Assembly (NCBI RefSeq): GCF_001748085.1
Contig: NZ_BBZK01000003.1
Location: forward strand, 372,001-436,000
Direction of reading: 5' to 3'
Origin: Streptomyces sp. TP-A0874
Lineage (GTDB): Bacteria > Actinomycetota > Actinomycetes > Streptomycetales > Streptomycetaceae
DNA: 64,000 bases
A model generated the notes under the pieces. That model did no database searches, was not told the DNA's origin, and saw nothing but the letters and a program-made list of their open reading frames with translations. The position numbers were made by a program, and so were the translations under genes. Positions 1 to 64,000 of the stretch are shown here, in pieces (within the stretch, counting starts at the first letter, position 1; each line of letters starts with the position of its first letter).

Positions 1-443
1 CCGACCGGTTGCAGGCCTCCGTATGGCGGTTGCGGCTGACCGGGGTGGGCTCGGCGGAGGCCGAGGAGGCCGCCGGGCGTTTCCTCGCGGCGGAGAGCGT
101 GGAGGTGCAGCGCCGCACCAAAAACGGGTTGCGAACCTTCGACGCACGCGCCGCGGTGATGCGCCTGGAGGCACTGGAGGAGTCGGCCGATAGGTCCGAC
201 GACGCCGCCTGTGCGATACTGCGGCTGGTTGTTCGGCATGTGACACCTGCCGTGCGACCCGACGACGTCCTGTCCGGTCTCCGAGCCACGGCCGACCTCG
301 CGCCGCCGGTCCCCGCAGGGGTGACCAGGCTGGCGCAGGGGCTGATCGATCAGGAGACCGGAACCGTGACCGACCCGCTCGCGCCCGACCGCGAGGCAGT
401 CACGGCCGCCGCAACCGCGGCCGCCGGACTGACCACCTCCTAG
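1..443 (+). CDS. C-terminal part of TIGR03936/DUF2344 radical-SAM-associated protein
   Basis: The frame is already open at the left edge, so about 146 C-terminal residues of a longer protein are visible and the true start lies outside the window. The visible part (VWRLRLTGVGSAEAEEAAG, then RRTKNGLRTFDARAAV) resembles the DUF2344 domain of the TIGR03936 family. That domain is usually fused to, or encoded next to, a radical SAM protein just upstream of rne in actinomycetes. The position directly before rne fits this. The molecular function of the family is not established. A hairpin follows the stop codon within ten bases. Confidence 0.75.
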   Translation, partial: DRLQASVWRLRLTGVGSAEAEEAAGRFLAAESVEVQRRTKNGLRTFDARAAVMRLEALEESADRSDDAACAILRLVVRHVTPAVRPDDVLSGLRATADLAPPVPAGVTRLAQGLIDQETGTVTDPLAPDREAVTAAATAAAGLTTS

Positions 444-451
444 CCAGGAGG

Positions 452-473
452 TTTCCGGCGGCGGCGCCGGAAA
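452..473 (+). terminator. Hairpin after the DUF2344 gene
   Basis: A 9-bp perfect inverted repeat (TTTCCGGCG and CGCCGGAAA) with a GCGG tetraloop sits right after the stop codon. No U-run follows, as is usual in streptomycetes. It could also lie in the RNase E 5' untranslated region if transcription starts upstream of it. Confidence 0.5.
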
Positions 474-701
474 GGTTCGCACCGGACTGCCGCCGCCGCG
501 CCGCCGAGGCACCAGGGAGCCACCCCGGGGCCGGCAGGCGCACTGACCAGAAGACTTTCGCCGGTGCCGACGAGCGGGACCGGCGAGCGATACGACAGCT
601 CCCGAGCGGCGCCAGCGCCCCCGGCAGACCGCCTCGCCACGAGCGGGTAGCGGACCGGACACCGGCGTGGCGCCCGGGAGCGTGACGGGAGAAACGCCCG
701 C

Positions 702-3700
702 ATGCCCGAGCCGATGGAGCCCATGGAGACGGCGCAGCACAGCGCCGCCCGGGACAGCTCACAGCACAGCAGCCCCAGCGACACCCTGCCGCCGCGCCGC
801 AGGCGCCGAGTGGCCTCCAGGCCGGCGGGACCGCCGGCCGCGCTGGACCCGAACGAGGAGAACCGGCGATCGGCCGCGGCCGATCCGGCGGAGCCGGAGG
901 AGACCGCCACCACCGTGGTGCCCACGGTGGCCTCGGCGGAGGTCGGCGACCTCGCCGGAACCCCCGGGAAGGCCGAGGGAACCCAGGGGACGGCCGAAGA
1001 CGCCGAGGAGGAGCCGGACACGCCCGCGGAGAGCGCCGAGCCCGTGCCCCCGCGTCGTCGGCGAGTGGTGCGCAAGGCCACCGCCCCGGCCGGTCCCCCG
1101 GAGCCCGCTTCCCCCGCGAGTCACGAGGAGCGGCGGCAGGGCGCGGCACCGGCGGAGCCGGCCGCTACCGGGACGACCGCCCAGACACCTTCCGCCCAGA
1201 CACCTTCCGCCGAGGCGCCCGCCGCCCAGGCGCCGGCCACCGAGTCATCTGCCGCCGGAACGCCCGACGGCGAGCCCGCGCCGCCGCGCCGCCGGCGGGC
1301 GGTTCGGAAGGCGACCGCCCCGGCCGGCTCGCCGCAGCCGAGCGACGAGTCCGCGACCGGCCCCGGCGCCTCGGCCGAGCCCGCCGAGGAGGAGCAGGCA
1401 GCCGCTCCGCGGCGCAGCCGCCGCCGTTCCGCGGCCAAGGCCGCTGTCCCCGCGGAGGAGACCGCCGAGGCTCCCGGGGCCGGGGAACCCGCGGCCCCCC
1501 GGGGGGAGGCCGAGCAGGCCGGCAAGGAAGCCCAGCAGCCGGCGGAGGAGGCTCCGCCCGCCAGGAAGCCGACCCGGTCGCCAAAGCAGCCCCTGGCCGC
1601 TCGGAAGGCCCAGCCCGCCGGTGAGGAGCGGGCCGAGGAGTCGGCTCCGCAGCGCCGCCGCGCGGTCCGCCCGCCCACCGCCGTGTTCCAGGCGCCGGTC
1701 TTCACCGAGCCGGTGTTCCAGACCCCCGATTCCGTGGCCGCCGCCGCGGCGGCCGAGACCGCCGCCCGCAGGGCGGAGGAGAGCGCGCCCGAGGAGCCCT
1801 CGGGCCCCGGGGCAGGCTCCCGCCGCCGGCGCCGTAGGAGCGGGTCGGCCGCGGAGAGCGTCGCCACCGAGGAAGCGGGCGGCACCCAGCCGGAGGAGGA
1901 GCCCGCGGCAGGCGCCGAGGGCGCCGACGAGGAGGAGTACGGTGACCGCCCGGCACGCCGCCGGCGCCGCGGCGGCCGTCGTCGCCGACGAGGAGATTCC
2001 GCCGACGGGGCGGACGAGTCGGCCGCCGAGGAGTCGGGCGAGGAAGCCGAAGAGGAGAGCAGCACGGCGGACGGCGGCGCGGCCGAGGCCGAGCAGCACG
2101 CCGAGGAGGAGCCCTCCGGCGAGGAGGAGAACGGCACCTCCGCCACCAGCCGCCGGCGCCGCCGTCGCCGGCGCCGCAGCAGCGACCTGGGTGAAGCCGC
2201 CGGAGAGGCGGCCCAGGACGATCCGGAGCGCACGGTCGTCAAGATCCGCGAACCGCGGGAGCGCCGGGTGCGCGAGGCCGAGGCCGCCTCCGACGAGGTG
2301 CAGTCCATCAAGGGCTCCACCCGGCTGGAGGCGAAGAAGCAGCGCCGCCGGGAGGGGCGCGAACAGGGCCGGCGCCGGGTGCCGATCATCACCGAGGCCG
2401 AGTTCCTGGCCCGGCGGGAGGCCGTCGAGCGGGTGATGGTGGTCCGCCAGAGCGGTGAGCGCACTCAGATCGGGGTGCTCGAGGACGACATCCTCGTCGA
2501 GCACTTCGTGAACAAGGAGCAGTCCAGCAGCTACGTCGGCAACGTCTACCTGGGCAAGGTGCAGAACGTACTGCCCTCGATGGAGGCAGCCTTCGTCGAC
2601 ATCGGGAAGGGCCGCAACGCGGTCCTCTACGCCGGTGAGGTCAACTTCGAGGCGCTGGGGATGGCGCACGGTCCGCGTCGGATCGAGACCGCGCTCAAGT
2701 CCGGGCAGTCCGTCCTCGTGCAGGTGACCAAGGACCCGATCGGTCACAAGGGCGCCCGTCTGACCAGTCAGGTCTCACTGCCCGGCCGCTACCTGGTCTA
2801 CGTGCCCGAGGGGTCGATGACCGGTATCAGCCGCAAGCTGCCGGACACGGAGCGGGCCCGGCTGAAGCAGATCCTGAAGAAGATCGTCCCCGAGAACGCC
2901 GGTGTGATCGTGCGCACCGCCGCGGAGGGCGCGAGCGAGGAGGAGCTGGCCAGGGACGTCACCCGGCTCCAGTCGCAGTGGGAGGAGATCCAGAAGAAGG
3001 CGAAGAGCGGTAACGCGCCGACGCTGCTCCACGGCGAGCCGGACATGACGGTCCGGGTCGTCCGCGACATCTTCAACGAGGACTTCAGCAAGGTCATCGT
3101 CAGCGGCGAGGACGCCTGGAGGACGATCCACGGGTACGTCGAGAAGGTCGCCCCGGACCTCACCGGCCGGCTGGAGAAGTGGACCTCCGAGGTGGACGTC
3201 TTCGCCACCTACCGGATCGACGAACAGCTGATGAAGGCGCTGGACCGCAAGGTCTGGCTGCCCAGCGGCGGTTCGCTGGTCATCGACCGGACCGAGGCCA
3301 TGGTCGTGGTCGACGTCAACACCGGGAAGTTCACCGGGCAGGGCGGGAACCTCGAGGAGACGGTCACCAGGAACAACCTGGAGGCGGCCGAGGAGATCGT
3401 GCGCCAGCTGCGACTGCGCGACCTCGGCGGGATCATCGTGATCGACTTCATCGACATGGTGCTCGAGTCCAACCGGGACCTCGTCCTCCGGAGACTGCTG
3501 GAGTGCCTCGGCCGGGACCGCACCAAGCACCAGGTGGCGGAGGTGACCTCGCTCGGACTGGTTCAGATGACCCGCAAGCGGGTCGGCCAGGGCCTGCTGG
3601 AGTCCTTCTCCGAGAGCTGTGTGCACTGCAACGGCCGGGGCGTCATCGTCCACATGGAGCAGCCGACCGCCATCGGTGGCGGCGGCAACGGCGGAAAGCG

Positions 3701-4703
3701 CCGGAAGAAGGGCAAGGGCGCTCCGGCGGAGACCGCCGAGGCGGTCCGCCCGCAGCCGGAGCCGGAGCACCGGCACGCCGAGGACGAGGCGGCACCGCAC
3801 CCGGTGGAGACGGCCGCCGAGGTCGAGGCCGAGACCGCACGTCCCAAGGCGCTTGCCGAGCCCCTGATCGCCCCGGACGAGGAGCTGTTCAGCAGCGCGG
3901 CCGAAGCGGAGGCTGCGGCCTCGCGGGCGGGCCGGTCGCGGCGTCGGGCGACCCGCAAGGTGTCGGCTCCGGCCGGTTCGCCGAAGGCCGCCGAGGAGGC
4001 CGCGGCCGTGGTGGTCGAGCCGGCGGTCCGGGAGGCGAAGCCCGAACCGGCCCCGGAGCAGCCGGCCCCGGCCGAAGCGGCCGAGGCGGCTCCGGTAGAG
4101 GCGGCTCCCCAGCCGCGTACCCGGCGTCGGGCGACCCGCAAGGTGTCGGCTCCCGCGGGTTCGCCGAAGGCCGCCGAGGAGGCCGCGGCCGTGGTGGTGG
4201 TTCCGGCCGCCACCGCTCCGGAAGCGGCACCGCAGGAGGCCGCCGCTCAGGAGCCCGCACCGCAGGAGCCCGGTCCGGCGGCTGAGCCGGCCGCTCCGGA
4301 GGCGGAAGGCGCGGCGGCGGCCCCGGCGCCCAAGAAGGCGGCGGCGAAGAAGACCACCGCCAAGAAGGCGGCGGCGAAGAAGACCGCTGCCAAGAAGACC
4401 GCCTCCACCAGGAAGACGGCCGCCAAGAAGACCTCGGCGGAGAAGGCGGCTGCAGGCGAGGCCGAGGAGCCGGCCGCCGAGAAGCCCGTCACCGAGGGTG
4501 TGGTCGAGGAGAAGGCCCCGGTGAAGAAGGCCGCCAGGAAGACGGCTGCCAAGAAGAGCACCGCGGCCAAGACCACGGCCACGAAGAAGACCGCACCGGC
4601 CAAGAGCACGGCGGCGAAGAAGACCGCGGCCAGGAAGGACGCGGCCTCAGCCGCGTCACCGGAGGCCGCCCAGCCCTCGTCGGAGCCGGGCGGTGAGGAG
4701 TAG
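702..4703 (+). CDS. rne: Ribonuclease E/G, long actinomycete form
   Basis: Single-strand endoribonuclease for mRNA decay and rRNA/tRNA maturation. The 1333-residue protein carries its catalytic core in the middle. Residues 1 to about 570 are Ala/Glu/Pro/Arg-rich. An S1 domain starts near residue 580 and RNase E/G domain motifs follow. The metal-binding aspartates are visible as VVVDVNTGKF (Asp871) and IIVIDFIDM (Asp915), and the Zn-link as CVHC (Cys973, Cys976). Their spacing (44 and 58 residues) closely matches E. coli Asp303, Asp346 and Cys404. The C-terminal 350 residues contain a duplicated segment and a Lys/Ala-rich tail resembling histone H1. The ATG at 702 follows a GGGAGA ribosome site. 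A central core flanked by disordered arms is typical of Streptomyces RNase E. Confidence 0.95.
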   Translation: MPEPMEPMETAQHSAARDSSQHSSPSDTLPPRRRRRVASRPAGPPAALDPNEENRRSAAADPAEPEETATTVVPTVASAEVGDLAGTPGKAEGTQGTAEDAEEEPDTPAESAEPVPPRRRRVVRKATAPAGPPEPASPASHEERRQGAAPAEPAATGTTAQTPSAQTPSAEAPAAQAPATESSAAGTPDGEPAPPRRRRAVRKATAPAGSPQPSDESATGPGASAEPAEEEQAAAPRRSRRRSAAKAAVPAEETAEAPGAGEPAAPRGEAEQAGKEAQQPAEEAPPARKPTRSPKQPLAARKAQPAGEERAEESAPQRRRAVRPPTAVFQAPVFTEPVFQTPDSVAAAAAAETAARRAEESAPEEPSGPGAGSRRRRRRSGSAAESVATEEAGGTQPEEEPAAGAEGADEEEYGDRPARRRRRGGRRRRRGDSADGADESAAEESGEEAEEESSTADGGAAEAEQHAEEEPSGEEENGTSATSRRRRRRRRRSSDLGEAAGEAAQDDPERTVVKIREPRERRVREAEAASDEVQSIKGSTRLEAKKQRRREGREQGRRRVPIITEAEFLARREAVERVMVVRQSGERTQIGVLEDDILVEHFVNKEQSSSYVGNVYLGKVQNVLPSMEAAFVDIGKGRNAVLYAGEVNFEALGMAHGPRRIETALKSGQSVLVQVTKDPIGHKGARLTSQVSLPGRYLVYVPEGSMTGISRKLPDTERARLKQILKKIVPENAGVIVRTAAEGASEEELARDVTRLQSQWEEIQKKAKSGNAPTLLHGEPDMTVRVVRDIFNEDFSKVIVSGEDAWRTIHGYVEKVAPDLTGRLEKWTSEVDVFATYRIDEQLMKALDRKVWLPSGGSLVIDRTEAMVVVDVNTGKFTGQGGNLEETVTRNNLEAAEEIVRQLRLRDLGGIIVIDFIDMVLESNRDLVLRRLLECLGRDRTKHQVAEVTSLGLVQMTRKRVGQGLLESFSESCVHCNGRGVIVHMEQPTAIGGGGNGGKRRKKGKGAPAETAEAVRPQPEPEHRHAEDEAAPHPVETAAEVEAETARPKALAEPLIAPDEELFSSAAEAEAAASRAGRSRRRATRKVSAPAGSPKAAEEAAAVVVEPAVREAKPEPAPEQPAPAEAAEAAPVEAAPQPRTRRRATRKVSAPAGSPKAAEEAAAVVVVPAATAPEAAPQEAAAQEPAPQEPGPAAEPAAPEAEGAAAAPAPKKAAAKKTTAKKAAAKKTAAKKTASTRKTAAKKTSAEKAAAGEAEEPAAEKPVTEGVVEEKAPVKKAARKTAAKKSTAAKTTATKKTAPAKSTAAKKTAARKDAASAASPEAAQPSSEPGGEE
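3939..4198 (+). repeat. 77-bp direct repeat inside rne, offset 183 bp
   Basis: Bases 3939-4015 and 4122-4198 are nearly identical and in the same frame, exactly 61 codons apart. Both encode RRRATRKVSAPAGSPKAAEE followed by AAAVVV. Related Arg-rich RKATAPAG units occur in the N-terminal arm, so the motif is dispersed on both sides of the catalytic core. Confidence 0.85.
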
Positions 4704-4712
4704 GACTCCCTC

Positions 4713-4752
4713 TACGGGGGCCCGGTTTGACCGTTGAACACGGGCCCCCGTA
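4713..4752 (+). terminator. Terminator after rne
   Basis: A perfect 12-bp inverted repeat (TACGGGGGCCCG at 4713-4724, CGGGCCCCCGTA at 4741-4752) has a 16-base loop and starts ten bases after the rne stop codon. There is no U-tail. Confidence 0.7.
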
Positions 4753-4796
4753 ACCTTGACCGTCGGCGTCTGTGCGCCAACCCCCTGAGCAACTCC

Positions 4797-4815
4797 CTTC
4801 CGGTCCGTCCGGAAG
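4797..4815 (+). promoter_or_regulatory. Hairpin in the rplU upstream region
   Basis: CTTCCGG and CCGGAAG form a 7-bp stem with a 5-base loop about 100 bases before the L21 start. The region 4753-4916 holds no gene, and rplU-rpmA transcription must begin here or read through from rne. A ribosomal-protein leader is possible but unproven. Confidence 0.3.
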
Positions 4816-4916
4816 AGGCCGCCCGTCCGATGGGATATCGCGGACGGATCTGGCAGATCCCCCGTGTGGGCGGCTGGCATCAAGGGTCCCGTTCCGAGCA
4901 AGAGAGTGAGATCTGC

Positions 4917-5237
4917 GTGTACGCAATCGTGCGCAGCGGTGGTCGCCAGCACAAGGTGGCTGTCGGCGACATCGTTGAGGTTGACAGGATTCCCACCGGC
5001 AAGGTGGGCGACACGGTCGAGCTCTCGACCCTGCTCCTGGTCGACGGGGAGACCGTCACCAGCGACCCGTGGGTGCTGGCCGGCGTCAAGGTCCAGGCCG
5101 AGCTCGTGGACCACCACAAGGGTGCCAAGATCGACATCCTCCGGTACAAGAACAAGACCGGCTACCGCCGGCGGCAGGGCCACCGCCAGCACTACACCTC
5201 GCTGAAGATCACCGGTATCCCCTCGGCCGCGAAGTAA
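4917..5237 (+). CDS. rplU: 50S ribosomal protein L21
   Basis: Large-subunit ribosomal protein of 106 residues that binds 23S rRNA. The sequence starts [18 protein letters not shown], the conserved L21 N-terminus. It ends with the basic [19 protein letters not shown] segment. The frame is open further upstream to 4734, but family alignment places the start at the GTG at 4917. rpmA follows after 14 bases, so L21 and L27 are cotranscribed as in most bacteria. Confidence 0.97.
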
Positions 5238-5251
5238 GGGACTGACAAGAC

Positions 5252-5509
5252 ATGGCACACAAGAAGGGCGCATCGTCCACTCGGAACGGTCGCGACTCCA
5301 ACGCCCAGCGGCTCGGTGTGAAGCGCTTCGGCGGTCAGACCGTCAGCGCCGGCGAGATCCTGGTCCGCCAGCGCGGTACCCACTTCCACCCCGGTAAGGG
5401 TGTCGGTCGCGGCGGCGACGACACGCTGTTCGCCCTTGCTGCCGGTGCCGTCGAGTTCGGCACCAGCCGGGGTCGCAGGGTCGTGAACATCGTTCCGGTC
5501 GCCGAGTAA
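5252..5509 (+). CDS. rpmA: 50S ribosomal protein L27
   Basis: Large-subunit ribosomal protein of 85 residues, located near the peptidyl transferase centre. It begins [16 protein letters not shown], so there is no N-terminal extension of the type cleaved in Firmicutes. The L27 signature [15 protein letters not shown] and [12 protein letters not shown] are present. It is the second gene of the rplU-rpmA unit and is followed by a long hairpin before obg. Confidence 0.97.
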
Positions 5510-5533
5510 GCAACCGGCGCGACTCAGCATTCT

Positions 5534-5595
5534 CCGAGGGCGGACCGTCTTTCCCACACAGCGCTCGCAGCGCCGGGAAGCCGGTCCGCCCTCGG
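5534..5595 (+). terminator. Long-loop inverted repeat after rpmA
   Basis: A perfect 14-bp inverted repeat (CCGAGGGCGGACCG at 5534-5547, CGGTCCGCCCTCGG at 5582-5595) with a 34-base loop lies 24 bases after the L27 stop. It may end most rplU-rpmA transcripts and partly insulate obg. Confidence 0.6.
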
Positions 5596-5756
5596 CGTGT
5601 TCCACTCGACAGCGGGGGAGCGGAGGCGTCCGGACGCCTCCGGCCGGATGACGGGCCGCGCTGCACGCTCGGCCCCACAGCGGCACCACTCCCGGAGAGA
5701 GACCGGCCGGACGAGGCGATCGCCCGGCGACCAGCACAGTGCAGGAGGCACTCCGT

Positions 5757-7172
5757 ATGACCACCTTCGTGGACCGCGTCGAACTCCATGTCGCCGCGGG
5801 TAGCGGGGGCCACGGCTGCGCCTCCGTACACCGGGAGAAGTTCAAGCCGCTCGGTGGTCCGGACGGCGGCAACGGCGGACGGGGCGGCAACGTCGTCCTG
5901 GTCGTCGACCAGTCCGTGACCACGCTGCTCGAGTACCACCACTCACCGCACCGCCGGGCCACCAACGGCCGGCCCGGTGAGGGCGGCAACCGCTCCGGCA
6001 AGGACGGCTCGGACCTCGTGCTCCGGGTGCCGGACGGCACCGTGGTGCTGGACCGCGCCGGCGACGTGCTGGCCGACTTGGTCGGCGAGGGCACCAGCTA
6101 TGTCGCGGCGCAGGGCGGCCGCGGCGGCCTGGGCAACGCCGCGCTGGCCTCCACCCGCCGCAAGGCCCCCGGCTTCGCCCTGCTCGGCGAGCCGGGCTGG
6201 TCCGGGGACGTCGTCCTGGAACTCAAGACCGTGGCCGACGTCGCCCTCGTCGGCTACCCGAGCGCGGGGAAGTCCTCGCTGATCTCCGTACTCTCGGCGG
6301 CCCGACCGAAGATCGCCGACTACCCCTTCACCACCCTGGTGCCCAACCTCGGTGTGGTGACGGCGGGGGAGACCGTCTACACCGTCGCCGACGTACCCGG
6401 GCTGATCCCTGGGGCCAGCCAGGGCAAGGGGCTCGGTCTGGAGTTCCTGCGCCACGTCGAGCGCTGCTCGGTGCTGGTGCACGTCCTGGACACCGCGACG
6501 CTGGAGTCCGACCGGGACCCGCTCAGCGACCTCGATGTGATCGAGTCGGAGCTGAGCGAGTACGGCGGCCTGGACGGCCGGCCGCGGGTGGTCGTCCTCA
6601 ACAAGATCGATATTCCGGACGGCCGGGACCTCGCCGAGATGGTCCGGCCCGAACTGGAGGCCCGGGGCTTCGAGATCCACGAGGTGTCCGCCGTCTCCCG
6701 CGAGGGGCTGAAGGAGCTGTCCTACGCCCTGGCCTCCCGGGTCGCCGAGGCCCGGTCCGCCAAGCCCAAGGCGGCGGCCACCCGGGTCGTCATCCGGCCG
6801 AAGGCGGTGGACGACACCGGGTTCACGGTCCGCGCCGAGGGCGAGGGGCTCTACCGGGTCCGCGGGGAGAAGCCGGAGCGCTGGGTGCGGCAGACCGACT
6901 TCCAGAACGACGAGGCCGTGGGCTACCTCGCCGACCGGCTGAACCGGCTGGGGGTCGAGGACGCTCTCGTGAAGGCCGGTGCGCGGCCGGGAGACGGGGT
7001 GGCGATCGGTGCCGAGGACAACGCCGTCGTCTTCGACTGGGAGCCGTCGCTGACGGCTGGGGCGGAGATGCTCGGCCGCCGAGGCGAGGACCACCGGTTC
7101 GCCGAGCCCCGGCCGGCGGCGCAGCGTCGCCGGGAGCGCGAGGCCGAGCGCGCCGAGGAGCAGCAGGGCTGA
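5757..7172 (+). CDS. obgE: Obg family GTPase
   Basis: Ribosome-associated GTPase of 471 residues, involved in 50S assembly and, in Streptomyces, in the switch to sporulation (family knowledge). The Gly-rich Obg fold occupies residues 1-160 ([23 protein letters not shown]). The G domain shows GYPSAGKSS (166-174), DVPG near 212 and NKID at 282. A C-terminal OCT domain ends in a charged tail. The ATG at 5757 was chosen because AGGAGG lies eight bases upstream and the product starts [15 protein letters not shown] like its relatives. The in-frame codon at 5739 lacks this support. Confidence 0.96.
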
Positions 7173-7252
7173 GGGCCCACGGACTGCCCTCGGCGCGGAG
7201 GCAGGCGGCGGAGTCGGCCCGGCTGGGTGCCGGGCACCAGCCCGTAGCGACC

Positions 7253-7307
7253 AAGAAGCCGGGGCCTGGAGGACGGCGAATCGCCGTCCTCCAGGCCCCG
7301 GCTTCTT
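7253..7307. terminator. Perfect 27-bp bidirectional terminator
   Basis: Bases 7253-7279 and 7281-7307 are perfect reverse complements around a single central base. It lies between the convergent obg and glycerophosphotransferase genes. The ends read AAGAAG and CTTCTT, so both strands give a U-containing tail. Confidence 0.9.
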
Positions 7308-7350
7308 CCTTGCTGACCGGTGGGTCCGCCTGACGCCCGCAGGGGCTGGG

Positions 7351-9483
7351 TCAGACCGTGGCCGTGTCGTCCGTGGCGGGCTCCTCGGCCCCCACTCCGT
7401 CCAGCACCGGCTCCCCGGCGGCCGTGTCCTCGAGCGCCGGGACCGGATCCGCCTCGGGAACGATCCGGCCCGGAGCCGCCGGCTTGGCGCCGGTCCGCTC
7501 CGCCATCCGGGCGTTCCGCTGGTCAGCCCGCTCGCAGAGGGCCAGGACCGCTTCGTTGAAACGGACCAGCGACGGCGGGTCGGACGGGCCGAGCAGGTGC
7601 AGCTTCAGCTCCGCCCGGGCCCTGGCCAGGGTGTCCAGCTCGGGCTTGCGCACCGACTCCAGCAGGGCCGCCACACCACTGGCCTTCGGGGTGAGGATGG
7701 TCGCGGCCCGCACCGTCGGGAAGTCCTCCCGGAACTCGTCCTCGGACAGTCCGCTGGTGTTCGCCACCGCGTAGGGCTTCTCGCTGCTCAGGTAGTCCGA
7801 GACGACGCTGGACACGTCGCTGATCAGCAGGTCCGCCTGGTTGAAGCAGCTGAAGATCGAGGGCCGGGAGTCGGTGATGATCTGGTGCCAGCTCGCGGGG
7901 ACAGAGGCCCAGTAGGCCCGCTCCCAGTCGGCGGTCGCCGCGGCGACCGCCGCCGCGCGGTCGCCCGCCGGCCGCCCCTGCAGCATCATCCGCTCGTTCT
8001 CGTCGGCGCTGGCCCGGAAATGCGTGGTGGTCAGCCGCTCCAGGGAGGCGGTGCGCCGCTGCAGCTCGGCCACGGCCTCCGGGTCGGGGCGCTGGTCCGC
8101 ACGGCGGATGTTGGCCTCGGTGATCATCGCCTTGATGCGCTCGTTGGCCTGGCCCGCGCGGGGGTCGACGGAACCGGTCATCGGGTGCGGTTTGTACAGC
8201 AGCCGCACCCCTGGGTCCGCGAGCAGCTCGCGGACGATGTTCTCCCCGGCGAGGATCACCGAGGTGTTGCCCGGGTCGTTGGTCCACCCCTCCCAGGTCG
8301 GCGCGTAGAGCACGGTGGTGAGGGAGCCGGGTCCGGGGGGTCCGGCGTACGCCCGGATCGGCGACAGCTGCGGGCGGCCGACCTCCACCACGTCCTTGTC
8401 CTCGACGCCGATGTCGGCCTGCTGGTAGCGCTCGCGCGCCGCCGGTCCGGCCACCCAGACCTCGTCGTAGGCCTTGGCGTACGGGTTGCAGCTGGAGAGC
8501 TTGTCGCTCTCCCCGTGGTTGATGAACGCGTGCTTGATCGACGGGATGCGCAGCACCTGGGAGGTCTTACCCGAGTTCGCCGGGTGCAGCATCATCTTCA
8601 GCGTCGAGTGCTCCAGGTGCATCAGGTGCGCGACCTTCGGGATGCACACGATCGGTACGTCCGTGGCCTCGATCTTCTGGACCATGAAGCGTTCCCGGAG
8701 CACGATCAGCGGCTTGCCCTCCAGCTCGGGGAGGGTGGAGAGCCACATGTTCGCCTGGTAGGCGGAGGTCGTCCCGCCGGAGAAGTAGAGCCCGACCGTC
8801 GGCTGGTACTCGGCGAGCCAGGCGCCCAACCAGGCCAGCGCCTGCTTCTCGGTCGCGGGGCGCCGACTCGGCAGCAGCCAGCGCGCCAGGTGGGCGACTC
8901 CGCCGACGCCCAGCAGCAGGGCGATGCCGATCCCGATCTCTCCCCAGAGCGCGTCCCGGGTGATCAACGTGCCCATCAGGCCCGCTGTGGCCGGGATGGA
9001 GAAGGTCAGCAGCCGGTGCCCGGGCCGTCGGGCCAGCAGCCGCGGCGGGGCGGCCGAGAGCCGCAGTGCGGACGCGTCGATGTTCCTGGTCAGCACCGGG
9101 AGCGTGCGCGAGCGGCGGACCACCACGGCCACCGCCTGGCACACGAAGTGCACCAGGTAGCAGGCGAGCAGCCCGATGGTGAGCGGGGAGTGCTCGGCCA
9201 GCGGGTGGATCCCCTCCACCCGCAGCAGTCCGGCGACGATGAGCATGTCCCGGAGCAGCTGCCGGACGGTGACGTCGAAGCGGACCTTGCTCAGCAGCGC
9301 GAGCAGACCGGGCTGCTTCAGCTGGAGGTAGAGGTCCAGTGCCAGCCCTGCCGTGGCGCCGATGACGAAGAGCGGCACCAGGGAGAAGAGCGCGCCCGCG
9401 AGCTGGGCCGTGAAGGCCGCGAACATCGCGAGCAGGGCAGTGAGCTGCACGAGGCGTTGGGGGGAGAGTCCGGCTGAGGGCAC
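7351..9483 (-). CDS. Membrane protein with CDP-glycerol glycerophosphotransferase domain
   Basis: The N-terminal 230 residues hold several hydrophobic segments (LTALLAMFAAFTAQLAGALF, GLLACYLVHFVCQAVAVVV, IGIGIALLLGVGGVA). From about residue 240 the protein matches the glycerophosphotransferase family that builds teichoic-acid-like polymers from CDP-glycerol. Motifs include FINHGESDK, LLYKPHPM and SDVSSVVSDYL. The product is 710 residues from the GTG at 9483, which follows AGGAG at eight bases. An upstream TTG at 9525 would add 14 residues but lacks such a site. The gene stands alone on the minus strand between obg and proB. A role in spore or hyphal wall polymers is inferred from the family and from the nearby LCP gene. 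Confidence 0.8.
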   Translation of the reverse strand: MPSAGLSPQRLVQLTALLAMFAAFTAQLAGALFSLVPLFVIGATAGLALDLYLQLKQPGLLALLSKVRFDVTVRQLLRDMLIVAGLLRVEGIHPLAEHSPLTIGLLACYLVHFVCQAVAVVVRRSRTLPVLTRNIDASALRLSAAPPRLLARRPGHRLLTFSIPATAGLMGTLITRDALWGEIGIGIALLLGVGGVAHLARWLLPSRRPATEKQALAWLGAWLAEYQPTVGLYFSGGTTSAYQANMWLSTLPELEGKPLIVLRERFMVQKIEATDVPIVCIPKVAHLMHLEHSTLKMMLHPANSGKTSQVLRIPSIKHAFINHGESDKLSSCNPYAKAYDEVWVAGPAARERYQQADIGVEDKDVVEVGRPQLSPIRAYAGPPGPGSLTTVLYAPTWEGWTNDPGNTSVILAGENIVRELLADPGVRLLYKPHPMTGSVDPRAGQANERIKAMITEANIRRADQRPDPEAVAELQRRTASLERLTTTHFRASADENERMMLQGRPAGDRAAAVAAATADWERAYWASVPASWHQIITDSRPSIFSCFNQADLLISDVSSVVSDYLSSEKPYAVANTSGLSEDEFREDFPTVRAATILTPKASGVAALLESVRKPELDTLARARAELKLHLLGPSDPPSLVRFNEAVLALCERADQRNARMAERTGAKPAAPGRIVPEADPVPALEDTAAGEPVLDGVGAEEPATDDTATV

Positions 9484-9842
9484 GGGCTGGGCTCCTGCGA
9501 GGGCGATCGGATGGGGGGCGGCCAAGGTTAAGGGGGCGGCCGGGTTCTGCGACGGTCGCCGCAGTCCGAATACGGCGTCGACTCAGGACGACCACTGACC
9601 GTATGATGCGCGCCGCCTTAAAGACAATCTTGCCTGATGGCAATCCGTCGCAAAGCACCCAAACGCGATGGGGTGATGCCCCGAAGGTGTCGCGCCGCTG
9701 GACCATCCGGTGGTGGAGGCGCGCCGCGCCCTCTCCGGGGCGCCGTTCCCGGGTCGTCCGGAGGACGGGACACCTCCACGCGGCCACGGCCCGCTGCCGT
9801 AGATTGCGCACCGGAATACCGTACGACCGAGCGAGGGCACAG
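9484..9842. other. Divergent intergenic region before proB
   Basis: This 359-base gap separates two divergently transcribed genes and must hold both promoters. It is locally AT-richer around 9596-9640. I see no convincing small gene, hairpin or complete -35/-10 pair, so no promoter is assigned. Confidence 0.5.
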
Positions 9843-10997
9843 GTGTCTGGGGCAGCAGCAGATCGGGACGAGGTCGTGGCGGCCCGCAGAATCGTGGTCA
9901 AGATCGGCTCCTCCTCGCTGACCACCGCCGCCGGCGGCCTCGACGCGGACCGGGTCGACGCCCTCGTCGACGGCCTGGCCAAGGTGCGGGCCGGCGGTCC
10001 GGGCACCGGCGGCGGACCCAAGGAGATCGTCCTGGTCTCCTCGGGCGCCATCGCCGCCGGACTCGCTCCCCTGGGCCTGCCCCGCCGCCCCCGAGACCTG
10101 GCCCGGCAGCAGGCGGCGGCGAGCGTCGGACAGGGGCTGCTCGTCGCCCGGTACACCGCCTCCTTCGCCCGCTACGGGGTACGGGTCGGCCAGGTGCTGC
10201 TCACGTCCGACGACATGAGCCGGCGCGCCCACTACCGCAACGCCTACCGGACGCTCGACCAGCTGCTCAGCATGGGAGCGCTGCCGGTGGTCAACGAGAA
10301 CGACACCGTCGCCACGGACGAGATCCGGTTCGGCGACAACGACCGGCTCGCCGCCCTCGTGGCCCACCTGGTCCGGGCCGACCTGCTGGTCCTCCTCTCC
10401 GACGTGGACGGCCTCTACGACGGGGACCCCGCGACCCCCGGCGCCTCCCGGATCCCCGAGGTCAGCGGCCCGGCCGACCTCGCCGGGGTCTCCATCGGCA
10501 GCGCCGGCCGGGCCGGGGTCGGCACCGGCGGCATGGTCACCAAGGTCGAGGCCGCCCGGATCGCCGCCGGGGCGGCCATCCCCGTGGTCCTCACCTCCGC
10601 CACCCGGGCCGTGGACGCCCTCGCCGGCCGGCCGACCGGCACGTACTTCCACCCCACCGGGCGCCGCTCCGCCAACCGACTGCTGTGGCTGGCGCACGCC
10701 TCGACCCCGCGGGGCGCCCTGGTGCTGGACGAGGGGGCGGTGCGGGCCGTGGCCGAGCGGCACAGCTCGCTGCTGCCGGCAGGTATCTCGGCGGTCGAGG
10801 GCGAGTTCACCGCCGGTGACCCGGTGGAACTGCGTGACCCGAGCGGTCGGGCGGTGGCGCGCGGCCTGGTCAACTTCGACGCCCGGGAACTCCCCAAGTT
10901 GCTCGGCCGGTCCACCAGGGACCTCGCCAGGGAACTCGGCCCGGCCTACGAGCGCGAGGTGGTCCACCGCGACGATCTGGTGCTCCTGGCACACTGA
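9843..10997 (+). CDS. proB: Glutamate 5-kinase
   Basis: First enzyme of proline synthesis: phosphorylates glutamate to glutamyl-5-phosphate in the cytoplasm. Amino acid kinase motifs are visible in order: RRIVVKIGSSSLTTA, VLVSSGAIAAGLAPLGL, VNENDTVATDEIRFGDND and LLSDVDGLYDGDP. A C-terminal PUA domain covers about the last 85 residues, as in E. coli ProB. The product is 384 residues from the GTG at 9843. A second in-frame GTG at 9876 would remove 11 residues and still keep the kinase core. proA lies 1 kb downstream on the same strand, with a small unknown gene between. Confidence 0.95.
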   Translation: MSGAAADRDEVVAARRIVVKIGSSSLTTAAGGLDADRVDALVDGLAKVRAGGPGTGGGPKEIVLVSSGAIAAGLAPLGLPRRPRDLARQQAAASVGQGLLVARYTASFARYGVRVGQVLLTSDDMSRRAHYRNAYRTLDQLLSMGALPVVNENDTVATDEIRFGDNDRLAALVAHLVRADLLVLLSDVDGLYDGDPATPGASRIPEVSGPADLAGVSIGSAGRAGVGTGGMVTKVEAARIAAGAAIPVVLTSATRAVDALAGRPTGTYFHPTGRRSANRLLWLAHASTPRGALVLDEGAVRAVAERHSSLLPAGISAVEGEFTAGDPVELRDPSGRAVARGLVNFDARELPKLLGRSTRDLARELGPAYEREVVHRDDLVLLAH

Positions 10998-11404
10998 CGG
11001 TCGACAATCGGGAGGACTTCGGCCAAAGTCCAGCCTTTCCACCGAGACCTTCGGCGAAACCGCCCCCGACGGCGCCCCGGGCTGGTCAACTCTTAGGGCG
11101 CGTCGCTCTGACCTCCGCTCCGTCACGGGACCTGGCACGCCCGCTCGCCGCGTTGCCGAACAGCCCTGGTAGCTCCGCTGCGAGGGCTTTCCGGCGCCCA
11201 GCGACACCGCGCGCACCCGGTCCCGCTCCCTGGTCCACGGAGGTCAGAGCGACGCCGAGCCACGCACGCCCCCGGGCGCGACCGTCGCCCGTTCCGGGGG
11301 TCCGGGGCCTCCTGGGGACGGCACCCTCGGGGTGCCTCCGGGCGGGCCCGGATCCGGCCGCCGGCCGGCGGGGTCAGCAGGTACGTCCAGGCAGGAGGTC
11401 GCCG
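10998..11404 (+). other. Gene-free region with several hairpins after proB
   Basis: No gene is supported in these 407 bases. They contain a small hairpin (GGACTT 11014-11019, AAGTCC 11026-11031) that may end proB transcription. Next comes a 156-bp inverted-repeat element at 11100-11255, and then a hairpin (GGCACC 11320-11325, GGTGCC 11331-11336). An AGGAGGT ribosome site at 11393-11399 serves the next gene. Confidence 0.6.
11100..11255. repeat. 156-bp element bounded by 18-bp perfect inverted repeats
   Basis: GCGTCGCTCTGACCTCCG (11100-11117) is the exact reverse complement of 11238-11255. Inside are further pairings: CGGGACC near 11125 with GGTCCCG near 11220, and AGCCCT 11162-11167 with AGGGCT 11183-11188. 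No obvious target-site duplication flanks it. It could be a structured RNA in the leader of the next gene or a small non-autonomous inverted-repeat element. Confidence 0.6.
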
Positions 11405-11878
11405 GTGAGACGAGGGAGTTCGGGCACACCACCGCGCCCGGGAGCGGGTGCGCTGAGACTGGCGAGCCCGCGGGCGGGGGAACCCGGTCCGGAACGGACC
11501 GAAGCCGAGCCGCGCCCCCACCGCGGAGACCTCGCCACTCCCCGGCTCTGGCACGTCACACTCAGTGTCGAGGGGGAGTCGAGGCCGTTGGACGAGGTCC
11601 GAGGCGGCCTCGAACAGCTCGCGCACGACCACCCCTTCCTGCTGACCAGCCGGTACGCCGCGGACCACGCCGAGATCCGCTACTGGGAGGAAGCCCGCAC
11701 CCTGCACGACGCCGCGGCGGTGGCGCTGCGGCTCTGGGGAGAGCACCGGGGCACCGCCGGGCTGCCGCCCTGGGAGATCGTCGGCCTGGAGGTCATCGAC
11801 CGGGAGACCTATCGCCGGCGCTTCGCCGACGGCCGTCCGGCCCCGCCGGCCGCCCCGATCGGGGTGCACCCTCTTTGA
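11405..11878 (+). CDS. Conserved hypothetical protein between proB and proA
   Basis: A 157-residue product with a low-complexity Pro/Gly/Arg-rich N-terminus and a compact C-terminal domain of about 105 residues. That domain starts [13 protein letters not shown] and includes [33 protein letters not shown] and [17 protein letters not shown]. The GTG at 11405 is the best start because a near-perfect AGGAGGT lies five bases before it. The frame extends upstream to 11153, but that part has no coding character. I recognise the C-terminal domain as a streptomycete conserved protein of unknown function, which tends to sit beside proA. No function is assigned. Confidence 0.75.
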
Positions 11879-11940
11879 CCAGGCGTTCCACGGCCGGCCG
11901 ACCGAGGCGTTCCGTCGTCCGGTGACCAGGCGCTCCACCG
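11877..11940 (+). repeat. Three imperfect copies of GACCAGGCGTTCCACGG
   Basis: Related 17-base units start at 11877, 11900 and 11924, a period of about 23-24 bases, just after the stop codon of the small gene and before proA. Copies differ by a few bases. The role is unknown, and chance in a GC-biased background is possible. Confidence 0.4.
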
Positions 11941-12034
11941 CCTGTCGGTGCCCCGGGAGGGAGCACGGGGCCGCGACCGGCCGGGCGGCCGTCTCGCAGT
12001 GCGGATGTGCGGCCGTTCCACCCCCTGCGCTCAG

Positions 12035-12047
12035 TAGGCTGGCAGGT
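12035..12047 (+). promoter_or_regulatory. -10 element for a leaderless proA transcript
   Basis: TAGGCT at 12035-12040 is followed by seven bases and then the proA ATG, the spacing of leaderless streptomycete mRNAs. No good ribosome site precedes the start. A matching -35 is not evident. Confidence 0.55.
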
Positions 12048-13355
12048 ATGAGCAGCAGCGTTTTCCCCTCGCCCCTGGCCGATCCCACACCGCAGTCGCC
12101 GGTCATCCGGGCCGCCTACCGGGCTCGGGCGGCCGCCGCCGACCTCGCCCCGCTGCCGCGGGCGGTCAAGGACGACGCCCTGCGGGCGATCGCGGACGCC
12201 CTCGAGGTGCGGACCAAGGAGATCGTCGAAGCCAACGCGGAGGACGCCCGGCGGGCCAGGGAAGCCGGCACCTCGGAGGCGATCATCGACCGGCTCACCC
12301 TCACCCCCGAGCGGGTCCGCGCCATCGCCTCCGATGTGCGCGACGTGGCGGCGCTGCCCGACCCGGTGGGCGAGGTGGTCCGCGGTGCCACCCTGCCGAA
12401 CGGCATGGACCTCCGCCAGGTGCGGGTGCCGCTGGGGGTGATCGGCATCATCTACGAGGCGCGGCCCAACGTCACCGTGGACGCGGCGGCGCTCTGCCTG
12501 AAGTCCGGGAACGCGGTGCTGCTGCGCGGTTCCTCCTCGGCGTACACCTCCAACGAGGCCCTGGTCACCGTGGTCCGCGACGCCGTCGGCGGCGCGGGGC
12601 TGCCCGCCGACGCGGTGCAGCTCGTGCCCGGGGAGAGCCGGGAGTCGGTCCGGGAGCTGATGCGCGCCCGGGGCATGGTGGACGTGCTGATCCCGCGCGG
12701 GGGCGCTTCGCTGATCAACACCGTCGTAGAGGAGTCCACGGTCCCGGTGATCGAGACCGGTACCGGGAACTGCCACGTCTACGTGGACGCCGACGCCGAT
12801 CTCGACATGGCCGTGGAGATCCTGGTCAACTCCAAGACCCAGCGGCCCAGTGTGTGCAACGCGGCCGAGTCGCTCCTGATCCACCAGGACATCGCCGAGC
12901 GGTTCCTGCCCCGCGCTCTGGCCGCCCTGGCCGAGGCCGGAGTCACCGTGCACGGCGACGAGCGGGTGGTGGAACTGGCCGGGGAGGCCGGCGGCGGGGC
13001 GACCGTGGTGCCGGCCACCGTCGAGGACTGGGAGACCGAGTACCTCTCATACGACATCGCCGTGGCCATCGTCGACTCCCTTGAGGCGGCGGTCGCGCAC
13101 ATCCGGCTCTGGTCCTCCGGCCACACCGAGGCGATCGTCACCTCCTCACAGGCGGCCGCCCGGCGTTTCACCCGACTGGTGGATGCGACCACGGTCGCGG
13201 TGAACGCCTCGACCCGGTTCACCGACGGCGGCCAGTTCGGCTTCGGAGCCGAGATCGGCATCTCCACCCAGAAGCTGCACGCACGGGGACCGATGGGCCT
13301 GCCGGAGCTGACCTCGACCAAGTACGTCGTGACCGGGGACGGCCACGTCCGCTGA
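12048..13355 (+). CDS. proA: Glutamate-5-semialdehyde dehydrogenase (gamma-glutamyl phosphate reductase)
   Basis: Second step of proline synthesis: NADPH-dependent reduction of glutamyl-5-phosphate to the semialdehyde. The 435-residue protein has the aldehyde-dehydrogenase fold. The catalytic cysteine lies in PSVCNAAES (Cys270). Family segments [20 protein letters not shown] and [17 protein letters not shown] are present. The end matches the ProA C-terminus ([16 protein letters not shown]). The ATG at 12048 is supported by family alignment ([19 protein letters not shown]) and by the -10 element directly before it. The longer frame from 11922 is not used. Confidence 0.96.
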
Positions 13356-13420
13356 GCCGACCGCCGGCCGATTTCGGTCTCTCCCTGCCCAAAAGGGCGT
13401 TACCGCCGTACCCTGGACGG

Positions 13421-14035
13421 GTGCCGGACGACGTGGGGGACAAGCCGTTCAAGGACGGTGAGGATCCCCGGGAGCATGGCCACGGAGCAGCGGACGAGGA
13501 GTTCGCCTCCGTGGTGTTCGACGAGGCGTTCGTACGGTCCGCCCGGATCCACGAACCGACGGCCGTGGAACGGATGCTGGCGGCCGCCGAGGCCCGGGCC
13601 GAGGCGGAGGCCACGGCCCGGGGCGGCGGCGCCGCGGGCCCGTCCGAGGACGACTTCCCGGAGGACGTGTACGGGCCGTTCGGCGCCGAGCCGGGGATGG
13701 CGTACGGGGAGTCGGGCTCAGAGGAGGACGGCCCCTACGGCCCCTACGGCGGCGCCTTCCGGCCCTATCGGGGCCAGGTCCGCTGGCACCGGCCGGTCGC
13801 CTGGGTGCTGGCGCTGGTGATGGGCATCGGGATGATCGCGCTGGCCTTCGCCGCCATCTACCGCGACGACACCGACAGCCGGCGGAACCCGGATCCGCCG
13901 CCGGCCAGCAGCGATGTCGACGGTCGGAGCGCCGACCGCTCGGCGGGAACGCCACGACGGCCGGGCAGCGGGCCGGCGGACGTCGCGGGCGGGCCGGAGG
14001 CGGTGCCTTCCGTACCGGCCGCGGTCGGGCACTGA
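13421..14035 (+). CDS. Single-pass membrane protein with SVVFDExF motif (short paralogue)
   Basis: A 204-residue protein. Residues 26-45 carry EEFASVVFDEAFVRSAR, shared with the next gene. A single membrane segment spans about 126-147 (VAWVLALVMGIGMIALAF). Between them is a Gly/Tyr/Asp-rich stretch, and the extracellular tail is only about 55 low-complexity residues. The GTG at 13421 lies six bases after TACCCT, so the mRNA is probably leaderless. It sits directly after proA and before its longer paralogue. Streptomycete relatives in this neighbourhood have been linked to spore-wall synthesis, but I assign only a cytoplasmic-tail membrane adaptor as inference. Confidence 0.75.
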   Translation: MPDDVGDKPFKDGEDPREHGHGAADEEFASVVFDEAFVRSARIHEPTAVERMLAAAEARAEAEATARGGGAAGPSEDDFPEDVYGPFGAEPGMAYGESGSEEDGPYGPYGGAFRPYRGQVRWHRPVAWVLALVMGIGMIALAFAAIYRDDTDSRRNPDPPPASSDVDGRSADRSAGTPRRPGSGPADVAGGPEAVPSVPAAVGH

Positions 14036-14182
14036 CGGTCCGTGGGGTCGGTAGAGCGCCATGGCACTCCCCTCCGGCGTTCCCTCTGATGGAGCACGAG
14101 TCGGGGCAAAACCGGGCCGTGGTTTGAAACTTGTCGCGAATGGGCGCGTTTAGCGGAGCCGTCCGCGGCCTACTCTCTGGGT

Positions 14183-15262
14183 ATGACGGGGTCTGGCGAC
14201 CCTCCCGAAGGGGCGCCCGAGGGCGCTCCCGGGGGCGGCGACGAGGAGTACCGATCCGTCGTCTTCGACGAATCGTTCATCCGGGCTGCCCGGCTCCAGG
14301 AGTTCTCCGCGCAGGAACGGGTGGAGGACCGCACACCGGCCGTCCGCAGCCGCCGGTCCTGGGCCCGGCGAGGCGGCTCACGGCAGGTCATGGTGCTGGC
14401 GGTGCTGATCACCCTGGCCTTCGCCACCGCCGTCTACCTGGGTGTGCGCGGCCCCGTCCAGCGGCCGGTGGCGGTGGTTCCGGAACCCCTGCGGGCCACC
14501 GTGATACCGCTCGCCCCGCGTGGCGCGGTGCCCGGAGGGAAGCCCCAGACGCTCTTCGAGCACAGCCCGGCCGCGCAGTTCCGGGTCGGGGCGGAAGGGG
14601 TCACCCTGCCCTCCGCGGGTTCCACCGAGCACTTCTCCGACAGCCAGGTGCTCTCGGCGCTCGACACGGCCAAGGAGTACATCGTCCGCTCGGCCCTGGA
14701 CCCGGCCGTGCTCACCGGGAAGGCCGTACGGCCGGTGCGGCTGCTGCTCGACCCGGCCCAGGTGGACCAGTACGACCGCAGCATGGAGAGGCCGGTGGAC
14801 GACGGGCGCCACCCGGCGACCGGCTGGCTGGTCCGTTTCGACCCGGCGAAGGTCGTGCTGGCCGACCCGCAGGTCCGGGTGGAGGGCACGCTCTCCGTGT
14901 CCGAGGTGGCGCCGGACCAGTTGGAGGTCGTCAGCGACCACACGTTCGTCTACGCGCTGCGCCGAGTGGGCAAGACCGAGCCGGCCGACCGGGCCTCGCT
15001 CTTCACCGTCCGCCGGGAGCTGCGGTTCCGACTGGACCGCGGCGACCTGCGCGACCACCATGTCGAGCTCCGGCAGAGCCATCTGGAGGCCGGTCCGATG
15101 GACTGCTCCGCCAAGATGGCCGAGTACCTCCGCCCGCTGCTGGCCGGTGAACGGGCCGGGACGACCGGGCCCGCCGGTACCGACCCCTACACCTCGAACG
15201 CCCCGACCACCTCGCTCTGCGGGGTGCTGGCGGGCCGGGCGCAGCCCAGCCCGCCCCGTTGA
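14183..15262 (+). CDS. Single-pass membrane protein with SVVFDExF motif and extracytoplasmic domain
   Basis: A 359-residue protein. Residues 21-40 carry EEYRSVVFDESFIRAARLQE, the motif of the preceding gene. A membrane segment spans 69-88 (VMVLAVLITLAFATAVYLGV). A large outside domain of about 260 residues follows, with two cysteines near its C-terminus (GPMDCSAKMA, TSLCGVL) that could form a disulphide. ATG 14183 follows TACTCT by six bases, indicating a leaderless transcript. The gene converges on the M48 protease gene with only five bases between stop codons. Function is unknown. Membership of an envelope or sporulation complex is inferred from context. Confidence 0.78.
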   Translation: MTGSGDPPEGAPEGAPGGGDEEYRSVVFDESFIRAARLQEFSAQERVEDRTPAVRSRRSWARRGGSRQVMVLAVLITLAFATAVYLGVRGPVQRPVAVVPEPLRATVIPLAPRGAVPGGKPQTLFEHSPAAQFRVGAEGVTLPSAGSTEHFSDSQVLSALDTAKEYIVRSALDPAVLTGKAVRPVRLLLDPAQVDQYDRSMERPVDDGRHPATGWLVRFDPAKVVLADPQVRVEGTLSVSEVAPDQLEVVSDHTFVYALRRVGKTEPADRASLFTVRRELRFRLDRGDLRDHHVELRQSHLEAGPMDCSAKMAEYLRPLLAGERAGTTGPAGTDPYTSNAPTTSLCGVLAGRAQPSPPR

Positions 15263-15267
15263 ACCAC

Positions 15268-16359
15268 TCAGGCGCCGCTGCCGCCGGAAGGCGTCGGCCC
15301 CGGCTCGTCCCCGCCGTCCCGGCCGGTGGCCGGGCCCGTCGGCCCGGTGAACTTGTCCCGGAGCTTGCTGCCGAGGTCGCCCGCCCCTCCGGCGATGTCC
15401 CGGACCAGCCCCATCAGCGGGTCCTTGCTGTTGCGCACGGTCTCGGCGTAGTGGCTGGCCGACTCCTTGAAGGAGTCGCTGACCGAGGTGGACCCGTCCT
15501 CGTCGCGGCGCGGGTAGTCGCCGTCCAGGATCCGCTGGTAGTCCCCGCCGTCGGCCCACTTCTTCAGCTCCGCGGCGCGGACCGTCGCGAAAGGGTGGGA
15601 GCGGGGCAGTACGTTCAGGATCTTCAGCACCGAGTCGCGCAGGTCACCGCTGGCCTCGTACTCCTCAGCCTGGGCGAGGAAGGCGTCGACGTTCATCTCG
15701 TGCAGGTGGTTGCCGCCGGCGAGTTTCATCAGCCCCCGCATGGAGGCCTGGAGGTCCTGCCCGACCAGCAGCCCCGCGCGGTCCGCGGAGAGCTCCGACT
15801 TGCGGAACCACTCGCGCAACGCGGTGGTGAGCGCCATGATCGCGACACTCCCGAGCGGGATCCAGGCGACGCGGACCGCGAGCCCGGTGAAGAAGAGCAG
15901 TATCGTCCGGTAGACCGCGTGGCCGGAGAGGGCGTGGCCCACCTCGTGGCCGATCACCGCCCGCATCTCCTCCTCGTCCAGCAACTCGATCAGACCGGTG
16001 CTGAGGACGATGATCGGCTCGTCCAGGCCGATGCACATGGCGTTGGGCTGCGGGTCCTGCTTGACGTACATCTGCGGGACCTTCTTCAGGTCCAGGATGT
16101 AACAGGCGTCCAGCAGCATGGTGTTGAGGTACGCGAACTGCTGGTCCCCCACCCGTACCGAGTCGGAGAGGAACAGCAACCGCAGACTCCGCTCCGGCAG
16201 CAGCCCGCTCAGCGCCTTGAAGGCGGTGTCGAAACCGCTCAACTTGCGGAGTGCCACCAGTGCCGAACGGTCCGCCGGATGCTCGTAGGCCCGGGAGGAG
16301 ATCCCCGGGAAACGCTCGCGGTTCCGGCTCGGGACGTTCTCCCGGCTGTTCTCGGTCAT
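15268..16359 (-). CDS. M48 family zinc metallopeptidase (HtpX-like)
   Basis: A 363-residue membrane-associated protease. The zinc motif HEVGH is at 138-142, and the third ligand is expected in ELSADRAG (189-196). Hydrophobic segments between them (TILLFFTGLAVRVAWIPLGSV) suggest membrane insertion. The C-terminal tail is Gly/Pro/Asp-rich and probably disordered. The family degrades damaged or misfolded membrane proteins. It is the only minus-strand gene in the 13-20 kb block. The start ATG at 16359 gives MTENSRENVPSRNRERFPG, as in streptomycete relatives. Confidence 0.9.
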   Translation of the reverse strand: MTENSRENVPSRNRERFPGISSRAYEHPADRSALVALRKLSGFDTAFKALSGLLPERSLRLLFLSDSVRVGDQQFAYLNTMLLDACYILDLKKVPQMYVKQDPQPNAMCIGLDEPIIVLSTGLIELLDEEEMRAVIGHEVGHALSGHAVYRTILLFFTGLAVRVAWIPLGSVAIMALTTALREWFRKSELSADRAGLLVGQDLQASMRGLMKLAGGNHLHEMNVDAFLAQAEEYEASGDLRDSVLKILNVLPRSHPFATVRAAELKKWADGGDYQRILDGDYPRRDEDGSTSVSDSFKESASHYAETVRNSKDPLMGLVRDIAGGAGDLGSKLRDKFTGPTGPATGRDGGDEPGPTPSGGSGA

Positions 16360-16600
16360 GTTCTGCGACCCCCTAGTCGGCCCGGTTGTGGCCCCAACCG
16401 CGTGGCGGCTCCCACCCTATGCGGTGCCTCCGACAAAGGCCCGTGTGATGCCCCTGGTGAACAGCGAGGACGGTGGGGTGGTGGGGCAAGACATAGGACG
16501 TCCAGAGTCCCGCGTGAGGTTGCGAAGCGGCCCCGCTTACGATGATGGCGCCCAGCGTCCTTTCCCGACGACAACGACAACCTGGATAGGTCTGCCGACG

Positions 16601-16765
16601 ATGACTCTCCCCAGCTCCGTCCATTCCCTGGTCGTGCTCGCCGCCGAGGGCGGCGAGCACAGTGATCACGACCCGAGCCTCAACCCCCTCCTGACCGGGG
16701 GCGGCGTGCTGTTCGTGCTCCTGTTGCTGCTCTGGATCATCACTCGCTTCAACCGGGACCGATGA
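16601..16765 (+). CDS. Small single-pass membrane protein (54 aa)
   Basis: The 54-residue product reads [20 protein letters not shown], then an acidic/His stretch, then one strong membrane segment ([18 protein letters not shown]) and a short basic end (NRDR). The basic end suggests an N-out, C-in orientation. It is placed 43 bases before nadD on the same strand. The frame is open upstream to 16358, but that part is not protein-like. A conserved small protein at this place is known in streptomycetes. No function is known. Confidence 0.65.
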
Positions 16766-16808
16766 GCCGGGGGCGGGCCTCCGGGCCGGGCCAGTAGGCT
16801 CTGAACGC

Positions 16809-17432
16809 ATGGGAACGCAGGAAGGGGCCTCGAGCGGGCCAACGAAGCGTCGGCTGGGTGTGATGGGCGGGACGTTCGACCCCATCCACCACGGCCACCT
16901 CGTGGCCGCGAGCGAGGTCGCGGCGCAGTTCCACCTCGACGAGGTGGTGTTCGTGCCGACCGGGCAGCCGTGGCAGAAGAGCCACAAACAGGTCTCGCCG
17001 GCCGAGGACCGGTATCTGATGACGGTCATCGCGACCGCCTCCAACCCGCAGTTCTCGGTGAGCCGCACCGACATCGACCGGGGCGGCCGGACGTACACCA
17101 TCGACACCCTCCGGGACCTGCACGCGGAGAACGACGACACCGACCTCTTCTTCATCACCGGTGCCGACGCCCTCTCGCAGATCCTGGGTTGGCGTGACGC
17201 GGGCGAACTGTTCTCGCTGGCCCACTTCATCGGAGTGACCCGACCGGGCCACGTCCTCTCCGACGCCGGACTGCCCGATGGCGGGGTCTCCCTGGTCGAG
17301 GTGCCCGCTCTCGCCATCTCCTCGACGGACTGCCGGGCACGGGTCGGGGCGGGGGAACCGGTCTGGTACCTGGTGCCGGACGGGGTGGTGCGCTACATCG
17401 ACAAGCGAGGGCTGTACCGGCACAACCGCTAG
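16809..17432 (+). CDS. nadD: Nicotinate-nucleotide adenylyltransferase
   Basis: Converts nicotinate mononucleotide and ATP to deamido-NAD in NAD synthesis. The nucleotidyltransferase motif [11 protein letters not shown] (residues 20-30) and the ISSTDCR motif near the C-terminus are present. The length is 207 residues. ATG 16809 lies eight bases after TAGGCT (16795-16800), suggesting a leaderless or nearly leaderless mRNA. The LCP gene starts 33 bases after the stop, so nadD, the LCP gene and perhaps rsfS may be cotranscribed, as in other actinomycetes. Confidence 0.95.
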
Positions 17433-17465
17433 TCCTGCCGGAACACCCGTGGGGAAGGGGCACTG

Positions 17466-19265
17466 GTGAACGACGCACACTCCGGGCGCTACGGGAGGCC
17501 CGAGGACGGCCAGGACGCCTATGCGAGGGAGGGGTACGCCCACCGGTACCAGGAGCCCTACCCCCCACAACAGCCCCAACCGCAGCCGCCCCAGGGGGAG
17601 TACGGATACGACCCCTACGGGCAGCAGCCGGACGCGCCCTCCGGGTACGACCAGTACGGCAACGCCTACGACCCCTACGGTCAGCCGCACCCCGGGCAGC
17701 AGCCTGACCCGTCCTACCAACCGCACCCCGGCTACCAGCCGGCCCCCGGTTACCAACCGCACCCTGGGTACCAGCCCGAAACCGGGTACCAGCCCGAGCA
17801 GCCTGGGCCCGGGTACGATCCCTACGCTCCGCAGCAGCCGCCGCAGCCCGCCGGGTGGGACCCCTACCGGCAGGCCCGTCCGGAGCCGCCGCGGCAGACC
17901 GGACAGCCCCTGCCCCACCAGCGACCGCCGGAGTCGGAGCAGCCCTCCGGACCGGAGCCCGCCCCCGCCCCGGAATCCGGGCAGCCGTCCGGCGGCGGAC
18001 CGGGGGGTGACGGCCCGGAGTACCACACGGAGGAGTTCGCCTTCGTCGAGGACCCGGACGAGGACGCGGAAGACGTCATCGACTGGCTGAAGTTCGCCGA
18101 GACCCGCTCGGAACGCCGGGACGAGCGCAAGCGGAAGAGGCGGAACCGGATCACCGCTCTGGTCGTGGCGCTGGTCACAGCCCTCGCGGGCGGGGTCGGC
18201 TACCTCTGGTACACCGACGCGCTGCCGAGCCTGCCGGGGGCGCAGACGGTGGCCGACGGCCCCCAGAAGCGCGATGTGATCGTGGTGCACCTCCGGACGA
18301 CCAAGGGCGGGTCGAGCTCCACCGCGCTGCTCGTCGACAACGAGACCACGGGCAAGGCCACCCTCGTCCTCCTGCCGAACTCGCTCGCCCTGTCCACCGA
18401 GACCGGGGAGACCACCACCCTCGGCAAGTCGGTGGTGACGGACGGCAACGCCCCGACGCGGCAGGCGCTGAGCACGCTGCTGGGCGCGGACATCAAGGGG
18501 AGTTGGCGGCTCGACACCCCCTTCCTGGAGAACCTGGTCAACCTCGTCGGCGGCATCAGCCTCGACACCGACGCGAGCGTCCCGAGTCCCAAGAAGGGGG
18601 AGGGGCCGCTGGTCGGCAAGGGCAAGGACCAGAGCCTCGACGGCCAGGCCGCGGTCGGCTACGCCACCCTGCTGCGCCCCGGTGAGCTCCAGAGCGACCA
18701 GTTGCGGCGGTTCGGCGAGGTCATGCGGGCCGTGCTGCGGCAGATGTCCAGCGATCCGGCCGCCGCCACCACGGTCGTCCGCACCCTGGGGCAGGTCCCC
18801 GACCCCTCGCTCTCCGAGTCGCAACTCGGCTCGACGCTGGCGCAACTGGCGGACCGGGCGAAGGAGGGGCAGTACGAGACCACGACGCTGCCGGTGCAGG
18901 CCGACGGGACCCTCAGCGAGGAGGCCACCGACGGAGTGGTCCAGGCCGTCCTGGGCGGCACGGTCAAGAGCCCCGAGGAGGGGGCCACCCCGCGGGTCAG
19001 CGTCCACAACGCCACCGGCAGGGAGGATGCCTCCACGGACGCGCAGGTCGCGCTGCTCAACGGCGGTTACAGCTATGTGGACGGCGGGCCGGCCGAGGCG
19101 GCCCGGTTGGTGTCCCAGGTGCTGTACTCGGACGCCGCGCGGGCGGAGGAGGCCGCGGAGGTCGCCAAGACGCTGGGGCTTCCGAAGAGCGTGGTGCGCA
19201 AGGGCAAGAGCGACCACAACGCCGATATGACCGTCGTGCTGGGCGGGGACTACCGGGCGCGGTGA
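17466..19265 (+). CDS. pdtA: LytR-CpsA-Psr (LCP) family protein with LytR_C domain
   Basis: A 599-residue membrane-anchored protein. Residues 1-200 are cytoplasmic and rich in Pro, Tyr and Gln, with repeated GYQPxP units. A membrane helix spans about 228-250. The LCP domain covers about 265-450, and a LytR_C domain about 510-597 (VSVHNATGREDASTDAQVAL). LCP enzymes move lipid-linked anionic glycopolymers onto peptidoglycan. The core is divergent: LPNSLAL stands where most members have IPRDS, and GYATLLRPGE replaces the usual YVRSR motif. The nadD-LCP-rsfS order matches the streptomycete PdtA locus (SCO2578 in S. coelicolor), a transferase needed for spore-wall polydiglycosylphosphate. The orthology is inferred from synteny. 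The GTG start follows a GGGGAAGGGG site. Confidence 0.85.
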   Translation: MNDAHSGRYGRPEDGQDAYAREGYAHRYQEPYPPQQPQPQPPQGEYGYDPYGQQPDAPSGYDQYGNAYDPYGQPHPGQQPDPSYQPHPGYQPAPGYQPHPGYQPETGYQPEQPGPGYDPYAPQQPPQPAGWDPYRQARPEPPRQTGQPLPHQRPPESEQPSGPEPAPAPESGQPSGGGPGGDGPEYHTEEFAFVEDPDEDAEDVIDWLKFAETRSERRDERKRKRRNRITALVVALVTALAGGVGYLWYTDALPSLPGAQTVADGPQKRDVIVVHLRTTKGGSSSTALLVDNETTGKATLVLLPNSLALSTETGETTTLGKSVVTDGNAPTRQALSTLLGADIKGSWRLDTPFLENLVNLVGGISLDTDASVPSPKKGEGPLVGKGKDQSLDGQAAVGYATLLRPGELQSDQLRRFGEVMRAVLRQMSSDPAAATTVVRTLGQVPDPSLSESQLGSTLAQLADRAKEGQYETTTLPVQADGTLSEEATDGVVQAVLGGTVKSPEEGATPRVSVHNATGREDASTDAQVALLNGGYSYVDGGPAEAARLVSQVLYSDAARAEEAAEVAKTLGLPKSVVRKGKSDHNADMTVVLGGDYRAR

Positions 19266-19366
19266 CGCGGGTGGGTCGGCGGTCGGGCGGGGTCGGTGGG
19301 CCGTGAGATCCTGGACCGAGCCGTACCTCGCTGCGGCCCGTTGTCCCCGACCCCGAAAGCCTGCCT

Positions 19367-19816
19367 GTGACCGCCACGGACCGCTCCATCGAGCTGATCA
19401 ACGCCGCCGCCCAGGCGGCGGCCGACAAGCTCGCGCACGACATCGTCGCCTATGACGTCAGCGACGTGCTCTCCATCACCGACGCCTTCCTGCTGGCCTC
19501 CGCCCCCAACGACCGCATGGTCAAGTCGATCGTCGACGAGATCGAGGAACGGCTGAGCACGGAACTGGACAGCAAGCCGGTGCGCCGCGAAGGCGACCGG
19601 GAGGCCCGCTGGGTGCTATTGGACTACGTGGACATCGTCGTCCACGTCCAGCACAGCGAGGAGCGTGTGTTCTACGCCCTCGAGCGGCTCTGGAAGGACT
19701 GCCCGGAGCTGGAGCTGCCGGCCGACGCCGCCGCCAGCCGGGGGAGGGCCGAGGCCCACGAGGAGCAGGCGAGGGCGGAGGCCGCCGCCGAGGACCTGGA
19801 CGGTGAGCTCCGCTGA
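19367..19816 (+). CDS. rsfS: Ribosomal silencing factor RsfS
   Basis: Binds L14 on the 50S subunit and blocks joining with 30S in starvation (family knowledge). The 149-residue product contains the Iojap/DUF143 core: DVSDVLSITDAFLLASAPND, EGDREARWVLLDYVDIVVHV and ERVFYALERLWKD. A charged Ala/Glu-rich tail of about 35 residues follows and is common in actinomycetes. The GTG at 19367 starts MTATDRSIELINAAAQAA. Its stop codon overlaps the presumed CTG start of the next gene. Confidence 0.94.
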   Translation: MTATDRSIELINAAAQAAADKLAHDIVAYDVSDVLSITDAFLLASAPNDRMVKSIVDEIEERLSTELDSKPVRREGDREARWVLLDYVDIVVHVQHSEERVFYALERLWKDCPELELPADAAASRGRAEAHEEQARAEAAAEDLDGELR

Positions 19817-20466
19817 ACGGCGCGAAGCCCGGCCGGGACCGTCGGATCGTCCTGTGGCGGCACGGCCAGACGCTGTGGAACCTGGAGCGCCGCTTCCAGG
19901 GCACGACGGACATCGAGCTGACCGACGAGGGCGTGGCGCAGGCCCGGCGCGCGGCCCGGCTGCTGGCGGCGCTCCAGCCGCACACGATCATCGCCTCCGA
20001 CCTGCGGCGGGCGGTGGACACCGCCGCCGAGCTCGCCACGCTCTGCGGCCTGGAGTTCACCCGGCACGCCGAACTCCGGGAGACCTACGCCGGGAGCTGG
20101 CAGGGCCTGACGCACGAGGAGATCGTCGCCGCCCACGGCGAGCAGTACGCGGCCTGGAAACGCGGTGAGCCGGTGCGGCGGGGTGGTGGAGAACTCGAGA
20201 CCGAGGTCGCCGACCGGGCGGCTCCGGTGGTCGCGGCCCACGCCGACAAGCTGCCGGAGGGCGGAATCCTGGTGGTGGTGAGCCACGGCGGCACCATCCG
20301 CACCACTATCGGCCGGCTGCTCGGGCTGGAGCCGCGGAGCTGGGAGTCGCTCGGCGGCCTCTCCAACTGCTGCTGGTCGGTGCTCGGGGAGGGAGCGCGG
20401 GGCTGGCGCCTGATGGAGCACAACGCCGGCACGCTCCCGGAACCGGTGCTCGGCGACGACGACTGA
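19813..20466 (+). CDS. Histidine phosphatase family protein with probable CTG start
   Basis: A phosphoglycerate-mutase-like phosphatase of 217 residues. The catalytic RHG lies in LWRHGQTLWN (residues 14-23 from the CTG), and the second histidine in VVSHGGTIRTT. No ATG, GTG or TTG precedes the RHG motif in this frame, because a stop codon at 19804 closes it. The first conventional start (GTG 19933) would delete the active site. Relatives begin MNGxKPGR, which aligns exactly with CTG-AAC-GGC at 19813. That CTG overlaps the rsfS stop as CTGA, so translation is probably coupled. The substrate is unknown. Confidence 0.85.
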   Translation: MNGAKPGRDRRIVLWRHGQTLWNLERRFQGTTDIELTDEGVAQARRAARLLAALQPHTIIASDLRRAVDTAAELATLCGLEFTRHAELRETYAGSWQGLTHEEIVAAHGEQYAAWKRGEPVRRGGGELETEVADRAAPVVAAHADKLPEGGILVVVSHGGTIRTTIGRLLGLEPRSWESLGGLSNCCWSVLGEGARGWRLMEHNAGTLPEPVLGDDD

Positions 20467-20606
20467 ACCGATTTCGCGTCCGGCCACGTCACAGGCTAGA
20501 CTTCTGATCGTTCACAGCACAGCGGGTGATCTCCGGTCCCTGATGGATCGGGATCGGGTCCGGTCTAGAAGGTCGGATTTCGATAATCCGGTCAGGTGTG
20601 AACGAT

Positions 20607-20679
20607 GGGGCTATAGCTCAGTTGGTAGAGCGCCTGCATGGCATGCAGGAGGTCAGGAGTTCAATTCTCCTTAGCTCCA
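20607..20679 (+). tRNA. tRNA-Ala (GGC), copy 1
   Basis: A 73-base cloverleaf. The acceptor arm GGGGCTA/TAGCTCC contains the G3:U70 alanine identity pair. The D arm is GCTC..GAGC. The anticodon stem CCTGC/GCAGG has a loop ATGGCAT giving anticodon GGC, and the T arm includes TTCAATT. CCA is not encoded. It is identical to the copy 1140 bases downstream. Confidence 0.97.
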
Positions 20680-20693
20680 CACGTGATCTGGGA

Positions 20694-20725
20694 AAATCCC
20701 GCCCTCGGTACGGAGGGCGGGATTT
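20694..20725 (+). terminator. Terminator after first tRNA-Ala
   Basis: A perfect 13-bp stem (AAATCCCGCCCTC at 20694-20706, GAGGGCGGGATTT at 20713-20725) has a 6-base loop and starts 14 bases after the tRNA. It ends in TTT. Confidence 0.85.
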
Positions 20726-21093
20726 CGCGTTGTGCGGCCCGTGACTGGTGCGGCCGCGGGTGGGGGCGGTGCTCGACGCCGGGGCGTCATCCGGCCATGA
20801 CGCTCCACGTGGCGGGGGAGCCGTGCAGTCCCCGGAAGCCGAGACCGTCGGAACGATCTACCCGCCGGACCCCGGTCCGGCAGCCCCTCGAGTGCGGCCG
20901 GATCCCTTGCGGGCAGTGGGCCGGAGCCCGGCGGCTCCGGGCGCCGACGGGGCGGAAGTCCCGGGCCCGGAGGCTTCGGCAGCCCGGCGCGTCCGGTGGT
21001 CCGGCCGCCGCCTTGTCCGGAAGGCGGCCCTGCCCAGGTGTTTCCCCGTCGATCTCGTGGCAGAATCCCTTGCCGGAAGAGAAGGGGAGCGCG
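20726..21093 (+). other. Gene-free stretch between tRNA-Ala 1 and the zinc-ribbon genes
   Basis: Open frames here are GC-bias artefacts with no recognisable product. The only structure I see is a hairpin (GCCGCCTT 21007-21014, AAGGCGGC 21021-21028, loop GTCCGG), either a terminator or a leader element. A GGGGAG ribosome site precedes the next start. Confidence 0.5.
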
Positions 21094-21333
21094 ATGCCGC
21101 CGAGCGTTCTCGAGGAGGCCGAGGAACTGCTCGGCGTCGGCGGGGTCAGCGAGGTTGGCCGGCCCTCCGGAGGTGCTCTCCGCTTCGCCCGTCCTGCGTC
21201 CGTGGAGGTCGTGCGAGGGCGGAGGTGCCTTCTGCAGTGTCCGTCCTGCGGCTCGGCGCACGTCGCCCTGGTGCTCGGTGACAACGGCGGGATCTCTTAC
21301 GTGTGCACGGCCTGCGGCCACAGTTGGAGCTGA
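21094..21333 (+). CDS. Small zinc-ribbon protein (79 aa)
   Basis: The product starts MPPSVLEEAEELLGVGG and ends with a two-knuckle zinc ribbon: CPSCGSAHVALVLGDNGG, then YVCTACGHSWS. The four cysteines are spaced CxxC-N20-CxxC, as in TFIIS- or rubredoxin-like ribbons that bind nucleic acid or partner proteins. The ATG at 21094 has GGGGAG five bases upstream. The next gene starts four bases after the stop, so the pair is an operon lying between two identical tRNA genes. Function is unknown. Confidence 0.7.
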   Translation: MPPSVLEEAEELLGVGGVSEVGRPSGGALRFARPASVEVVRGRRCLLQCPSCGSAHVALVLGDNGGISYVCTACGHSWS

Positions 21334-21336
21334 ACG

Positions 21337-21570
21337 ATGGGTGCCCACAGCCGGAAGTGCGACTGGTGCGGTAGCGGCACACCGGTAGTCCGCGACATGG
21401 AGCCGCTCAACAGCGACTACCAGTACTGGTGCGAGGAGTGCGCCCGGGCTCTGGTCATCAAGGGTGACCCGATCGAGACGTACCGGGAGCTCGACGGCGA
21501 GCCGATCTACGGACGGCTGCTCGACGAGCACTGCACGCTCAAACGCTTCTACTCCTTCGTGACGATCTGA
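21337..21570 (+). CDS. Small CxxC-CxxC protein (77 aa)
   Basis: The product begins MGAHSRKCDWCGSGTPVVRD and contains a second pair in YWCEECARALVIKGD, giving a CxxC-N26-CxxC zinc-finger layout. The remainder (PIETYRELDGEPIYGRLLDE) is acidic and compact. The ATG at 21337 lies about eight bases after GGAG in the end of the previous gene, so translation may be coupled. Two short zinc-binding proteins in tandem suggest a shared complex, perhaps with RNA or RNA polymerase, but nothing in the sequence fixes the role. Confidence 0.7.
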   Translation: MGAHSRKCDWCGSGTPVVRDMEPLNSDYQYWCEECARALVIKGDPIETYRELDGEPIYGRLLDEHCTLKRFYSFVTI

Positions 21571-21638
21571 CCGCCATGCTGCTTTCCCCTCACGTGAGGC
21601 CGGTTTCGGCGGCCCGGCGACTCCTGGTCGTCGGTCGC

Positions 21639-21665
21639 CCCCGACCCAGGAAGGGGGAGTCGGGG
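21639..21665 (+). terminator. Possible terminator after the zinc-ribbon pair
   Basis: CCCCGAC (21639-21645) and GTCGGGG (21659-21665) form a 7-bp stem with a 13-base loop, about 70 bases after the stop codon and before the second tRNA promoter region. Confidence 0.4.
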
Positions 21666-21680
21666 AAGCCGTTCCGCGAT

Positions 21681-21711
21681 TTGGCGCAACCAGGGGAAGG
21701 GCGTGTAAGGT
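21681..21711 (+). promoter_or_regulatory. Candidate promoter of second tRNA-Ala
   Basis: TTGGCG at 21681-21686 and TAAGGT at 21706-21711 are separated by 19 bases, about 36 bases before the tRNA. The -35 matches the vegetative consensus moderately and the spacer is slightly long. Confidence 0.45.
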
Positions 21712-21746
21712 TGGCGCAGTCGCCGCGGGAGACCGGGGCGGGATCC

Positions 21747-21819
21747 GGGGCTATAGCTCAGTTGGTAGAGCGCCTGCATGGCATGCAGGAGGTCAGGAGT
21801 TCAATTCTCCTTAGCTCCA
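21747..21819 (+). tRNA. tRNA-Ala (GGC), copy 2
   Basis: Identical over all 73 bases to the copy at 20607-20679, with the same anticodon GGC and the G3:U70 pair. CCA is not encoded. It has its own candidate promoter upstream and hairpin downstream. Confidence 0.97.
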
Positions 21820-21837
21820 CAGATCAGTCGATCCACA

Positions 21838-21869
21838 TGAGCGGGCCGTCCTGGCGGGCGGTCCGCTCA
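21838..21869 (+). terminator. Terminator after second tRNA-Ala
   Basis: TGAGCGGGCC (21838-21847) pairs with GGTCCGCTCA (21860-21869) with one G-U pair and a 12-base loop, 18 bases after the tRNA end. Confidence 0.55.
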
Positions 21870-21987
21870 GGCGTTCCCGGCCTGCCCCTTTCGTGTGTCC
21901 GGCGCCGCAGCGGGGGTCGGCGTCCGTACCCCGCCACGGGACCGTCCCACCGAGGGAAGCTCGATGCGACGCTCCGCGGCGCTGCGG

Positions 21988-21999
21988 TACTCTGACCGT
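21988..21999 (+). promoter_or_regulatory. -10 element of the leuS leader transcript
   Basis: TACTCT at 21988-21993 is followed by six bases and then the ATG of the Leu leader peptide, so the attenuator transcript is probably leaderless. The -35 region is weak. Confidence 0.55.
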
Positions 22000-22038
22000 A
22001 TGCGTGCCGTACGCCTTCTGCTTAGCAGGCCGCGCTGA
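22000..22038 (+). CDS. Leu-rich leader peptide upstream of leuS
   Basis: A 12-residue reading frame, [12 protein letters not shown], with three adjacent leucine codons (CTT CTG CTT). It starts six bases after a -10-like TACTCT. The stop codon overlaps a segment that can pair with 22071-22080. A Leu-rich leader before leucyl-tRNA synthetase is the classic layout for ribosome-mediated attenuation by charged tRNA-Leu level. The peptide itself probably has no other function. The frame is too short for automatic gene callers. Confidence 0.75.
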
Positions 22039-22112
22039 CCAGTCCCGACGGAGACGACTCCAGGTCGGATTCAGCGCGGCGTCCCCTCCTGTCCGAGGGG
22101 ACCTTTCTTTTT
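22029..22112 (+). promoter_or_regulatory. leuS transcription attenuator
   Basis: Downstream of the leader peptide, GCCGCGCTGA (22029-22038, covering the leader stop codon) is perfectly complementary to TCAGCGCGGC (22071-22080). It is followed directly by a terminator hairpin (GTCCCCTC 22081-22088, GAGGGGAC 22095-22102) with a CCTTTCTTTTT tail, the only long U-run I noticed in a terminator here. TCGGA (22065-22069) can instead pair with TCCGA (22092-22096) and would open the terminator. The exact switching partners are inference. Confidence 0.7.
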
Positions 22113-22183
22113 CCGGGGCGAGAATCGCGACACCAGGGGCCTGCTGGCGTGACGGCAGAGACGATCGATGGAGCTTTGAGACG

Positions 22184-25084
22184 ATGAGCGAGAGCAATTC
22201 CGCCGCGGAGGCGGCCGAAGGACAGCGCACCGCGCCGTTCAAGTACACCGCCGCACTGGCCGCTGACATCGAGGCACGCTGGCAGGACTTCTGGGACGTG
22301 GAGGGCACCTACCGGGTGCCGGACCCGGTGCGAGACCCGGCCGTCCGGGCGAAGGGCGCGGACCGCCCGAAGAAGTACGTCATGGACATGTTCCCCTATC
22401 CGTCCGGGGCGGGCCTGCACGTCGGCCACCCCCTGGGGTACATCGCCACCGACGTCTACGCCCGGTTCAACCGGATGACCGGCCACAACGTCCTGCACAC
22501 CCTCGGCTTCGACGCCTTCGGCCTGCCCGCCGAGCAGTACGCGGTGCAGACCGGCACCCACCCCAGGGTGAGTACCGAGGCCAACATCGCCAACATGCGG
22601 GCGCAACTGCGCCGGTTGGGCCTGGGCCACGACACCAGCCGCTCCTTCGCCACCATCGACCCTGACTACTACCACTGGACCCAGTGGATCTTCCTGCAGA
22701 TCTTCAACTCCTGGTACGACGAGGAGGCCGGCCGGGCCAGGCCCATCGCCGAGTTGGCCGAGCAGTTCGCCTCCGGCGTCCGCCCGCTGCCCGACGGGCG
22801 CGCCTGGGCGGAGCTGACCGCCGTCGAGCGGGCCGACCTGCTGGGGGAGTACCGGCTGGCGTACGCCTCCGACGCGCCGGTCAACTGGTGCCCGGGTCTG
22901 GGTACGGTGCTGGCCAACGAGGAGGTCACCGCGGACGGCCGCTCCGAGCGAGGCAACTTCCCGGTATTCAAGGCCAAGCTGCGCCAGTGGAACATGCGGA
23001 TCACCGCCTACGCGGAACGGCTGCTCCGGGATCTGGACGAGCTGGACTGGCCGGAGGCCATCAAGCTCCAGCAGCGCAACTGGATCGGCCGTAGCGAGGG
23101 CGCACGGGTGGAGTTCCCGGTGCGCACCGCCGACGGCGCCGAACGCTCCGTCACGGTGTTCACCACCCGCCAGGACACCCTGTTCGGCGCGACGTACATG
23201 GTGCTCGCCCCCGAGCACGAGCTGATCGAGTCGATCGTCCCGGCCGCCTGGCCCGCGGGGACGCACGAGGTGTGGACCGGGGGCCACGCCACCCCGTCCG
23301 AGGCCGTGGACGCGTACCGCAAGCAGGCGGCGGCCAAGTCCGACGTCGAGCGGCAGGCCGAGGCCAAGGAGAAGACCGGCGTCTTCACCGGCGCCTACGC
23401 CACGAACCCGGTCAGCGGCGCCCGGGTCCCGGTCTTCATCGCCGACTACGTGCTGATGGGTTACGGCACCGGGGCGATCATGGCGGTACCGGCGCACGAC
23501 AGCCGGGACTTCGCCTTCGCCCGCGCCTTCGAGCTGCCGATGCGCTGTGTGGTGGAGCCCACCGACGGGCGCGGCACGGACCCCGGCACCTGGGATGACG
23601 CCTTCGCGGCGCAGGACGGGCGGCTGGTGAACTCCGCGGCGGACGAGGTGTCCCTCGACGGCCTGGACGTGGCCGGGGCCAAGGAGCGGATCACCGGCTG
23701 GCTGACCGAGCGGGGAATCGGCGCGGGCACCGTCAACTACCGGCTGCGGGACTGGCTGTTCAGCCGGCAGCGCTACTGGGGCGAGCCCTTCCCGATCGTC
23801 TACGACGAGGACGGCATCGCCCACGCGCTCCCCGAGTCGATGCTGCCGGTGGAGCTGCCCGAGGTGGACGACTACTCGCCGCGCACCTTCCCGCCGGACG
23901 ACGCGGACACCTCGCCGGAGCCTCCGCTGGCCCGCAACGAGGAGTGGGTCCGGGTCGAGCTGGACCTCGGGGACGGCCGTGGCCGCCGCAGCTTCCGCCG
24001 CGAGACCAACACCATGCCGAACTGGGCCGGCTCCTGCTGGTACGAACTGCGCTACCTGGACCCGGAGAACTCCGAGCGGCTGGTCGACCCGGAGGTCGAG
24101 CGCTACTGGATGGGGCCGCGCGAGGGACAGCCGGCCGGCGGGGTCGACCTGTACGTGGGCGGTGCGGAACACGCCGTACTGCACCTGCTGTACGCCCGCT
24201 TCTGGCACAAGGTCCTCCACGACCTGGGCCACATCTCGTCCTACGAGCCCTTCCACAAGCTGTACAACCAGGGCATGATCCAGGCCTACGTCTACCGGGA
24301 CGAGCGCGGTATGGCCGTCCCGGCGGCCGAGGTGGAGGAGCGGGACGGCAAGTACCTCCACGACGGCGAACCCGTCAGCCGAGTGCTCGGCAAGATGGGT
24401 AAGTCGTTGAAGAACACCGTCACCCCGGACGAGATCTGTGCCGAGTACGGCGCGGACACGCTCCGGCTGTACGAGATGGCGATGGGCCCGCTGGACGTCT
24501 CCCGGCCCTGGGACACCCGGGCGGTCGTCGGTCAGCACCGACTGCTGCAGCGCCTGTGGCGCAACGTCGTCGACGAGCGGACCGGCGAGGTCACGGTGGT
24601 CGACACCGAGCCGGACGAGCCGACGCTCCGCGCCCTGCACCGCGCCATCGACGGCGTCCGGCAGGACATGGCCGAACTCCGCTTCAACACCGCCATCGCC
24701 AAGGTGACCGAGTTCAACAACCACCTGACGAAGGCCGGGAGGCCGGTACCGCGCTCGGTCGCCGAGCCGCTGGTGCTGATGGTCGCCCCGCTGGCCCCGC
24801 ACATCGCCGAGGAGCTGTGGCGCAGGCTGGGCCATGATTCGACCGTGGTACACGCACCGTTCCCGGTGGCCGACCCGGAGTACGCGCGGGAGGAGGCCGT
24901 GACCTGCGTGGTGCAGATCAAGGGCAAGATCAAGGCGCGGTTGGAGGTGGCGCCCTCCATCCCGGCCGCGGAACTGGAGGAGCTGGCGCTCTCGGAGCCC
25001 GCGGTGCGGGAGGCGCTGAACGGCGCGGAGATCCGCAAGGTGATCGTGCGGGAGCCGAAACTGGTGAACATCGTTCCAGCCTGA
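22184..25084 (+). CDS. leuS: Leucyl-tRNA synthetase
   Basis: Charges tRNA-Leu and edits mischarged products. The 966-residue class I synthetase has HVGH (from residue 79) as the HIGH motif and KMGKS (near 737) as the KMSKS motif. The CP1 editing domain lies between, and an anticodon-binding C-terminus follows. Editing-domain landmarks such as [18 protein letters not shown] are clear. The ATG at 22184 gives [19 protein letters not shown] and lies after the attenuator. The frame open from 21893 runs through the leader region and is not the real start. Expression is probably controlled by leucine supply through the leader. Confidence 0.97.
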
Positions 25085-25147
25085 GGCGGGAGGCCGTGAC
25101 CTCGGGGCCCGAGCCGTGGGTCCCGGGGCCACGGCCGGCACGCGGCT

Positions 25148-25164
25148 GGGACACACGGTGTCCC
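25148..25164 (+). terminator. Possible terminator after leuS
   Basis: GGGACAC (25148-25154) and GTGTCCC (25158-25164) form a 7-bp stem with a triloop, 63 bases after the leuS stop codon. Confidence 0.45.
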
Positions 25165-25292
25165 TCGGCGACTGACTCGGAGGACGGCTAAGGGGCTTCC
25201 CCTACGGGATATTGGGGGCTGCGGGAGGAACGGCGGAGAGGCCCCCGCCGTTACCGTGGAGGGACGGCTGGACTAGCGCGAGGGAGCGTCCG

Positions 25293-26024
25293 ATGGCCGG
25301 TGTGATCTTGACCATAGTGTTGGTCTTCGTGCTGTTCCTCGGGATCGGGGGCTACCTGGCGGCCAGACTGGCCCGGGCCGCCGGTCGGCAGATCGACCGG
25401 ACGGTCTCCCAGACCAGGCGCGCCGTCGAGGATGCCACCCTCAAGGCCCGCCAGTACTCCCGGCCCGGACCCGCCGGGGAGGTCGCCCAGCTCCGCGTCG
25501 AACTGCGCACCTCCATGCGGGCCACCCGGGAGGCGCTGGACGCGGCGGCCCCGACGGATCCGTCGCTCAGCGAGGCGCTCGACCTCTACCGGCGGTTGAG
25601 CCACCACGGCCATGAGCTCGACGAGGAGCTGAAGCGGCTGGAGAACGAGCCGGACCGGAGTGGTCTCGGCGAACGACTGCCCGGCCTCAGAAAGCGCACC
25701 CAGCGGGTGACCCACTCCGCGGACTCACTTCGCTGGGCCATCCAGGACCGGGCCCGCCGGTTCGCCGAGGACGACCTGTCGACCCTGGGCAGCCAGATCG
25801 ACCTGGAGGTCGACGCGTTGCGGCACTGGACACCGACGGACGGCCCGAAACCGGAGAGTGCTTCCCCTGGGCCGGAGGGGCGTTCGGAGTCCGAGGCCCG
25901 GCGGGCCGAGTCGGAGAAGCGGAAGAAGACCGATCCGCCGCGCTCCGAGATCCCCTTCCGCCCGCCCTGGAACCGTCCCAGCAAGTCCCGACGCCCAGAC
26001 CATCGGCCGGAGAACACCTCCTGA
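25293..26024 (+). CDS. Membrane-anchored coiled-coil protein, function unknown
   Basis: The 243-residue product starts with one membrane segment (residues 4-22, VILTIVLVFVLFLGIGGYLA). A long Arg/Glu/Leu-rich helical region follows to about residue 180 (LRVELRTSMRATREALDAAA, LYRRLSHHGHELDEELKRLE), predicted here as coiled coil. The tail is charged and Pro-rich. With a short N-terminal anchor the bulk should be cytoplasmic. The ATG at 25293 has a GAGGGAG ribosome site, and the frame open from 25212 lacks one. No enzyme motif is visible. A scaffold or structural role is possible. Confidence 0.75.
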   Translation: MAGVILTIVLVFVLFLGIGGYLAARLARAAGRQIDRTVSQTRRAVEDATLKARQYSRPGPAGEVAQLRVELRTSMRATREALDAAAPTDPSLSEALDLYRRLSHHGHELDEELKRLENEPDRSGLGERLPGLRKRTQRVTHSADSLRWAIQDRARRFAEDDLSTLGSQIDLEVDALRHWTPTDGPKPESASPGPEGRSESEARRAESEKRKKTDPPRSEIPFRPPWNRPSKSRRPDHRPENTS

Positions 26025-26027
26025 ACC

Positions 26028-26049
26028 GCAGCCCCGGGCGCGGGGCTGC
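26028..26049 (+). terminator. Terminator before degV
   Basis: A perfect 9-bp stem (GCAGCCCCG 26028-26036, CGGGGCTGC 26041-26049) with a GGCG tetraloop starts four bases after the stop codon of the coiled-coil gene. Confidence 0.75.
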
Positions 26050-26100
26050 TCCTTGGCCTGAACTGTTCGAACTCAACCCCTTCCGGATAATCTCCCTGCC

Positions 26101-26949
26101 ATGGCCCGCAATGTCGCGATCATCACGGATTCCACCGCCCACCTGCCCCGGCGGGAGGTGGAGCGACACCGCATCACCGTGGTGCCGTTGACCGTGGTGC
26201 TGGGCGGCCGGGCGCTGGAGGAGGGCACCGAGGTGTCGGCGCGTTCGGTCGCCGAAGCGCTGCGGAGCCGTAGCCCGGTGACGACCTCCCGGCCGAGCCC
26301 GGAGACGTTCGCGGCGGCCTACCGGGCGGCGGCGGACGCCGGCGCGGCCGGGGTCGTGTCGCTGCACCTGTCCGCCGAGATGTCCGGCACCTGTGACGCG
26401 GCGGTCCTCGCGGCCCGGGAGGCCCCGGTTCCGGTGCGGGTGGTGGATACCGGCATGATCGCGATGGCGCTGGGCTTCAGCGCGCTGGCCGCGGCGGAGA
26501 CGGCGGAGGCGGGAGCCGGCCTGGATGAGACGGTGGCCGTGGCGGAGCGGCGAGCGGCCTCGGCCGCGGCGTACTTCTACGTCGACACCCTCGACTACCT
26601 GCGGCGCGGCGGCCGCATCGGGACCACCCAGGCCCTGCTCGGCTCGGCGCTGGCGGTGAAGCCCCTGCTCCACCTGGCCGACGGCCGGATCGAGTTGCTG
26701 GAGAAGGTCCGAACCGCTTCGAAGGCCATCGCGCGGCTGGAGGACCTGGCGGTGGCCCGGGCGGGCACCCGGCCGGTGGATGTCGCGGTACACCATCTGG
26801 CCGCGGAGGAGCGTGCGGAGCGACTCGCCGAACGGTTGCGGGAGCGGTTGCCGGGGCTGGTGGACCTCCATGTCAGCGAGGTGGGCGCGGTGATCGGCGC
26901 GCACACCGGGCCGGGGCTCCTCGGGGTGGCGCTGTCTCCGCGGGAGTGA
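26101..26949 (+). CDS. DegV family fatty-acid-binding protein
   Basis: DegV proteins (FakB type) hold a fatty acid for a FakA-type kinase. The 282-residue product shows the family start IITDSTAHLP, the ligand-site TSRPSPETF and SAEMSGTCDAA, and the C-terminal GAVIGAHTGPG. The ATG at 26101 follows GATAAT (26086-26091) by nine bases, or TAATCT by seven, so the mRNA may be leaderless. A FakA partner is not encoded in this window. Neighbours comEA and comEC are conserved in order but unrelated in function. Confidence 0.92.
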   Translation: MARNVAIITDSTAHLPRREVERHRITVVPLTVVLGGRALEEGTEVSARSVAEALRSRSPVTTSRPSPETFAAAYRAAADAGAAGVVSLHLSAEMSGTCDAAVLAAREAPVPVRVVDTGMIAMALGFSALAAAETAEAGAGLDETVAVAERRAASAAAYFYVDTLDYLRRGGRIGTTQALLGSALAVKPLLHLADGRIELLEKVRTASKAIARLEDLAVARAGTRPVDVAVHHLAAEERAERLAERLRERLPGLVDLHVSEVGAVIGAHTGPGLLGVALSPRE

Positions 26950-27095
26950 GCGCCGCGGTCGGGTGCGTTCCGTAGCGGGGAGGGTGTCACTGCGGGGTGG
27001 GGGCCGCGGCGGGCCTGTCATGGCCGCCGACGCTCCCCTCGGGGCAGCCGTTCCGTTCCCCGGCGGTGCCGGAGGCTTCCCTTCGAGTGAGCGAG

Positions 27096-27104
27096 TTATC
27101 CACA
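27096..27104 (+). other. Isolated DnaA-box-like sequence
   Basis: TTATCCACA is an exact match to the classical DnaA box, alone in the 225-base gap between degV and comEA. A single box is not an origin. It could be a DnaA titration or regulatory site, or chance. Confidence 0.3.
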
Positions 27105-27174
27105 ACTCCGGGGTATTCCACCGGAATCACGGCTCCCCGACGGCCAAGCCAGGAGAGAGCTACGGTCGCTCTCC

Positions 27175-28440
27175 ATGGGCAGGAGATCACGCACTGTAGT
27201 TGTGGCGGCCAGTGGTCCGGGGCGAGCGCCCGGGACCGATGGGCGTTCCCGGCACCGGCGCGGCCGGTGGAGCCGGAGGCCGGGGCCGGGCGTCGGCAGG
27301 GTTCGGCTGGCGATGCCCGAACGAGCCGCAGGGGCCGGGGCGTTGTCAGCGGCTCCGACCGACCCACTGCGCCCACGCCTGGAGGCGCTCTTCGTGACCG
27401 CTTCGGCCCCCGTCTTCCACTCCGGGGGAGCGGGGGACCCGGTATGGGCGCCGAACCCGCCCGGCTCGGCCGCAGCCGCCGCACCGGTCGGCGACCGAAG
27501 GGGGAGGCGCGCGGCACGACCCGGCCCGGGCGGCCCGGTGGTCGTCGAGCCGGTGGCGGCCCTGGGTGCTGCGGACAGCGGCCGTGTGCGGCACAGCGAG
27601 GACAGAGCCGACGGTGAGGGCCGCGGCCGGGACGAGGACACCGGTCAACCCCGGATCGACGAGGAGGGCGGCGGCGACCCGGACGCCGGCGTGGCGGACG
27701 GCCAGGCCACCGGGCTGCCCTGGCGCACTCGCGTCCGGCTGGCGGTCGGCGAGCGGATGCCGCTCTGGGTGCAGTCGCGTTGCGGACTGGAACTCAGGAA
27801 ACTCGCCGCGCTGACGATCGTGTTGTTCGCTGCCGGAGGCTTCGCCGCCTACCACTTCTGGTCCGGCAGACCCGAGACCGTCCGCGCACCGGCCGCCGAG
27901 CCCGCCGCTGCCGCGCTCGCCCGGGCGGGGCAGCCCACCCCGCACGCCTCGGCGGCCGGCGGTCTCCCAGCAGGAGCGGAACCGTCCGGCGGGAGCGGAG
28001 CCACCATCGTGGTGGACGTGGCGGGCGAGGTCCGGCACCCAGGAATCCACCGGCTGCCGGCCGGCGCCCGGGTGGCGGACGCCCTCAAGGCAGCCGGCGG
28101 CGTCCGGCCCGGCACGGAGACCGACGCGTTGAACCGGGCACGTCTGCTGGCGGACGGAGAGCAGCTCCTGGTCGGCGACTCGACGGCGGCCCCCGCTCCC
28201 GGTACGGAGGCGGGGGCCGGGAGCGGGCCGGGTGCGGCGGCACCCGCCGGTCCCATCAGCCTCAACAGCGCCACGCTGGAACAGCTCGTCACCCTTCCCG
28301 GGGTCGGCCCGGTACTCGGGCAGCACATCATCGACCACCGCGAGCAGCACGGCGGTTTCAGCTCCGTCGAGGAACTGCGCGAGGTGAACGGCATCGGTGA
28401 CAAGCGCTTCGCCGACCTCCGGCCCCTTGTCCAGCCCTGA
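27175..28440 (+). CDS. comEA: ComEA family helix-hairpin-helix DNA-binding membrane protein
   Basis: A 421-residue protein with an unusually long N-terminal region of about 205 low-complexity residues. Then come one membrane segment (LTIVLFAAGGFAAYHFW), a SLBB domain (VVDVAGEVRHPGIHRLPAGA onward) and two C-terminal HhH motifs (LPGVGPVLGQHII, VNGIGDKRFADL). ComEA binds incoming DNA in competent bacteria. Streptomycetes keep the gene without known natural competence. ATG 27175 lies eight bases after TACGGT, a leaderless layout. An internal ATG at 27313 is the alternative. comEC overlaps its end. Confidence 0.85.
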   Translation: MGRRSRTVVVAASGPGRAPGTDGRSRHRRGRWSRRPGPGVGRVRLAMPERAAGAGALSAAPTDPLRPRLEALFVTASAPVFHSGGAGDPVWAPNPPGSAAAAAPVGDRRGRRAARPGPGGPVVVEPVAALGAADSGRVRHSEDRADGEGRGRDEDTGQPRIDEEGGGDPDAGVADGQATGLPWRTRVRLAVGERMPLWVQSRCGLELRKLAALTIVLFAAGGFAAYHFWSGRPETVRAPAAEPAAAALARAGQPTPHASAAGGLPAGAEPSGGSGATIVVDVAGEVRHPGIHRLPAGARVADALKAAGGVRPGTETDALNRARLLADGEQLLVGDSTAAPAPGTEAGAGSGPGAAAPAGPISLNSATLEQLVTLPGVGPVLGQHIIDHREQHGGFSSVEELREVNGIGDKRFADLRPLVQP

Positions 28441-31400
28441 GGGTGTCCGCACCGGACCGGTCGCGCGGACGGGACCGGTCCGGACGGCGGAGCCGCCGGT
28501 CGACCGTGAGGAGTCGGGGCGGACGGACCTGCGGTTGGTCGCCCCGGCCCTCGCCGCCTGGGCCGCCGCGGCCCTCGCGCTGGGCGCGCCGGCGCGTTGG
28601 GCGCTGCTCGGGGTGGGCCTCTGCGGCCTGGCCGCCTCGACGCTCCTTCTGTTCGCCCTGCGCCCGGCACTGCTCCGGAGGTCCGCCGCCCCGAGTGTCG
28701 AGAGTGCTCCAGCGCAGCGTCCGGGCCGGTCCGCCGCACGGTTCGGCCTTCCGGTGACGATCGCGGCGAGCGCGCTCTGCGCCGCCATGGCCGGCGGGGT
28801 GGCGGCCCTGCACACCGCCGAACTGCGCCGGGGCCCGTTGCCGGAGCTTGCCGAGCGGTACGCGCGGACCACGGTGGAGGCGGCCGTGACCGGTGATCCC
28901 CGGCTCAGCCGCCCACGGGTGAGCGGAGCCCACGAGCGGCCGCCGGCGGTCCTCATCGAGGCCGAGGCGGTACGGATCGCACCCACCGACGGGCCGGCCA
29001 GCGAACTCCGCACACCACTGCTGGTCATCGTCGAGGACAGCGCCAGGACCTCTCCGGCCTCTCCCGGCCGGGCCGGGGAGCCCGCCCGTGCGGGCGCACC
29101 ACGCGATCCCTGGCTGGGGCTCCTGCCCTCCACCCGGCTACGGCTGACCGGACGGCTGGCGCCGCCGGAGCACCGCGGCGCGGAGATCGCGGCGGTGCTC
29201 CGGGTGTCCGGGGCAGCACCACCGGAGGTGGTCCGCGGGCCGAGTGCCGTGCAGCGCGCCGCAGGGAGGCTCCGGGCCGGCCTCCGGGAGGCCTCCACCG
29301 GGCTCTCTCCGGACGCCCGGGCGCTGCTGCCCGGTCTGGTGGTCGGAGACACCTCGCAGGTCTCCGCCGAACTCGAGGAAGTGTTCCGGGCCACCGACCT
29401 CACCCATCTGCTCTCGGTCTCCGGAGCCAACCTCACCATCGTGATCGTGCTGCTGGTCGGTCCGCCCCATCTCGCCGGCCGGGCCGAGCGGCGCGGCATC
29501 GCCCCCCGTCTCGGCATCCCGCTGCGCTCCACCGCGGTGCTCGCCGGCGCCCTCACCCTCGCCTTCGTCGTGGTCTGCCGTCCGGAACCGAGCGTGCTGC
29601 GCGCCGCGGCCTGCGGGGCGCTGGCCCTGCTCGCCATCGCCACCGGCCGGCGTAGATCGCTGCTCCCGGCGCTCGCCGCCGCGGTGCTGCTGCTGGTGCT
29701 CTACGACCCCGGGCTGGCCCGCTCCTACGGCTTCCTGCTCTCGGTGCTGGCCACCGGGGCGTTGCTGACGATCGCTCCGGGATGGAGCCGAGCACTCGCC
29801 CGCCGGGGCGTACCGGAGCGGATGGCCGAGGTCCTGGCGGCCGCCGCCGCGGCCCAAGCCGTCTGCGGCCCGGTGATCGCGGTGCTGGCGGGGCAGGTCA
29901 GCCTGGTCGCGGTGCCCTGCAACCTGCTCGCGGAGCTAGCCGTGGCGCCGGCCACGGTGCTGGGCTTCGCCACCCTGGCGGTGGCCCCGCTCGCAGCCTC
30001 CCCGGCCCGGGGACTGGCGTGGTTGGCCGGCTGGCCGACCGAGTGGATCGCGGCCATCGCCCGTACCGGAGCAGGGCTGCCCGGTGCGGTGGTGGACTGG
30101 CCCGGTGGGTTGGCCGGCGGGCTGCTACTGGCCGCGGTGACAGTCGCCCTCGTGCTCCTAGGAGCCGGGATCGCCCGCCGTCCCTGGCTCTGTGCGGCGA
30201 CCGCGCTGCTGCTGGTGTCGGTGGTCCTACGCCCCACCCCGCTTCCCGGGTTCGTCACCGGATGGCCGCCGCCCGGATGGCGGATGGCCGTGTGCCAGGT
30301 GGGGCAGGGTGACGCCCTGGTGCTCTCCGCCGGTAACGGCCAGGCCGTGGTCGTGGACGCCGGCCCGTCCGGCAGACTGGTCGACCGCTGCCTCCGGAGG
30401 TTGGGCGTGGCCCGGATCCCGCTGGTCGTGCTGACCCACTTCCACGCGGACCACGTGGGCGGGCTGTCCGGGGTCCTTCGGGGAAGGGCCGTCGGCGCGA
30501 TCGAGACGACGACCCTCGACGATCCACCGGCGCAGGCCGCTTACGTCCGGCGGATCGCGAACCGGGCGCGGGTCCCCGTCCTGCGCACCGCACCCGGTGA
30601 ACGGAGCCTCGGCCCGCTCCGCTGGCAGGTGCTGTGGCCACCGGCCGGGTCCGACCGGGGACCCGCCGGCGACGGTGCCAACAACGCCAGCGTCACCCTG
30701 CTGGTCCGCACCGCCGGAATCACCCTGTTGCTCCTCGGTGACCTCGAACCGCCCTCCCAGCGTGCGCTCTTGACGGCCCATCCGGAGTTGCCCGAGGTGG
30801 ACGTGCTCAAGGTCGCCCACCACGGTTCTCGGTTCCAGGACCCGGCGCTGCTACGCCGCACCCGGCCGCGGCTGGCCCTGATCTCCTGCGGGGAGAACCC
30901 ATACGGCCACCCGGCACCCCGGACGCTCGGCGCGCTGCGGGCCGCCGGCGCCGTGGTGCTGCGGACGGACACCGACGGGGGCATCGCGGTGACCGCCCGG
31001 GACGGTGAACTCGCGGCCGTGGTGGAGGACGGCGGAGGGCACGGTGTCGGAGCGGACGCCAGTCGGGCCGTCACGACCCCGGACGCGAAGGCCGGACGCC
31101 CGGCGCTGGCCTCCCACCCGATCAGCCGGCCTCCCACCAGCCCTCGTACTCGGCGGCGAAACCGTCCAGCCGCTCCGGGGTCCACTGCCCGGCAGGGTCG
31201 TCGAGGACCAGGAGCCACTGTGCGTCCTCGGCGTCGTCCTCACCGGCCAGCGTCTCCCGGACGAGCTCGGGTTCCTCCGGGAGGGCGAAGCGCTGCACGG
31301 CCTCTTCGGCCGCGGCCTCGGCCGCCTCGCGGTCGGGGAAGACCAGCAGGTGCCGCGCCGGTGCCGCGTCGACGCCCCGGTCGGCTCTGCCGGGGCGGGG

Positions 31401-31558
31401 CCGGGCCTCAGAGAGGGGGACGGAGGCGTCGGTGGTCGGGTCGGCGGTCCGGGGCGGCCGGGGATGCGTCGCGCTCATGTGCCCATTGTGCGGCGGCCGG
31501 TGGTCGGGTCGCGGAGCGGCTCCGCGGGCCGGCTGTCGGAGCAGCGTGGGATGCTTGA
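28397..31558 (+). CDS. comEC: ComEC/Rec2 family DNA-uptake channel with C-terminal extension
   Basis: Polytopic membrane protein with the competence channel domain and a C-terminal metallo-beta-lactamase-like domain (LTHFHADHVGG near residue 680, later VLKVAHHGSRFQDP). The GTG at 28397 overlaps comEA by 44 bases and has GAGGTG ten bases upstream. A TTG at 28427 is another option. Typical homologues end soon after the VLRTDTDGGIAV segment (about 30985). Here the frame runs on for some 160 Arg/Pro-rich residues to 31558, giving 1053 residues, and this part is antisense to the next gene. A lost stop codon or a sequence error is possible. Confidence 0.85.
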   Translation: MTSASPTSGPLSSPEGVRTGPVARTGPVRTAEPPVDREESGRTDLRLVAPALAAWAAAALALGAPARWALLGVGLCGLAASTLLLFALRPALLRRSAAPSVESAPAQRPGRSAARFGLPVTIAASALCAAMAGGVAALHTAELRRGPLPELAERYARTTVEAAVTGDPRLSRPRVSGAHERPPAVLIEAEAVRIAPTDGPASELRTPLLVIVEDSARTSPASPGRAGEPARAGAPRDPWLGLLPSTRLRLTGRLAPPEHRGAEIAAVLRVSGAAPPEVVRGPSAVQRAAGRLRAGLREASTGLSPDARALLPGLVVGDTSQVSAELEEVFRATDLTHLLSVSGANLTIVIVLLVGPPHLAGRAERRGIAPRLGIPLRSTAVLAGALTLAFVVVCRPEPSVLRAAACGALALLAIATGRRRSLLPALAAAVLLLVLYDPGLARSYGFLLSVLATGALLTIAPGWSRALARRGVPERMAEVLAAAAAAQAVCGPVIAVLAGQVSLVAVPCNLLAELAVAPATVLGFATLAVAPLAASPARGLAWLAGWPTEWIAAIARTGAGLPGAVVDWPGGLAGGLLLAAVTVALVLLGAGIARRPWLCAATALLLVSVVLRPTPLPGFVTGWPPPGWRMAVCQVGQGDALVLSAGNGQAVVVDAGPSGRLVDRCLRRLGVARIPLVVLTHFHADHVGGLSGVLRGRAVGAIETTTLDDPPAQAAYVRRIANRARVPVLRTAPGERSLGPLRWQVLWPPAGSDRGPAGDGANNASVTLLVRTAGITLLLLGDLEPPSQRALLTAHPELPEVDVLKVAHHGSRFQDPALLRRTRPRLALISCGENPYGHPAPRTLGALRAAGAVVLRTDTDGGIAVTARDGELAAVVEDGGGHGVGADASRAVTTPDAKAGRPALASHPISRPPTSPRTRRRNRPAAPGSTARQGRRGPGATVRPRRRPHRPASPGRARVPPGGRSAARPLRPRPRPPRGRGRPAGAAPVPRRRPGRLCRGGAGPQRGGRRRRWSGRRSGAAGDASRSCAHCAAAGGRVAERLRGPAVGAAWDA
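31122..31478 (-). CDS. Conserved hypothetical protein (118 aa), antisense to the comEC tail
   Basis: The acidic C-terminal two-thirds have good protein character: HLLVFPDREAAEAAAEEAVQ, LVRETLAGEDDAEDAQWLLV and a WTPERLDGFAAEYEGWWEAG end. The N-terminus is Pro/Arg-rich. The minus-strand ATG at 31478 follows CACAAT by six bases, the leaderless arrangement seen often in this window. It lies wholly inside the extended comEC frame on the other strand, and its product is the more plausible of the two. The layout resembles small regulator proteins of the RraB/ribonuclease-inhibitor type, but I cannot confirm this. Function is unknown. Confidence 0.75.
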   Translation of the reverse strand: MSATHPRPPRTADPTTDASVPLSEARPRPGRADRGVDAAPARHLLVFPDREAAEAAAEEAVQRFALPEEPELVRETLAGEDDAEDAQWLLVLDDPAGQWTPERLDGFAAEYEGWWEAG

Positions 31559-31563
31559 CCGCG

Positions 31564-32556
31564 ATGGCCAGGAAGACGACGACCGATGACCCTCTCGCCC
31601 CGGTGACGCTCGCCGTGGGCCAGGAGGAGTTGCTGCTCGACCGCGCGGTCCGGCAGGTGATCGAGGCGGCCCGGGCCGCCGACCCCGACACGGACGTACG
31701 GGACCTCACCCCCGACGCGCTGCACCCCGGCACCCTCGCGGAGCTGACCAGCCCCTCGCTCTTCGCCGAGCGCAAGGTCGTCGTCGTCCGGAACTCCCAG
31801 GACCTTGCCGCGGAGACCGTCAAGGACGTCAAGGCCTACCTCGCCGAGCCTGCTGAAGAGATCACCCTCGTGCTGCTGCACGCCGGGCAGGCCAGGGGGA
31901 AAGGCCTGCTCGACGCCGCGCGCAAGGCCGGGGCCCGGGAGGTCGCCTGCCCCAAGATGACCAAACCCGCGGACCGGCTCTCCTTCGTGCGGTCCGAGTT
32001 CCGCGCGGCCGGCCGCTCCGCGACCCCGGAGGCCTGCCAGGCGCTGGTCGACGCCGTCGGAAGCGACCTGCGGGAGCTGGCCGGCGCCTGTTCCCAACTC
32101 ACCGCCGATGTCGACGGCACCATCGACGAGGTGGTGGTGGCCCGTTACTACACGGGCCGGGCCGAGGCCTCCAGCTTCACCGTGGCCGACCGGGCGGTGG
32201 AGGGCAGGGCGGCCGACGCGTTGGAGGCGCTGCGCTGGGCGCTGTCCACCGGGGTGCCGCCGGTTCTGGTCACCAGCGCTCTCGCCCAGGGGGTGCGGGC
32301 CATCGGCAAGCTGGCCTCCGCCCCGCCGGGCCTGCGCGCCGGGGATCTCGCCCGCGAGCTGGGGATGCCGCCCTGGAAGGTCGACCGGGTCCGCCAGCAG
32401 ATGCGCGGCTGGTCGGCGGACGGTGTGGCGGTCGCGCTGCGTGCCGTCGCGGAGGCGGACGGCGCGGTCAAGGGCGGCGGCGACGACCCGGGCTATGCCC
32501 TGGAGAAGGCGGTCGTCGCGGTGGCCCGCGCGGCCCGGCCCAGCCAGCGCCGGTAG
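31564..32556 (+). CDS. holA: DNA polymerase III delta subunit
   Basis: Clamp-loader subunit that opens the beta clamp. The 330-residue product starts MARKTTTDDPLAPVTLAVGQ and shows the delta features EELLLDRAVRQVIEAAR, SLFAERKVVVVRN and the C-terminal collar helices (LGMPPWKVDRVRQQMRGW). The ATG at 31564 follows GATGCT by about ten bases, and the upstream frame from 31432 is not coding. It begins six bases after the extended comEC stop. comEC-holA-rpsT is the common actinomycete order. Confidence 0.93.
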   Translation: MARKTTTDDPLAPVTLAVGQEELLLDRAVRQVIEAARAADPDTDVRDLTPDALHPGTLAELTSPSLFAERKVVVVRNSQDLAAETVKDVKAYLAEPAEEITLVLLHAGQARGKGLLDAARKAGAREVACPKMTKPADRLSFVRSEFRAAGRSATPEACQALVDAVGSDLRELAGACSQLTADVDGTIDEVVVARYYTGRAEASSFTVADRAVEGRAADALEALRWALSTGVPPVLVTSALAQGVRAIGKLASAPPGLRAGDLARELGMPPWKVDRVRQQMRGWSADGVAVALRAVAEADGAVKGGGDDPGYALEKAVVAVARAARPSQRR

Positions 32557-32565
32557 CCCGCCTCC

Positions 32566-32625
32566 TTCCTCGGGCAGGCCGGGACTCCCCGCCAGTTCCT
32601 CGGGCAGGCCGGGACTCCCCGCCAG
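32566..32625 (+). repeat. Perfect 30-bp tandem duplication after holA
   Basis: Bases 32566-32595 and 32596-32625 are identical (each starts TTCCTCGGGC and ends TCCCCGCCAG). The repeat lies ten bases after the holA stop codon, in non-coding DNA. It looks like a recent replication-slippage duplication. Confidence 0.9.
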
Positions 32626-32726
32626 CCGCGGGGAGCCGGGGCGATGGCCCACGGCCGTCCCCAGAAGTCGCGGGGCCCACGGAGCCGCGGTCTCCGTCAG
32701 GAGTCCAAAGCCGGGGAAAACGCCAA

Positions 32727-32766
32727 GGGCCCGGTGGCGGTCTCGGCAAAGACCGCCACCGGGCCC
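32727..32766. terminator. Perfect 17-bp terminator between holA and rpsT
   Basis: Bases 32727-32743 and 32750-32766 are exact reverse complements with a 6-base loop (CGGCAA). It lies between convergent genes and can stop both. The rest of the 390-base gap holds only the tandem repeat. Confidence 0.88.
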
Positions 32767-32946
32767 GTGGGCCGTACGAGTGGGGTGCGCCGCACCCGCG
32801 TGGCGAACGCAGGCCGCGTGCGGCGCTGAGGGTAGCGAGTGCTACCGGTGCCGGTCGGGGCGGCTGAGAGGGGGCCGCTGGGTCCGGACCGGCGGGATCG
32901 GGGCCGGAGCCCCACGGGCTGCGTCAGCCCGCCTCCGAGAGCTGGA

Positions 32947-33213
32947 TCAGCCCTGGAGGGTGGAGACCCGCTTGGCCAGCGCCGCCTTCTTGTTGGCGGC
33001 GGAGTTCTTGTGGATCACGCCCTTGCTGGCGGCCTTGTCGAGCTTCTTGGTCGCCTCGCGGGCGGCTTCGGTGGCCTTGTCGAGGTCACCGCTGGCCACG
33101 GCCTCACGGGTCTTGCGGATCGAGGTGCGGATCGAGGACTTGACGGCCTTGTTGCGCTGGCGCGCCTTCTCGTTCGTCTTGTTCCGCTTGATCTGGGACT
33201 TGATGTTCGCCAC
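32947..33213 (-). CDS. rpsT: 30S ribosomal protein S20
   Basis: Small-subunit protein of 88 residues that binds 16S rRNA. The sequence starts [20 protein letters not shown] and is Lys/Arg/Ala-rich throughout, as expected. The start is the minus-strand GTG at 33213. The frame is open further but the S20 family starts here. It is transcribed towards holA and divergently from lepA. Confidence 0.96.
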
Positions 33214-33230
33214 GAAAAAGCCTTTGCGAG

Positions 33231-33252
33231 TTCGTCGGATCTTCGTCGGATC
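33231..33252 (-). repeat. 11-bp tandem repeat in the rpsT leader
   Basis: TTCGTCGGATC occurs at 33231-33241 and again at 33242-33252, about 20 bases before the S20 start on the minus strand. More GGATC-containing words follow to 33320. The 300 bases between rpsT and lepA hold both promoters, which I cannot place. Confidence 0.6.
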
Positions 33253-33513
33253 TGTGGTGAGACCCCGGTCGGGGCCCGCTCGGGCCCTGGTTTGGATCCT
33301 CGGTCGGATCCGTGTTGGATCGGTCGGGACCCTGGCTGTGCCCGCGTGGCGAAAAGCGCACGAGGCACAGTGCTCCACGCTATCAGCAGGCTCGACGGCC
33401 TCCCAAACCAGACCCGAGGCCCCGGTCATGGGACGATATGGGGTGGGGACTGCCAACGGTTCCCGCCCAAGACCCGCCCCGACCGAGCCGCGTCATCACC
33501 GAATGGACCCTGC

Positions 33514-35382
33514 GTGCCCGCGACCCCTACCAATGTGCCGGAACCGAGCCGTACCGATCCGGCGCTGCTCCGTAACTTCTGCATCATCGCGCACATCGAC
33601 CACGGCAAGTCGACGCTCGCTGACCGGATGCTCCAGATCACCGGCGTGGTCGAGCAGCGACAGATGCGCGCTCAGTACCTCGACCGGATGGACATCGAGC
33701 GCGAGCGCGGCATCACCATCAAGTCCCAGGCCGTCCGGCTGCCCTGGGCACCCACGGTGGGCGAGGGCGAGGGGAAGACCCATGTCCTCAACATGATCGA
33801 CACCCCGGGGCACGTGGACTTCACCTACGAGGTCTCCCGCTCCCTGGCCGCCTGCGAGGGCTGCATCCTGCTGGTGGACGCCGCCCAGGGGATCGAGGCG
33901 CAGACCCTCGCCAACCTCTACCTGGCGATGGAGCACGACCTCACGATCATCCCGGTGCTCAACAAGATCGACCTGCCGGCCGCCCAGCCGGAGAAGTTCG
34001 CCGCCGAGCTGGCGCACCTCATCGGGTGCGACCCCGGAGACGTGCTCAAGGTCTCGGCGAAGACCGGGGAGGGCGTCGAGGAACTGCTGAACAAGGTCGT
34101 CGCGGAGGTGCCCGCGCCGGTCGGGGAGGCGAACGGCCCCGCCCGAGCGATGATCTTCGACTCGGTCTACGACGCCTACCGCGGTGTGGTGACGTACGTG
34201 AAGGTCGTCGACGGTGCGCTCGGCAAGCGCGAACGCATCCGGATGATGTCCACCGGGGCCACCCACGAACTCCTGGAGATCGGTGTCTCCTCACCCGAGA
34301 TGACCCCCTCCGACGGGCTGGCCGCCGGGGAGGTGGGATATCTGATCACCGGTGTGAAGGACGTCCGCCAGTCCAAGGTCGGCGACACGGTGACCCTCCT
34401 CAACAAGGGCGCCGAGGAGCCGCTGGGTGGCTACAAGGACCCCAAGCCGATGGTGTTCTCCGGCCTCTACCCGATGGACGGCTCGGACTACTCCGAGCTG
34501 CGGGAGGCCCTCGACAAGCTGCAGTTGAACGACGCCGCCCTGGTCTACGAGCCGGAGACCTCCGCGGCCCTCGGCTTCGGCTTCCGGGTCGGCTTCCTCG
34601 GTCTGCTGCACCTGGAGGTGATCCGGGAGCGTCTGGAACGGGAGTCCGGCCTCGACCTGATCGCCACCGCGCCCAACGTCGTCTACCGGGTGGACATGGA
34701 GGACGGCACCGAGCACATCGTCACCAACCCCAGCGAGTTCCCCACCGGCAAGATCGCGACCGTCCACGAACCGGTGGTCCGGGCGACGGTGCTGGCGCCC
34801 AGCGAGTTCATCGGCGCGATCATGGAACTCTGCCAGAACCGCCGCGGCAGCCTGCTCGGGATGGACTACCTCTCCGAGGACCGGGTGGAACTGCGCTACA
34901 CGCTGCCGCTCGCCGAGATCGTCTTCGACTTCTTCGACCAGCTGAAGTCCAAGACCCGCGGCTACGCCTCGCTCGACTACGAGCCCACCGGTGAGCAGGA
35001 GGCCGATCTGGTCAAGGTCGACATCCTGCTGCACGGAGACAAGGTGGACGCCTTCTCCGCCATCACGCACAAGGAGAAGGCGTACGCCTACGGGGTGCGG
35101 CTGGTCTCGAAGCTGCGGGAGCTCATTCCGCGGCAGAACTTCGAGGTGCCGATCCAGGCGGCCATCGGTTCCCGGGTCATCGCCCGGGAGACGGTGCGGG
35201 CGATCCGCAAGGACGTCCTGGCGAAGTGCTACGGCGGCGACATCTCCCGGAAGCGGAAGCTGCTGGAGCGGCAGAAGGAAGGCAAGAAGCGGATGAAGAT
35301 GGTGGGCAACGTGGAGGTACCGCAGGAGGCCTTCATCGCCGTGCTCTCCACCGACTCCGCGGAGGCCAAGGGAAAGAAGTAG
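33514..35382 (+). CDS. lepA: Elongation factor 4 (LepA)
   Basis: Ribosome-binding translational GTPase of 622 residues. G-domain motifs are AHIDHGKST (26-34), DTPGH and NKID. The LepA-specific C-terminal domain ([20 protein letters not shown]) ends the protein. The GTG at 33514 gives [20 protein letters not shown], matching streptomycete LepA. The frame open from 32839 crosses rpsT antisense and is not real. A terminator follows. Confidence 0.97.
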
Positions 35383-35398
35383 CCCTCGGGGCCGGGGC

Positions 35399-35421
35399 GG
35401 CGGCCGGCTTCACCGGCCGCC
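35399..35421 (+). terminator. Terminator after lepA
   Basis: GGCGGCCGG (35399-35407) and CCGGCCGCC (35413-35421) form a 9-bp stem with a CTTCA loop, 17 bases after the stop codon. Confidence 0.75.
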
Positions 35422-35498
35422 CCGGCCGCCGGACGGCGGTGAGCACGTCGGGGACGGGGCGCGGTCTCTTCGGCAGTCGATCAGATGACCTGAACCCC

Positions 35499-35527
35499 TT
35501 ACAAACCGGCCGAACGCCATCTACCCT
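35499..35527 (+). promoter_or_regulatory. Vegetative-type promoter of the acyl-CoA ligase gene
   Basis: TTACAA (35499-35504) and TACCCT (35522-35527) are spaced by 17 bases, a good HrdB-type promoter, about 90 bases before the start codon. An AT-rich stretch (35542-35564) lies between promoter and gene and could be an operator. Confidence 0.6.
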
Positions 35528-35564
35528 GTGCGTGCTCGAAGGTTACTCGCTAGTTTAGAAAGTT

Positions 35565-35596
35565 CCCGTCACAGCACTGTCCCGTCACAGCACTGT
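35565..35596 (+). repeat. Perfect 16-bp tandem repeat before the acyl-CoA ligase
   Basis: CCCGTCACAGCACTGT is present twice in a row (35565-35580 and 35581-35596), ending 20 bases before the GTG start codon. It lies in the presumed leader. Confidence 0.9.
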
Positions 35597-35616
35597 CGCG
35601 GGCCACGGAGGATGAC

Positions 35617-37506
<1,890 letters not shown>

Positions 37507-37587
37507 GACCGCCGCAGCCGGCCGTCCCCGCACCGAAACGGAGGGCGGCCGGTCCGGAGCGCTCGGCCGATGCCTGACAATGGGGGT

Positions 37588-38814
37588 ATGCCCTCAGCCC
37601 TCCCCGACGGGGAACCCGTGCCCGCGGACGGAGCGCTGCCCGGCCAGGCGCTGGGCGGCGACCGGCCGCTCGGCTTCTATCTGCACGTGCCCTACTGCGC
37701 GTCGCGGTGCGGCTACTGCGACTTCAACACCTACACCGCGAGCGAGCTGCGCGGCTCCGGTGGGGTGCTCGCCTCCCGGGAGAACTACGCGGAGACGCTG
37801 CTGGAGGAGGTGCGGCTGGCGCGGAAGGTGCTGGGGGACGACCCGCGCCCCGTCGAGACGGTCTTCTTCGGCGGCGGGACGCCCACCCTGCTGCCCGCCG
37901 ACGACCTGGTGCGGGTGCTCGACGGCGTTCGGGCGGAGTTCGGCCTGGCCGACGGCGCTGAGATCACCACCGAGGCGAACCCGGAGTCGGTCGACCCCGG
38001 GTATCTGGCCCGGCTGCGGGAAGGCGGCATCAACCGGATCTCCTTCGGCATGCAGAGCGCCCGCCGCCACGTGCTGCGGGTGCTGGAGCGCAGCCACACC
38101 CCCGGGCGGCCGGAGGCCTGTGTGAGCGAGGCGCGCGCCGCCGGCTTCGAACAGGTCAACCTCGATCTCATCTACGGGACGCCGGGGGAGAGCGACGAGG
38201 ACTGGCACGCCTCGCTGGACGCGGCGATCGGCGCGGGCCCGGACCACGTGTCGGCCTACGCGCTCATCGTGGAGGAGGGCACCGGCCTGGCGCGGCGCAT
38301 CCGGCGCGGCGAGATACCGATGACCGACGACGATGTGCACGCCGACCGCTACCTGATCGCCGAGGAGCGGCTGACGGCCGCCGGTTTCCACTGGTACGAG
38401 GTGTCCAACTGGGCGAGCAGCGAGGCCGGCCGCTGCCGCCACAACGAGCTGTACTGGCGCGGCGCCGACTGGTGGGGCGCTGGGCCGGGCGCACACAGCC
38501 ACGTCGGCGGGGTGCGGTGGTGGAACGTGAAGCATCCGGCGGCCTACGCGCAGGCGCTCGCCGAGGGGCGCTCACCCGGGGCCGGACGCGAGGTGCTCGG
38601 CGTGGAGGACCGCCGGGTGGAACGGATCCTGCTCGAACTGCGGCTGGCCGAGGGCTGCCCGCTCGGCTTGCTGGAGCCCGCGGGCGCGCGGGCCGCCGCC
38701 CGGGCGTTGGCCGACGGCCTCCTCCAGGCCGAGCCGTACCGGGCGGGCCGGGCGGTGCTCACCCTCCGAGGCCGACTGCTGGCCGACGCGGTGGTGCGCG
38801 ACCTCGTGGACTGA
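37588..38814 (+). CDS. hemW: Radical SAM heme chaperone HemW
   Basis: A 408-residue radical SAM protein. The FeS-binding cysteines are Cys37, Cys41 and Cys44 in PYCASRCGYCDF. This has the HemW layout rather than the CxxxCxxCxC of true coproporphyrinogen dehydrogenase HemN. Family segments FFGGGTPTLLP and ISFGMQSARRHVLRVLERSH follow, and the HemN_C domain closes the protein. HemW inserts heme into target proteins. ATG 37588 lies six bases after GACAAT (37576-37581), suggesting a leaderless transcript. The codon at 37570 is the alternative. Confidence 0.92.
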   Translation: MPSALPDGEPVPADGALPGQALGGDRPLGFYLHVPYCASRCGYCDFNTYTASELRGSGGVLASRENYAETLLEEVRLARKVLGDDPRPVETVFFGGGTPTLLPADDLVRVLDGVRAEFGLADGAEITTEANPESVDPGYLARLREGGINRISFGMQSARRHVLRVLERSHTPGRPEACVSEARAAGFEQVNLDLIYGTPGESDEDWHASLDAAIGAGPDHVSAYALIVEEGTGLARRIRRGEIPMTDDDVHADRYLIAEERLTAAGFHWYEVSNWASSEAGRCRHNELYWRGADWWGAGPGAHSHVGGVRWWNVKHPAAYAQALAEGRSPGAGREVLGVEDRRVERILLELRLAEGCPLGLLEPAGARAAARALADGLLQAEPYRAGRAVLTLRGRLLADAVVRDLVD

Positions 38815-38852
38815 GCCGGGCGAGCCGGGCAGGCCGGAGCGGGGACCCGCCC

Positions 38853-39677
38853 TCAGGCGGTCACATGGTCGATGAGCTGCTCGACCCGGCCCAGCAGCTC
38901 CGGTTCGAGGTCCCGGTAGGAGTGCACGGAGGCGAGGATCCGCTGCCAGGCGGCCCCGGTGTTCTCCGGCCAGCCGAGCGCCCGGCAGACCCCCGCCTTC
39001 CAGTCCTGGCCGCGGGGCACCGACGGCCAGCCGGGGATGCCGACCGACGCGGGTTTCACCGCCTGCCAGACGTCCACGTAGGGGTGGCCGACGACCAGTA
39101 CGTGCTCATCGCTGACGGCGGCGGCGATCCTGGACTCCTTGGAGCCGGGCACCAGGTGGTCGAGCAGGATGCCCAGCGGGGCGTCCCGGTCCGGGCCGAA
39201 CTCCGCCACGATCCGCGGGAGCTCGTCCGCCCCGTCCAGAGCCTCCACCACCACGCCCTCGATGCGCAGGTCGTCACCCCACACCCGCTCCACCAGCTCC
39301 GCGTCGTGGCGGCCCTCGACGTAGATCCGGCCCGCCCGGGCCACCCGTGCCCGGGTGCCGGGCACCGCGATCGACCCCGAGGCGGTGCGCGCCGGGGGCG
39401 CCGCCCCGGGCGCGGTCGGGCGTGGCGGCACCAGGGTCACCACTCTGCCTTCCAGCAGGAAACCGCCGGGCTCCAGCGGGAAGACCCGGTGCCGTCCGAA
39501 GCGGTCCTCCAGGGTGACCGTCGGGCCCTGGGCGGTCTTCTCACAGCGGACCACCGCCCCGCAGAAACCGGTGCCGGCCTCCTCTACGACCAGCTCGGCG
39601 TCGGCGGGCACCTCGGGGACGGGCCGGCGCTTCTTCCACGGCGGTGTGAGGTCGGGTCCGTACTCTCTGCTGCGCAT
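38853..39677 (-). CDS. DUF3097 family protein
   Basis: A 274-residue actinobacterial protein of unknown function. The N-terminus (MRSREYGPDLTPPWKKRRPV) and the whole length match the DUF3097 family. The C-terminal half contains GRIYVEGRHDAELVERVWG and GILLDHLVPGSKESRIAAAV, which recall the Glu- and Asp-bearing motifs of Toprim nucleases and primases. This is my reading, not an established assignment. The minus-strand ATG at 39677 follows TATCCT by seven bases, so the mRNA is probably leaderless. It converges with hemW and lies 42 bases from the metallo-hydrolase gene. Confidence 0.85.
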   Translation of the reverse strand: MRSREYGPDLTPPWKKRRPVPEVPADAELVVEEAGTGFCGAVVRCEKTAQGPTVTLEDRFGRHRVFPLEPGGFLLEGRVVTLVPPRPTAPGAAPPARTASGSIAVPGTRARVARAGRIYVEGRHDAELVERVWGDDLRIEGVVVEALDGADELPRIVAEFGPDRDAPLGILLDHLVPGSKESRIAAAVSDEHVLVVGHPYVDVWQAVKPASVGIPGWPSVPRGQDWKAGVCRALGWPENTGAAWQRILASVHSYRDLEPELLGRVEQLIDHVTA

Positions 39678-39719
39678 CCCGAAGAGGATAACGAGCCGGC
39701 GTCCGTTCGCCGGCGGTGG

Positions 39720-40448
39720 TCAGGACGCGCCGAACCGGCGGGCGAGCCGGGCCCGTTGGGAGCGGACGAAACCGGCGTCGACCACCGCTCCGTGCCCCGG
39801 CACGTACAGCGCCTCCTCGCCCGCCAGGGCGAGCAGCCGGTCGAGCGCGGCCGGCCAGCGGCTCGGCACGGCGTCCGGCCCGGCCTGCGGCTCGCCGGAC
39901 TCCTCGACCAGGTCGCCGCAGAAGACGACCGGGGGCGTGCCGGGCACCAATACCACCAGGTCATGAGCGGTGTGACCGGGGCCGATGTTGGCGAGCACGG
40001 CCTCCCGGCCGCCGCCCAGGTCGAGGGTGACCGCGCCGGAGACCGGGTGCCGTGGCGGGCGCAGCAGCCGCGCCGCCTCCTCGGCCGCCTCGGGGGCGAG
40101 GCCGTGCCGCACCGCGTCGGCCACCAGCTCCCGGCGGCCGTCCACGGTGAAGCCGACCGCGCCGTAGCTCTCCGCCTCCGGGAACGCGGCGGCACCCAGC
40201 ACGTGGTCGAAGTGCGGATGGGTGAGTGCGAGGTGGGTGACCGAACTCGGGGCGGGGAGTCCGTCGAGCAGTTCCTGGGCCCCGGCGCGCAGCGAGCGGC
40301 CCTCGGCGAGGGTGGCCCCGGCGTCCACCAGGAGGGCGGCCGAGGGGCCGTGGACCAGCCCCGCGGTGGCGTCCCAGCGCGGCAGCCGACGACGTGCCAC
40401 TCCCGGAGCCAACCGCTCCCAGCCGCTCTCTTCCGCACGGAGGTCCAT
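39720..40448 (-). CDS. MBL-fold metallo-hydrolase
   Basis: A 242-residue metallo-beta-lactamase superfamily hydrolase. The metal motif HPHFDHVLG is intact, followed by GHTAHDLVV, VFCGDLVEE and YVPGHGAVVD, giving the full set of His/Asp ligands. The fold fits a small-molecule thioester or ester hydrolase. The substrate is unknown. The minus-strand ATG at 40448 is six bases after TAGTCT, again a leaderless layout. It is divergent from hrcA, across the CIRCE region. Confidence 0.85.
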   Translation of the reverse strand: MDLRAEESGWERLAPGVARRRLPRWDATAGLVHGPSAALLVDAGATLAEGRSLRAGAQELLDGLPAPSSVTHLALTHPHFDHVLGAAAFPEAESYGAVGFTVDGRRELVADAVRHGLAPEAAEEAARLLRPPRHPVSGAVTLDLGGGREAVLANIGPGHTAHDLVVLVPGTPPVVFCGDLVEESGEPQAGPDAVPSRWPAALDRLLALAGEEALYVPGHGAVVDAGFVRSQRARLARRFGAS

Positions 40449-40664
40449 GGGGCGAGACTAGGGGCTGTCCCGCCGGCGTCGCGGGACGGTCCCGGGGTGG
40501 CCAGGTGATCCGGCCGGGAGTAGGAAGGACGCCGGGGTCGGTTGGGGCACGGGGTCGTCCGAGATCCCGGCGGCCGGTCACCGCAGGCCGCGTCGGCGGC
40601 GCGGCACTGACCGACCACCCTTTCCCATGACACGGTTCTCAGCCGTACACTTGGCCGGGAACAT

Positions 40665-40691
40665 CTGGCACTCGGTCATGATGAGTGCCAG
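40665..40691 (+). promoter_or_regulatory. CIRCE operator upstream of hrcA
   Basis: CTGGCACTC-N9-GAGTGCCAG is a perfect inverted repeat with the CIRCE spacing, 31 bases before the hrcA start. HrcA binds CIRCE to repress heat-shock genes, so hrcA-dnaJ should be autoregulated. The outer bases differ from the common TTAGCACTC. Confidence 0.92.
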
Positions 40692-40721
40692 GGGGATACG
40701 AGGACAGCCGGAGGTGGTGCG

Positions 40722-41738
40722 GTGCTGAGCGAACGTAGGCTCCAAGTGCTGCGCGCCATCGTCCAGGACTACGTGGGCACCGAGGAACCGGTCGGCTCCA
40801 AGGCGCTCACCGAACGGCACAGCCTCGGCGTCTCACCGGCCACGGTCCGCAACGACATGGCCGTCCTGGAGGAGGAGGGGTTCATCGCCCAGCCCCACAC
40901 CAGCGCCGGGCGGATCCCGACCGACAAGGGCTACCGGCTCTTCGTCGACAAGCTGGCCGACATCAAGCCGCTGTCGGCCCCGGAGCGCCGGGCCATCCAG
41001 AACTTCCTGGAGGGCGCGGTCGACCTGGACGACGTGGTGGGGCGGACGGTGCGGCTGCTGGCGCAGCTGACGCGGCAGGTGGCGGTGGTGCAGTACCCGT
41101 CGCTCACCCGCTCGACGGTGCGCCACGCGGAGCTGCTCTCGCTCTCCCCGGCCCGCCTGATGCTGGTGCTGATCACCGACACCGGACGGGTCGAACAGCG
41201 GGTCGTCGACTGCCCCTCGCCGGTCGGCGAGGCCATGCTGGCCGACCTGCGGGCCCGGCTGAACAGCCGGATCGTCGGACGCCGGTTCGCCGACGTGCCC
41301 CGGCTGGTGCAGGACCTCCCCGAGGCCTTCGAGGCCGAGGACCGGAGCACCGTCTCGACGGTCCTGGCCACGCTGCTGGAGACCCTGGTGGAGGAGACCG
41401 AGGAACGGCTGATAATCGGTGGCACCTCGAATCTCACCCGTTTCGGCCAGGACTTCCCGCTGTTGATCCGGCCGGTGCTGGAGGCGCTGGAGGAGCAGGT
41501 GGTGCTGCTGAGACTGCTCGGTGAGGCCAAGGACTCCGGCATGACCGTCCGGATCGGGCACGAGAACGCCCACGAGGGACTGGCGTCCACCTCGGTCGTC
41601 GCGGTCGGCTACGGTTCGGGCGACGAGGCGGTCGCAAAACTCGGCGTGGTCGGACCGACCCGCATGGACTACCCCGGAACGATGGGAGCGGTACGCGCAG
41701 TGGCACGTTACGTCGGACAGATCCTCGCGGAGTCGTAG
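40722..41738 (+). CDS. hrcA: Heat-inducible transcription repressor HrcA
   Basis: Repressor of class I heat-shock genes, 338 residues. The N-terminal winged helix includes [20 protein letters not shown] and [21 protein letters not shown] central GAF-like dimer region and the C-terminal [11 protein letters not shown] segment follow. The GTG at 40722 has GGAGG seven bases upstream. dnaJ begins at the base after its stop codon, so the two are cotranscribed under the CIRCE element. Confidence 0.96.
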
Positions 41739-42881
41739 GTGGCCACGGACTACTACGCCGTACTCGGCGTGCGCCGAGACGCTGGACAGGACGAGATCAA
41801 GAAGGCATTCCGCCGACTCGCCCGTGAGCTGCACCCGGACGTCAACCCGGACCCGAAGACCCAGGAGCGGTTCAAGGAGATCAACGCCGCCTACGAGGTG
41901 CTGTCGGACCCGCAGAAGAAGCAGGTCTACGACCTCGGCGGGGACCCGCTCTCCGGCTCGGGAGGCGGTGGCGGTGCCGGGGCCGGAGGCTTCGGGGCGG
42001 GCTTCGGCAACTTCTCGGACATCATGGACGCCTTCTTCGGCAACGCCTCGCAGCGTGGGCCGAGGTCGCGCACCCGGCGCGGGCAGGACGCGATGATCCG
42101 GCTCGACATCGAACTGGACGAGGCCGCCTTCGGCACCACGAAGGACATCCAGGTCGACACCGCTATCGTCTGCACGACCTGCAGCGGTGAGGGCGCGGCG
42201 CCGGGGACGTCGGCGCAGACCTGTGACATGTGCCGCGGTCGGGGCGAGGTCTCCCAGGTGACCCGCTCCTTCCTGGGGCAGGTCATGACCTCCCGGCCGT
42301 GCCCGCAGTGCCAGGGCTTCGGCACGGTGGTCCCGACCCCCTGCCCGGAGTGCGCCGGGGACGGCCGGGTCCGCTCCCGCCGGACGCTGACGGTCAAGAT
42401 CCCGGCCGGGGTGGACAACGGAACCCGGATCCAGCTCGCCGGAGAGGGCGAGGTCGGCCCCGGCGGTGGACCGGCCGGCGACCTCTACGTCGAGATCAAC
42501 GAACTGCCGCACTCGGTCTTCCAGCGGCGCGGGGACGATCTGCACTGCACGGTGACCATCCCGATGACGGCCGCCGCGCTCGGCACCCAGTGTCCGCTGG
42601 AGACGCTCGACGGCCTCCAGCAGGTCGACATCCGGCCGGGCACCCAGTCCGGCCAGTCGATCCCGCTGCACCAGCGGGGGGTGACCCATCTCCGCGGTGG
42701 CGGCCGGGGCGACCTGATCGTGCACGTCGAGGTGCAGACCCCGAGCAAGCTCGATCCGCAACAGGAGGAGCTGCTCCGCCAGTTGGCCAAGATGCGGGGC
42801 GAGGAGCGGCCGGCCGGCCACTTCCAGCCCGGCCAGCAGGGGCTCTTCTCCCGGCTGAAGGACGCCTTCAACGGGCGGTGA
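41739..42881 (+). CDS. dnaJ: Chaperone protein DnaJ (DnaJ2-type)
   Basis: Hsp70 cochaperone of 380 residues. The J domain has HPD at 32-34. A Gly-rich linker (GSGGGGGAGAGGFGAGFG) follows, then four zinc-binding repeats: CTTCSGEG, CDMCRGRG, CPQCQGFG and CPECAGDG. The C-terminal substrate domain is complete. The GTG start abuts the hrcA stop. Streptomycetes carry another DnaJ with dnaK-grpE. The one linked to hrcA is usually called DnaJ2. Confidence 0.96.
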   Translation: MATDYYAVLGVRRDAGQDEIKKAFRRLARELHPDVNPDPKTQERFKEINAAYEVLSDPQKKQVYDLGGDPLSGSGGGGGAGAGGFGAGFGNFSDIMDAFFGNASQRGPRSRTRRGQDAMIRLDIELDEAAFGTTKDIQVDTAIVCTTCSGEGAAPGTSAQTCDMCRGRGEVSQVTRSFLGQVMTSRPCPQCQGFGTVVPTPCPECAGDGRVRSRRTLTVKIPAGVDNGTRIQLAGEGEVGPGGGPAGDLYVEINELPHSVFQRRGDDLHCTVTIPMTAAALGTQCPLETLDGLQQVDIRPGTQSGQSIPLHQRGVTHLRGGGRGDLIVHVEVQTPSKLDPQQEELLRQLAKMRGEERPAGHFQPGQQGLFSRLKDAFNGR

Positions 42882-42894
42882 GCGGTGCGCGGTG

Positions 42895-42920
42895 CTCCAG
42901 GGCCGGCCCCGGCCCTGGAG
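42895..42920 (+). terminator. Terminator after dnaJ
   Basis: A perfect 10-bp stem (CTCCAGGGCC 42895-42904, GGCCCTGGAG 42911-42920) with a 6-base loop starts 14 bases after the dnaJ stop codon. Confidence 0.8.
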
Positions 42921-42976
42921 GGCGGCCGACCGACCGACGGTTCTGCCGGGTGGCCGGCGCGTGACACCATGTGGTC

Positions 42977-44080
42977 ATGGCTTTTGAATCCCGGGGGGTC
43001 TTCGCACTGGCCGACCTCTGCCCGCACCCGGTGGTGCAGGCGCCCATGGCGGGCGGTGCGTCCTGCCCGGAACTGGCGGCCGCCGTCTCGCGCGCCGGTG
43101 GACTCGGCTTCCTGGCGGCCGGCTACAAGACGCCGGAGGCGATGTACCGGGAGATCCAGCGGCTGCGGGGGCTGACCGACCGCCCCTTCGGGGTCAACGT
43201 CTTCATGCCGCAGGGCCAAGGGGTCGACCCGGCCGCCCTGGAGGCCTACCGGGAGCAACTCGCGGGGGAGGCCGCCTGGTACGACACCCCCCTCGGCGAC
43301 ACCGACGCCTCCAGCGACGACGCCTACGACGGCAAGCTCGCGATACTCGCCAACGACCCGGTGCCGGTCGTCTCCTTCACCTTCGGCTGCCCCACCCGGA
43401 CGGTCTGCGAGGCCTTCGCCAAGGTGGGGACGCGCACCATCGTCACCGTCACCTCGCCGGCCGAGGCGCTGGCCGCCGAGCGTGCGGGCGCTGACGCGGT
43501 GTGCGTGCAGGGCATCGAAGCGGGCGGTCACCAGGGCACGCACCGGGACGATCCGCATGCGGACGGAACCTCCGCCGGCCTCGGACTGCTGAGCCTGCTG
43601 ACCGAGGTGCGGGAGACCGTCCGGCTCCCGATCATCGCCGCGGGCGGGCTGATGCGCGGCTCGCAGATCGCCGCGGTGCTGGCCGCGGGCGCCTCCGCCG
43701 CGCAACTCGGCACCGCCTTCCTGGTGTGCCCGGAGTCGGGCGCCGACCCGCTGCACAAGCAGGCCATGACCGATCCGATGTTCCCCCGCACCGAACTGAC
43801 CAGGGCGTTCTCCGGCCGCCCCGCCCGGGGGCTGGTCAACCGCTTCCTCAGGGAGCACGGTCCGTACGCCCCGGCCGCCTACCCGCAGGTGCACCACCTC
43901 ACCGCCGGTCTGCGCAAGGCCGCCGCCCGGAGCGGCGATCCGCAGGGCATGGCCCTCTGGGCCGGGCAGGGGCACCGGCTGGCGCGGGAACTCCCCGCCC
44001 ACCACCTGGTCGAGCTGCTGGTCAGCGAGGTAGAGGCGGCCCGACAGGCCGTCCGTTCCGGCAGCGGAGCGCTGAGTTGA
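42977..44080 (+). CDS. Nitronate monooxygenase family flavoprotein
   Basis: FMN-dependent enzyme of 367 residues that oxidises alkyl nitronates such as propionate-3-nitronate. The family features QAPMAGGASCPELAAAVSRA, PFGVNVFMPQG, VCVQGIEAGGHQG and IIAAGGLMRGSQIAAVLAAG are present in order. ATG 42977 lies six bases after CACCAT. An in-frame GTG at 42971 would add two residues. The rsmE start overlaps its stop codon (TTGA), so the two genes are translationally coupled. Detoxification of nitro compounds is the likely role. Confidence 0.9.
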   Translation: MAFESRGVFALADLCPHPVVQAPMAGGASCPELAAAVSRAGGLGFLAAGYKTPEAMYREIQRLRGLTDRPFGVNVFMPQGQGVDPAALEAYREQLAGEAAWYDTPLGDTDASSDDAYDGKLAILANDPVPVVSFTFGCPTRTVCEAFAKVGTRTIVTVTSPAEALAAERAGADAVCVQGIEAGGHQGTHRDDPHADGTSAGLGLLSLLTEVRETVRLPIIAAGGLMRGSQIAAVLAAGASAAQLGTAFLVCPESGADPLHKQAMTDPMFPRTELTRAFSGRPARGLVNRFLREHGPYAPAAYPQVHHLTAGLRKAAARSGDPQGMALWAGQGHRLARELPAHHLVELLVSEVEAARQAVRSGSGALS

Positions 44081-44814
44081 CCGCCCCCGTCTTCCTGGTG
44101 CCGACCGGGCCGCGGGCCCCCGGCCCCGTCACGCTGGACGGCCCGGAGGGGCGACACGCCGTGTCGGTGCGGAGGCTGCGGATCGGCGAGCCGGTCGTTC
44201 TGACCGACGGTTCGGGCAGCGGCGGTTATGGCACCGTCGTGGCGGTGGAGGGCAAGGACCGGCTGCGGGTCGAGGTCTCCGAGGTCCGCACCGAGCCGGA
44301 GCCGCGTCCGACCATCACCGTGGTGCAGGCGCTGCCCAAGGGCGACCGGGGCGAGCTGGCGGTGGAGACCATGACCGAGACCGGCGTGGACGCCGTCGTC
44401 CCCTGGGCGGCGGCCCGGTGCGTCACCCGCTGGCAGGGGGAGCGCGGCCTGAAGTCGCTGACGAAGTGGCGGAACACCGCCCGGGAGGCGGGCAAGCAGT
44501 CCCGCCGGCTCCGCTTCCCGGAGGTCACCGAGGCGGCGACCACCGCCCAGGTGGTCCGCCTGCTGGCCGAGGCGTCCTTCGCGGCCGTGCTGCACGAGGC
44601 CGGGAGCAGCCCTCTGGCCACCGCGGAGCTACCCGACGACGGCCGGATCGTGCTGGTGGTCGGCCCCGAAGGCGGCGTGACCCCGGAGGAGTTGGCGGCC
44701 TTCGCCGAAGCCGGGGCGCACCCCTACCGGCTGGGGCCCACCGTGCTGCGAACCTCCACCGCGGGCACCGCCGCGGCGGCGCTGCTGCTGGGCCGCACCG
44801 GCCGCTGGTCCTGA
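44077..44814 (+). CDS. rsmE: 16S rRNA (uracil(1498)-N3)-methyltransferase
   Basis: Methylates U1498 of 16S rRNA using S-adenosylmethionine. The 245-residue product has the SPOUT-class knot motifs VLVVGPEGGVTPEELAAF and LGPTVLRTSTAGTAA, and TVVQALPKGDRGELAVE earlier. The start is a TTG at 44077 that overlaps the preceding stop codon as TTGA and gives MTAPVFLVPTG. The frame is open far upstream, but that part is an alternative reading of the nitronate monooxygenase gene. Confidence 0.94.
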   Translation: MTAPVFLVPTGPRAPGPVTLDGPEGRHAVSVRRLRIGEPVVLTDGSGSGGYGTVVAVEGKDRLRVEVSEVRTEPEPRPTITVVQALPKGDRGELAVETMTETGVDAVVPWAAARCVTRWQGERGLKSLTKWRNTAREAGKQSRRLRFPEVTEAATTAQVVRLLAEASFAAVLHEAGSSPLATAELPDDGRIVLVVGPEGGVTPEELAAFAEAGAHPYRLGPTVLRTSTAGTAAAALLLGRTGRWS

Positions 44815-44933
44815 CCACCTGATCGGTTTCCGAGCACTCAGTTGGGCTCCCGGGCGCCCCGTCCCCGAAGGCTGCCTGAGCAGTACCTAAAAGGCACTGG
44901 TGGGAGCGGTGGCGGATGAATAGGGTGGCGCGC

Positions 44934-47900
44934 GTGACGCAGCCTTCCTATCTCCGCTTCCCCCATGTCCACCGTGACCTGGTCACGTTCACCGCCGAGG
45001 ACGACGTCTGGGCGGCACCGATCGACGGTGGCCGTGCCTGGCGGGTGAGTGCGGACAACATGCCCGTCTCACACCCCCGGATCTCGCCCGACGGGCGGCA
45101 CATCGCCTGGACCTCGACCCGGGACGGTGCCCCCGAGGTCCATGTGGCGCCCGTCGAGGGCGGACCCTCCAGGCGGCTGACCCACTGGGGCAGTGCGAAG
45201 ACCTCGGTGCGCGGCTGGCTCCCGGACAGCGACGAGATCCTGGCGATCAGCACCTGCGGCCAGCACTCGCTCCGCCGCACCTGGGCCTGGGCCGTGCCGC
45301 TGGACGGCGGCCCGCCCCGCCGGCTCCCGTACGGACCGACGGCCGGCCTCGCCCACGGCCCGGACGGCGCCCTGCTGTTGCTGTCGGCGACCATGGGCCG
45401 GGAGGCCGCCTACTGGAAGCGGTACCGCGGCGGGACCGTGGGCAAGCTGTGGATCGACCGTGAGGGCGACGGCGAGTTCGAGCGGATCCACGCCGACCTC
45501 GACGGCAACATCGAGTACCCGCTCTGGCTCGGCGAGCGCATCGCCTTCCTCTCCGACCACGAAAACACCGGAGCGGTGTACTCCGCCCTGCCGGACGGCA
45601 GCGATCTCCGCCGCCACACCCCGCTCGACGGTTTCTACGCCCGCCATGCCGCCACCGACGGCAGCCGCGTCATCTACAGCTCGGCGGGTGAACTCCACCT
45701 CCTGGACGACCTGGAGGGCGGCGAGCCGCGCCGCCTGGAGATCCGGCTCGGCGGACAGCGCGCCGACCTCCAGCCGCATCCGATCCGCACCGCGCCGCAC
45801 CTCGGTGAGGCGCGTCCGGACCACACCGGCCGGGGCAGCGCCGTGGAGGTCCGCGGCACCATCCACTGGGTCACCCACCGGGAGGGTCCGGCCCGCGCGC
45901 TGGCGGCGGAGCCCGGCGTACGCGCCCGACTCCCGAGGGTCTTCCGCGCCGCGGGGGCCGAGCAGGTGGTCTGGGTCACCGACGCCGAGGGCGAGGACGC
46001 CCTTGAGTTCGCCCCGGCCACCGGTGGCTCCCTCCCGACCCCGGACTCCCGCCGCCGGCTCGCCGCCGGTCAGCTGGGACGGGTCCTCGAACTGGCGGTG
46101 GCGCCCGACGGCAGCCGTACCGCGGTCGCCTCCCACGACGGCCGGGTGCTCCTCGTCGACCCGGAGTCGGGCGAGGTGCGGGAGCTGGACCGCAGCGAGC
46201 ACGGCGACGCCCAGGGCCTGGTCTTCTCGCCGGACTCCGGCTGGCTCGCCTGGTCGCAGGCCGGCCCGGGGCCGCTGCGCCACCTGAAGATCGCGAACAT
46301 GGCCGACCTCGCGGTCGCCGAGGCGACCCCGCTCCGCTTCAAGGACTACGCGCCGGCCTTCACCACCGACGGCAGGCACCTCGCCTTCCTCTCCGAGCGC
46401 GCCTTCGACCCGATCTACGACGCGCACGTCTTCGACCTGTCGTTCCCGAACGCCTGCCGCCCGCACCTGATCACCCTCGCCGCCGCCACCCCGTCGCCGT
46501 TCGGTCCGCAGCGGCACGGCCGGCCGGTGGAGAAGCCCGCCCCGGAAGGCGGTGGCGACCGCACCGCCATCCCGGTCACCCGGGTGGACCTGGACGGGCT
46601 CGCCGACCGGATCATCCCGTTCCCGGTCGAGGCCGCCCGCTACTCCTCGCTCCAGGCCGCCGAGGACGGGGTGCTGTGGCTGCGCCACCCGCTGCGCGGG
46701 GTGCTCGGCACCGCCATGCCGCCGGAGGCCGCCGCCCCGCCCACCAGGCTGGAGCGCTACGACCTCGCCCGGCTGAAGCTGGAGGAACTCCGGGAGGACG
46801 TCGACGACTTCGCCGTCACCGGCGACGGCAAGCGCATCCTGGTCACCGCCAACAGCAAACTCCGGCTCGTCCCGGCCGACAGCAAGCCCTCCGACGAGGA
46901 CGGCGACGACAACATCGGCGTCGACCTCTCCCGGGTCCGGGTCACCGTCGACCCGGCCGCCGAGTGGCGGCAGATGTTCGACGAGACCGGCCGGCTGATG
47001 CGTGACAACTTCTGGCGGCCGGACATGAGCGGTGTCGACTGGGACGGCGTCCTCGACCGCTACCGCCCGGTGCTGGACCGCTGCGCCACCCACGACGACC
47101 TGGTCGACCTGCTCTGGGAGGTCCACGGCGAGCTGGGCACCTCGCACGCCTACGTGACCCCGCCGGGGGGTCCGGGCGACAGCGAACACCGCCAGGGCCT
47201 GCTCGGCGCGGACCTCTCGCCCTCAGGCGACACCTGGCGCGTCGACCGCATCCTGCCCTCCGAGACCTCCGACCCGCAGGCCCGCTCCCCGCTCGCCGCC
47301 CCCGGCGTCGCGGTCCGCCCCGGGGACGCCATCCTCGCCGTGGACGGGCGCCCGGTCGATCCGCGTACCGGCCCCGGGCCGCTGCTGGTCGGATCCGCGC
47401 ACAAGCCGGTGGAGCTGACCATCGGCCCGGCGGACGGCGGGGACCCGCGCCACGCGGTGGTGGTGCCGCTCGCCGACGAGGAGCCGTTGCGGTACCACGC
47501 CTGGGTCGCCGACCGGCGGGCCTACGTCCACGAGCGCTCGGGCGGGCGACTCGGCTATGTGCACGTCCCGGACATGATCGGCTCGGGCTGGGCGCAGCTC
47601 CACCGCGATCTGCGGATCGAGGTGGCCCGCGAGGGGCTGGTGGTGGACGTCCGGGAGAACCGCGGCGGACACACCTCGCAGCTGGTGGTGGAGAAGCTGG
47701 CGCGCCGGATCATCGGCTGGGACCTGCCGCGCGACATGGTGGCGGAGAGCTATCCGCTGGACGCCCCGCGCGGGCCGGTCGTCGCCGTGGCCAACGAGTT
47801 CTCCGGCTCGGACGGCGACATCGTGAACGCCGCGATCAAGGCGCTCCGGATCGGCCCGGTGGTCGGCACCCGCACCTGGGGCGGGGTCATCGGCATCGAC

Positions 47901-48137
47901 TCGCGGTACTCGCTCGTCGACGGCACCAGCATCACCCAGCCCAAATACGCCTTCTGGCTGGAGGGCTACGGCTGGGGGGTGGAGAACCACGGCGTCGACC
48001 CGGAGGTCGAGGTCGTCCACGCCCCCCAGGACTGGACGCACGACCGGGACCCGCAGTTGGACGAGGCGATCCGGATCGCGGTCGAGTCGCTGGCGGAGAC
48101 CCCGGCGAAGACCCCGCCGCCGCTGCCGCAGGACTGA
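44934..48137 (+). CDS. Tricorn protease homologue, S41 family
   Basis: A 1067-residue cytoplasmic peptidase that probably trims peptides released by the proteasome or other proteases. Two beta-propeller regions come first (repeats such as PRISPDGRHIAWTSTRDG and GLVFSPDSGWLAWSQ), then a core domain, a PDZ-like domain and the C-terminal S41 domain. Catalytic candidates are His in LGTSHAYV and Ser in NEFSGSDGD (residues 954-962). The GTG at 44934 lies seven bases after TAGGGT, so a leaderless mRNA is likely. The ATG at 44916 is less probable. The product then starts MTQPSYLRFPHVH. Confidence 0.93.
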   Translation: MTQPSYLRFPHVHRDLVTFTAEDDVWAAPIDGGRAWRVSADNMPVSHPRISPDGRHIAWTSTRDGAPEVHVAPVEGGPSRRLTHWGSAKTSVRGWLPDSDEILAISTCGQHSLRRTWAWAVPLDGGPPRRLPYGPTAGLAHGPDGALLLLSATMGREAAYWKRYRGGTVGKLWIDREGDGEFERIHADLDGNIEYPLWLGERIAFLSDHENTGAVYSALPDGSDLRRHTPLDGFYARHAATDGSRVIYSSAGELHLLDDLEGGEPRRLEIRLGGQRADLQPHPIRTAPHLGEARPDHTGRGSAVEVRGTIHWVTHREGPARALAAEPGVRARLPRVFRAAGAEQVVWVTDAEGEDALEFAPATGGSLPTPDSRRRLAAGQLGRVLELAVAPDGSRTAVASHDGRVLLVDPESGEVRELDRSEHGDAQGLVFSPDSGWLAWSQAGPGPLRHLKIANMADLAVAEATPLRFKDYAPAFTTDGRHLAFLSERAFDPIYDAHVFDLSFPNACRPHLITLAAATPSPFGPQRHGRPVEKPAPEGGGDRTAIPVTRVDLDGLADRIIPFPVEAARYSSLQAAEDGVLWLRHPLRGVLGTAMPPEAAAPPTRLERYDLARLKLEELREDVDDFAVTGDGKRILVTANSKLRLVPADSKPSDEDGDDNIGVDLSRVRVTVDPAAEWRQMFDETGRLMRDNFWRPDMSGVDWDGVLDRYRPVLDRCATHDDLVDLLWEVHGELGTSHAYVTPPGGPGDSEHRQGLLGADLSPSGDTWRVDRILPSETSDPQARSPLAAPGVAVRPGDAILAVDGRPVDPRTGPGPLLVGSAHKPVELTIGPADGGDPRHAVVVPLADEEPLRYHAWVADRRAYVHERSGGRLGYVHVPDMIGSGWAQLHRDLRIEVAREGLVVDVRENRGGHTSQLVVEKLARRIIGWDLPRDMVAESYPLDAPRGPVVAVANEFSGSDGDIVNAAIKALRIGPVVGTRTWGGVIGIDSRYSLVDGTSITQPKYAFWLEGYGWGVENHGVDPEVEVVHAPQDWTHDRDPQLDEAIRIAVESLAETPAKTPPPLPQD

Positions 48138-48144
48138 GTCCGGC

Positions 48145-48184
48145 TGCCCCGGTGGGCCGGTCCGCGCCGACCGGCCCACCGGGG
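48145..48184 (+). terminator. Terminator after the tricorn gene
   Basis: CCCCGGTGGGCCGGTC (48145-48160) and its reverse complement (from 48167 to about 48182) form a 16-bp stem with a CGCGCC loop, eight bases after the stop codon. Confidence 0.85.
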
Positions 48185-48332
48185 CGCGCCCGTTCCGTGC
48201 CACCCCGGTGGCGATCCGCCGTGTCCGCCCGAGAACTGACGCGCCGTGGCACCCGGCCGCGGGCGGGGTGACCGCCGGGTGGCGATATACCATGCGAGCG
48301 TACCGATCAGAGGCGCGAAGGAGGCTCTGGCG

Positions 48333-48692
48333 ATGGCCGGGGAACCGCAGGCCGACTGCCTGTTCTGCAAGATCGTCGCCGGTGATGTGCCGGCGGACAT
48401 CGTGCGCGAGTCGGCGACCACCGTCGCGTTCCGCGACATAAACCCGCAGGCGCCCACCCATGTCCTCGTCGTCCCCAGGGCGCACTACCGGGACGCGGCC
48501 TCCCTCGCGGCGGCCGAGCCGCACATCATGGCGGACCTGCTCTGCGAGGCCGCGGCCGTGGCCGTGGACGAGAAGGTCGACGAGACGGGCTACCGCGTCG
48601 TCTTCAACACCGGCAGCGGCGCGGGGCAGACCGTCTGGCACACCCACGCCCATGTGCTCGGCGGTCGCGGTATGGAGTGGCCGCCCGGATAA
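48333..48692 (+). CDS. HIT domain nucleotide-binding protein
   Basis: A 119-residue Hint-type phosphoramidase. The histidine triad is intact in TVWHTHAHVLGG near the C-terminus. DCLFCKIVAGDVPADIV at the start is the conserved HIT N-terminus, including a CxxC. The ATG at 48333 has AAGGAGG at about eight bases, while the frame open from 48246 is not supported. RNase Z follows after 54 bases on the same strand. The physiological substrate is not evident. Confidence 0.93.
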   Translation: MAGEPQADCLFCKIVAGDVPADIVRESATTVAFRDINPQAPTHVLVVPRAHYRDAASLAAAEPHIMADLLCEAAAVAVDEKVDETGYRVVFNTGSGAGQTVWHTHAHVLGGRGMEWPPG

Positions 48693-48746
48693 CCACCGGC
48701 GGTGTGGGCAGTGATCAGCACGGTGACCCCGGCAGGAGTCTGAGCC

Positions 48747-49667
48747 TTGTCCGTACGAGAACTCGTCGTCCTGGGCACCGCGAGTCAGGTGCCCACCCGG
48801 CACCGGAACCACAACGGCTACCTGCTGCGCTGGGACGGCGAGGGCTTCCTCTTCGACCCGGGCGAGGGCACCCAGCGGCAGATGGTGCTGGCGGGCGTGA
48901 CGGCCCACGACCTCAACCGGATCTGCGTCACCCATTTCCACGGTGACCACTCGCTGGGCCTCGCCGGGCTGATCCAGCGCATCAACCTCGACCGGGTGCC
49001 GCACCCGGTGACCGCCCACTATCCGGCCAGCGGTCAGCGCTTCTTCGAACGGCTGCGGTACGCCACCGACTACCACGAGACCGTGCCGCTGCGGGAGCGG
49101 CCGGTGGTGGCCGGCGGCGTCCTGGAGGAGACGGCCGCCTTCGTGCTGGAGGCCCGCCGGCTCTCGCACCCCGTGGACTCCTTCGGCTACCGCCTGGTGG
49201 AGCCGGACGGGCGGCGGATGCTCCCCCGCCGACTGGCGGAGTACGGCCTGCACGGCCCCGTGGTCGGCCGGCTCTACCGGGAGGGCGAGGTGACCACCGC
49301 GGAACACGGCACGGTGCGGCTGGAGCAGGTCAGTGAGGTGCGGCGGGGCCAGCGCTTCGCGTTCATCATGGACACCCGGCTCTGCGAGAGCGTGTACGCG
49401 CTGGCCCAGGGCTGCGACCTGGTCGTCATCGAGTCGACCTTCCTCGACGAGGACGCCTCACTGGCCCGTGAATACGGCCATCTCACGGCCGGGCAGGCCG
49501 GCCGGGCCGCGGCCGAGGCGGGCGTCCGCCACCTGGTGCTCACCCACTTCTCCCAGCGGTACGGGGACCCGCACCTCTTCGAGGAGCAGGCCCGGCAGGC
49601 CGGGTTCGAGGGCGAGTTGACGGTGGCCCGGGACCTGATGACGGTGCCCGTCCCCAAGCGCCGCTGA
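48747..49667 (+). CDS. rnz: Ribonuclease Z
   Basis: tRNA 3'-end endonuclease of 306 residues. It matters here because the two tRNA-Ala genes in the window lack encoded CCA. The metal motif [13 protein letters not shown] is intact. [30 protein letters not shown] and the C-terminal [10 protein letters not shown] supply the other ligands. The start is a TTG at 48747 ([16 protein letters not shown]) with GGAG nine bases upstream. A convergent terminator separates it from the nitrilase gene. Confidence 0.94.
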
Positions 49668-49677
49668 CCCCGGCCCG

Positions 49678-49705
49678 GCCGCCTCCCCCGGCTGAGGGAG
49701 GCGGC
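49678..49705. terminator. Bidirectional terminator after rnz
   Basis: A perfect 10-bp stem (GCCGCCTCCC 49678-49687, GGGAGGCGGC 49696-49705) with an 8-base loop lies between convergent rnz and the nitrilase-family gene. Confidence 0.82.
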
Positions 49706-49721
49706 GGAGCGCGGGGCGGCG

Positions 49722-50594
49722 TCAGTCCCGTTCGTCCCGGACCCGCTCGTCCCGGACCCGCGCGTACAGGTCGGGGCGCCGGTCCGCGTGCACGTCGTTC
49801 CGTTCGCTGATGGACTTGTCGCGGGCCGCCGCCGGGTCGACCGTCGCGGTGACGACGGCCTGCTCGCCTAGGCGCGGTGCCGTCAGCGGGAACCCGTCGG
49901 CGTCGACGATCACACTGCCGCCGAGCCACTCCTGACCGCGTTCGACGCCCGTGCGGTCGGCAGCGGCGATGAACATCCGGTTGACCGAGGCGTCGGCCTG
50001 CACCCGGACGACCTCCCCAGGGCGCTCGCCCTCCGGTCGCGGGTACAGCGGCCAGTTCACCGGTGCGCACAGCAGCTCGGCCCCGTCGAGCGCGGGCAGC
50101 CGTACCCACTCGGGGAACTCCAGGTCGTAGCAGATCATCATGCCGATCCGGCCGTACGCGGTGTCCACCACCGGCGGCGGCGCCTCACCCGGAGTGAAGC
50201 CCCAGGTCTTCTCCGCGTTCCACAGGTGCGCCTTGCGGTACCCGGCGCGCAGGCCCGTCTCGTCGACGATGGCACCGGCGTTGTAGACCCGGCCGTCGGC
50301 CCCCAGTTCCGGGAAGCCCCCCACGATCACCAGCCGGTGCCGGGCGGCCAGGGCCACCCACTCCGCGACGGTCTCCCCGTCGATCGGCTCGGCGACCGCC
50401 CGCAGTTCCCCGGCGCTGCCGAAGACGTACCCGGAGTTGGCCAGCTCCGGCAGTACCACGACGTTCGCACCCCGGTCCGCCGCGGAGGCGACCGCCTCCC
50501 GGATCCGCCGCCGGTTCGCCGCCGCCTGCCCGACCTGCGGGGCGAGTTGGCAGCAGGCGACGGTGACGGCGGCGGCCGACGGTGATCGGGTCAT
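49722..50594 (-). CDS. Carbon-nitrogen hydrolase (nitrilase superfamily amidase)
   Basis: A 290-residue hydrolase. The Glu-Lys-Cys triad is visible in VVVLPELANSGY, YRKAHLWN and MMICYDLEFPE. The branch resembles carbamoylase/amidase members rather than true nitrilases. Its ATG overlaps the permease stop codon (ATGA), so it is the last gene of the ureohydrolase-permease-amidase operon. In this context plausible substrates are N-carbamoylputrescine or 4-guanidinobutyramide. The assignment rests on neighbours only. Confidence 0.88.
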   Translation of the reverse strand: MTRSPSAAAVTVACCQLAPQVGQAAANRRRIREAVASAADRGANVVVLPELANSGYVFGSAGELRAVAEPIDGETVAEWVALAARHRLVIVGGFPELGADGRVYNAGAIVDETGLRAGYRKAHLWNAEKTWGFTPGEAPPPVVDTAYGRIGMMICYDLEFPEWVRLPALDGAELLCAPVNWPLYPRPEGERPGEVVRVQADASVNRMFIAAADRTGVERGQEWLGGSVIVDADGFPLTAPRLGEQAVVTATVDPAAARDKSISERNDVHADRRPDLYARVRDERVRDERD

Positions 50595-52036
50595 CGCGCG
50601 CTTCCCTCCAGTACGGCCCCGCTCTCCTCCCGGGCCCTCGCTTCCGCGCCGCGGTCGAGGTTACGGGAGAAGACCAGGTAGAGCAGGCCGGAGACGAGCA
50701 GGCCCACCACGAACGAGAAGTCCGCCTCGCCGAGCAGCTCGGCGACGGGTCCGACGTAGAAGCTGGTCGAGAAGAACGGGATCATCGAGAGGAAACCCAG
50801 GAGGTAGGCGAGTACGCCCCGCCAGGCCCAGCGTCCGTAGAGGCCGCCCGGCTTCAGGATCTCCGCGATGGCGTACTGGCCGCGGCGCACGAAGTAGAAG
50901 TCGACGAGGTTGACCGCGGTCCACGGCACCAGGAAGTAGAGCATCAGCAGCACGAAGTTGTTGAAGCTCCCGATGTAGTTGTCGGGGATCAGCAGTCCGA
51001 TGACCAGCGAGCCGAGGCCGACCACGGTGAGTCCGATCACGCGCAGCCGGACCGTGGGGCGGACCTTCCTGAAGCCGTCGAGGGCGCTCGTCCCGGTCAG
51101 CATGGCCCCGTAGGCGTTGACCCCCATGATGGAGATCAGCGCGAGCACCGAGACGATGACGGCCGCGGTGCCGAAACCGGGGAAGACCAGGTCGCCGATC
51201 TGGCGCACCGACTGGATCGGGTCCGGGTCCGGGAGGTTGCTGGCGAGGAGCGCGCCGAGAGACATCAGCCACACGGCGGAGAACGTGGCACCGGCGTACA
51301 CGTAGGAGATCAGCTTCTTCGCGGGCGCGTTCGCCGGAAGGTAGCGGGTGTAGTCCGAGACGTACACCGAGTAGCTGATGTTGTACCCGGCCGCGAGCGA
51401 TATCTGCACCAGGAACGCCGGGGTGTCCCAGCCGGCGGTCAGCCCGGGCGCCTCGGCGGGCAGCGGGGTCCCTGAGAAGTGGACGACGGCCACCACGGTG
51501 ATGACCGCGAACACCAGGATGAGCAGGTACGTCAGCCACCGCTGCACCAGGTGCAGCAGGTCGTGCCCGACCACCGCGATGGCGATCGAGGCGGCGATGA
51601 TCACCGGGTACCAGAACAGCTTGGCGTCCGGCAGCACCAGCCCGATGCCCTCGGTCGCCAGGATCGTGTCGAAGACGAGGAAGCCGACGTAGACGAAGAC
51701 GGTCGCGGCGAAGGGCACGACCGCGCCCCGGCTGCCGAACTGCGCACGCGACTGGATCATCTGCGGCAGGCCCATCCGCGGTCCCTGGTTGGCGTGGAAG
51801 GCCATGAAGAAGGTGCCGAAGCCGACTCCGAGCACCACGGCGAGCACGCTGAAGCCGAGGCTCAGACCCATGGCCGGACCGACGAAGCCGGTGACCATGG
51901 TCGGCAGTACGAAGTTGCCCGTGAACCAGAAGGGCCCCTGGTGCCACACCTTGCCGTGGCGTTTGGCATCGGGCACGTAGTCGATCGAGTGCTGCTCGAT
52001 CACGCCTTCGTGACTGGCGGTCTCGATGGAAGACAT
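50591..52036 (-). CDS. NCS1 family permease (cytosine/purine/allantoin type)
   Basis: A 481-residue membrane transporter with about twelve helices. The NCS1 signatures are clear: WFTGNFVLPTMVTGFVGPAM near the N-terminus, QSRAQFGSRGAVVPF, SVYVSDYTRYLP and MGVNAYGAMLTGTSALDGF. Family substrates are nucleobases, allantoin, hydantoins and related nitrogen compounds. Between a ureohydrolase and an amidase it most likely imports the compound they break down. It starts 27 bases after the ureohydrolase stop codon and overlaps the amidase by four bases. Confidence 0.92.
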   Translation of the reverse strand: MSSIETASHEGVIEQHSIDYVPDAKRHGKVWHQGPFWFTGNFVLPTMVTGFVGPAMGLSLGFSVLAVVLGVGFGTFFMAFHANQGPRMGLPQMIQSRAQFGSRGAVVPFAATVFVYVGFLVFDTILATEGIGLVLPDAKLFWYPVIIAASIAIAVVGHDLLHLVQRWLTYLLILVFAVITVVAVVHFSGTPLPAEAPGLTAGWDTPAFLVQISLAAGYNISYSVYVSDYTRYLPANAPAKKLISYVYAGATFSAVWLMSLGALLASNLPDPDPIQSVRQIGDLVFPGFGTAAVIVSVLALISIMGVNAYGAMLTGTSALDGFRKVRPTVRLRVIGLTVVGLGSLVIGLLIPDNYIGSFNNFVLLMLYFLVPWTAVNLVDFYFVRRGQYAIAEILKPGGLYGRWAWRGVLAYLLGFLSMIPFFSTSFYVGPVAELLGEADFSFVVGLLVSGLLYLVFSRNLDRGAEARAREESGAVLEGSAR

Positions 52037-52063
52037 GGCGGTCCTCTCAGGGCGGGCCGGCGG

Positions 52064-53029
52064 CTATCGGGGGGTCGCCGGTGGGTGGGGACGCATGGCC
52101 GAGAGGATCTCGTATGCGGTGTGTGCGGCCGCGACGGCCGTCACCTGGGCGTGGTCGTAGGCGGGCGCCACCTCGACGATGTCGGCGCCGACCAGGTTGA
52201 CCGAACGCAGGGTCCGGATCATGGCGAGCAGCTCCCGGCTCGTCATGCCGCCGGCCTCGGGGGTGCCGGTGCCCGGCGCGTGCGCCGGGTCGAGCACGTC
52301 GATGTCCACGGACAGGTAGACCGGGCGGTCGCCGAGCCGGGCGAGCATCCGCTCGATGGCGCGCGGCAGCCCCTCGGACTCGATCTCCGGGCTCGATATG
52401 ACGGCGAAGCCGAGGCGCTCGTCGTCCCGCAGGTCCTGGCGGGAGTAGAGCGGCCCCCGGATGCCGACATGGGTGCTCGCGGAGAGGTCGATGAGCCCTT
52501 CCTCGGAGGCGCGGCGGAACGGTGTGCCGTGGGTGACGGGGGCGCCGAAGTAGGTGTCCCAGGTGTCGAGGTGGGCGTCGAAGTGGAGCACGGCCACCGG
52601 GCCGTGCCTGCGGGCGACCGAGCGGAGCAGGGGGAGGGCGATGGTGTGGTCGCCGCCGAGGGTGAGGAGGCGCTTGCCGTCGGCCGAGAGTTCGGCGGCC
52701 GCGGCCCCGATCTGCTCGACCGCCTCGGCCAGGTCGAAGGGGTTGGCCGAGATGTCGCCCGCGTCGACGATCTGCTGGGCGGCGAAGGGTTCTACGTCCT
52801 GCTCGGGGTTGTACGGGCGCAGCAGCCGGGACGCTTCGCGGATGTGCGACGGGCCGAAGCGGGCGCCGGGCCGGTAGCTGACCCCGCTGTCGAAGGGGAC
52901 GCCGACCACGGCGATGTCGGCCCGGCGCACCTCCTCCAACCGGGGCAGGCGTGCGAAGGTCGCGATTCCCGCGTAGCGGGGGGTGACGCTGGCGTCGGGC
53001 GGACCCAGAGGGGGTTCGACGGCGTTCAT
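52064..53029 (-). CDS. speB: Agmatinase/ureohydrolase family enzyme
   Basis: Binuclear metal ureohydrolase of 321 residues that releases urea from a guanidino compound. Metal ligands are visible in [23 protein letters not shown] and [19 protein letters not shown]. Annotated relatives are agmatinases, but guanidinobutyrases share the same motifs, so the substrate is open. The ATG at 53029 was chosen because GAGG lies five bases upstream. The frame extends to a GTG at 53062. It is the first gene of the minus-strand operon and divergent from the XRE-cupin regulator. Confidence 0.88.
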
Positions 53030-53079
53030 CGGAGCCTCGGATTTCTTGCTCAAGTAAGTCACCTATACGAAACAGACGG

Positions 53080-53092
53080 TGCCTATTAGGCA
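53080..53092. promoter_or_regulatory. Operator-like palindrome between speB and the XRE-cupin gene
   Basis: TGCCTA-T-TAGGCA is a perfect 13-base palindrome in the AT-richer divergent region, 50 bases before the ureohydrolase start. It is a good candidate binding site for the neighbouring XRE regulator. Confidence 0.55.
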
Positions 53093-53169
53093 ACTTTACC
53101 GTGCCGGTAGTCTGATCCCGGGCCATCACCCTGTCAAGGGTGGACAAGTCGACAGATCGATGGGGACTC

Positions 53170-53754
53170 ATGAAGGCGTTGCACCCGGAGCCGTCCGCAC
53201 ACCCGGTCCGGCTCGGCGCGCGCCTGCGGGCCTGCCGGCAGGCCCAGGGGCTCACCATCGGCCAGGTGGCGGACGCGACCAATCTGACGAGGGGGTTCGT
53301 CAGCCGGGTGGAGCGGGACGAGACCTCGCCGAGCGTCGCAACGCTGGTGACGCTCTGTCAGGTGCTCTCGCTCCCGGTGGGCTCGCTCTTCGAGGACGCC
53401 GAAACCGAGGTCATAGCCCTGGCGGAGGCGCCCCACATCAACATGGGCGGCAGCGGCGTACTCGACCGCATGGTCACCCCGCGTGGCCAGACGAAGGTCC
53501 AGCTGCTCCGCTCCCGCCTCGACGTGGGGGCGAACGGCGGTGCGGACCTCTACACGATCAACTGCGAGGTGGAGGTGATCCACGTCATCGAGGGAGAGGT
53601 CGCCGTGCGCTTCACCGACCGCACCCAGACCCTGGCGTCCGGCGACACCCTCACCTTCTCCGGCCGGGAGCCGCACACCTGGCGGAACAGCGGCGACCGG
53701 GCCGCCGAAGTGCTCTGGACCTTCGTGCCGGCCCCCTGGAGCGGTTCCCGCTGA
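53170..53754 (+). CDS. XRE-family regulator with C-terminal cupin (PuuR-like)
   Basis: A 194-residue regulator. The N-terminal helix-turn-helix (LRACRQAQGLTIGQVADATN, FVSRVERDETSPSVATL) is followed by a cupin sensor domain (VIHVIEGEVAVRFTDRTQTL, SGREPHTWRNSG). This two-domain layout is that of PuuR, the putrescine-responsive repressor of E. coli. The gene is divergent from the ureohydrolase operon with a palindrome between them, which suggests local control by the substrate or a product. The ATG at 53170 is taken. A GTG at 53140, seven bases after CACCCT, would add ten residues and is a real alternative. Confidence 0.85.
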   Translation: MKALHPEPSAHPVRLGARLRACRQAQGLTIGQVADATNLTRGFVSRVERDETSPSVATLVTLCQVLSLPVGSLFEDAETEVIALAEAPHINMGGSGVLDRMVTPRGQTKVQLLRSRLDVGANGGADLYTINCEVEVIHVIEGEVAVRFTDRTQTLASGDTLTFSGREPHTWRNSGDRAAEVLWTFVPAPWSGSR

Positions 53755-53821
53755 CCGGCCGCCCCCGGGCGGCCTGTCGGGCCGCTGGCCAGCGGGCTCC
53801 GGGCTGTGCTTCCATCCGGCG

Positions 53822-54385
53822 GTGGACAGTCGCAGGGCGAGTGCGTCCGATGAAGACCCCGTCCGGTACGTCCGGCGCCGCAGCGGGCCCGACCTCGACG
53901 GATGCGTGGCGGCGCTCGCCGTGGTCCACGAACGTGACGGCTACCCGCTCGACTGGCCGGACCGCCCCGGAGACTGGCTGACCCCGCCGTCGCTGCTCTC
54001 GGCCTGGGTCGCGGAGCTGGACGGCCGGGTGGCCGGCCACATCGGCCTGGCCCGGAGCGGCGCGGGCGATCTGGCGCCCGGCCTGTGGGGCGCCCGCGCG
54101 GGGAGCGGCCCCGGGGCGGCCGCCGTGGTGAACAGGTTGTTCGTCGCTCCCGAGGCGCGCGGGCGCGGGCTCGGCGCGTCACTGCTGGCGCGGGCCGTCG
54201 AGGAGGCGCGGGAACGGGGCCTGCACCCGGTGCTCGACGTCCTCGCCTCCGACGCCGCGGCTGCGGCGCTGTACGAGCGGCTGGGCTGGGAGTTCCTGGC
54301 TGTCGTGGAGCAGCGGTGGAGCCCGGCGCGGACGGTCAGCGTCCGCTGCTACGCGGCGCCGTCCCGAGCCGTGCGGACCGCTTGA
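53822..54385 (+). CDS. GNAT family N-acetyltransferase
   Basis: A 187-residue acetyltransferase. The acetyl-CoA motif A region reads VVNRLFVAPEARGRGLGASL (RGRGLG pyrophosphate loop), and motif B is LYERLGWEFLAVVEQRW. The N-terminus (RYVRRRSGPDLDGCVAALAV) starts the usual GNAT beta strand. The GTG at 53822 gives MDSRRASASDEDP. The substrate is unknown. Placement directly after the PuuR-like regulator could mean polyamine acetylation, but the gap and separate terminator leave that open. Confidence 0.82.
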   Translation: MDSRRASASDEDPVRYVRRRSGPDLDGCVAALAVVHERDGYPLDWPDRPGDWLTPPSLLSAWVAELDGRVAGHIGLARSGAGDLAPGLWGARAGSGPGAAAVVNRLFVAPEARGRGLGASLLARAVEEARERGLHPVLDVLASDAAAAALYERLGWEFLAVVEQRWSPARTVSVRCYAAPSRAVRTA

Positions 54386-54407
54386 GCGGAGCGGGGCCGC
54401 CAGCCAA

Positions 54408-54440
54408 CCGCTCACGACACCCCGGGGCTGTCGTGAGCGG
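54408..54440 (+). terminator. Terminator after the GNAT gene
   Basis: A perfect 12-bp stem (CCGCTCACGACA 54408-54419, TGTCGTGAGCGG 54429-54440) with a 9-base loop lies 22 bases after the stop codon. Confidence 0.85.
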
Positions 54441-54464
54441 CCGCCCGCGGGGCCGTCCCCGGTA

Positions 54465-54493
54465 TTGACCGGGCCCCGCCCGCTCTCTAGTCT
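54465..54493 (+). promoter_or_regulatory. Strong vegetative promoter of the glucarate-dehydratase-like gene
   Basis: TTGACC (54465-54470) and TAGTCT (54488-54493) are separated by exactly 17 bases, a near-consensus HrdB promoter. Transcription should start near 54500, just before the palindrome at 54513-54532. Confidence 0.75.
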
Positions 54494-54512
54494 CCGATCC
54501 CATACATAAACG

Positions 54513-54532
54513 CTGTCTACATATGGAGACAG
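54513..54532. promoter_or_regulatory. 20-bp operator-like palindrome
   Basis: CTGTCT-acatatgg-AGACAG has perfect 6-bp arms around a CATATG core and lies just downstream of the expected transcription start. It covers the ribosome site of the following gene. A repressor here would block elongation and may respond to a sugar acid. Confidence 0.55.
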
Positions 54533-54537
54533 ATCAG

Positions 54538-55857
54538 ATGGTGGTGTTCGCTGCCGGCACGAAAGACCTCACGATCAGCGAGGTCCGGCTCACGCCCGTC
54601 CTCATCGCCGATCCACCGCTGCTCAACACCCAGGGAGTGCACCAGCCCTACACCCCCCGGCTGATCATCGAGGTGGTGACCTCCGGCGGGGTCGTCGGCC
54701 TGGGGGAGACCTACGGCGACACCAAGTACCTGGAAGTGGCCCGGCCGCTGGCTGAGGCGCTGCCGGGCACGAGCGTCGCCGCCTCCAACAGGCTCCCGGC
54801 GCTCGCCGCCAGCGCCTGCGGCGCCCCCGGCGAACCGGCGGACGGCCGCGCCGCTGTCGACGTCGGGGGGCTCCGGGGCGTGCAGACCGCCGACAAACTG
54901 CGGCTCTCGGTCGTCTCCGGCTTCGAGGTGGCGCTGCTCGACGCGTTGGGGAGAACGCTCGGCCTGCCGGTGCACGCCCTGCTCGGCGGCAAGGTGCGCG
55001 ACCGGGTGGAGTACAGCGCCTACCTCTTCTACCGCTGGGCGGAGCACCCGCACGGGCAGGGGGAGGGCGACGACTGGGGAGCGGCTCTCGATCCGGCCGG
55101 GATCGTGGCGCAGGCCCGGCGGTTCGCCCGCGACTACGGCTTCGGCTCGTTCAAACTCAAGGGCGGTGTCTTCGAGCCGGACGCGGAGATGGCCGCCGTC
55201 CGGGCGGTCGCGGAGGCCTTTCCCGGGCATCCGCTGCGGCTGGACCCGAACGGTGCCTGGTCGGTGGGGACCTCGCTGCGCGTCGCCGAGGAGCTGAAGG
55301 ACGTACTGGAGTACCTGGAGGACCCGGCCGGCGGCACCCCCGCGATGGCCGAGGTCGCGGCCGGGACCCCGGTACCGCTCGCCACCAACATGTGCGTGAC
55401 CACCTTCGAGGAGATACCTGAGGCCTTCACCACGGGGGCGGTCCAGGTGGTGCTCTCCGACCACCACTACTGGGGCGGTCTGCACAACACCAGGGAACTC
55501 GCGGCGCTCTGCCGCACCTTCGGGGTGGGGCTCTCCATGCACTCCAACACCCACCTGGGGATCAGCCTGGCCGCGATGACCCAGGTCGCCGCCGCGGTGC
55601 CCAACCTCGACTACGCCTGCGACAGCCACTACCCCTGGCAGAGCGAGGACGTGATCACCCGGCGGTTCACCTTCCACGGCGGTGGGCTCGAGGTCTCGGA
55701 CCGGCCCGGGCTGGGCGTGGAACTCGACCGGGACCGGCTGGCCGCGCTGCACCGGCGCTGGGTCGAGGACGACGGCACCCTGCGGGACCGGGACGACGCG
55801 GCGGCCATGCGCGAAGCCGACCCCGGGTGGACCGCCCCCACCGTCCCGCGTTGGTGA
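54538..55857 (+). CDS. Glucarate dehydratase-like enolase superfamily protein
   Basis: A 439-residue enolase-superfamily enzyme. It matches glucarate dehydratase in ADPPLLNTQGVHQPYTPRLI, the KxK base FKLKGG, the metal-ligand region RLDPNGAW and the C-terminal HSNTHLGISLAAM. Glucarate dehydratase makes 5-keto-4-deoxyglucarate from D-glucarate. The ATG at 54538 was preferred because GGAGA lies eight bases upstream; the ATG at 54523 lacks a site. The aldolase and transporter of the pathway are not in this window, so the catabolic role depends on distant genes. Confidence 0.85.
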   Translation: MVVFAAGTKDLTISEVRLTPVLIADPPLLNTQGVHQPYTPRLIIEVVTSGGVVGLGETYGDTKYLEVARPLAEALPGTSVAASNRLPALAASACGAPGEPADGRAAVDVGGLRGVQTADKLRLSVVSGFEVALLDALGRTLGLPVHALLGGKVRDRVEYSAYLFYRWAEHPHGQGEGDDWGAALDPAGIVAQARRFARDYGFGSFKLKGGVFEPDAEMAAVRAVAEAFPGHPLRLDPNGAWSVGTSLRVAEELKDVLEYLEDPAGGTPAMAEVAAGTPVPLATNMCVTTFEEIPEAFTTGAVQVVLSDHHYWGGLHNTRELAALCRTFGVGLSMHSNTHLGISLAAMTQVAAAVPNLDYACDSHYPWQSEDVITRRFTFHGGGLEVSDRPGLGVELDRDRLAALHRRWVEDDGTLRDRDDAAAMREADPGWTAPTVPRW

Positions 55858-56122
55858 CCGCGCCGTGAGCCGGGCGGCGGCCGAGCGGGCGGGAGGGTCG
55901 CCCCCCGGGCCCCGGCGCCCGGTCGCGGTGTGTGACGGACCCCGGGCGGTGCGTCGGGGGTGGACACAGGAGCGAAAACGGTGGTGATGTTGTCGACCCG
56001 CCGTCGTAGGCTGGATGGCGAGAGGCGTTCGCAGGAACCGGTCGCCCCCCGGCTGGGCGGCCGGAGGACATGCGGACCAGGTCCATACAGAAGGCGGGAT
56101 CAGCAGGCCAGAAGGCCGGCCC

Positions 56123-57148
56123 ATGGCACAGACACCCACAGCTCACAGCTCCGAGCGCGAGCAGGCTCACGCCCGTTTCACCGTCCCGGCCAAGCACCCG
56201 ATGGTCACCGTCCTCGGCTCGGGCGACTCACTGCTGCGCGTGATCGAGAAGGCTTTCCCGGCGACCGACATCCACGTCCGCGGCAACGAGGTGAGCGCCG
56301 TCGGCGACCCGGGGGAAGTCGCCCTGGTGCAGCGCCTCTTCGACGAGATGATGTTGGTACTCCGCACCGGTCAGCCGATGACCGAGGACGCGGTGGAACG
56401 CTCGATCGCCATGCTGCGCGACGCGAACGGCGAGGCGGGCGGCGCCGAGACCCCGGCCCAGGTGCTCACCCAGAACATCCTCTCCAACCGCGGCCGCACC
56501 ATCCGCCCCAAGACCCTCAACCAGAAGCGGTACGTCGACGCGATCGACAAGTACACCGTGGTCTTCGGGATCGGCCCGGCGGGCACCGGGAAGACCTACC
56601 TCGCCATGGCCAAGGCGGTACAGGCCCTCCAGTCGAAGCAGGTCAACCGGATCATCCTGACCCGGCCCGCGGTCGAGGCGGGGGAGCGGCTGGGATTCCT
56701 CCCCGGCACGCTCTACGAGAAGATCGACCCCTACCTGCGCCCGCTCTACGACGCCCTGCACGACATGCTTGACCCGGACTCGATCCCGCGGCTGATGGCG
56801 GCCGGCACCATCGAGGTCGCCCCGCTGGCCTACATGCGCGGCCGGACGCTCAACGACGCGTTCATCATCCTGGACGAGGCGCAGAACACCAACGCCGAGC
56901 AGATGAAGATGTTCCTCACCCGGCTCGGCTTCGACTCCAAGGTCGTGATCACCGGCGACATCACCCAGATCGACCTTCCGGGCGGTACGAAGAGCGGGCT
57001 GCGCCAGGTGCAGGACATCCTGGAGGGCGTGGAGGACGTCCACTTCTCCCGCCTCACGAGCACCGACGTGGTACGGCACAAGCTGGTCGGCCGTATCGTC
57101 GACGCGTACGAGGAGTACGACAGCCGCACCGCGCGGACTGACACCTGA
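56123..57148 (+). CDS. phoH: PhoH family ATPase
   Basis: A 341-residue PhoH-like protein. The N-terminal KH-like segment is followed by the ATPase domain with Walker A GPAGTGKT and Walker B ILDEAQN, plus [16 protein letters not shown] and [11 protein letters not shown]. The family is linked to RNA metabolism and usually lies beside ybeY. The ATG at 56123 gives [11 protein letters not shown]. The frame is open to 56015 with a TAGGCT -10-like element at 56007-56012, which probably promotes transcription. ybeY follows 24 bases after the stop. Confidence 0.95.
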
Positions 57149-57172
57149 CCCGAGAGGGCCCCCGGAAGCAAC

Positions 57173-57670
57173 ATGTCCATCGACGTCAACAACGAGTCCG
57201 GCACGGACATCGACGAGCAGGCCGTCCTCAGCGTCGCGCGCTACGCGCTCAACCGGATGCGGATCCACCCGCTCTCCGAGCTGTCCGTGATCGTCGTGGA
57301 CGCCGACGCCATGGAGCAGCTCCACCTCCAGTGGATGGACCTGCCCGGGCCGACCGATGTGATGTCCTTCCCGATGGACGAGCTCCGTCCGCCGGCCAGG
57401 GACGACGAGGAGCCGGCGCAGGGCCTCCTCGGCGACATCGTGCTCTGTCCCGAGGTGGCCGCCAAGCAGGGGGCCGAGGCCCCGACGGCGCACTCGATGG
57501 ACGAGGAGCTCCAACTCCTCACCGTCCACGGAGTCCTCCACCTGCTGGGCTACGACCACGAGGAGCCGGCCGAGAAGACCGAGATGTTCGGCCTCCAGCA
57601 GGCGATCATCGACGGCTGGCGCGCCGAGCAGGGGATCGGCGGCCCGTCACCGGCCCCCACCACCCGGTGA
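57173..57670 (+). CDS. ybeY: Endoribonuclease YbeY
   Basis: Zinc-dependent endoribonuclease for 16S rRNA 3'-end maturation and 70S quality control. The 165-residue product contains the metal motif [25 protein letters not shown] and [13 protein letters not shown] are typical. It lies between phoH and the CBS-domain gene, the conserved order phoH-ybeY-CBS-era. Its stop overlaps the next start as GTGA. Confidence 0.96.
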
Positions 57671-58980
57671 GCGGCCAACTGATCCTCGCGGCGGTCCTGC
57701 TGGTCGTGGTGGCCTGGCTGGCCGCCTGCGCGGAGACCGGGCTGGCCCGCACCACCCGCTTTCGGGCCGAGGAGGCGGTCCGCGCCGGGCGCCGCGGCGC
57801 CGGCCGGCTGCTCGCCGTGGCCGAGGACCCGACCCGCTACCTCAATCTGGCGCTGCTGGTACGGGTGGCCTGTGAGATGGCGGCCGGTGTGCTGGTCACC
57901 TACGCATGTGTGGCGGCCTTCCACCGGAGCTGGGAGGTCTTCGTCATCGCCATCCCGGTGATGGTGCTGGTCTCCTACGTCGCCGTGGGCGTCTCCCCCC
58001 GCACCATCGGCCGCCAGCACCCGCTGAACACCGCCACCGCCGCCGCCTACGTGCTGCTGCCGCTCGCCCGGGTGCTCGGCCCCATCCCGCAGCTGCTGAT
58101 CCTGCTGGGCAACGCCTTCACCCCCGGCGGGGGCTTCCGCAAGGGCCCCTTCGCCTCCGAGGCCGAACTGCGGGCCTTCGTCGACCTGGCCGAGCAGGAG
58201 TCGCTGATCGAGGACGAGGAGCGCCGGATGGTGCACTCCGTCTTCGACCTCGGGGACACCCTGGTGCGCGAGGTGATGGTGCCGCGGACCGACCTGGTCG
58301 TCATCGAGCGGGCCAAGACCATCCGGCAGGCGCTCACACTGGCGCTGCGCTCCGGTTTCTCCCGGATCCCGGTGACCGGCGAGAGCGAGGACGACGTCGT
58401 CGGCATCGTCTACCTCAAGGACCTGGTCCGCAGGACGCACATCAACCGCGAGGCCGAGAACGAGCTGGTGTCCACGGCGATGCGGCCCGCGGTCTTCGTG
58501 CCGGACACCAAGAACGCCGGCGATCTGCTGCGCGAGATGCAGCAGCGGCGCAACCACGTCGCGGTGGCGGTCGACGAGTACGGCGGCACGGCGGGCATCG
58601 TCACCATCGAGGACATCCTGGAGGAGATCGTCGGTGAGATCACCGACGAGTACGACCGGGAGCTGCCGCCGGTGGAGGAGCTGGGCGACGGCCGCTACCG
58701 CGTCATCGCCCGGCTCGACCTCGGCGACCTCGGCGAGCTCTACGGCATCGACCTGGACGACGAGGACGTCGAGACGGTCGGCGGCCTGCTCGCCAAGTGC
58801 CTGGGCCGGGTGCCGATCGCCGGGGCGACCACCGAGGTCGACCTGTCCGAGGACGCCTCCGACCCCTCGCTGCGGGCGCTGCGGCTGAGCGCGGAGTCCC
58901 CGGCCGGCCGGCGGAACCGGATCGTCACCGTGCTGGTCGAGCCCGTCCGCGAGCCCCCGCCCGAACCGCCGGAGACGTGA
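57667..58980 (+). CDS. CNNM/CBS/CorC-HlyC domain membrane protein
   Basis: A 437-residue protein. An N-terminal DUF21 (CNNM) region with about four membrane segments is followed by two CBS domains ([39 protein letters not shown]). A CorC_HlyC domain ends it ([20 protein letters not shown]). The family is often called hemolysin, but relatives are magnesium/cobalt efflux components. The GTG at 57667 overlaps the ybeY stop, so translation is coupled. The cluster with ybeY and era is common in bacteria. Confidence 0.92.
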
Positions 58981-59052
58981 TCGGCGGGCGGCGGGCCCCC
59001 GGCGGCTCCGCCCCGCCCTCCCGGTCCGCACCACGTCGTTATGCTCTCGACC

Positions 59053-59433
59053 ATGACGGACAGCACGGACAGCACCCCCGGCCTCGACACCCCCGGCCTC
59101 GACCCGGAGGACCGCAAGCTCATCACCCTCGCCCGCGCCACCCGTGCGCGGAACGGAGCAGCCGAGGGGGCCGCGGTGCGGGACGAGACGGGCCGGACGT
59201 ACGTCGCCGGCACCGTGGCACTGGAGTCGCTGCGGCTCAGCGCCCTGCAGACGGCCGTGGCGATGGCGGTGGCCAGCGGCGCCTGGTCGCTGGAGGCCGC
59301 CGCCGTGGTCTCGGGGGGCGAGTCGGTTGCGGACGGCGACCGGGCGGCGGTCCGCGATCTCGGCGGCCCCGGGACGCCGGTCCTGCTCGCCGGCCCCGAC
59401 GGAACCCTGCGCTCGACGGTGACCGCGGGCTGA
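59053..59433 (+). CDS. Cytidine-deaminase-like protein lacking zinc ligands
   Basis: A 126-residue product. It resembles a cytidine deaminase in overall layout (AVRDETGRTYVAGTVALESL, LSALQTAVAMAVASGAWSLE), and relatives at this place before era are annotated so. However, the zinc motifs are absent: there is no (H/C)AE after the first strand, no PCxxC later, and no cysteine at all. Deaminase activity is therefore unlikely. The ATG at 59053 follows TATGCT by seven bases (leaderless). A repeated PGLD near the N-terminus and conservation beside era suggest a structural or regulatory role, unknown. Confidence 0.75.
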   Translation: MTDSTDSTPGLDTPGLDPEDRKLITLARATRARNGAAEGAAVRDETGRTYVAGTVALESLRLSALQTAVAMAVASGAWSLEAAAVVSGGESVADGDRAAVRDLGGPGTPVLLAGPDGTLRSTVTAG

Positions 59434-59445
59434 CCGAAGGCCCCG

Positions 59446-59479
59446 GCTCCGCCCCGCGGACCCCGCCGCGGGGCGGAGC
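59446..59479 (+). terminator. Terminator before era
   Basis: A perfect 14-bp stem (GCTCCGCCCCGCGG 59446-59459, CCGCGGGGCGGAGC 59466-59479) with a 6-base loop starts 13 bases after the stop codon. Confidence 0.88.
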
Positions 59480-59533
59480 GGGAGCGGCTCGGCGATGGTC
59501 GGAGCGCTCCCCGGCATCGGGGAGAATGAGACC

Positions 59534-60490
59534 ATGAGCGACCTCTCCCCAGCCCAGCCCGAGCCGCAGGCGCCCGCGCACCACCGCGCGGGCTTCGCCT
59601 GCTTCGTCGGCCGTCCCAACGCGGGCAAGTCGACCCTGACCAACGCGCTGGTGGGGACGAAGGTGGCGATCACCTCCAACCGGCCGCAGACCACCCGGCA
59701 CACCGTCCGGGGCATCGTCCACCGTCCGGACGCCCAGCTGGTACTGGTGGATACCCCAGGTCTGCACAAGCCGCGCACCCTGCTCGGCGAGCGCCTCAAC
59801 GACGTGGTCCGCACCACCTGGGCCGAGGTGGACGTCATCGGCTTCTGCGTGCCCGCCGACCAGAAACCGGGGCCGGGCGACCGCTTCATCGCCGGCGAGT
59901 TGGCGGAGGTGAAGAAGACCCCCAAGATCGCGGTGATCACCAAGAGCGACCTGGTGGACGGCGACCGGCTCGCCCAGCAACTGGTCGCCATCGACCGGCT
60001 CGGTGCGGAGCTGGGCATCGAATGGGCCGAGATCGTGCCGGTCTCGGCGACCGCCGGGCGGCAGGTCGAGCTCCTCGCGGACCTGCTCGTCCCCATGCTC
60101 CCGGAAGGCCCCCGCCTCTATCCCGAAGGGGAGCTCACCGACGAACCGGAACAGGTCATGGTGGCCGAGCTGATCCGGGAAGCCGCGCTGGAGGGAGTCC
60201 GCGACGAACTGCCGCACTCCATCGCGGTGGTGGTGGAGGAGATGGTTCCGCGGCAGGGGCGGCCGGCCGACCGGCCGCTGCTGGATGTGCACGCCAACGT
60301 CTTCATCGAGCGTCCGAGCCAGAAGGGCATCGTGATCGGGCCCAAGGGCGCCCGGCTCAAGGCGGTCGGGACGAAGTCCCGCAAGCACATCGAGGCACTG
60401 CTCGGCACACCCGTCTACCTCGACCTCCACGTCAAGGTCGCCAAGGACTGGCAGCGGGACCCGAAGCAACTGCGCAGGCTCGGCTTCTGA
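59534..60490 (+). CDS. era: GTPase Era
   Basis: GTPase of 318 residues that binds 16S rRNA during 30S maturation. G1 is GRPNAGKST, G3 DTPGLHKP and G4 TKSD. The C-terminal KH domain contains ERPSQKGIVIGPKGARLK. The ATG at 59534 gives MSDLSPAQPEPQ and lies six bases after GAGAAT, matching the leaderless pattern seen before recO. Together with ybeY and RsfS it forms the ribosome-maturation theme of the window. Confidence 0.96.
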   Translation: MSDLSPAQPEPQAPAHHRAGFACFVGRPNAGKSTLTNALVGTKVAITSNRPQTTRHTVRGIVHRPDAQLVLVDTPGLHKPRTLLGERLNDVVRTTWAEVDVIGFCVPADQKPGPGDRFIAGELAEVKKTPKIAVITKSDLVDGDRLAQQLVAIDRLGAELGIEWAEIVPVSATAGRQVELLADLLVPMLPEGPRLYPEGELTDEPEQVMVAELIREAALEGVRDELPHSIAVVVEEMVPRQGRPADRPLLDVHANVFIERPSQKGIVIGPKGARLKAVGTKSRKHIEALLGTPVYLDLHVKVAKDWQRDPKQLRRLGF

Positions 60491-60681
60491 GCGGGCCCCG
60501 ACCGGTGTGGGCGGCGGCTCGGGGCGCCGCCCGGCGGAGGGCTTCCCCGGTGGCCCGGTCGCTGCCCCGGCCCGGCTTCCGCGGTGACGCGGAGCACAAC
60601 GGCGGCCCGCCTCTCTTTACCCAATGGTGATGTGCTGTCCCGCATACTGATACAGGACCGCCGTTCACCGCACACCTCCAG

Positions 60682-60695
60682 TAGTCTTCGGAATC
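60682..60695 (+). promoter_or_regulatory. -10 element of the leuA leader transcript
   Basis: TAGTCT at 60682-60687 lies eight bases before the ATG of the leuA leader peptide, so the leader mRNA is probably leaderless or nearly so. Confidence 0.5.
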
Positions 60696-60743
60696 ATGCG
60701 TTTCGGGCTGCTTCTCCTTAGCTGCCGCGGCGAGGGCCTGTAA
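60696..60743 (+). CDS. Leu-rich leader peptide of leuA
   Basis: A 15-residue reading frame, MRFGLLLLSCRGEGL, with four consecutive leucine codons that are all different (CTG CTT CTC CTT), then one more CTG before the TAA stop. It ends 91 bases before the leuA start. Such a peptide before 2-isopropylmalate synthase is a hallmark of leucine-dependent attenuation and is known for streptomycete leuA. It is too short for automatic gene callers. Confidence 0.8.
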   Translation: MRFGLLLLSCRGEGL

Positions 60744-60749
60744 TCCATA

Positions 60750-62604
<1,855 letters not shown>

Positions 62605-62658
62605 CCGACCCGCTGCCGCAAGTCCCCGCAGGTCAACAGCTGTTCCAGCGGTGAACGA

Positions 62659-62700
62659 AGAGCCGGCCCGGCCCCTCGAAACAGGGGCCGGGCCGGCTCT
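62659..62700 (+). terminator. Strong terminator after leuA
   Basis: An 18-bp perfect inverted repeat (62659-62676 and 62683-62700) with a CGAAAC loop lies 54 bases after the leuA stop codon. Confidence 0.9.
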
Positions 62701-62831
62701 CGCCGGTACCGGGTGCTGACGCGGCGTCGCTGATGTGGCTAACATCACGCCACACGGCACCGCCGCCGCACCGACGCCACACGGCGGCGGGCCGTGCCGG
62801 AAGCGAAGGGCCGAACCGCCGGAGGTGCGCG

Positions 62832-63509
62832 ATGTTGCGCGTTTGGGGAGTGCGCACCAGCTGGCGCACCGTGGGCGACGGTGAGTTCTACTGCCCGGAC
62901 TGCGGAGGCGACCGGAACTTCCGCCGCCGCACCGGCCGACGGCGGCTGACCGTGCTGGGCGTGCCCGTCCTCTCCCGGGGTAGCACCGGGCCGGTGGTCG
63001 AGTGCTCCACCTGCTCCGGCCGCTTCGACATGGAGGCCCTCGACCGGCCGACGAGCACCCGGTTCTCCGCGATGCTCCGGGACGGCGTCCACACCACCGC
63101 CCTCGCCGTGCTGGCCGCGGGCGGCGCCGCCAAGGGGCCCAGGGAGGCGGCGGTGGCCGCGGTCCGCAGCGCCGGGCTCGCCGACTGCACCGAGGAGCAG
63201 CTGCTCACCCTGGTCCAGGCGCTCGCCGCGGACGCCGGGCGGCTGCCGGGCTGGACCGAGACCCCGCAGGACGAACCGGGCGGCGCGGCGCTGGCCATAG
63301 AGCTCCGGGAGGCGCTCGAACCCCTGGCCCCGCACCTCGAGCCCGCGGGCCGGGAGGCGATCCTGCTCCGCGGCGCCCGGATCGCCCTCGCGGACGGCCC
63401 CTACGCGCCCGCTGAGCGGGAGACGTTGCAGACGGTCGGCGAGGCGCTGCGGATCCCCCGGGAGGACACCGAGCGCCTGCTGGCCGACGCGGCCCGCACA
63501 CCGTCCTGA
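62832..63509 (+). CDS. TerB-like protein with N-terminal zinc ribbon
   Basis: A 225-residue protein. A four-cysteine ribbon is formed by YCPDCGGDRNF and ECSTCSGRF. The C-terminal 140 residues form a TerB-like helical domain (ILLRGARIALADGPYAPAER near its end), a fold found in tellurite-resistance and stress clusters that may bind metal. The ATG at 62832 follows GGAGGT by five bases. The frame open from 62733 is not used. Other ter genes are absent here, so a tellurite role is not supported by context. Confidence 0.82.
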   Translation: MLRVWGVRTSWRTVGDGEFYCPDCGGDRNFRRRTGRRRLTVLGVPVLSRGSTGPVVECSTCSGRFDMEALDRPTSTRFSAMLRDGVHTTALAVLAAGGAAKGPREAAVAAVRSAGLADCTEEQLLTLVQALAADAGRLPGWTETPQDEPGGAALAIELREALEPLAPHLEPAGREAILLRGARIALADGPYAPAERETLQTVGEALRIPREDTERLLADAARTPS

Positions 63510-63566
63510 AGACCGGCCGCCGCCCCCTCGTCGGGACCCGCCCCGCCGTACGGGAGAATGGTCCGC

Positions 63567-64000
63567 ATGACCCTGTTCCGCGACGACGGCATCGTGCTGC
63601 GCACTCAGAAGCTGGGTGAGGCGGACCGGATCATCACCCTGCTCACCCGCGGGCACGGCCGGGTGCGGGCGGTGGCGCGCGGAGTCCGCCGGACCAAGTC
63701 GAAGTTCGGAGCCCGGCTCGAACCCTTCTCCCACGTCGACGTGCAGTTCTTCTCCCGAGGCGGGGAGCTCGTCGGCCGTGGGCTGCCGCTCTGCACCCAG
63801 AGCGAGACCATCACCGCGTACGGCGGCGGGATCGTCAGCGACTACGCCCGTTACACCGCCGGGACCGCGATGCTGGAGACCGCCGAACGGTTCACCGACC
63901 ACGAGGGGGAGCCCTCGGTGCAGCAGTACCTGCTGCTGGTCGGCGGGTTGCGGGCGCTGGCCGGCGGGGCGCACCAGCCGCACCTCGTGCTCGACGCCTT
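63567..64000 (+). CDS. recO: DNA repair protein RecO, N-terminal part
   Basis: The gene runs off the right edge, and 144 complete codons are visible. RecO loads RecA with RecF and RecR and anneals SSB-coated DNA. The N-terminal OB fold ([40 protein letters not shown]) and the [20 protein letters not shown] segment are diagnostic. The ATG at 63567 lies seven bases after GAGAAT, the same arrangement as era. era-leuA-recO is the usual streptomycete order. Confidence 0.95.

Follow-up and report, generated by a model that had tools for sequence, protein, structure and literature searches.

What is a short reading frame rich in leucine codons doing in front of leuS in Streptomyces sp. TP-A0874, and does it control transcription of the gene that follows? 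The window, by which we mean the whole 64,000-nucleotide stretch that was analyzed, belongs to contig 3 of a 5.1-Mb genome (G000). On its plus strand, leuS (22184..25084) encodes a leucyl-tRNA synthetase of 966 aa that matches TIGR00396 (leuS_bact) above the cut-off with an E value of 4e-273. Upstream on the same strand is a -10 hexamer, TACTCT (21988..21993), which ends 6 nt before an ATG at 22000 and suggests a leaderless start. From this ATG runs a leader peptide frame of 12 codons (22000..22038), containing the Leu codons CTT CTG CTT (22015..22023) and closed by a TGA at 22036-22038. The end of the frame, including its stop codon, forms the 5' arm (22029..22038) of a 10-bp stem that we call P1. 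The 3' arm (22071..22080) lies immediately 5' of an intrinsic terminator (22081..22112), another hairpin is nested between the two arms (22042..22070), and P1 is present in the minimum-energy fold. The terminator, recovered by folding, by a terminator scan, and by alignment, pairs 22081-22088 with 22095-22102 and is followed by a U tract at 22103-22112 (CTTTCTTTTT).

The first-pass annotation of this DNA had listed the frame, its Leu codons, the pairing across the stop codon, the terminator, and the hexamer, and all of them are where it had placed them. It had also put the terminator just short of the end of the leuS leader. A U-tailed terminator does precede leuS, but its U tract stops 71 bases short of the ATG. 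The RNA from 22000 to 22115 folds at -56.5 kcal/mol, compared to -39.4 +/- 3.3 for 200 shuffles (z -5.2; none of the 200 equaled it). Within 21800-22300 there are four terminator-like sites when 0.4 would be expected; two represent the leuS terminator and two fall inside the leader frame. A consensus promoter scan returned no sites and no -35 match, so the sequence supports the -10 element alone. No second copy of the leader was found in the window's own genome, where a DNA search and a covariance model each returned one place. Two tRNA-Ala (GGC) genes are found nearby (window 20607-20680 and 21747-21820, with about 1.1 kb between them), the second directly 5' of the leuS leader. By eye, tRNA-Ala-like sequence also lies 5' of leuS in some relatives (L030, L048, L051, and L083).

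The element is a real, conserved, and already known leuS attenuator. In 2005, classical candidate attenuators, with a leader ORF and with antiterminator and terminator hairpins, were predicted before leuS in both S. coelicolor and S. avermitilis (PMC1262725; this and the other papers cited here are drawn on in excerpt). Those elements resemble ours in the gene, in the Leu-codon leader ORF, and in the U-tract terminator, which makes the window a further copy. The excerpted prediction covers two species only, and our comparison is with the plan it describes, not base by base with its drawn antiterminator. RNA sequencing of S. lividans TK24 in 2021 described LeuL2, a leaderless 12-residue peptide with a hairpin and a U stretch between it and leuS (PMC8079986); like the 2005 paper, this study describes the element as an attenuator. 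LeuL2 shares with the window copy its length of 12 residues, the LLL motif, and the hairpin with its U stretch. The leaderless start seen by RNA-seq in S. lividans would, to judge by sequence, apply to the window copy too, and one residue differs between the two peptides. The first-pass annotation was right in kind when it singled out peptide-based attenuation of an aminoacyl-tRNA synthetase, but this was not news, having been in print since 2005 (PMC1262725). In Firmicutes, most genes for aminoacyl-tRNA synthetases are under T-box control (PMC1262725), yet a search of the 64-kb window against Rfam at gathering thresholds matched two tRNAs only, both tRNA-Ala, and no T-box. Furthermore, the part that is conserved consists of a translated frame and hairpins, and we consider a T-box, or any other tRNA- or metabolite-binding riboswitch, highly improbable. 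The LEU element is a conserved pseudoknot 5' of leuA, whereas the gene in the window is leuS. In the excerpted leader-peptide lists of Corynebacterium transcriptome papers, leuS is not mentioned, and a text search brought up no mention of it in term-seq papers on S. clavuligerus (PMC8269248) and S. griseus (PMC8914203). Nor did excerpts of the open-licence literature yield a published statement of a leuS attenuator distribution as wide as that described below, of the codon rule, of the moving stop codon, or of the covarying stem. Two later works (Lyubetsky 2007 and Lopatovskaya 2010) have authors in common with the 2005 attenuator paper and may add species.

Our genus set comprised 80 named Streptomyces loci fetched through the leuS protein and 30 further loci that include the window's own; some contigs were fetched twice, and the 110 loci correspond to 105 distinct sequences. 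The leader frame was present in all 110 loci, with the commonest peptide in 58 and the second in 34. The Leu triplet reads CTT-CTG-CTT in 97 and CTC-CTG-CTT in 13. A TANNNT hexamer precedes the leader start in every locus, by 6 nt in 107 and by 7 nt in 3, and from this we infer that the leader would be transcribed leaderless in the window organism as well. The Leu codons and stems are conserved among relatives instead of being lost, as they would be had the first-pass annotation been mistaken. The arrangement that it described, a probably leaderless Leu-codon peptide and an intrinsic terminator before leuS, is kept in the genus and in the class, and the peptide is leaderless by RNA-seq in S. 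lividans (excerpts of PMC8079986).

Within the family, a scan with the leader pattern (up to 3 mismatches) found the element in 62 of 150 genomes, including all 38 of the window's own genus. Diverged leaders that had escaped the pattern were found in the leuS upstream regions of 30 genomes, mostly from other genera of the family. Outside the genus, the finder required CCGC[GA]CTGA at the end of the ORF and at least 2 Leu codons, which fixes part of the 5' arm of P1, and it set no condition on CTT or its position. Besides L001, a repeat fetch of the window's own place, the finder missed 8 loci. Three of these (L123, L125, and L126) have an earlier TAG, and two (L133 and L134) carry CCGTGCTGA. 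No leader was seen at L127, L185, and L130, three rows that stand for two genomes, with L185 inspected via L127 from the same genome. By eye, L127 and L130 contain a long-form leuS without a leader and a TANNNT box roughly 7 nt upstream of the probable leuS start, as would befit a leuS that is itself leaderless.

The element extends well beyond the family. A covariance model built from a 103-sequence alignment and applied with a cut-off of E <= 0.001 and strict filters matched 125 of 296 genomes of the class, representing 60 of 114 genera; the other 171 genomes had no match to the model. We fetched 60 of the 99 matches outside the genus, and leuS adjoins 55 of these (tblastn, with identity down to 41-42%). 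Among the remaining five, the contig of L249 ends too soon and L274, L276, L279, and L280 stand before other genes. At L274, the leader VRVITLVLRGRAG lies 5' of a gene for the large subunit of acetolactate synthase (ilvB type; partial and below curated cut-offs), with leader end, stem, and terminator laid out as in the leuS element; ilvB leaders are already in print (excerpts of PMC1262725). At L276 and L279, leaders with Leu and Ile codons (MPSQVLIIVRRAG and VQSALIIT) lie 5' of genes for citramalate synthase (TIGR00977, above cut-off), and a single literature search, judged by title, brought up no published attenuator of that kind. At L280, on the minus strand, a weak match to the model (E 1.7e-4) has the leader MRTVLLLLSGRDETSF 5' of leuC (TIGR00170) and is possibly a Leu attenuator on leuCD. 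Finally, genome G414 has two matches (L226 and L255), both beside leuS-like sequence, which may reflect either two copies of leuS or a foreign contig.

Which parts of the leader are most strongly kept? In all of 146 distinct loci, none of which was found through the leader pattern, the codon five before the stop (22021-22023 in the window) is CTT. The neighboring positions are looser: the codon before it is CTG in 115, CTT in 16, CTC in 14, and GTC in 1, and the codon before that is CTT in 97, CTG in 28, CTC in 17, CGT in 2, CAG in 1, and TTG in 1. CTT is otherwise rare: of the 4040 Leu codons in the 5' parts of leuS across the 80 named loci, 2 are CTT, as is 1 of the 190 in a set of five window ORFs. 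Outside the order, the last Leu codon was CTT in 47 and CTC in 6 of the 53 loci scored, meaning that the rule is strong and not absolute. That count was entered by 55 of the 60 fetched loci (all except L226, L274, L276, L279, and L280), and in L225, L232, and L281 the anchor visibly sits on a codon further upstream. Attenuation theory is in keeping with a rare control codon, and the leader of the Salmonella and E. coli leu operon has one too, although there it is CUA rather than CUU and the target is a biosynthetic operon rather than leuS; in the excerpts of PMC1183508, rarity alone is called an oversimplification. The constancy of so rare a codon beside more variable ones argues against another explanation of the locus, in which a constitutive partial terminator reduces leuS expression to a set degree, with an ORF that serves only to protect or couple the RNA and does not sense leucine.

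The stems are conserved as well. In the 103-sequence alignment, 99.2% of cells in P1 are paired, with one pair changed on both sides. Where the inner hairpin is present, each of its 6 pairs has changed on both sides; it is absent in genera with a short loop. The terminator core, CCCCUC:GAGGGG, is near-invariant. Across P1, the inner hairpin, and the terminator, 94.3% of cells are paired, compared to 91.1% when shuffled and 39-52% when slid. Unguided, RNAalifold recovered 13 pairs, belonging to P1 and the terminator core, without the inner hairpin, at a small covariation energy (-0.54). P1 covaries at the scale of the class, where 48 of 53 loci were retained and a mean of 9.73 of 10 pairs formed, compared to 9.06 when shuffled, with none of 10,000 shuffles as high; the 3' window was chosen for its best pairing within each locus, which favors the native value. 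Variants of the stem include GCCGCACCGG with CCGGTGCGGC and GCCGCGTCGG with CCGACGCGGC.

While P1 stays in place, the stop codon moves. Among the 47 of 48 class loci that could be placed, the first in-frame stop counted from the anchored Leu codon falls at +6 in 6 (TAG), at +15 in 34 (TGA), and at +18 to +33 in 7. P1 begins at +8 in these loci, a spacing that the anchor itself fixes. The shift can be seen within one family, where seven loci encode MRAVTLLL followed by two residues and PR with a TGA at +15, and three others have a TAG at +6 and retain CCGCGCTGA and its partner even though this segment is then noncoding. All nine of the +6 stops are TAG, and the G of that TAG is the first base of P1. 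At the other end, P1 and the terminator are separated by no base in 22 of the 47 loci and by 1 base in 20. Because the sequence of P1 stays while the stop moves, and because P1 covaries, it seems from these comparisons that selection keeps the stem rather than the end of the peptide or the stop codon. That the arrangement from CTT to P1 is retained as the stop shifts is also difficult to reconcile with a terminator that does not sense leucine.

The first-pass annotation had further proposed that terminator and antiterminator exchange, and our computed folds did not demonstrate this. In the model, a ribosome occludes 13 nt, counted from the first base of the codon in its A site; 164 of 169 distinct loci were scored. 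The mean probability of the terminator was 0.98 in free RNA, 1.00 with a stall at the first Leu codon, 0.99 with a stall at the last, and 0.97 with the ribosome at the stop codon; it fell below 0.5 in 1, 0, 1, and 5 loci, respectively. In this scheme, P1 is absent by construction when the ribosome is at the stop, and only its stop-codon end was measured for the last-Leu stall. Equilibrium folding of the 164 loci gave no exclusion of the terminator by an antiterminator in any of the four states, and since the terminator is predicted in nearly all loci in each of them, no exchange follows. We also considered early pairing of the terminator's 5' arm, at the stage when the 3' arm is still to be transcribed. 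The arm is then mostly unpaired, and most paired with the ribosome at the stop rather than at a stall: pairing had mean probabilities of 0.19 (free), 0.03 (first Leu), 0.19 (last Leu), and 0.34 (stop) and exceeded 0.5 in 1, 0, 7, and 25 of the 164 loci in the same order; no consistent early partner appeared among them.

The one candidate antiterminator is weak and does not hold across the class. It pairs the 3' arm of P1 with the terminator loop and contains one C-C mismatch in the window copy. It had 96.4% of cells paired in the 103-sequence alignment, above the 21-75% obtained when slid, but this was no different from shuffles, changes were one-sided only, and a loop swap across the class failed, with the native loop better in 21 of 48 loci. 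An extension of P1 into the terminator was not favored in the class loci (native gain of -0.5 kcal/mol versus -1.0 when swapped). No class-wide antiterminator was found, and an exchange of terminator and antiterminator is not demonstrated by the modeling. A terminator predicted in every ribosome state and the negative searches for an antiterminator speak for a constitutive terminator, as do leader-codon mutations in ilvB of S. coelicolor that left regulation unaffected, as noted in the excerpted PMC1262725. Set against the behavior of the CTT codon and its spacing to P1, we regard a constitutive terminator as improbable.

Taken together, our results suggest that the element is very probably a ribosome-mediated transcription attenuator of leuS. 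As in classical attenuators, its control codons suit the gene that follows, being codons for leucine, which the leuS enzyme attaches to tRNA. We propose that transcription would begin on or beside the A of the ATG at 22000, as the conserved -10 hexamer implies, and that a ribosome would load onto the leaderless RNA. When leucyl-tRNA is ample, the ribosome would pass the Leu codons and depart, and RNA polymerase would halt at 22103-22112. If leucyl-tRNA runs low, translation may instead stall at the Leu codons, chiefly the rare CTT at 22021-22023, and polymerase may then read through into leuS. The stall would be sensed through P1, whose 5' arm begins 8 nt after the start of the CTT. The leading edge of a stalled ribosome lies about 12 nt on, and a ribosome with this CTT in its A site would cover roughly the basal half of the stem. 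P1 would then have the role of the 1:2 hairpin in a trp-type attenuator: the stall would open it, and its freed 3' arm could delay the terminator, perhaps by pairing with the terminator loop. The assignment of P1 as an anti-antiterminator is the weakest step of the proposal, and our confidence in it is evenly divided. Our leaning comes from the position of the invariant CTT: of the Leu codons it is the closest to P1, and a ribosome stalled there would cover the basal half of the stem.

The same attenuator could be wired in reverse, with P1 as an antiterminator that would form upon a Leu stall before the terminator emerges. A ribosome at the stop codon would cover the 5' arm of P1 and lead to termination, and P1 would hinder the terminator by its position rather than through shared bases. 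A parallel is ilvBNC of C. glutamicum, for which a three-hairpin model was put forward in 2025. There, too, a hairpin spans the stretch between the leader frame's end and the terminator's edge, the Leu codon CUU is among the control codons, and transcription begins one base from the leader start. That hairpin was named the antiterminator after mutational work (PMC11857589, in the parts excerpted). In addition, stops at +6 to +33 from the CTT would bring a terminating ribosome over or near the arm of P1, and the near-flush junction of P1 and terminator would suit an effect of position. However, the ilvBNC antiterminator and terminator share a GCC trinucleotide, whereas P1 and the terminator merely abut, and the excerpts of the same study attribute most of the mutant effects to the stability of the terminator. 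With no bases in common, P1 and the terminator are not mutually exclusive on paper; the two coexist in computed folds, and extending P1 into the terminator is unfavorable. Moreover, a ribosome stalled at the invariant CTT, being so near to P1, would hamper the very stem that it is supposed to allow. We regard reversed wiring as possible but less likely, and continue to prefer P1 as an anti-antiterminator.

A broader reading would see in these leaders an old device shared by a large part of the class. In it, a single rare CTT at a fixed distance from a covarying P1 that is flush with the terminator would sense leucyl-tRNA, while the stop codon, the end of the peptide, and the other Leu codons drift. 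Opening or closing of P1 would help or hinder the terminator by position or kinetics, without any exchange of shared bases. We offer this reading tentatively and doubt it more than we trust it.

Our study amounts to the rediscovery of an attenuator that has been in print since 2005, a switch that should raise the level of the leuS enzyme when leucine is short. To this it adds a distribution across much of the class, the near-constant CTT, and the shifting stop codon, which were not found in the excerpts of the literature compared. Conservation is carried by one rare codon and one stem, and the antiterminator is not evident from sequence. Comparison of these leaders could model the way in which leaderless leader peptides govern termination in bacteria of high GC content, and whether rare synonymous codons act as sensors can be tested directly on the leuS leader.
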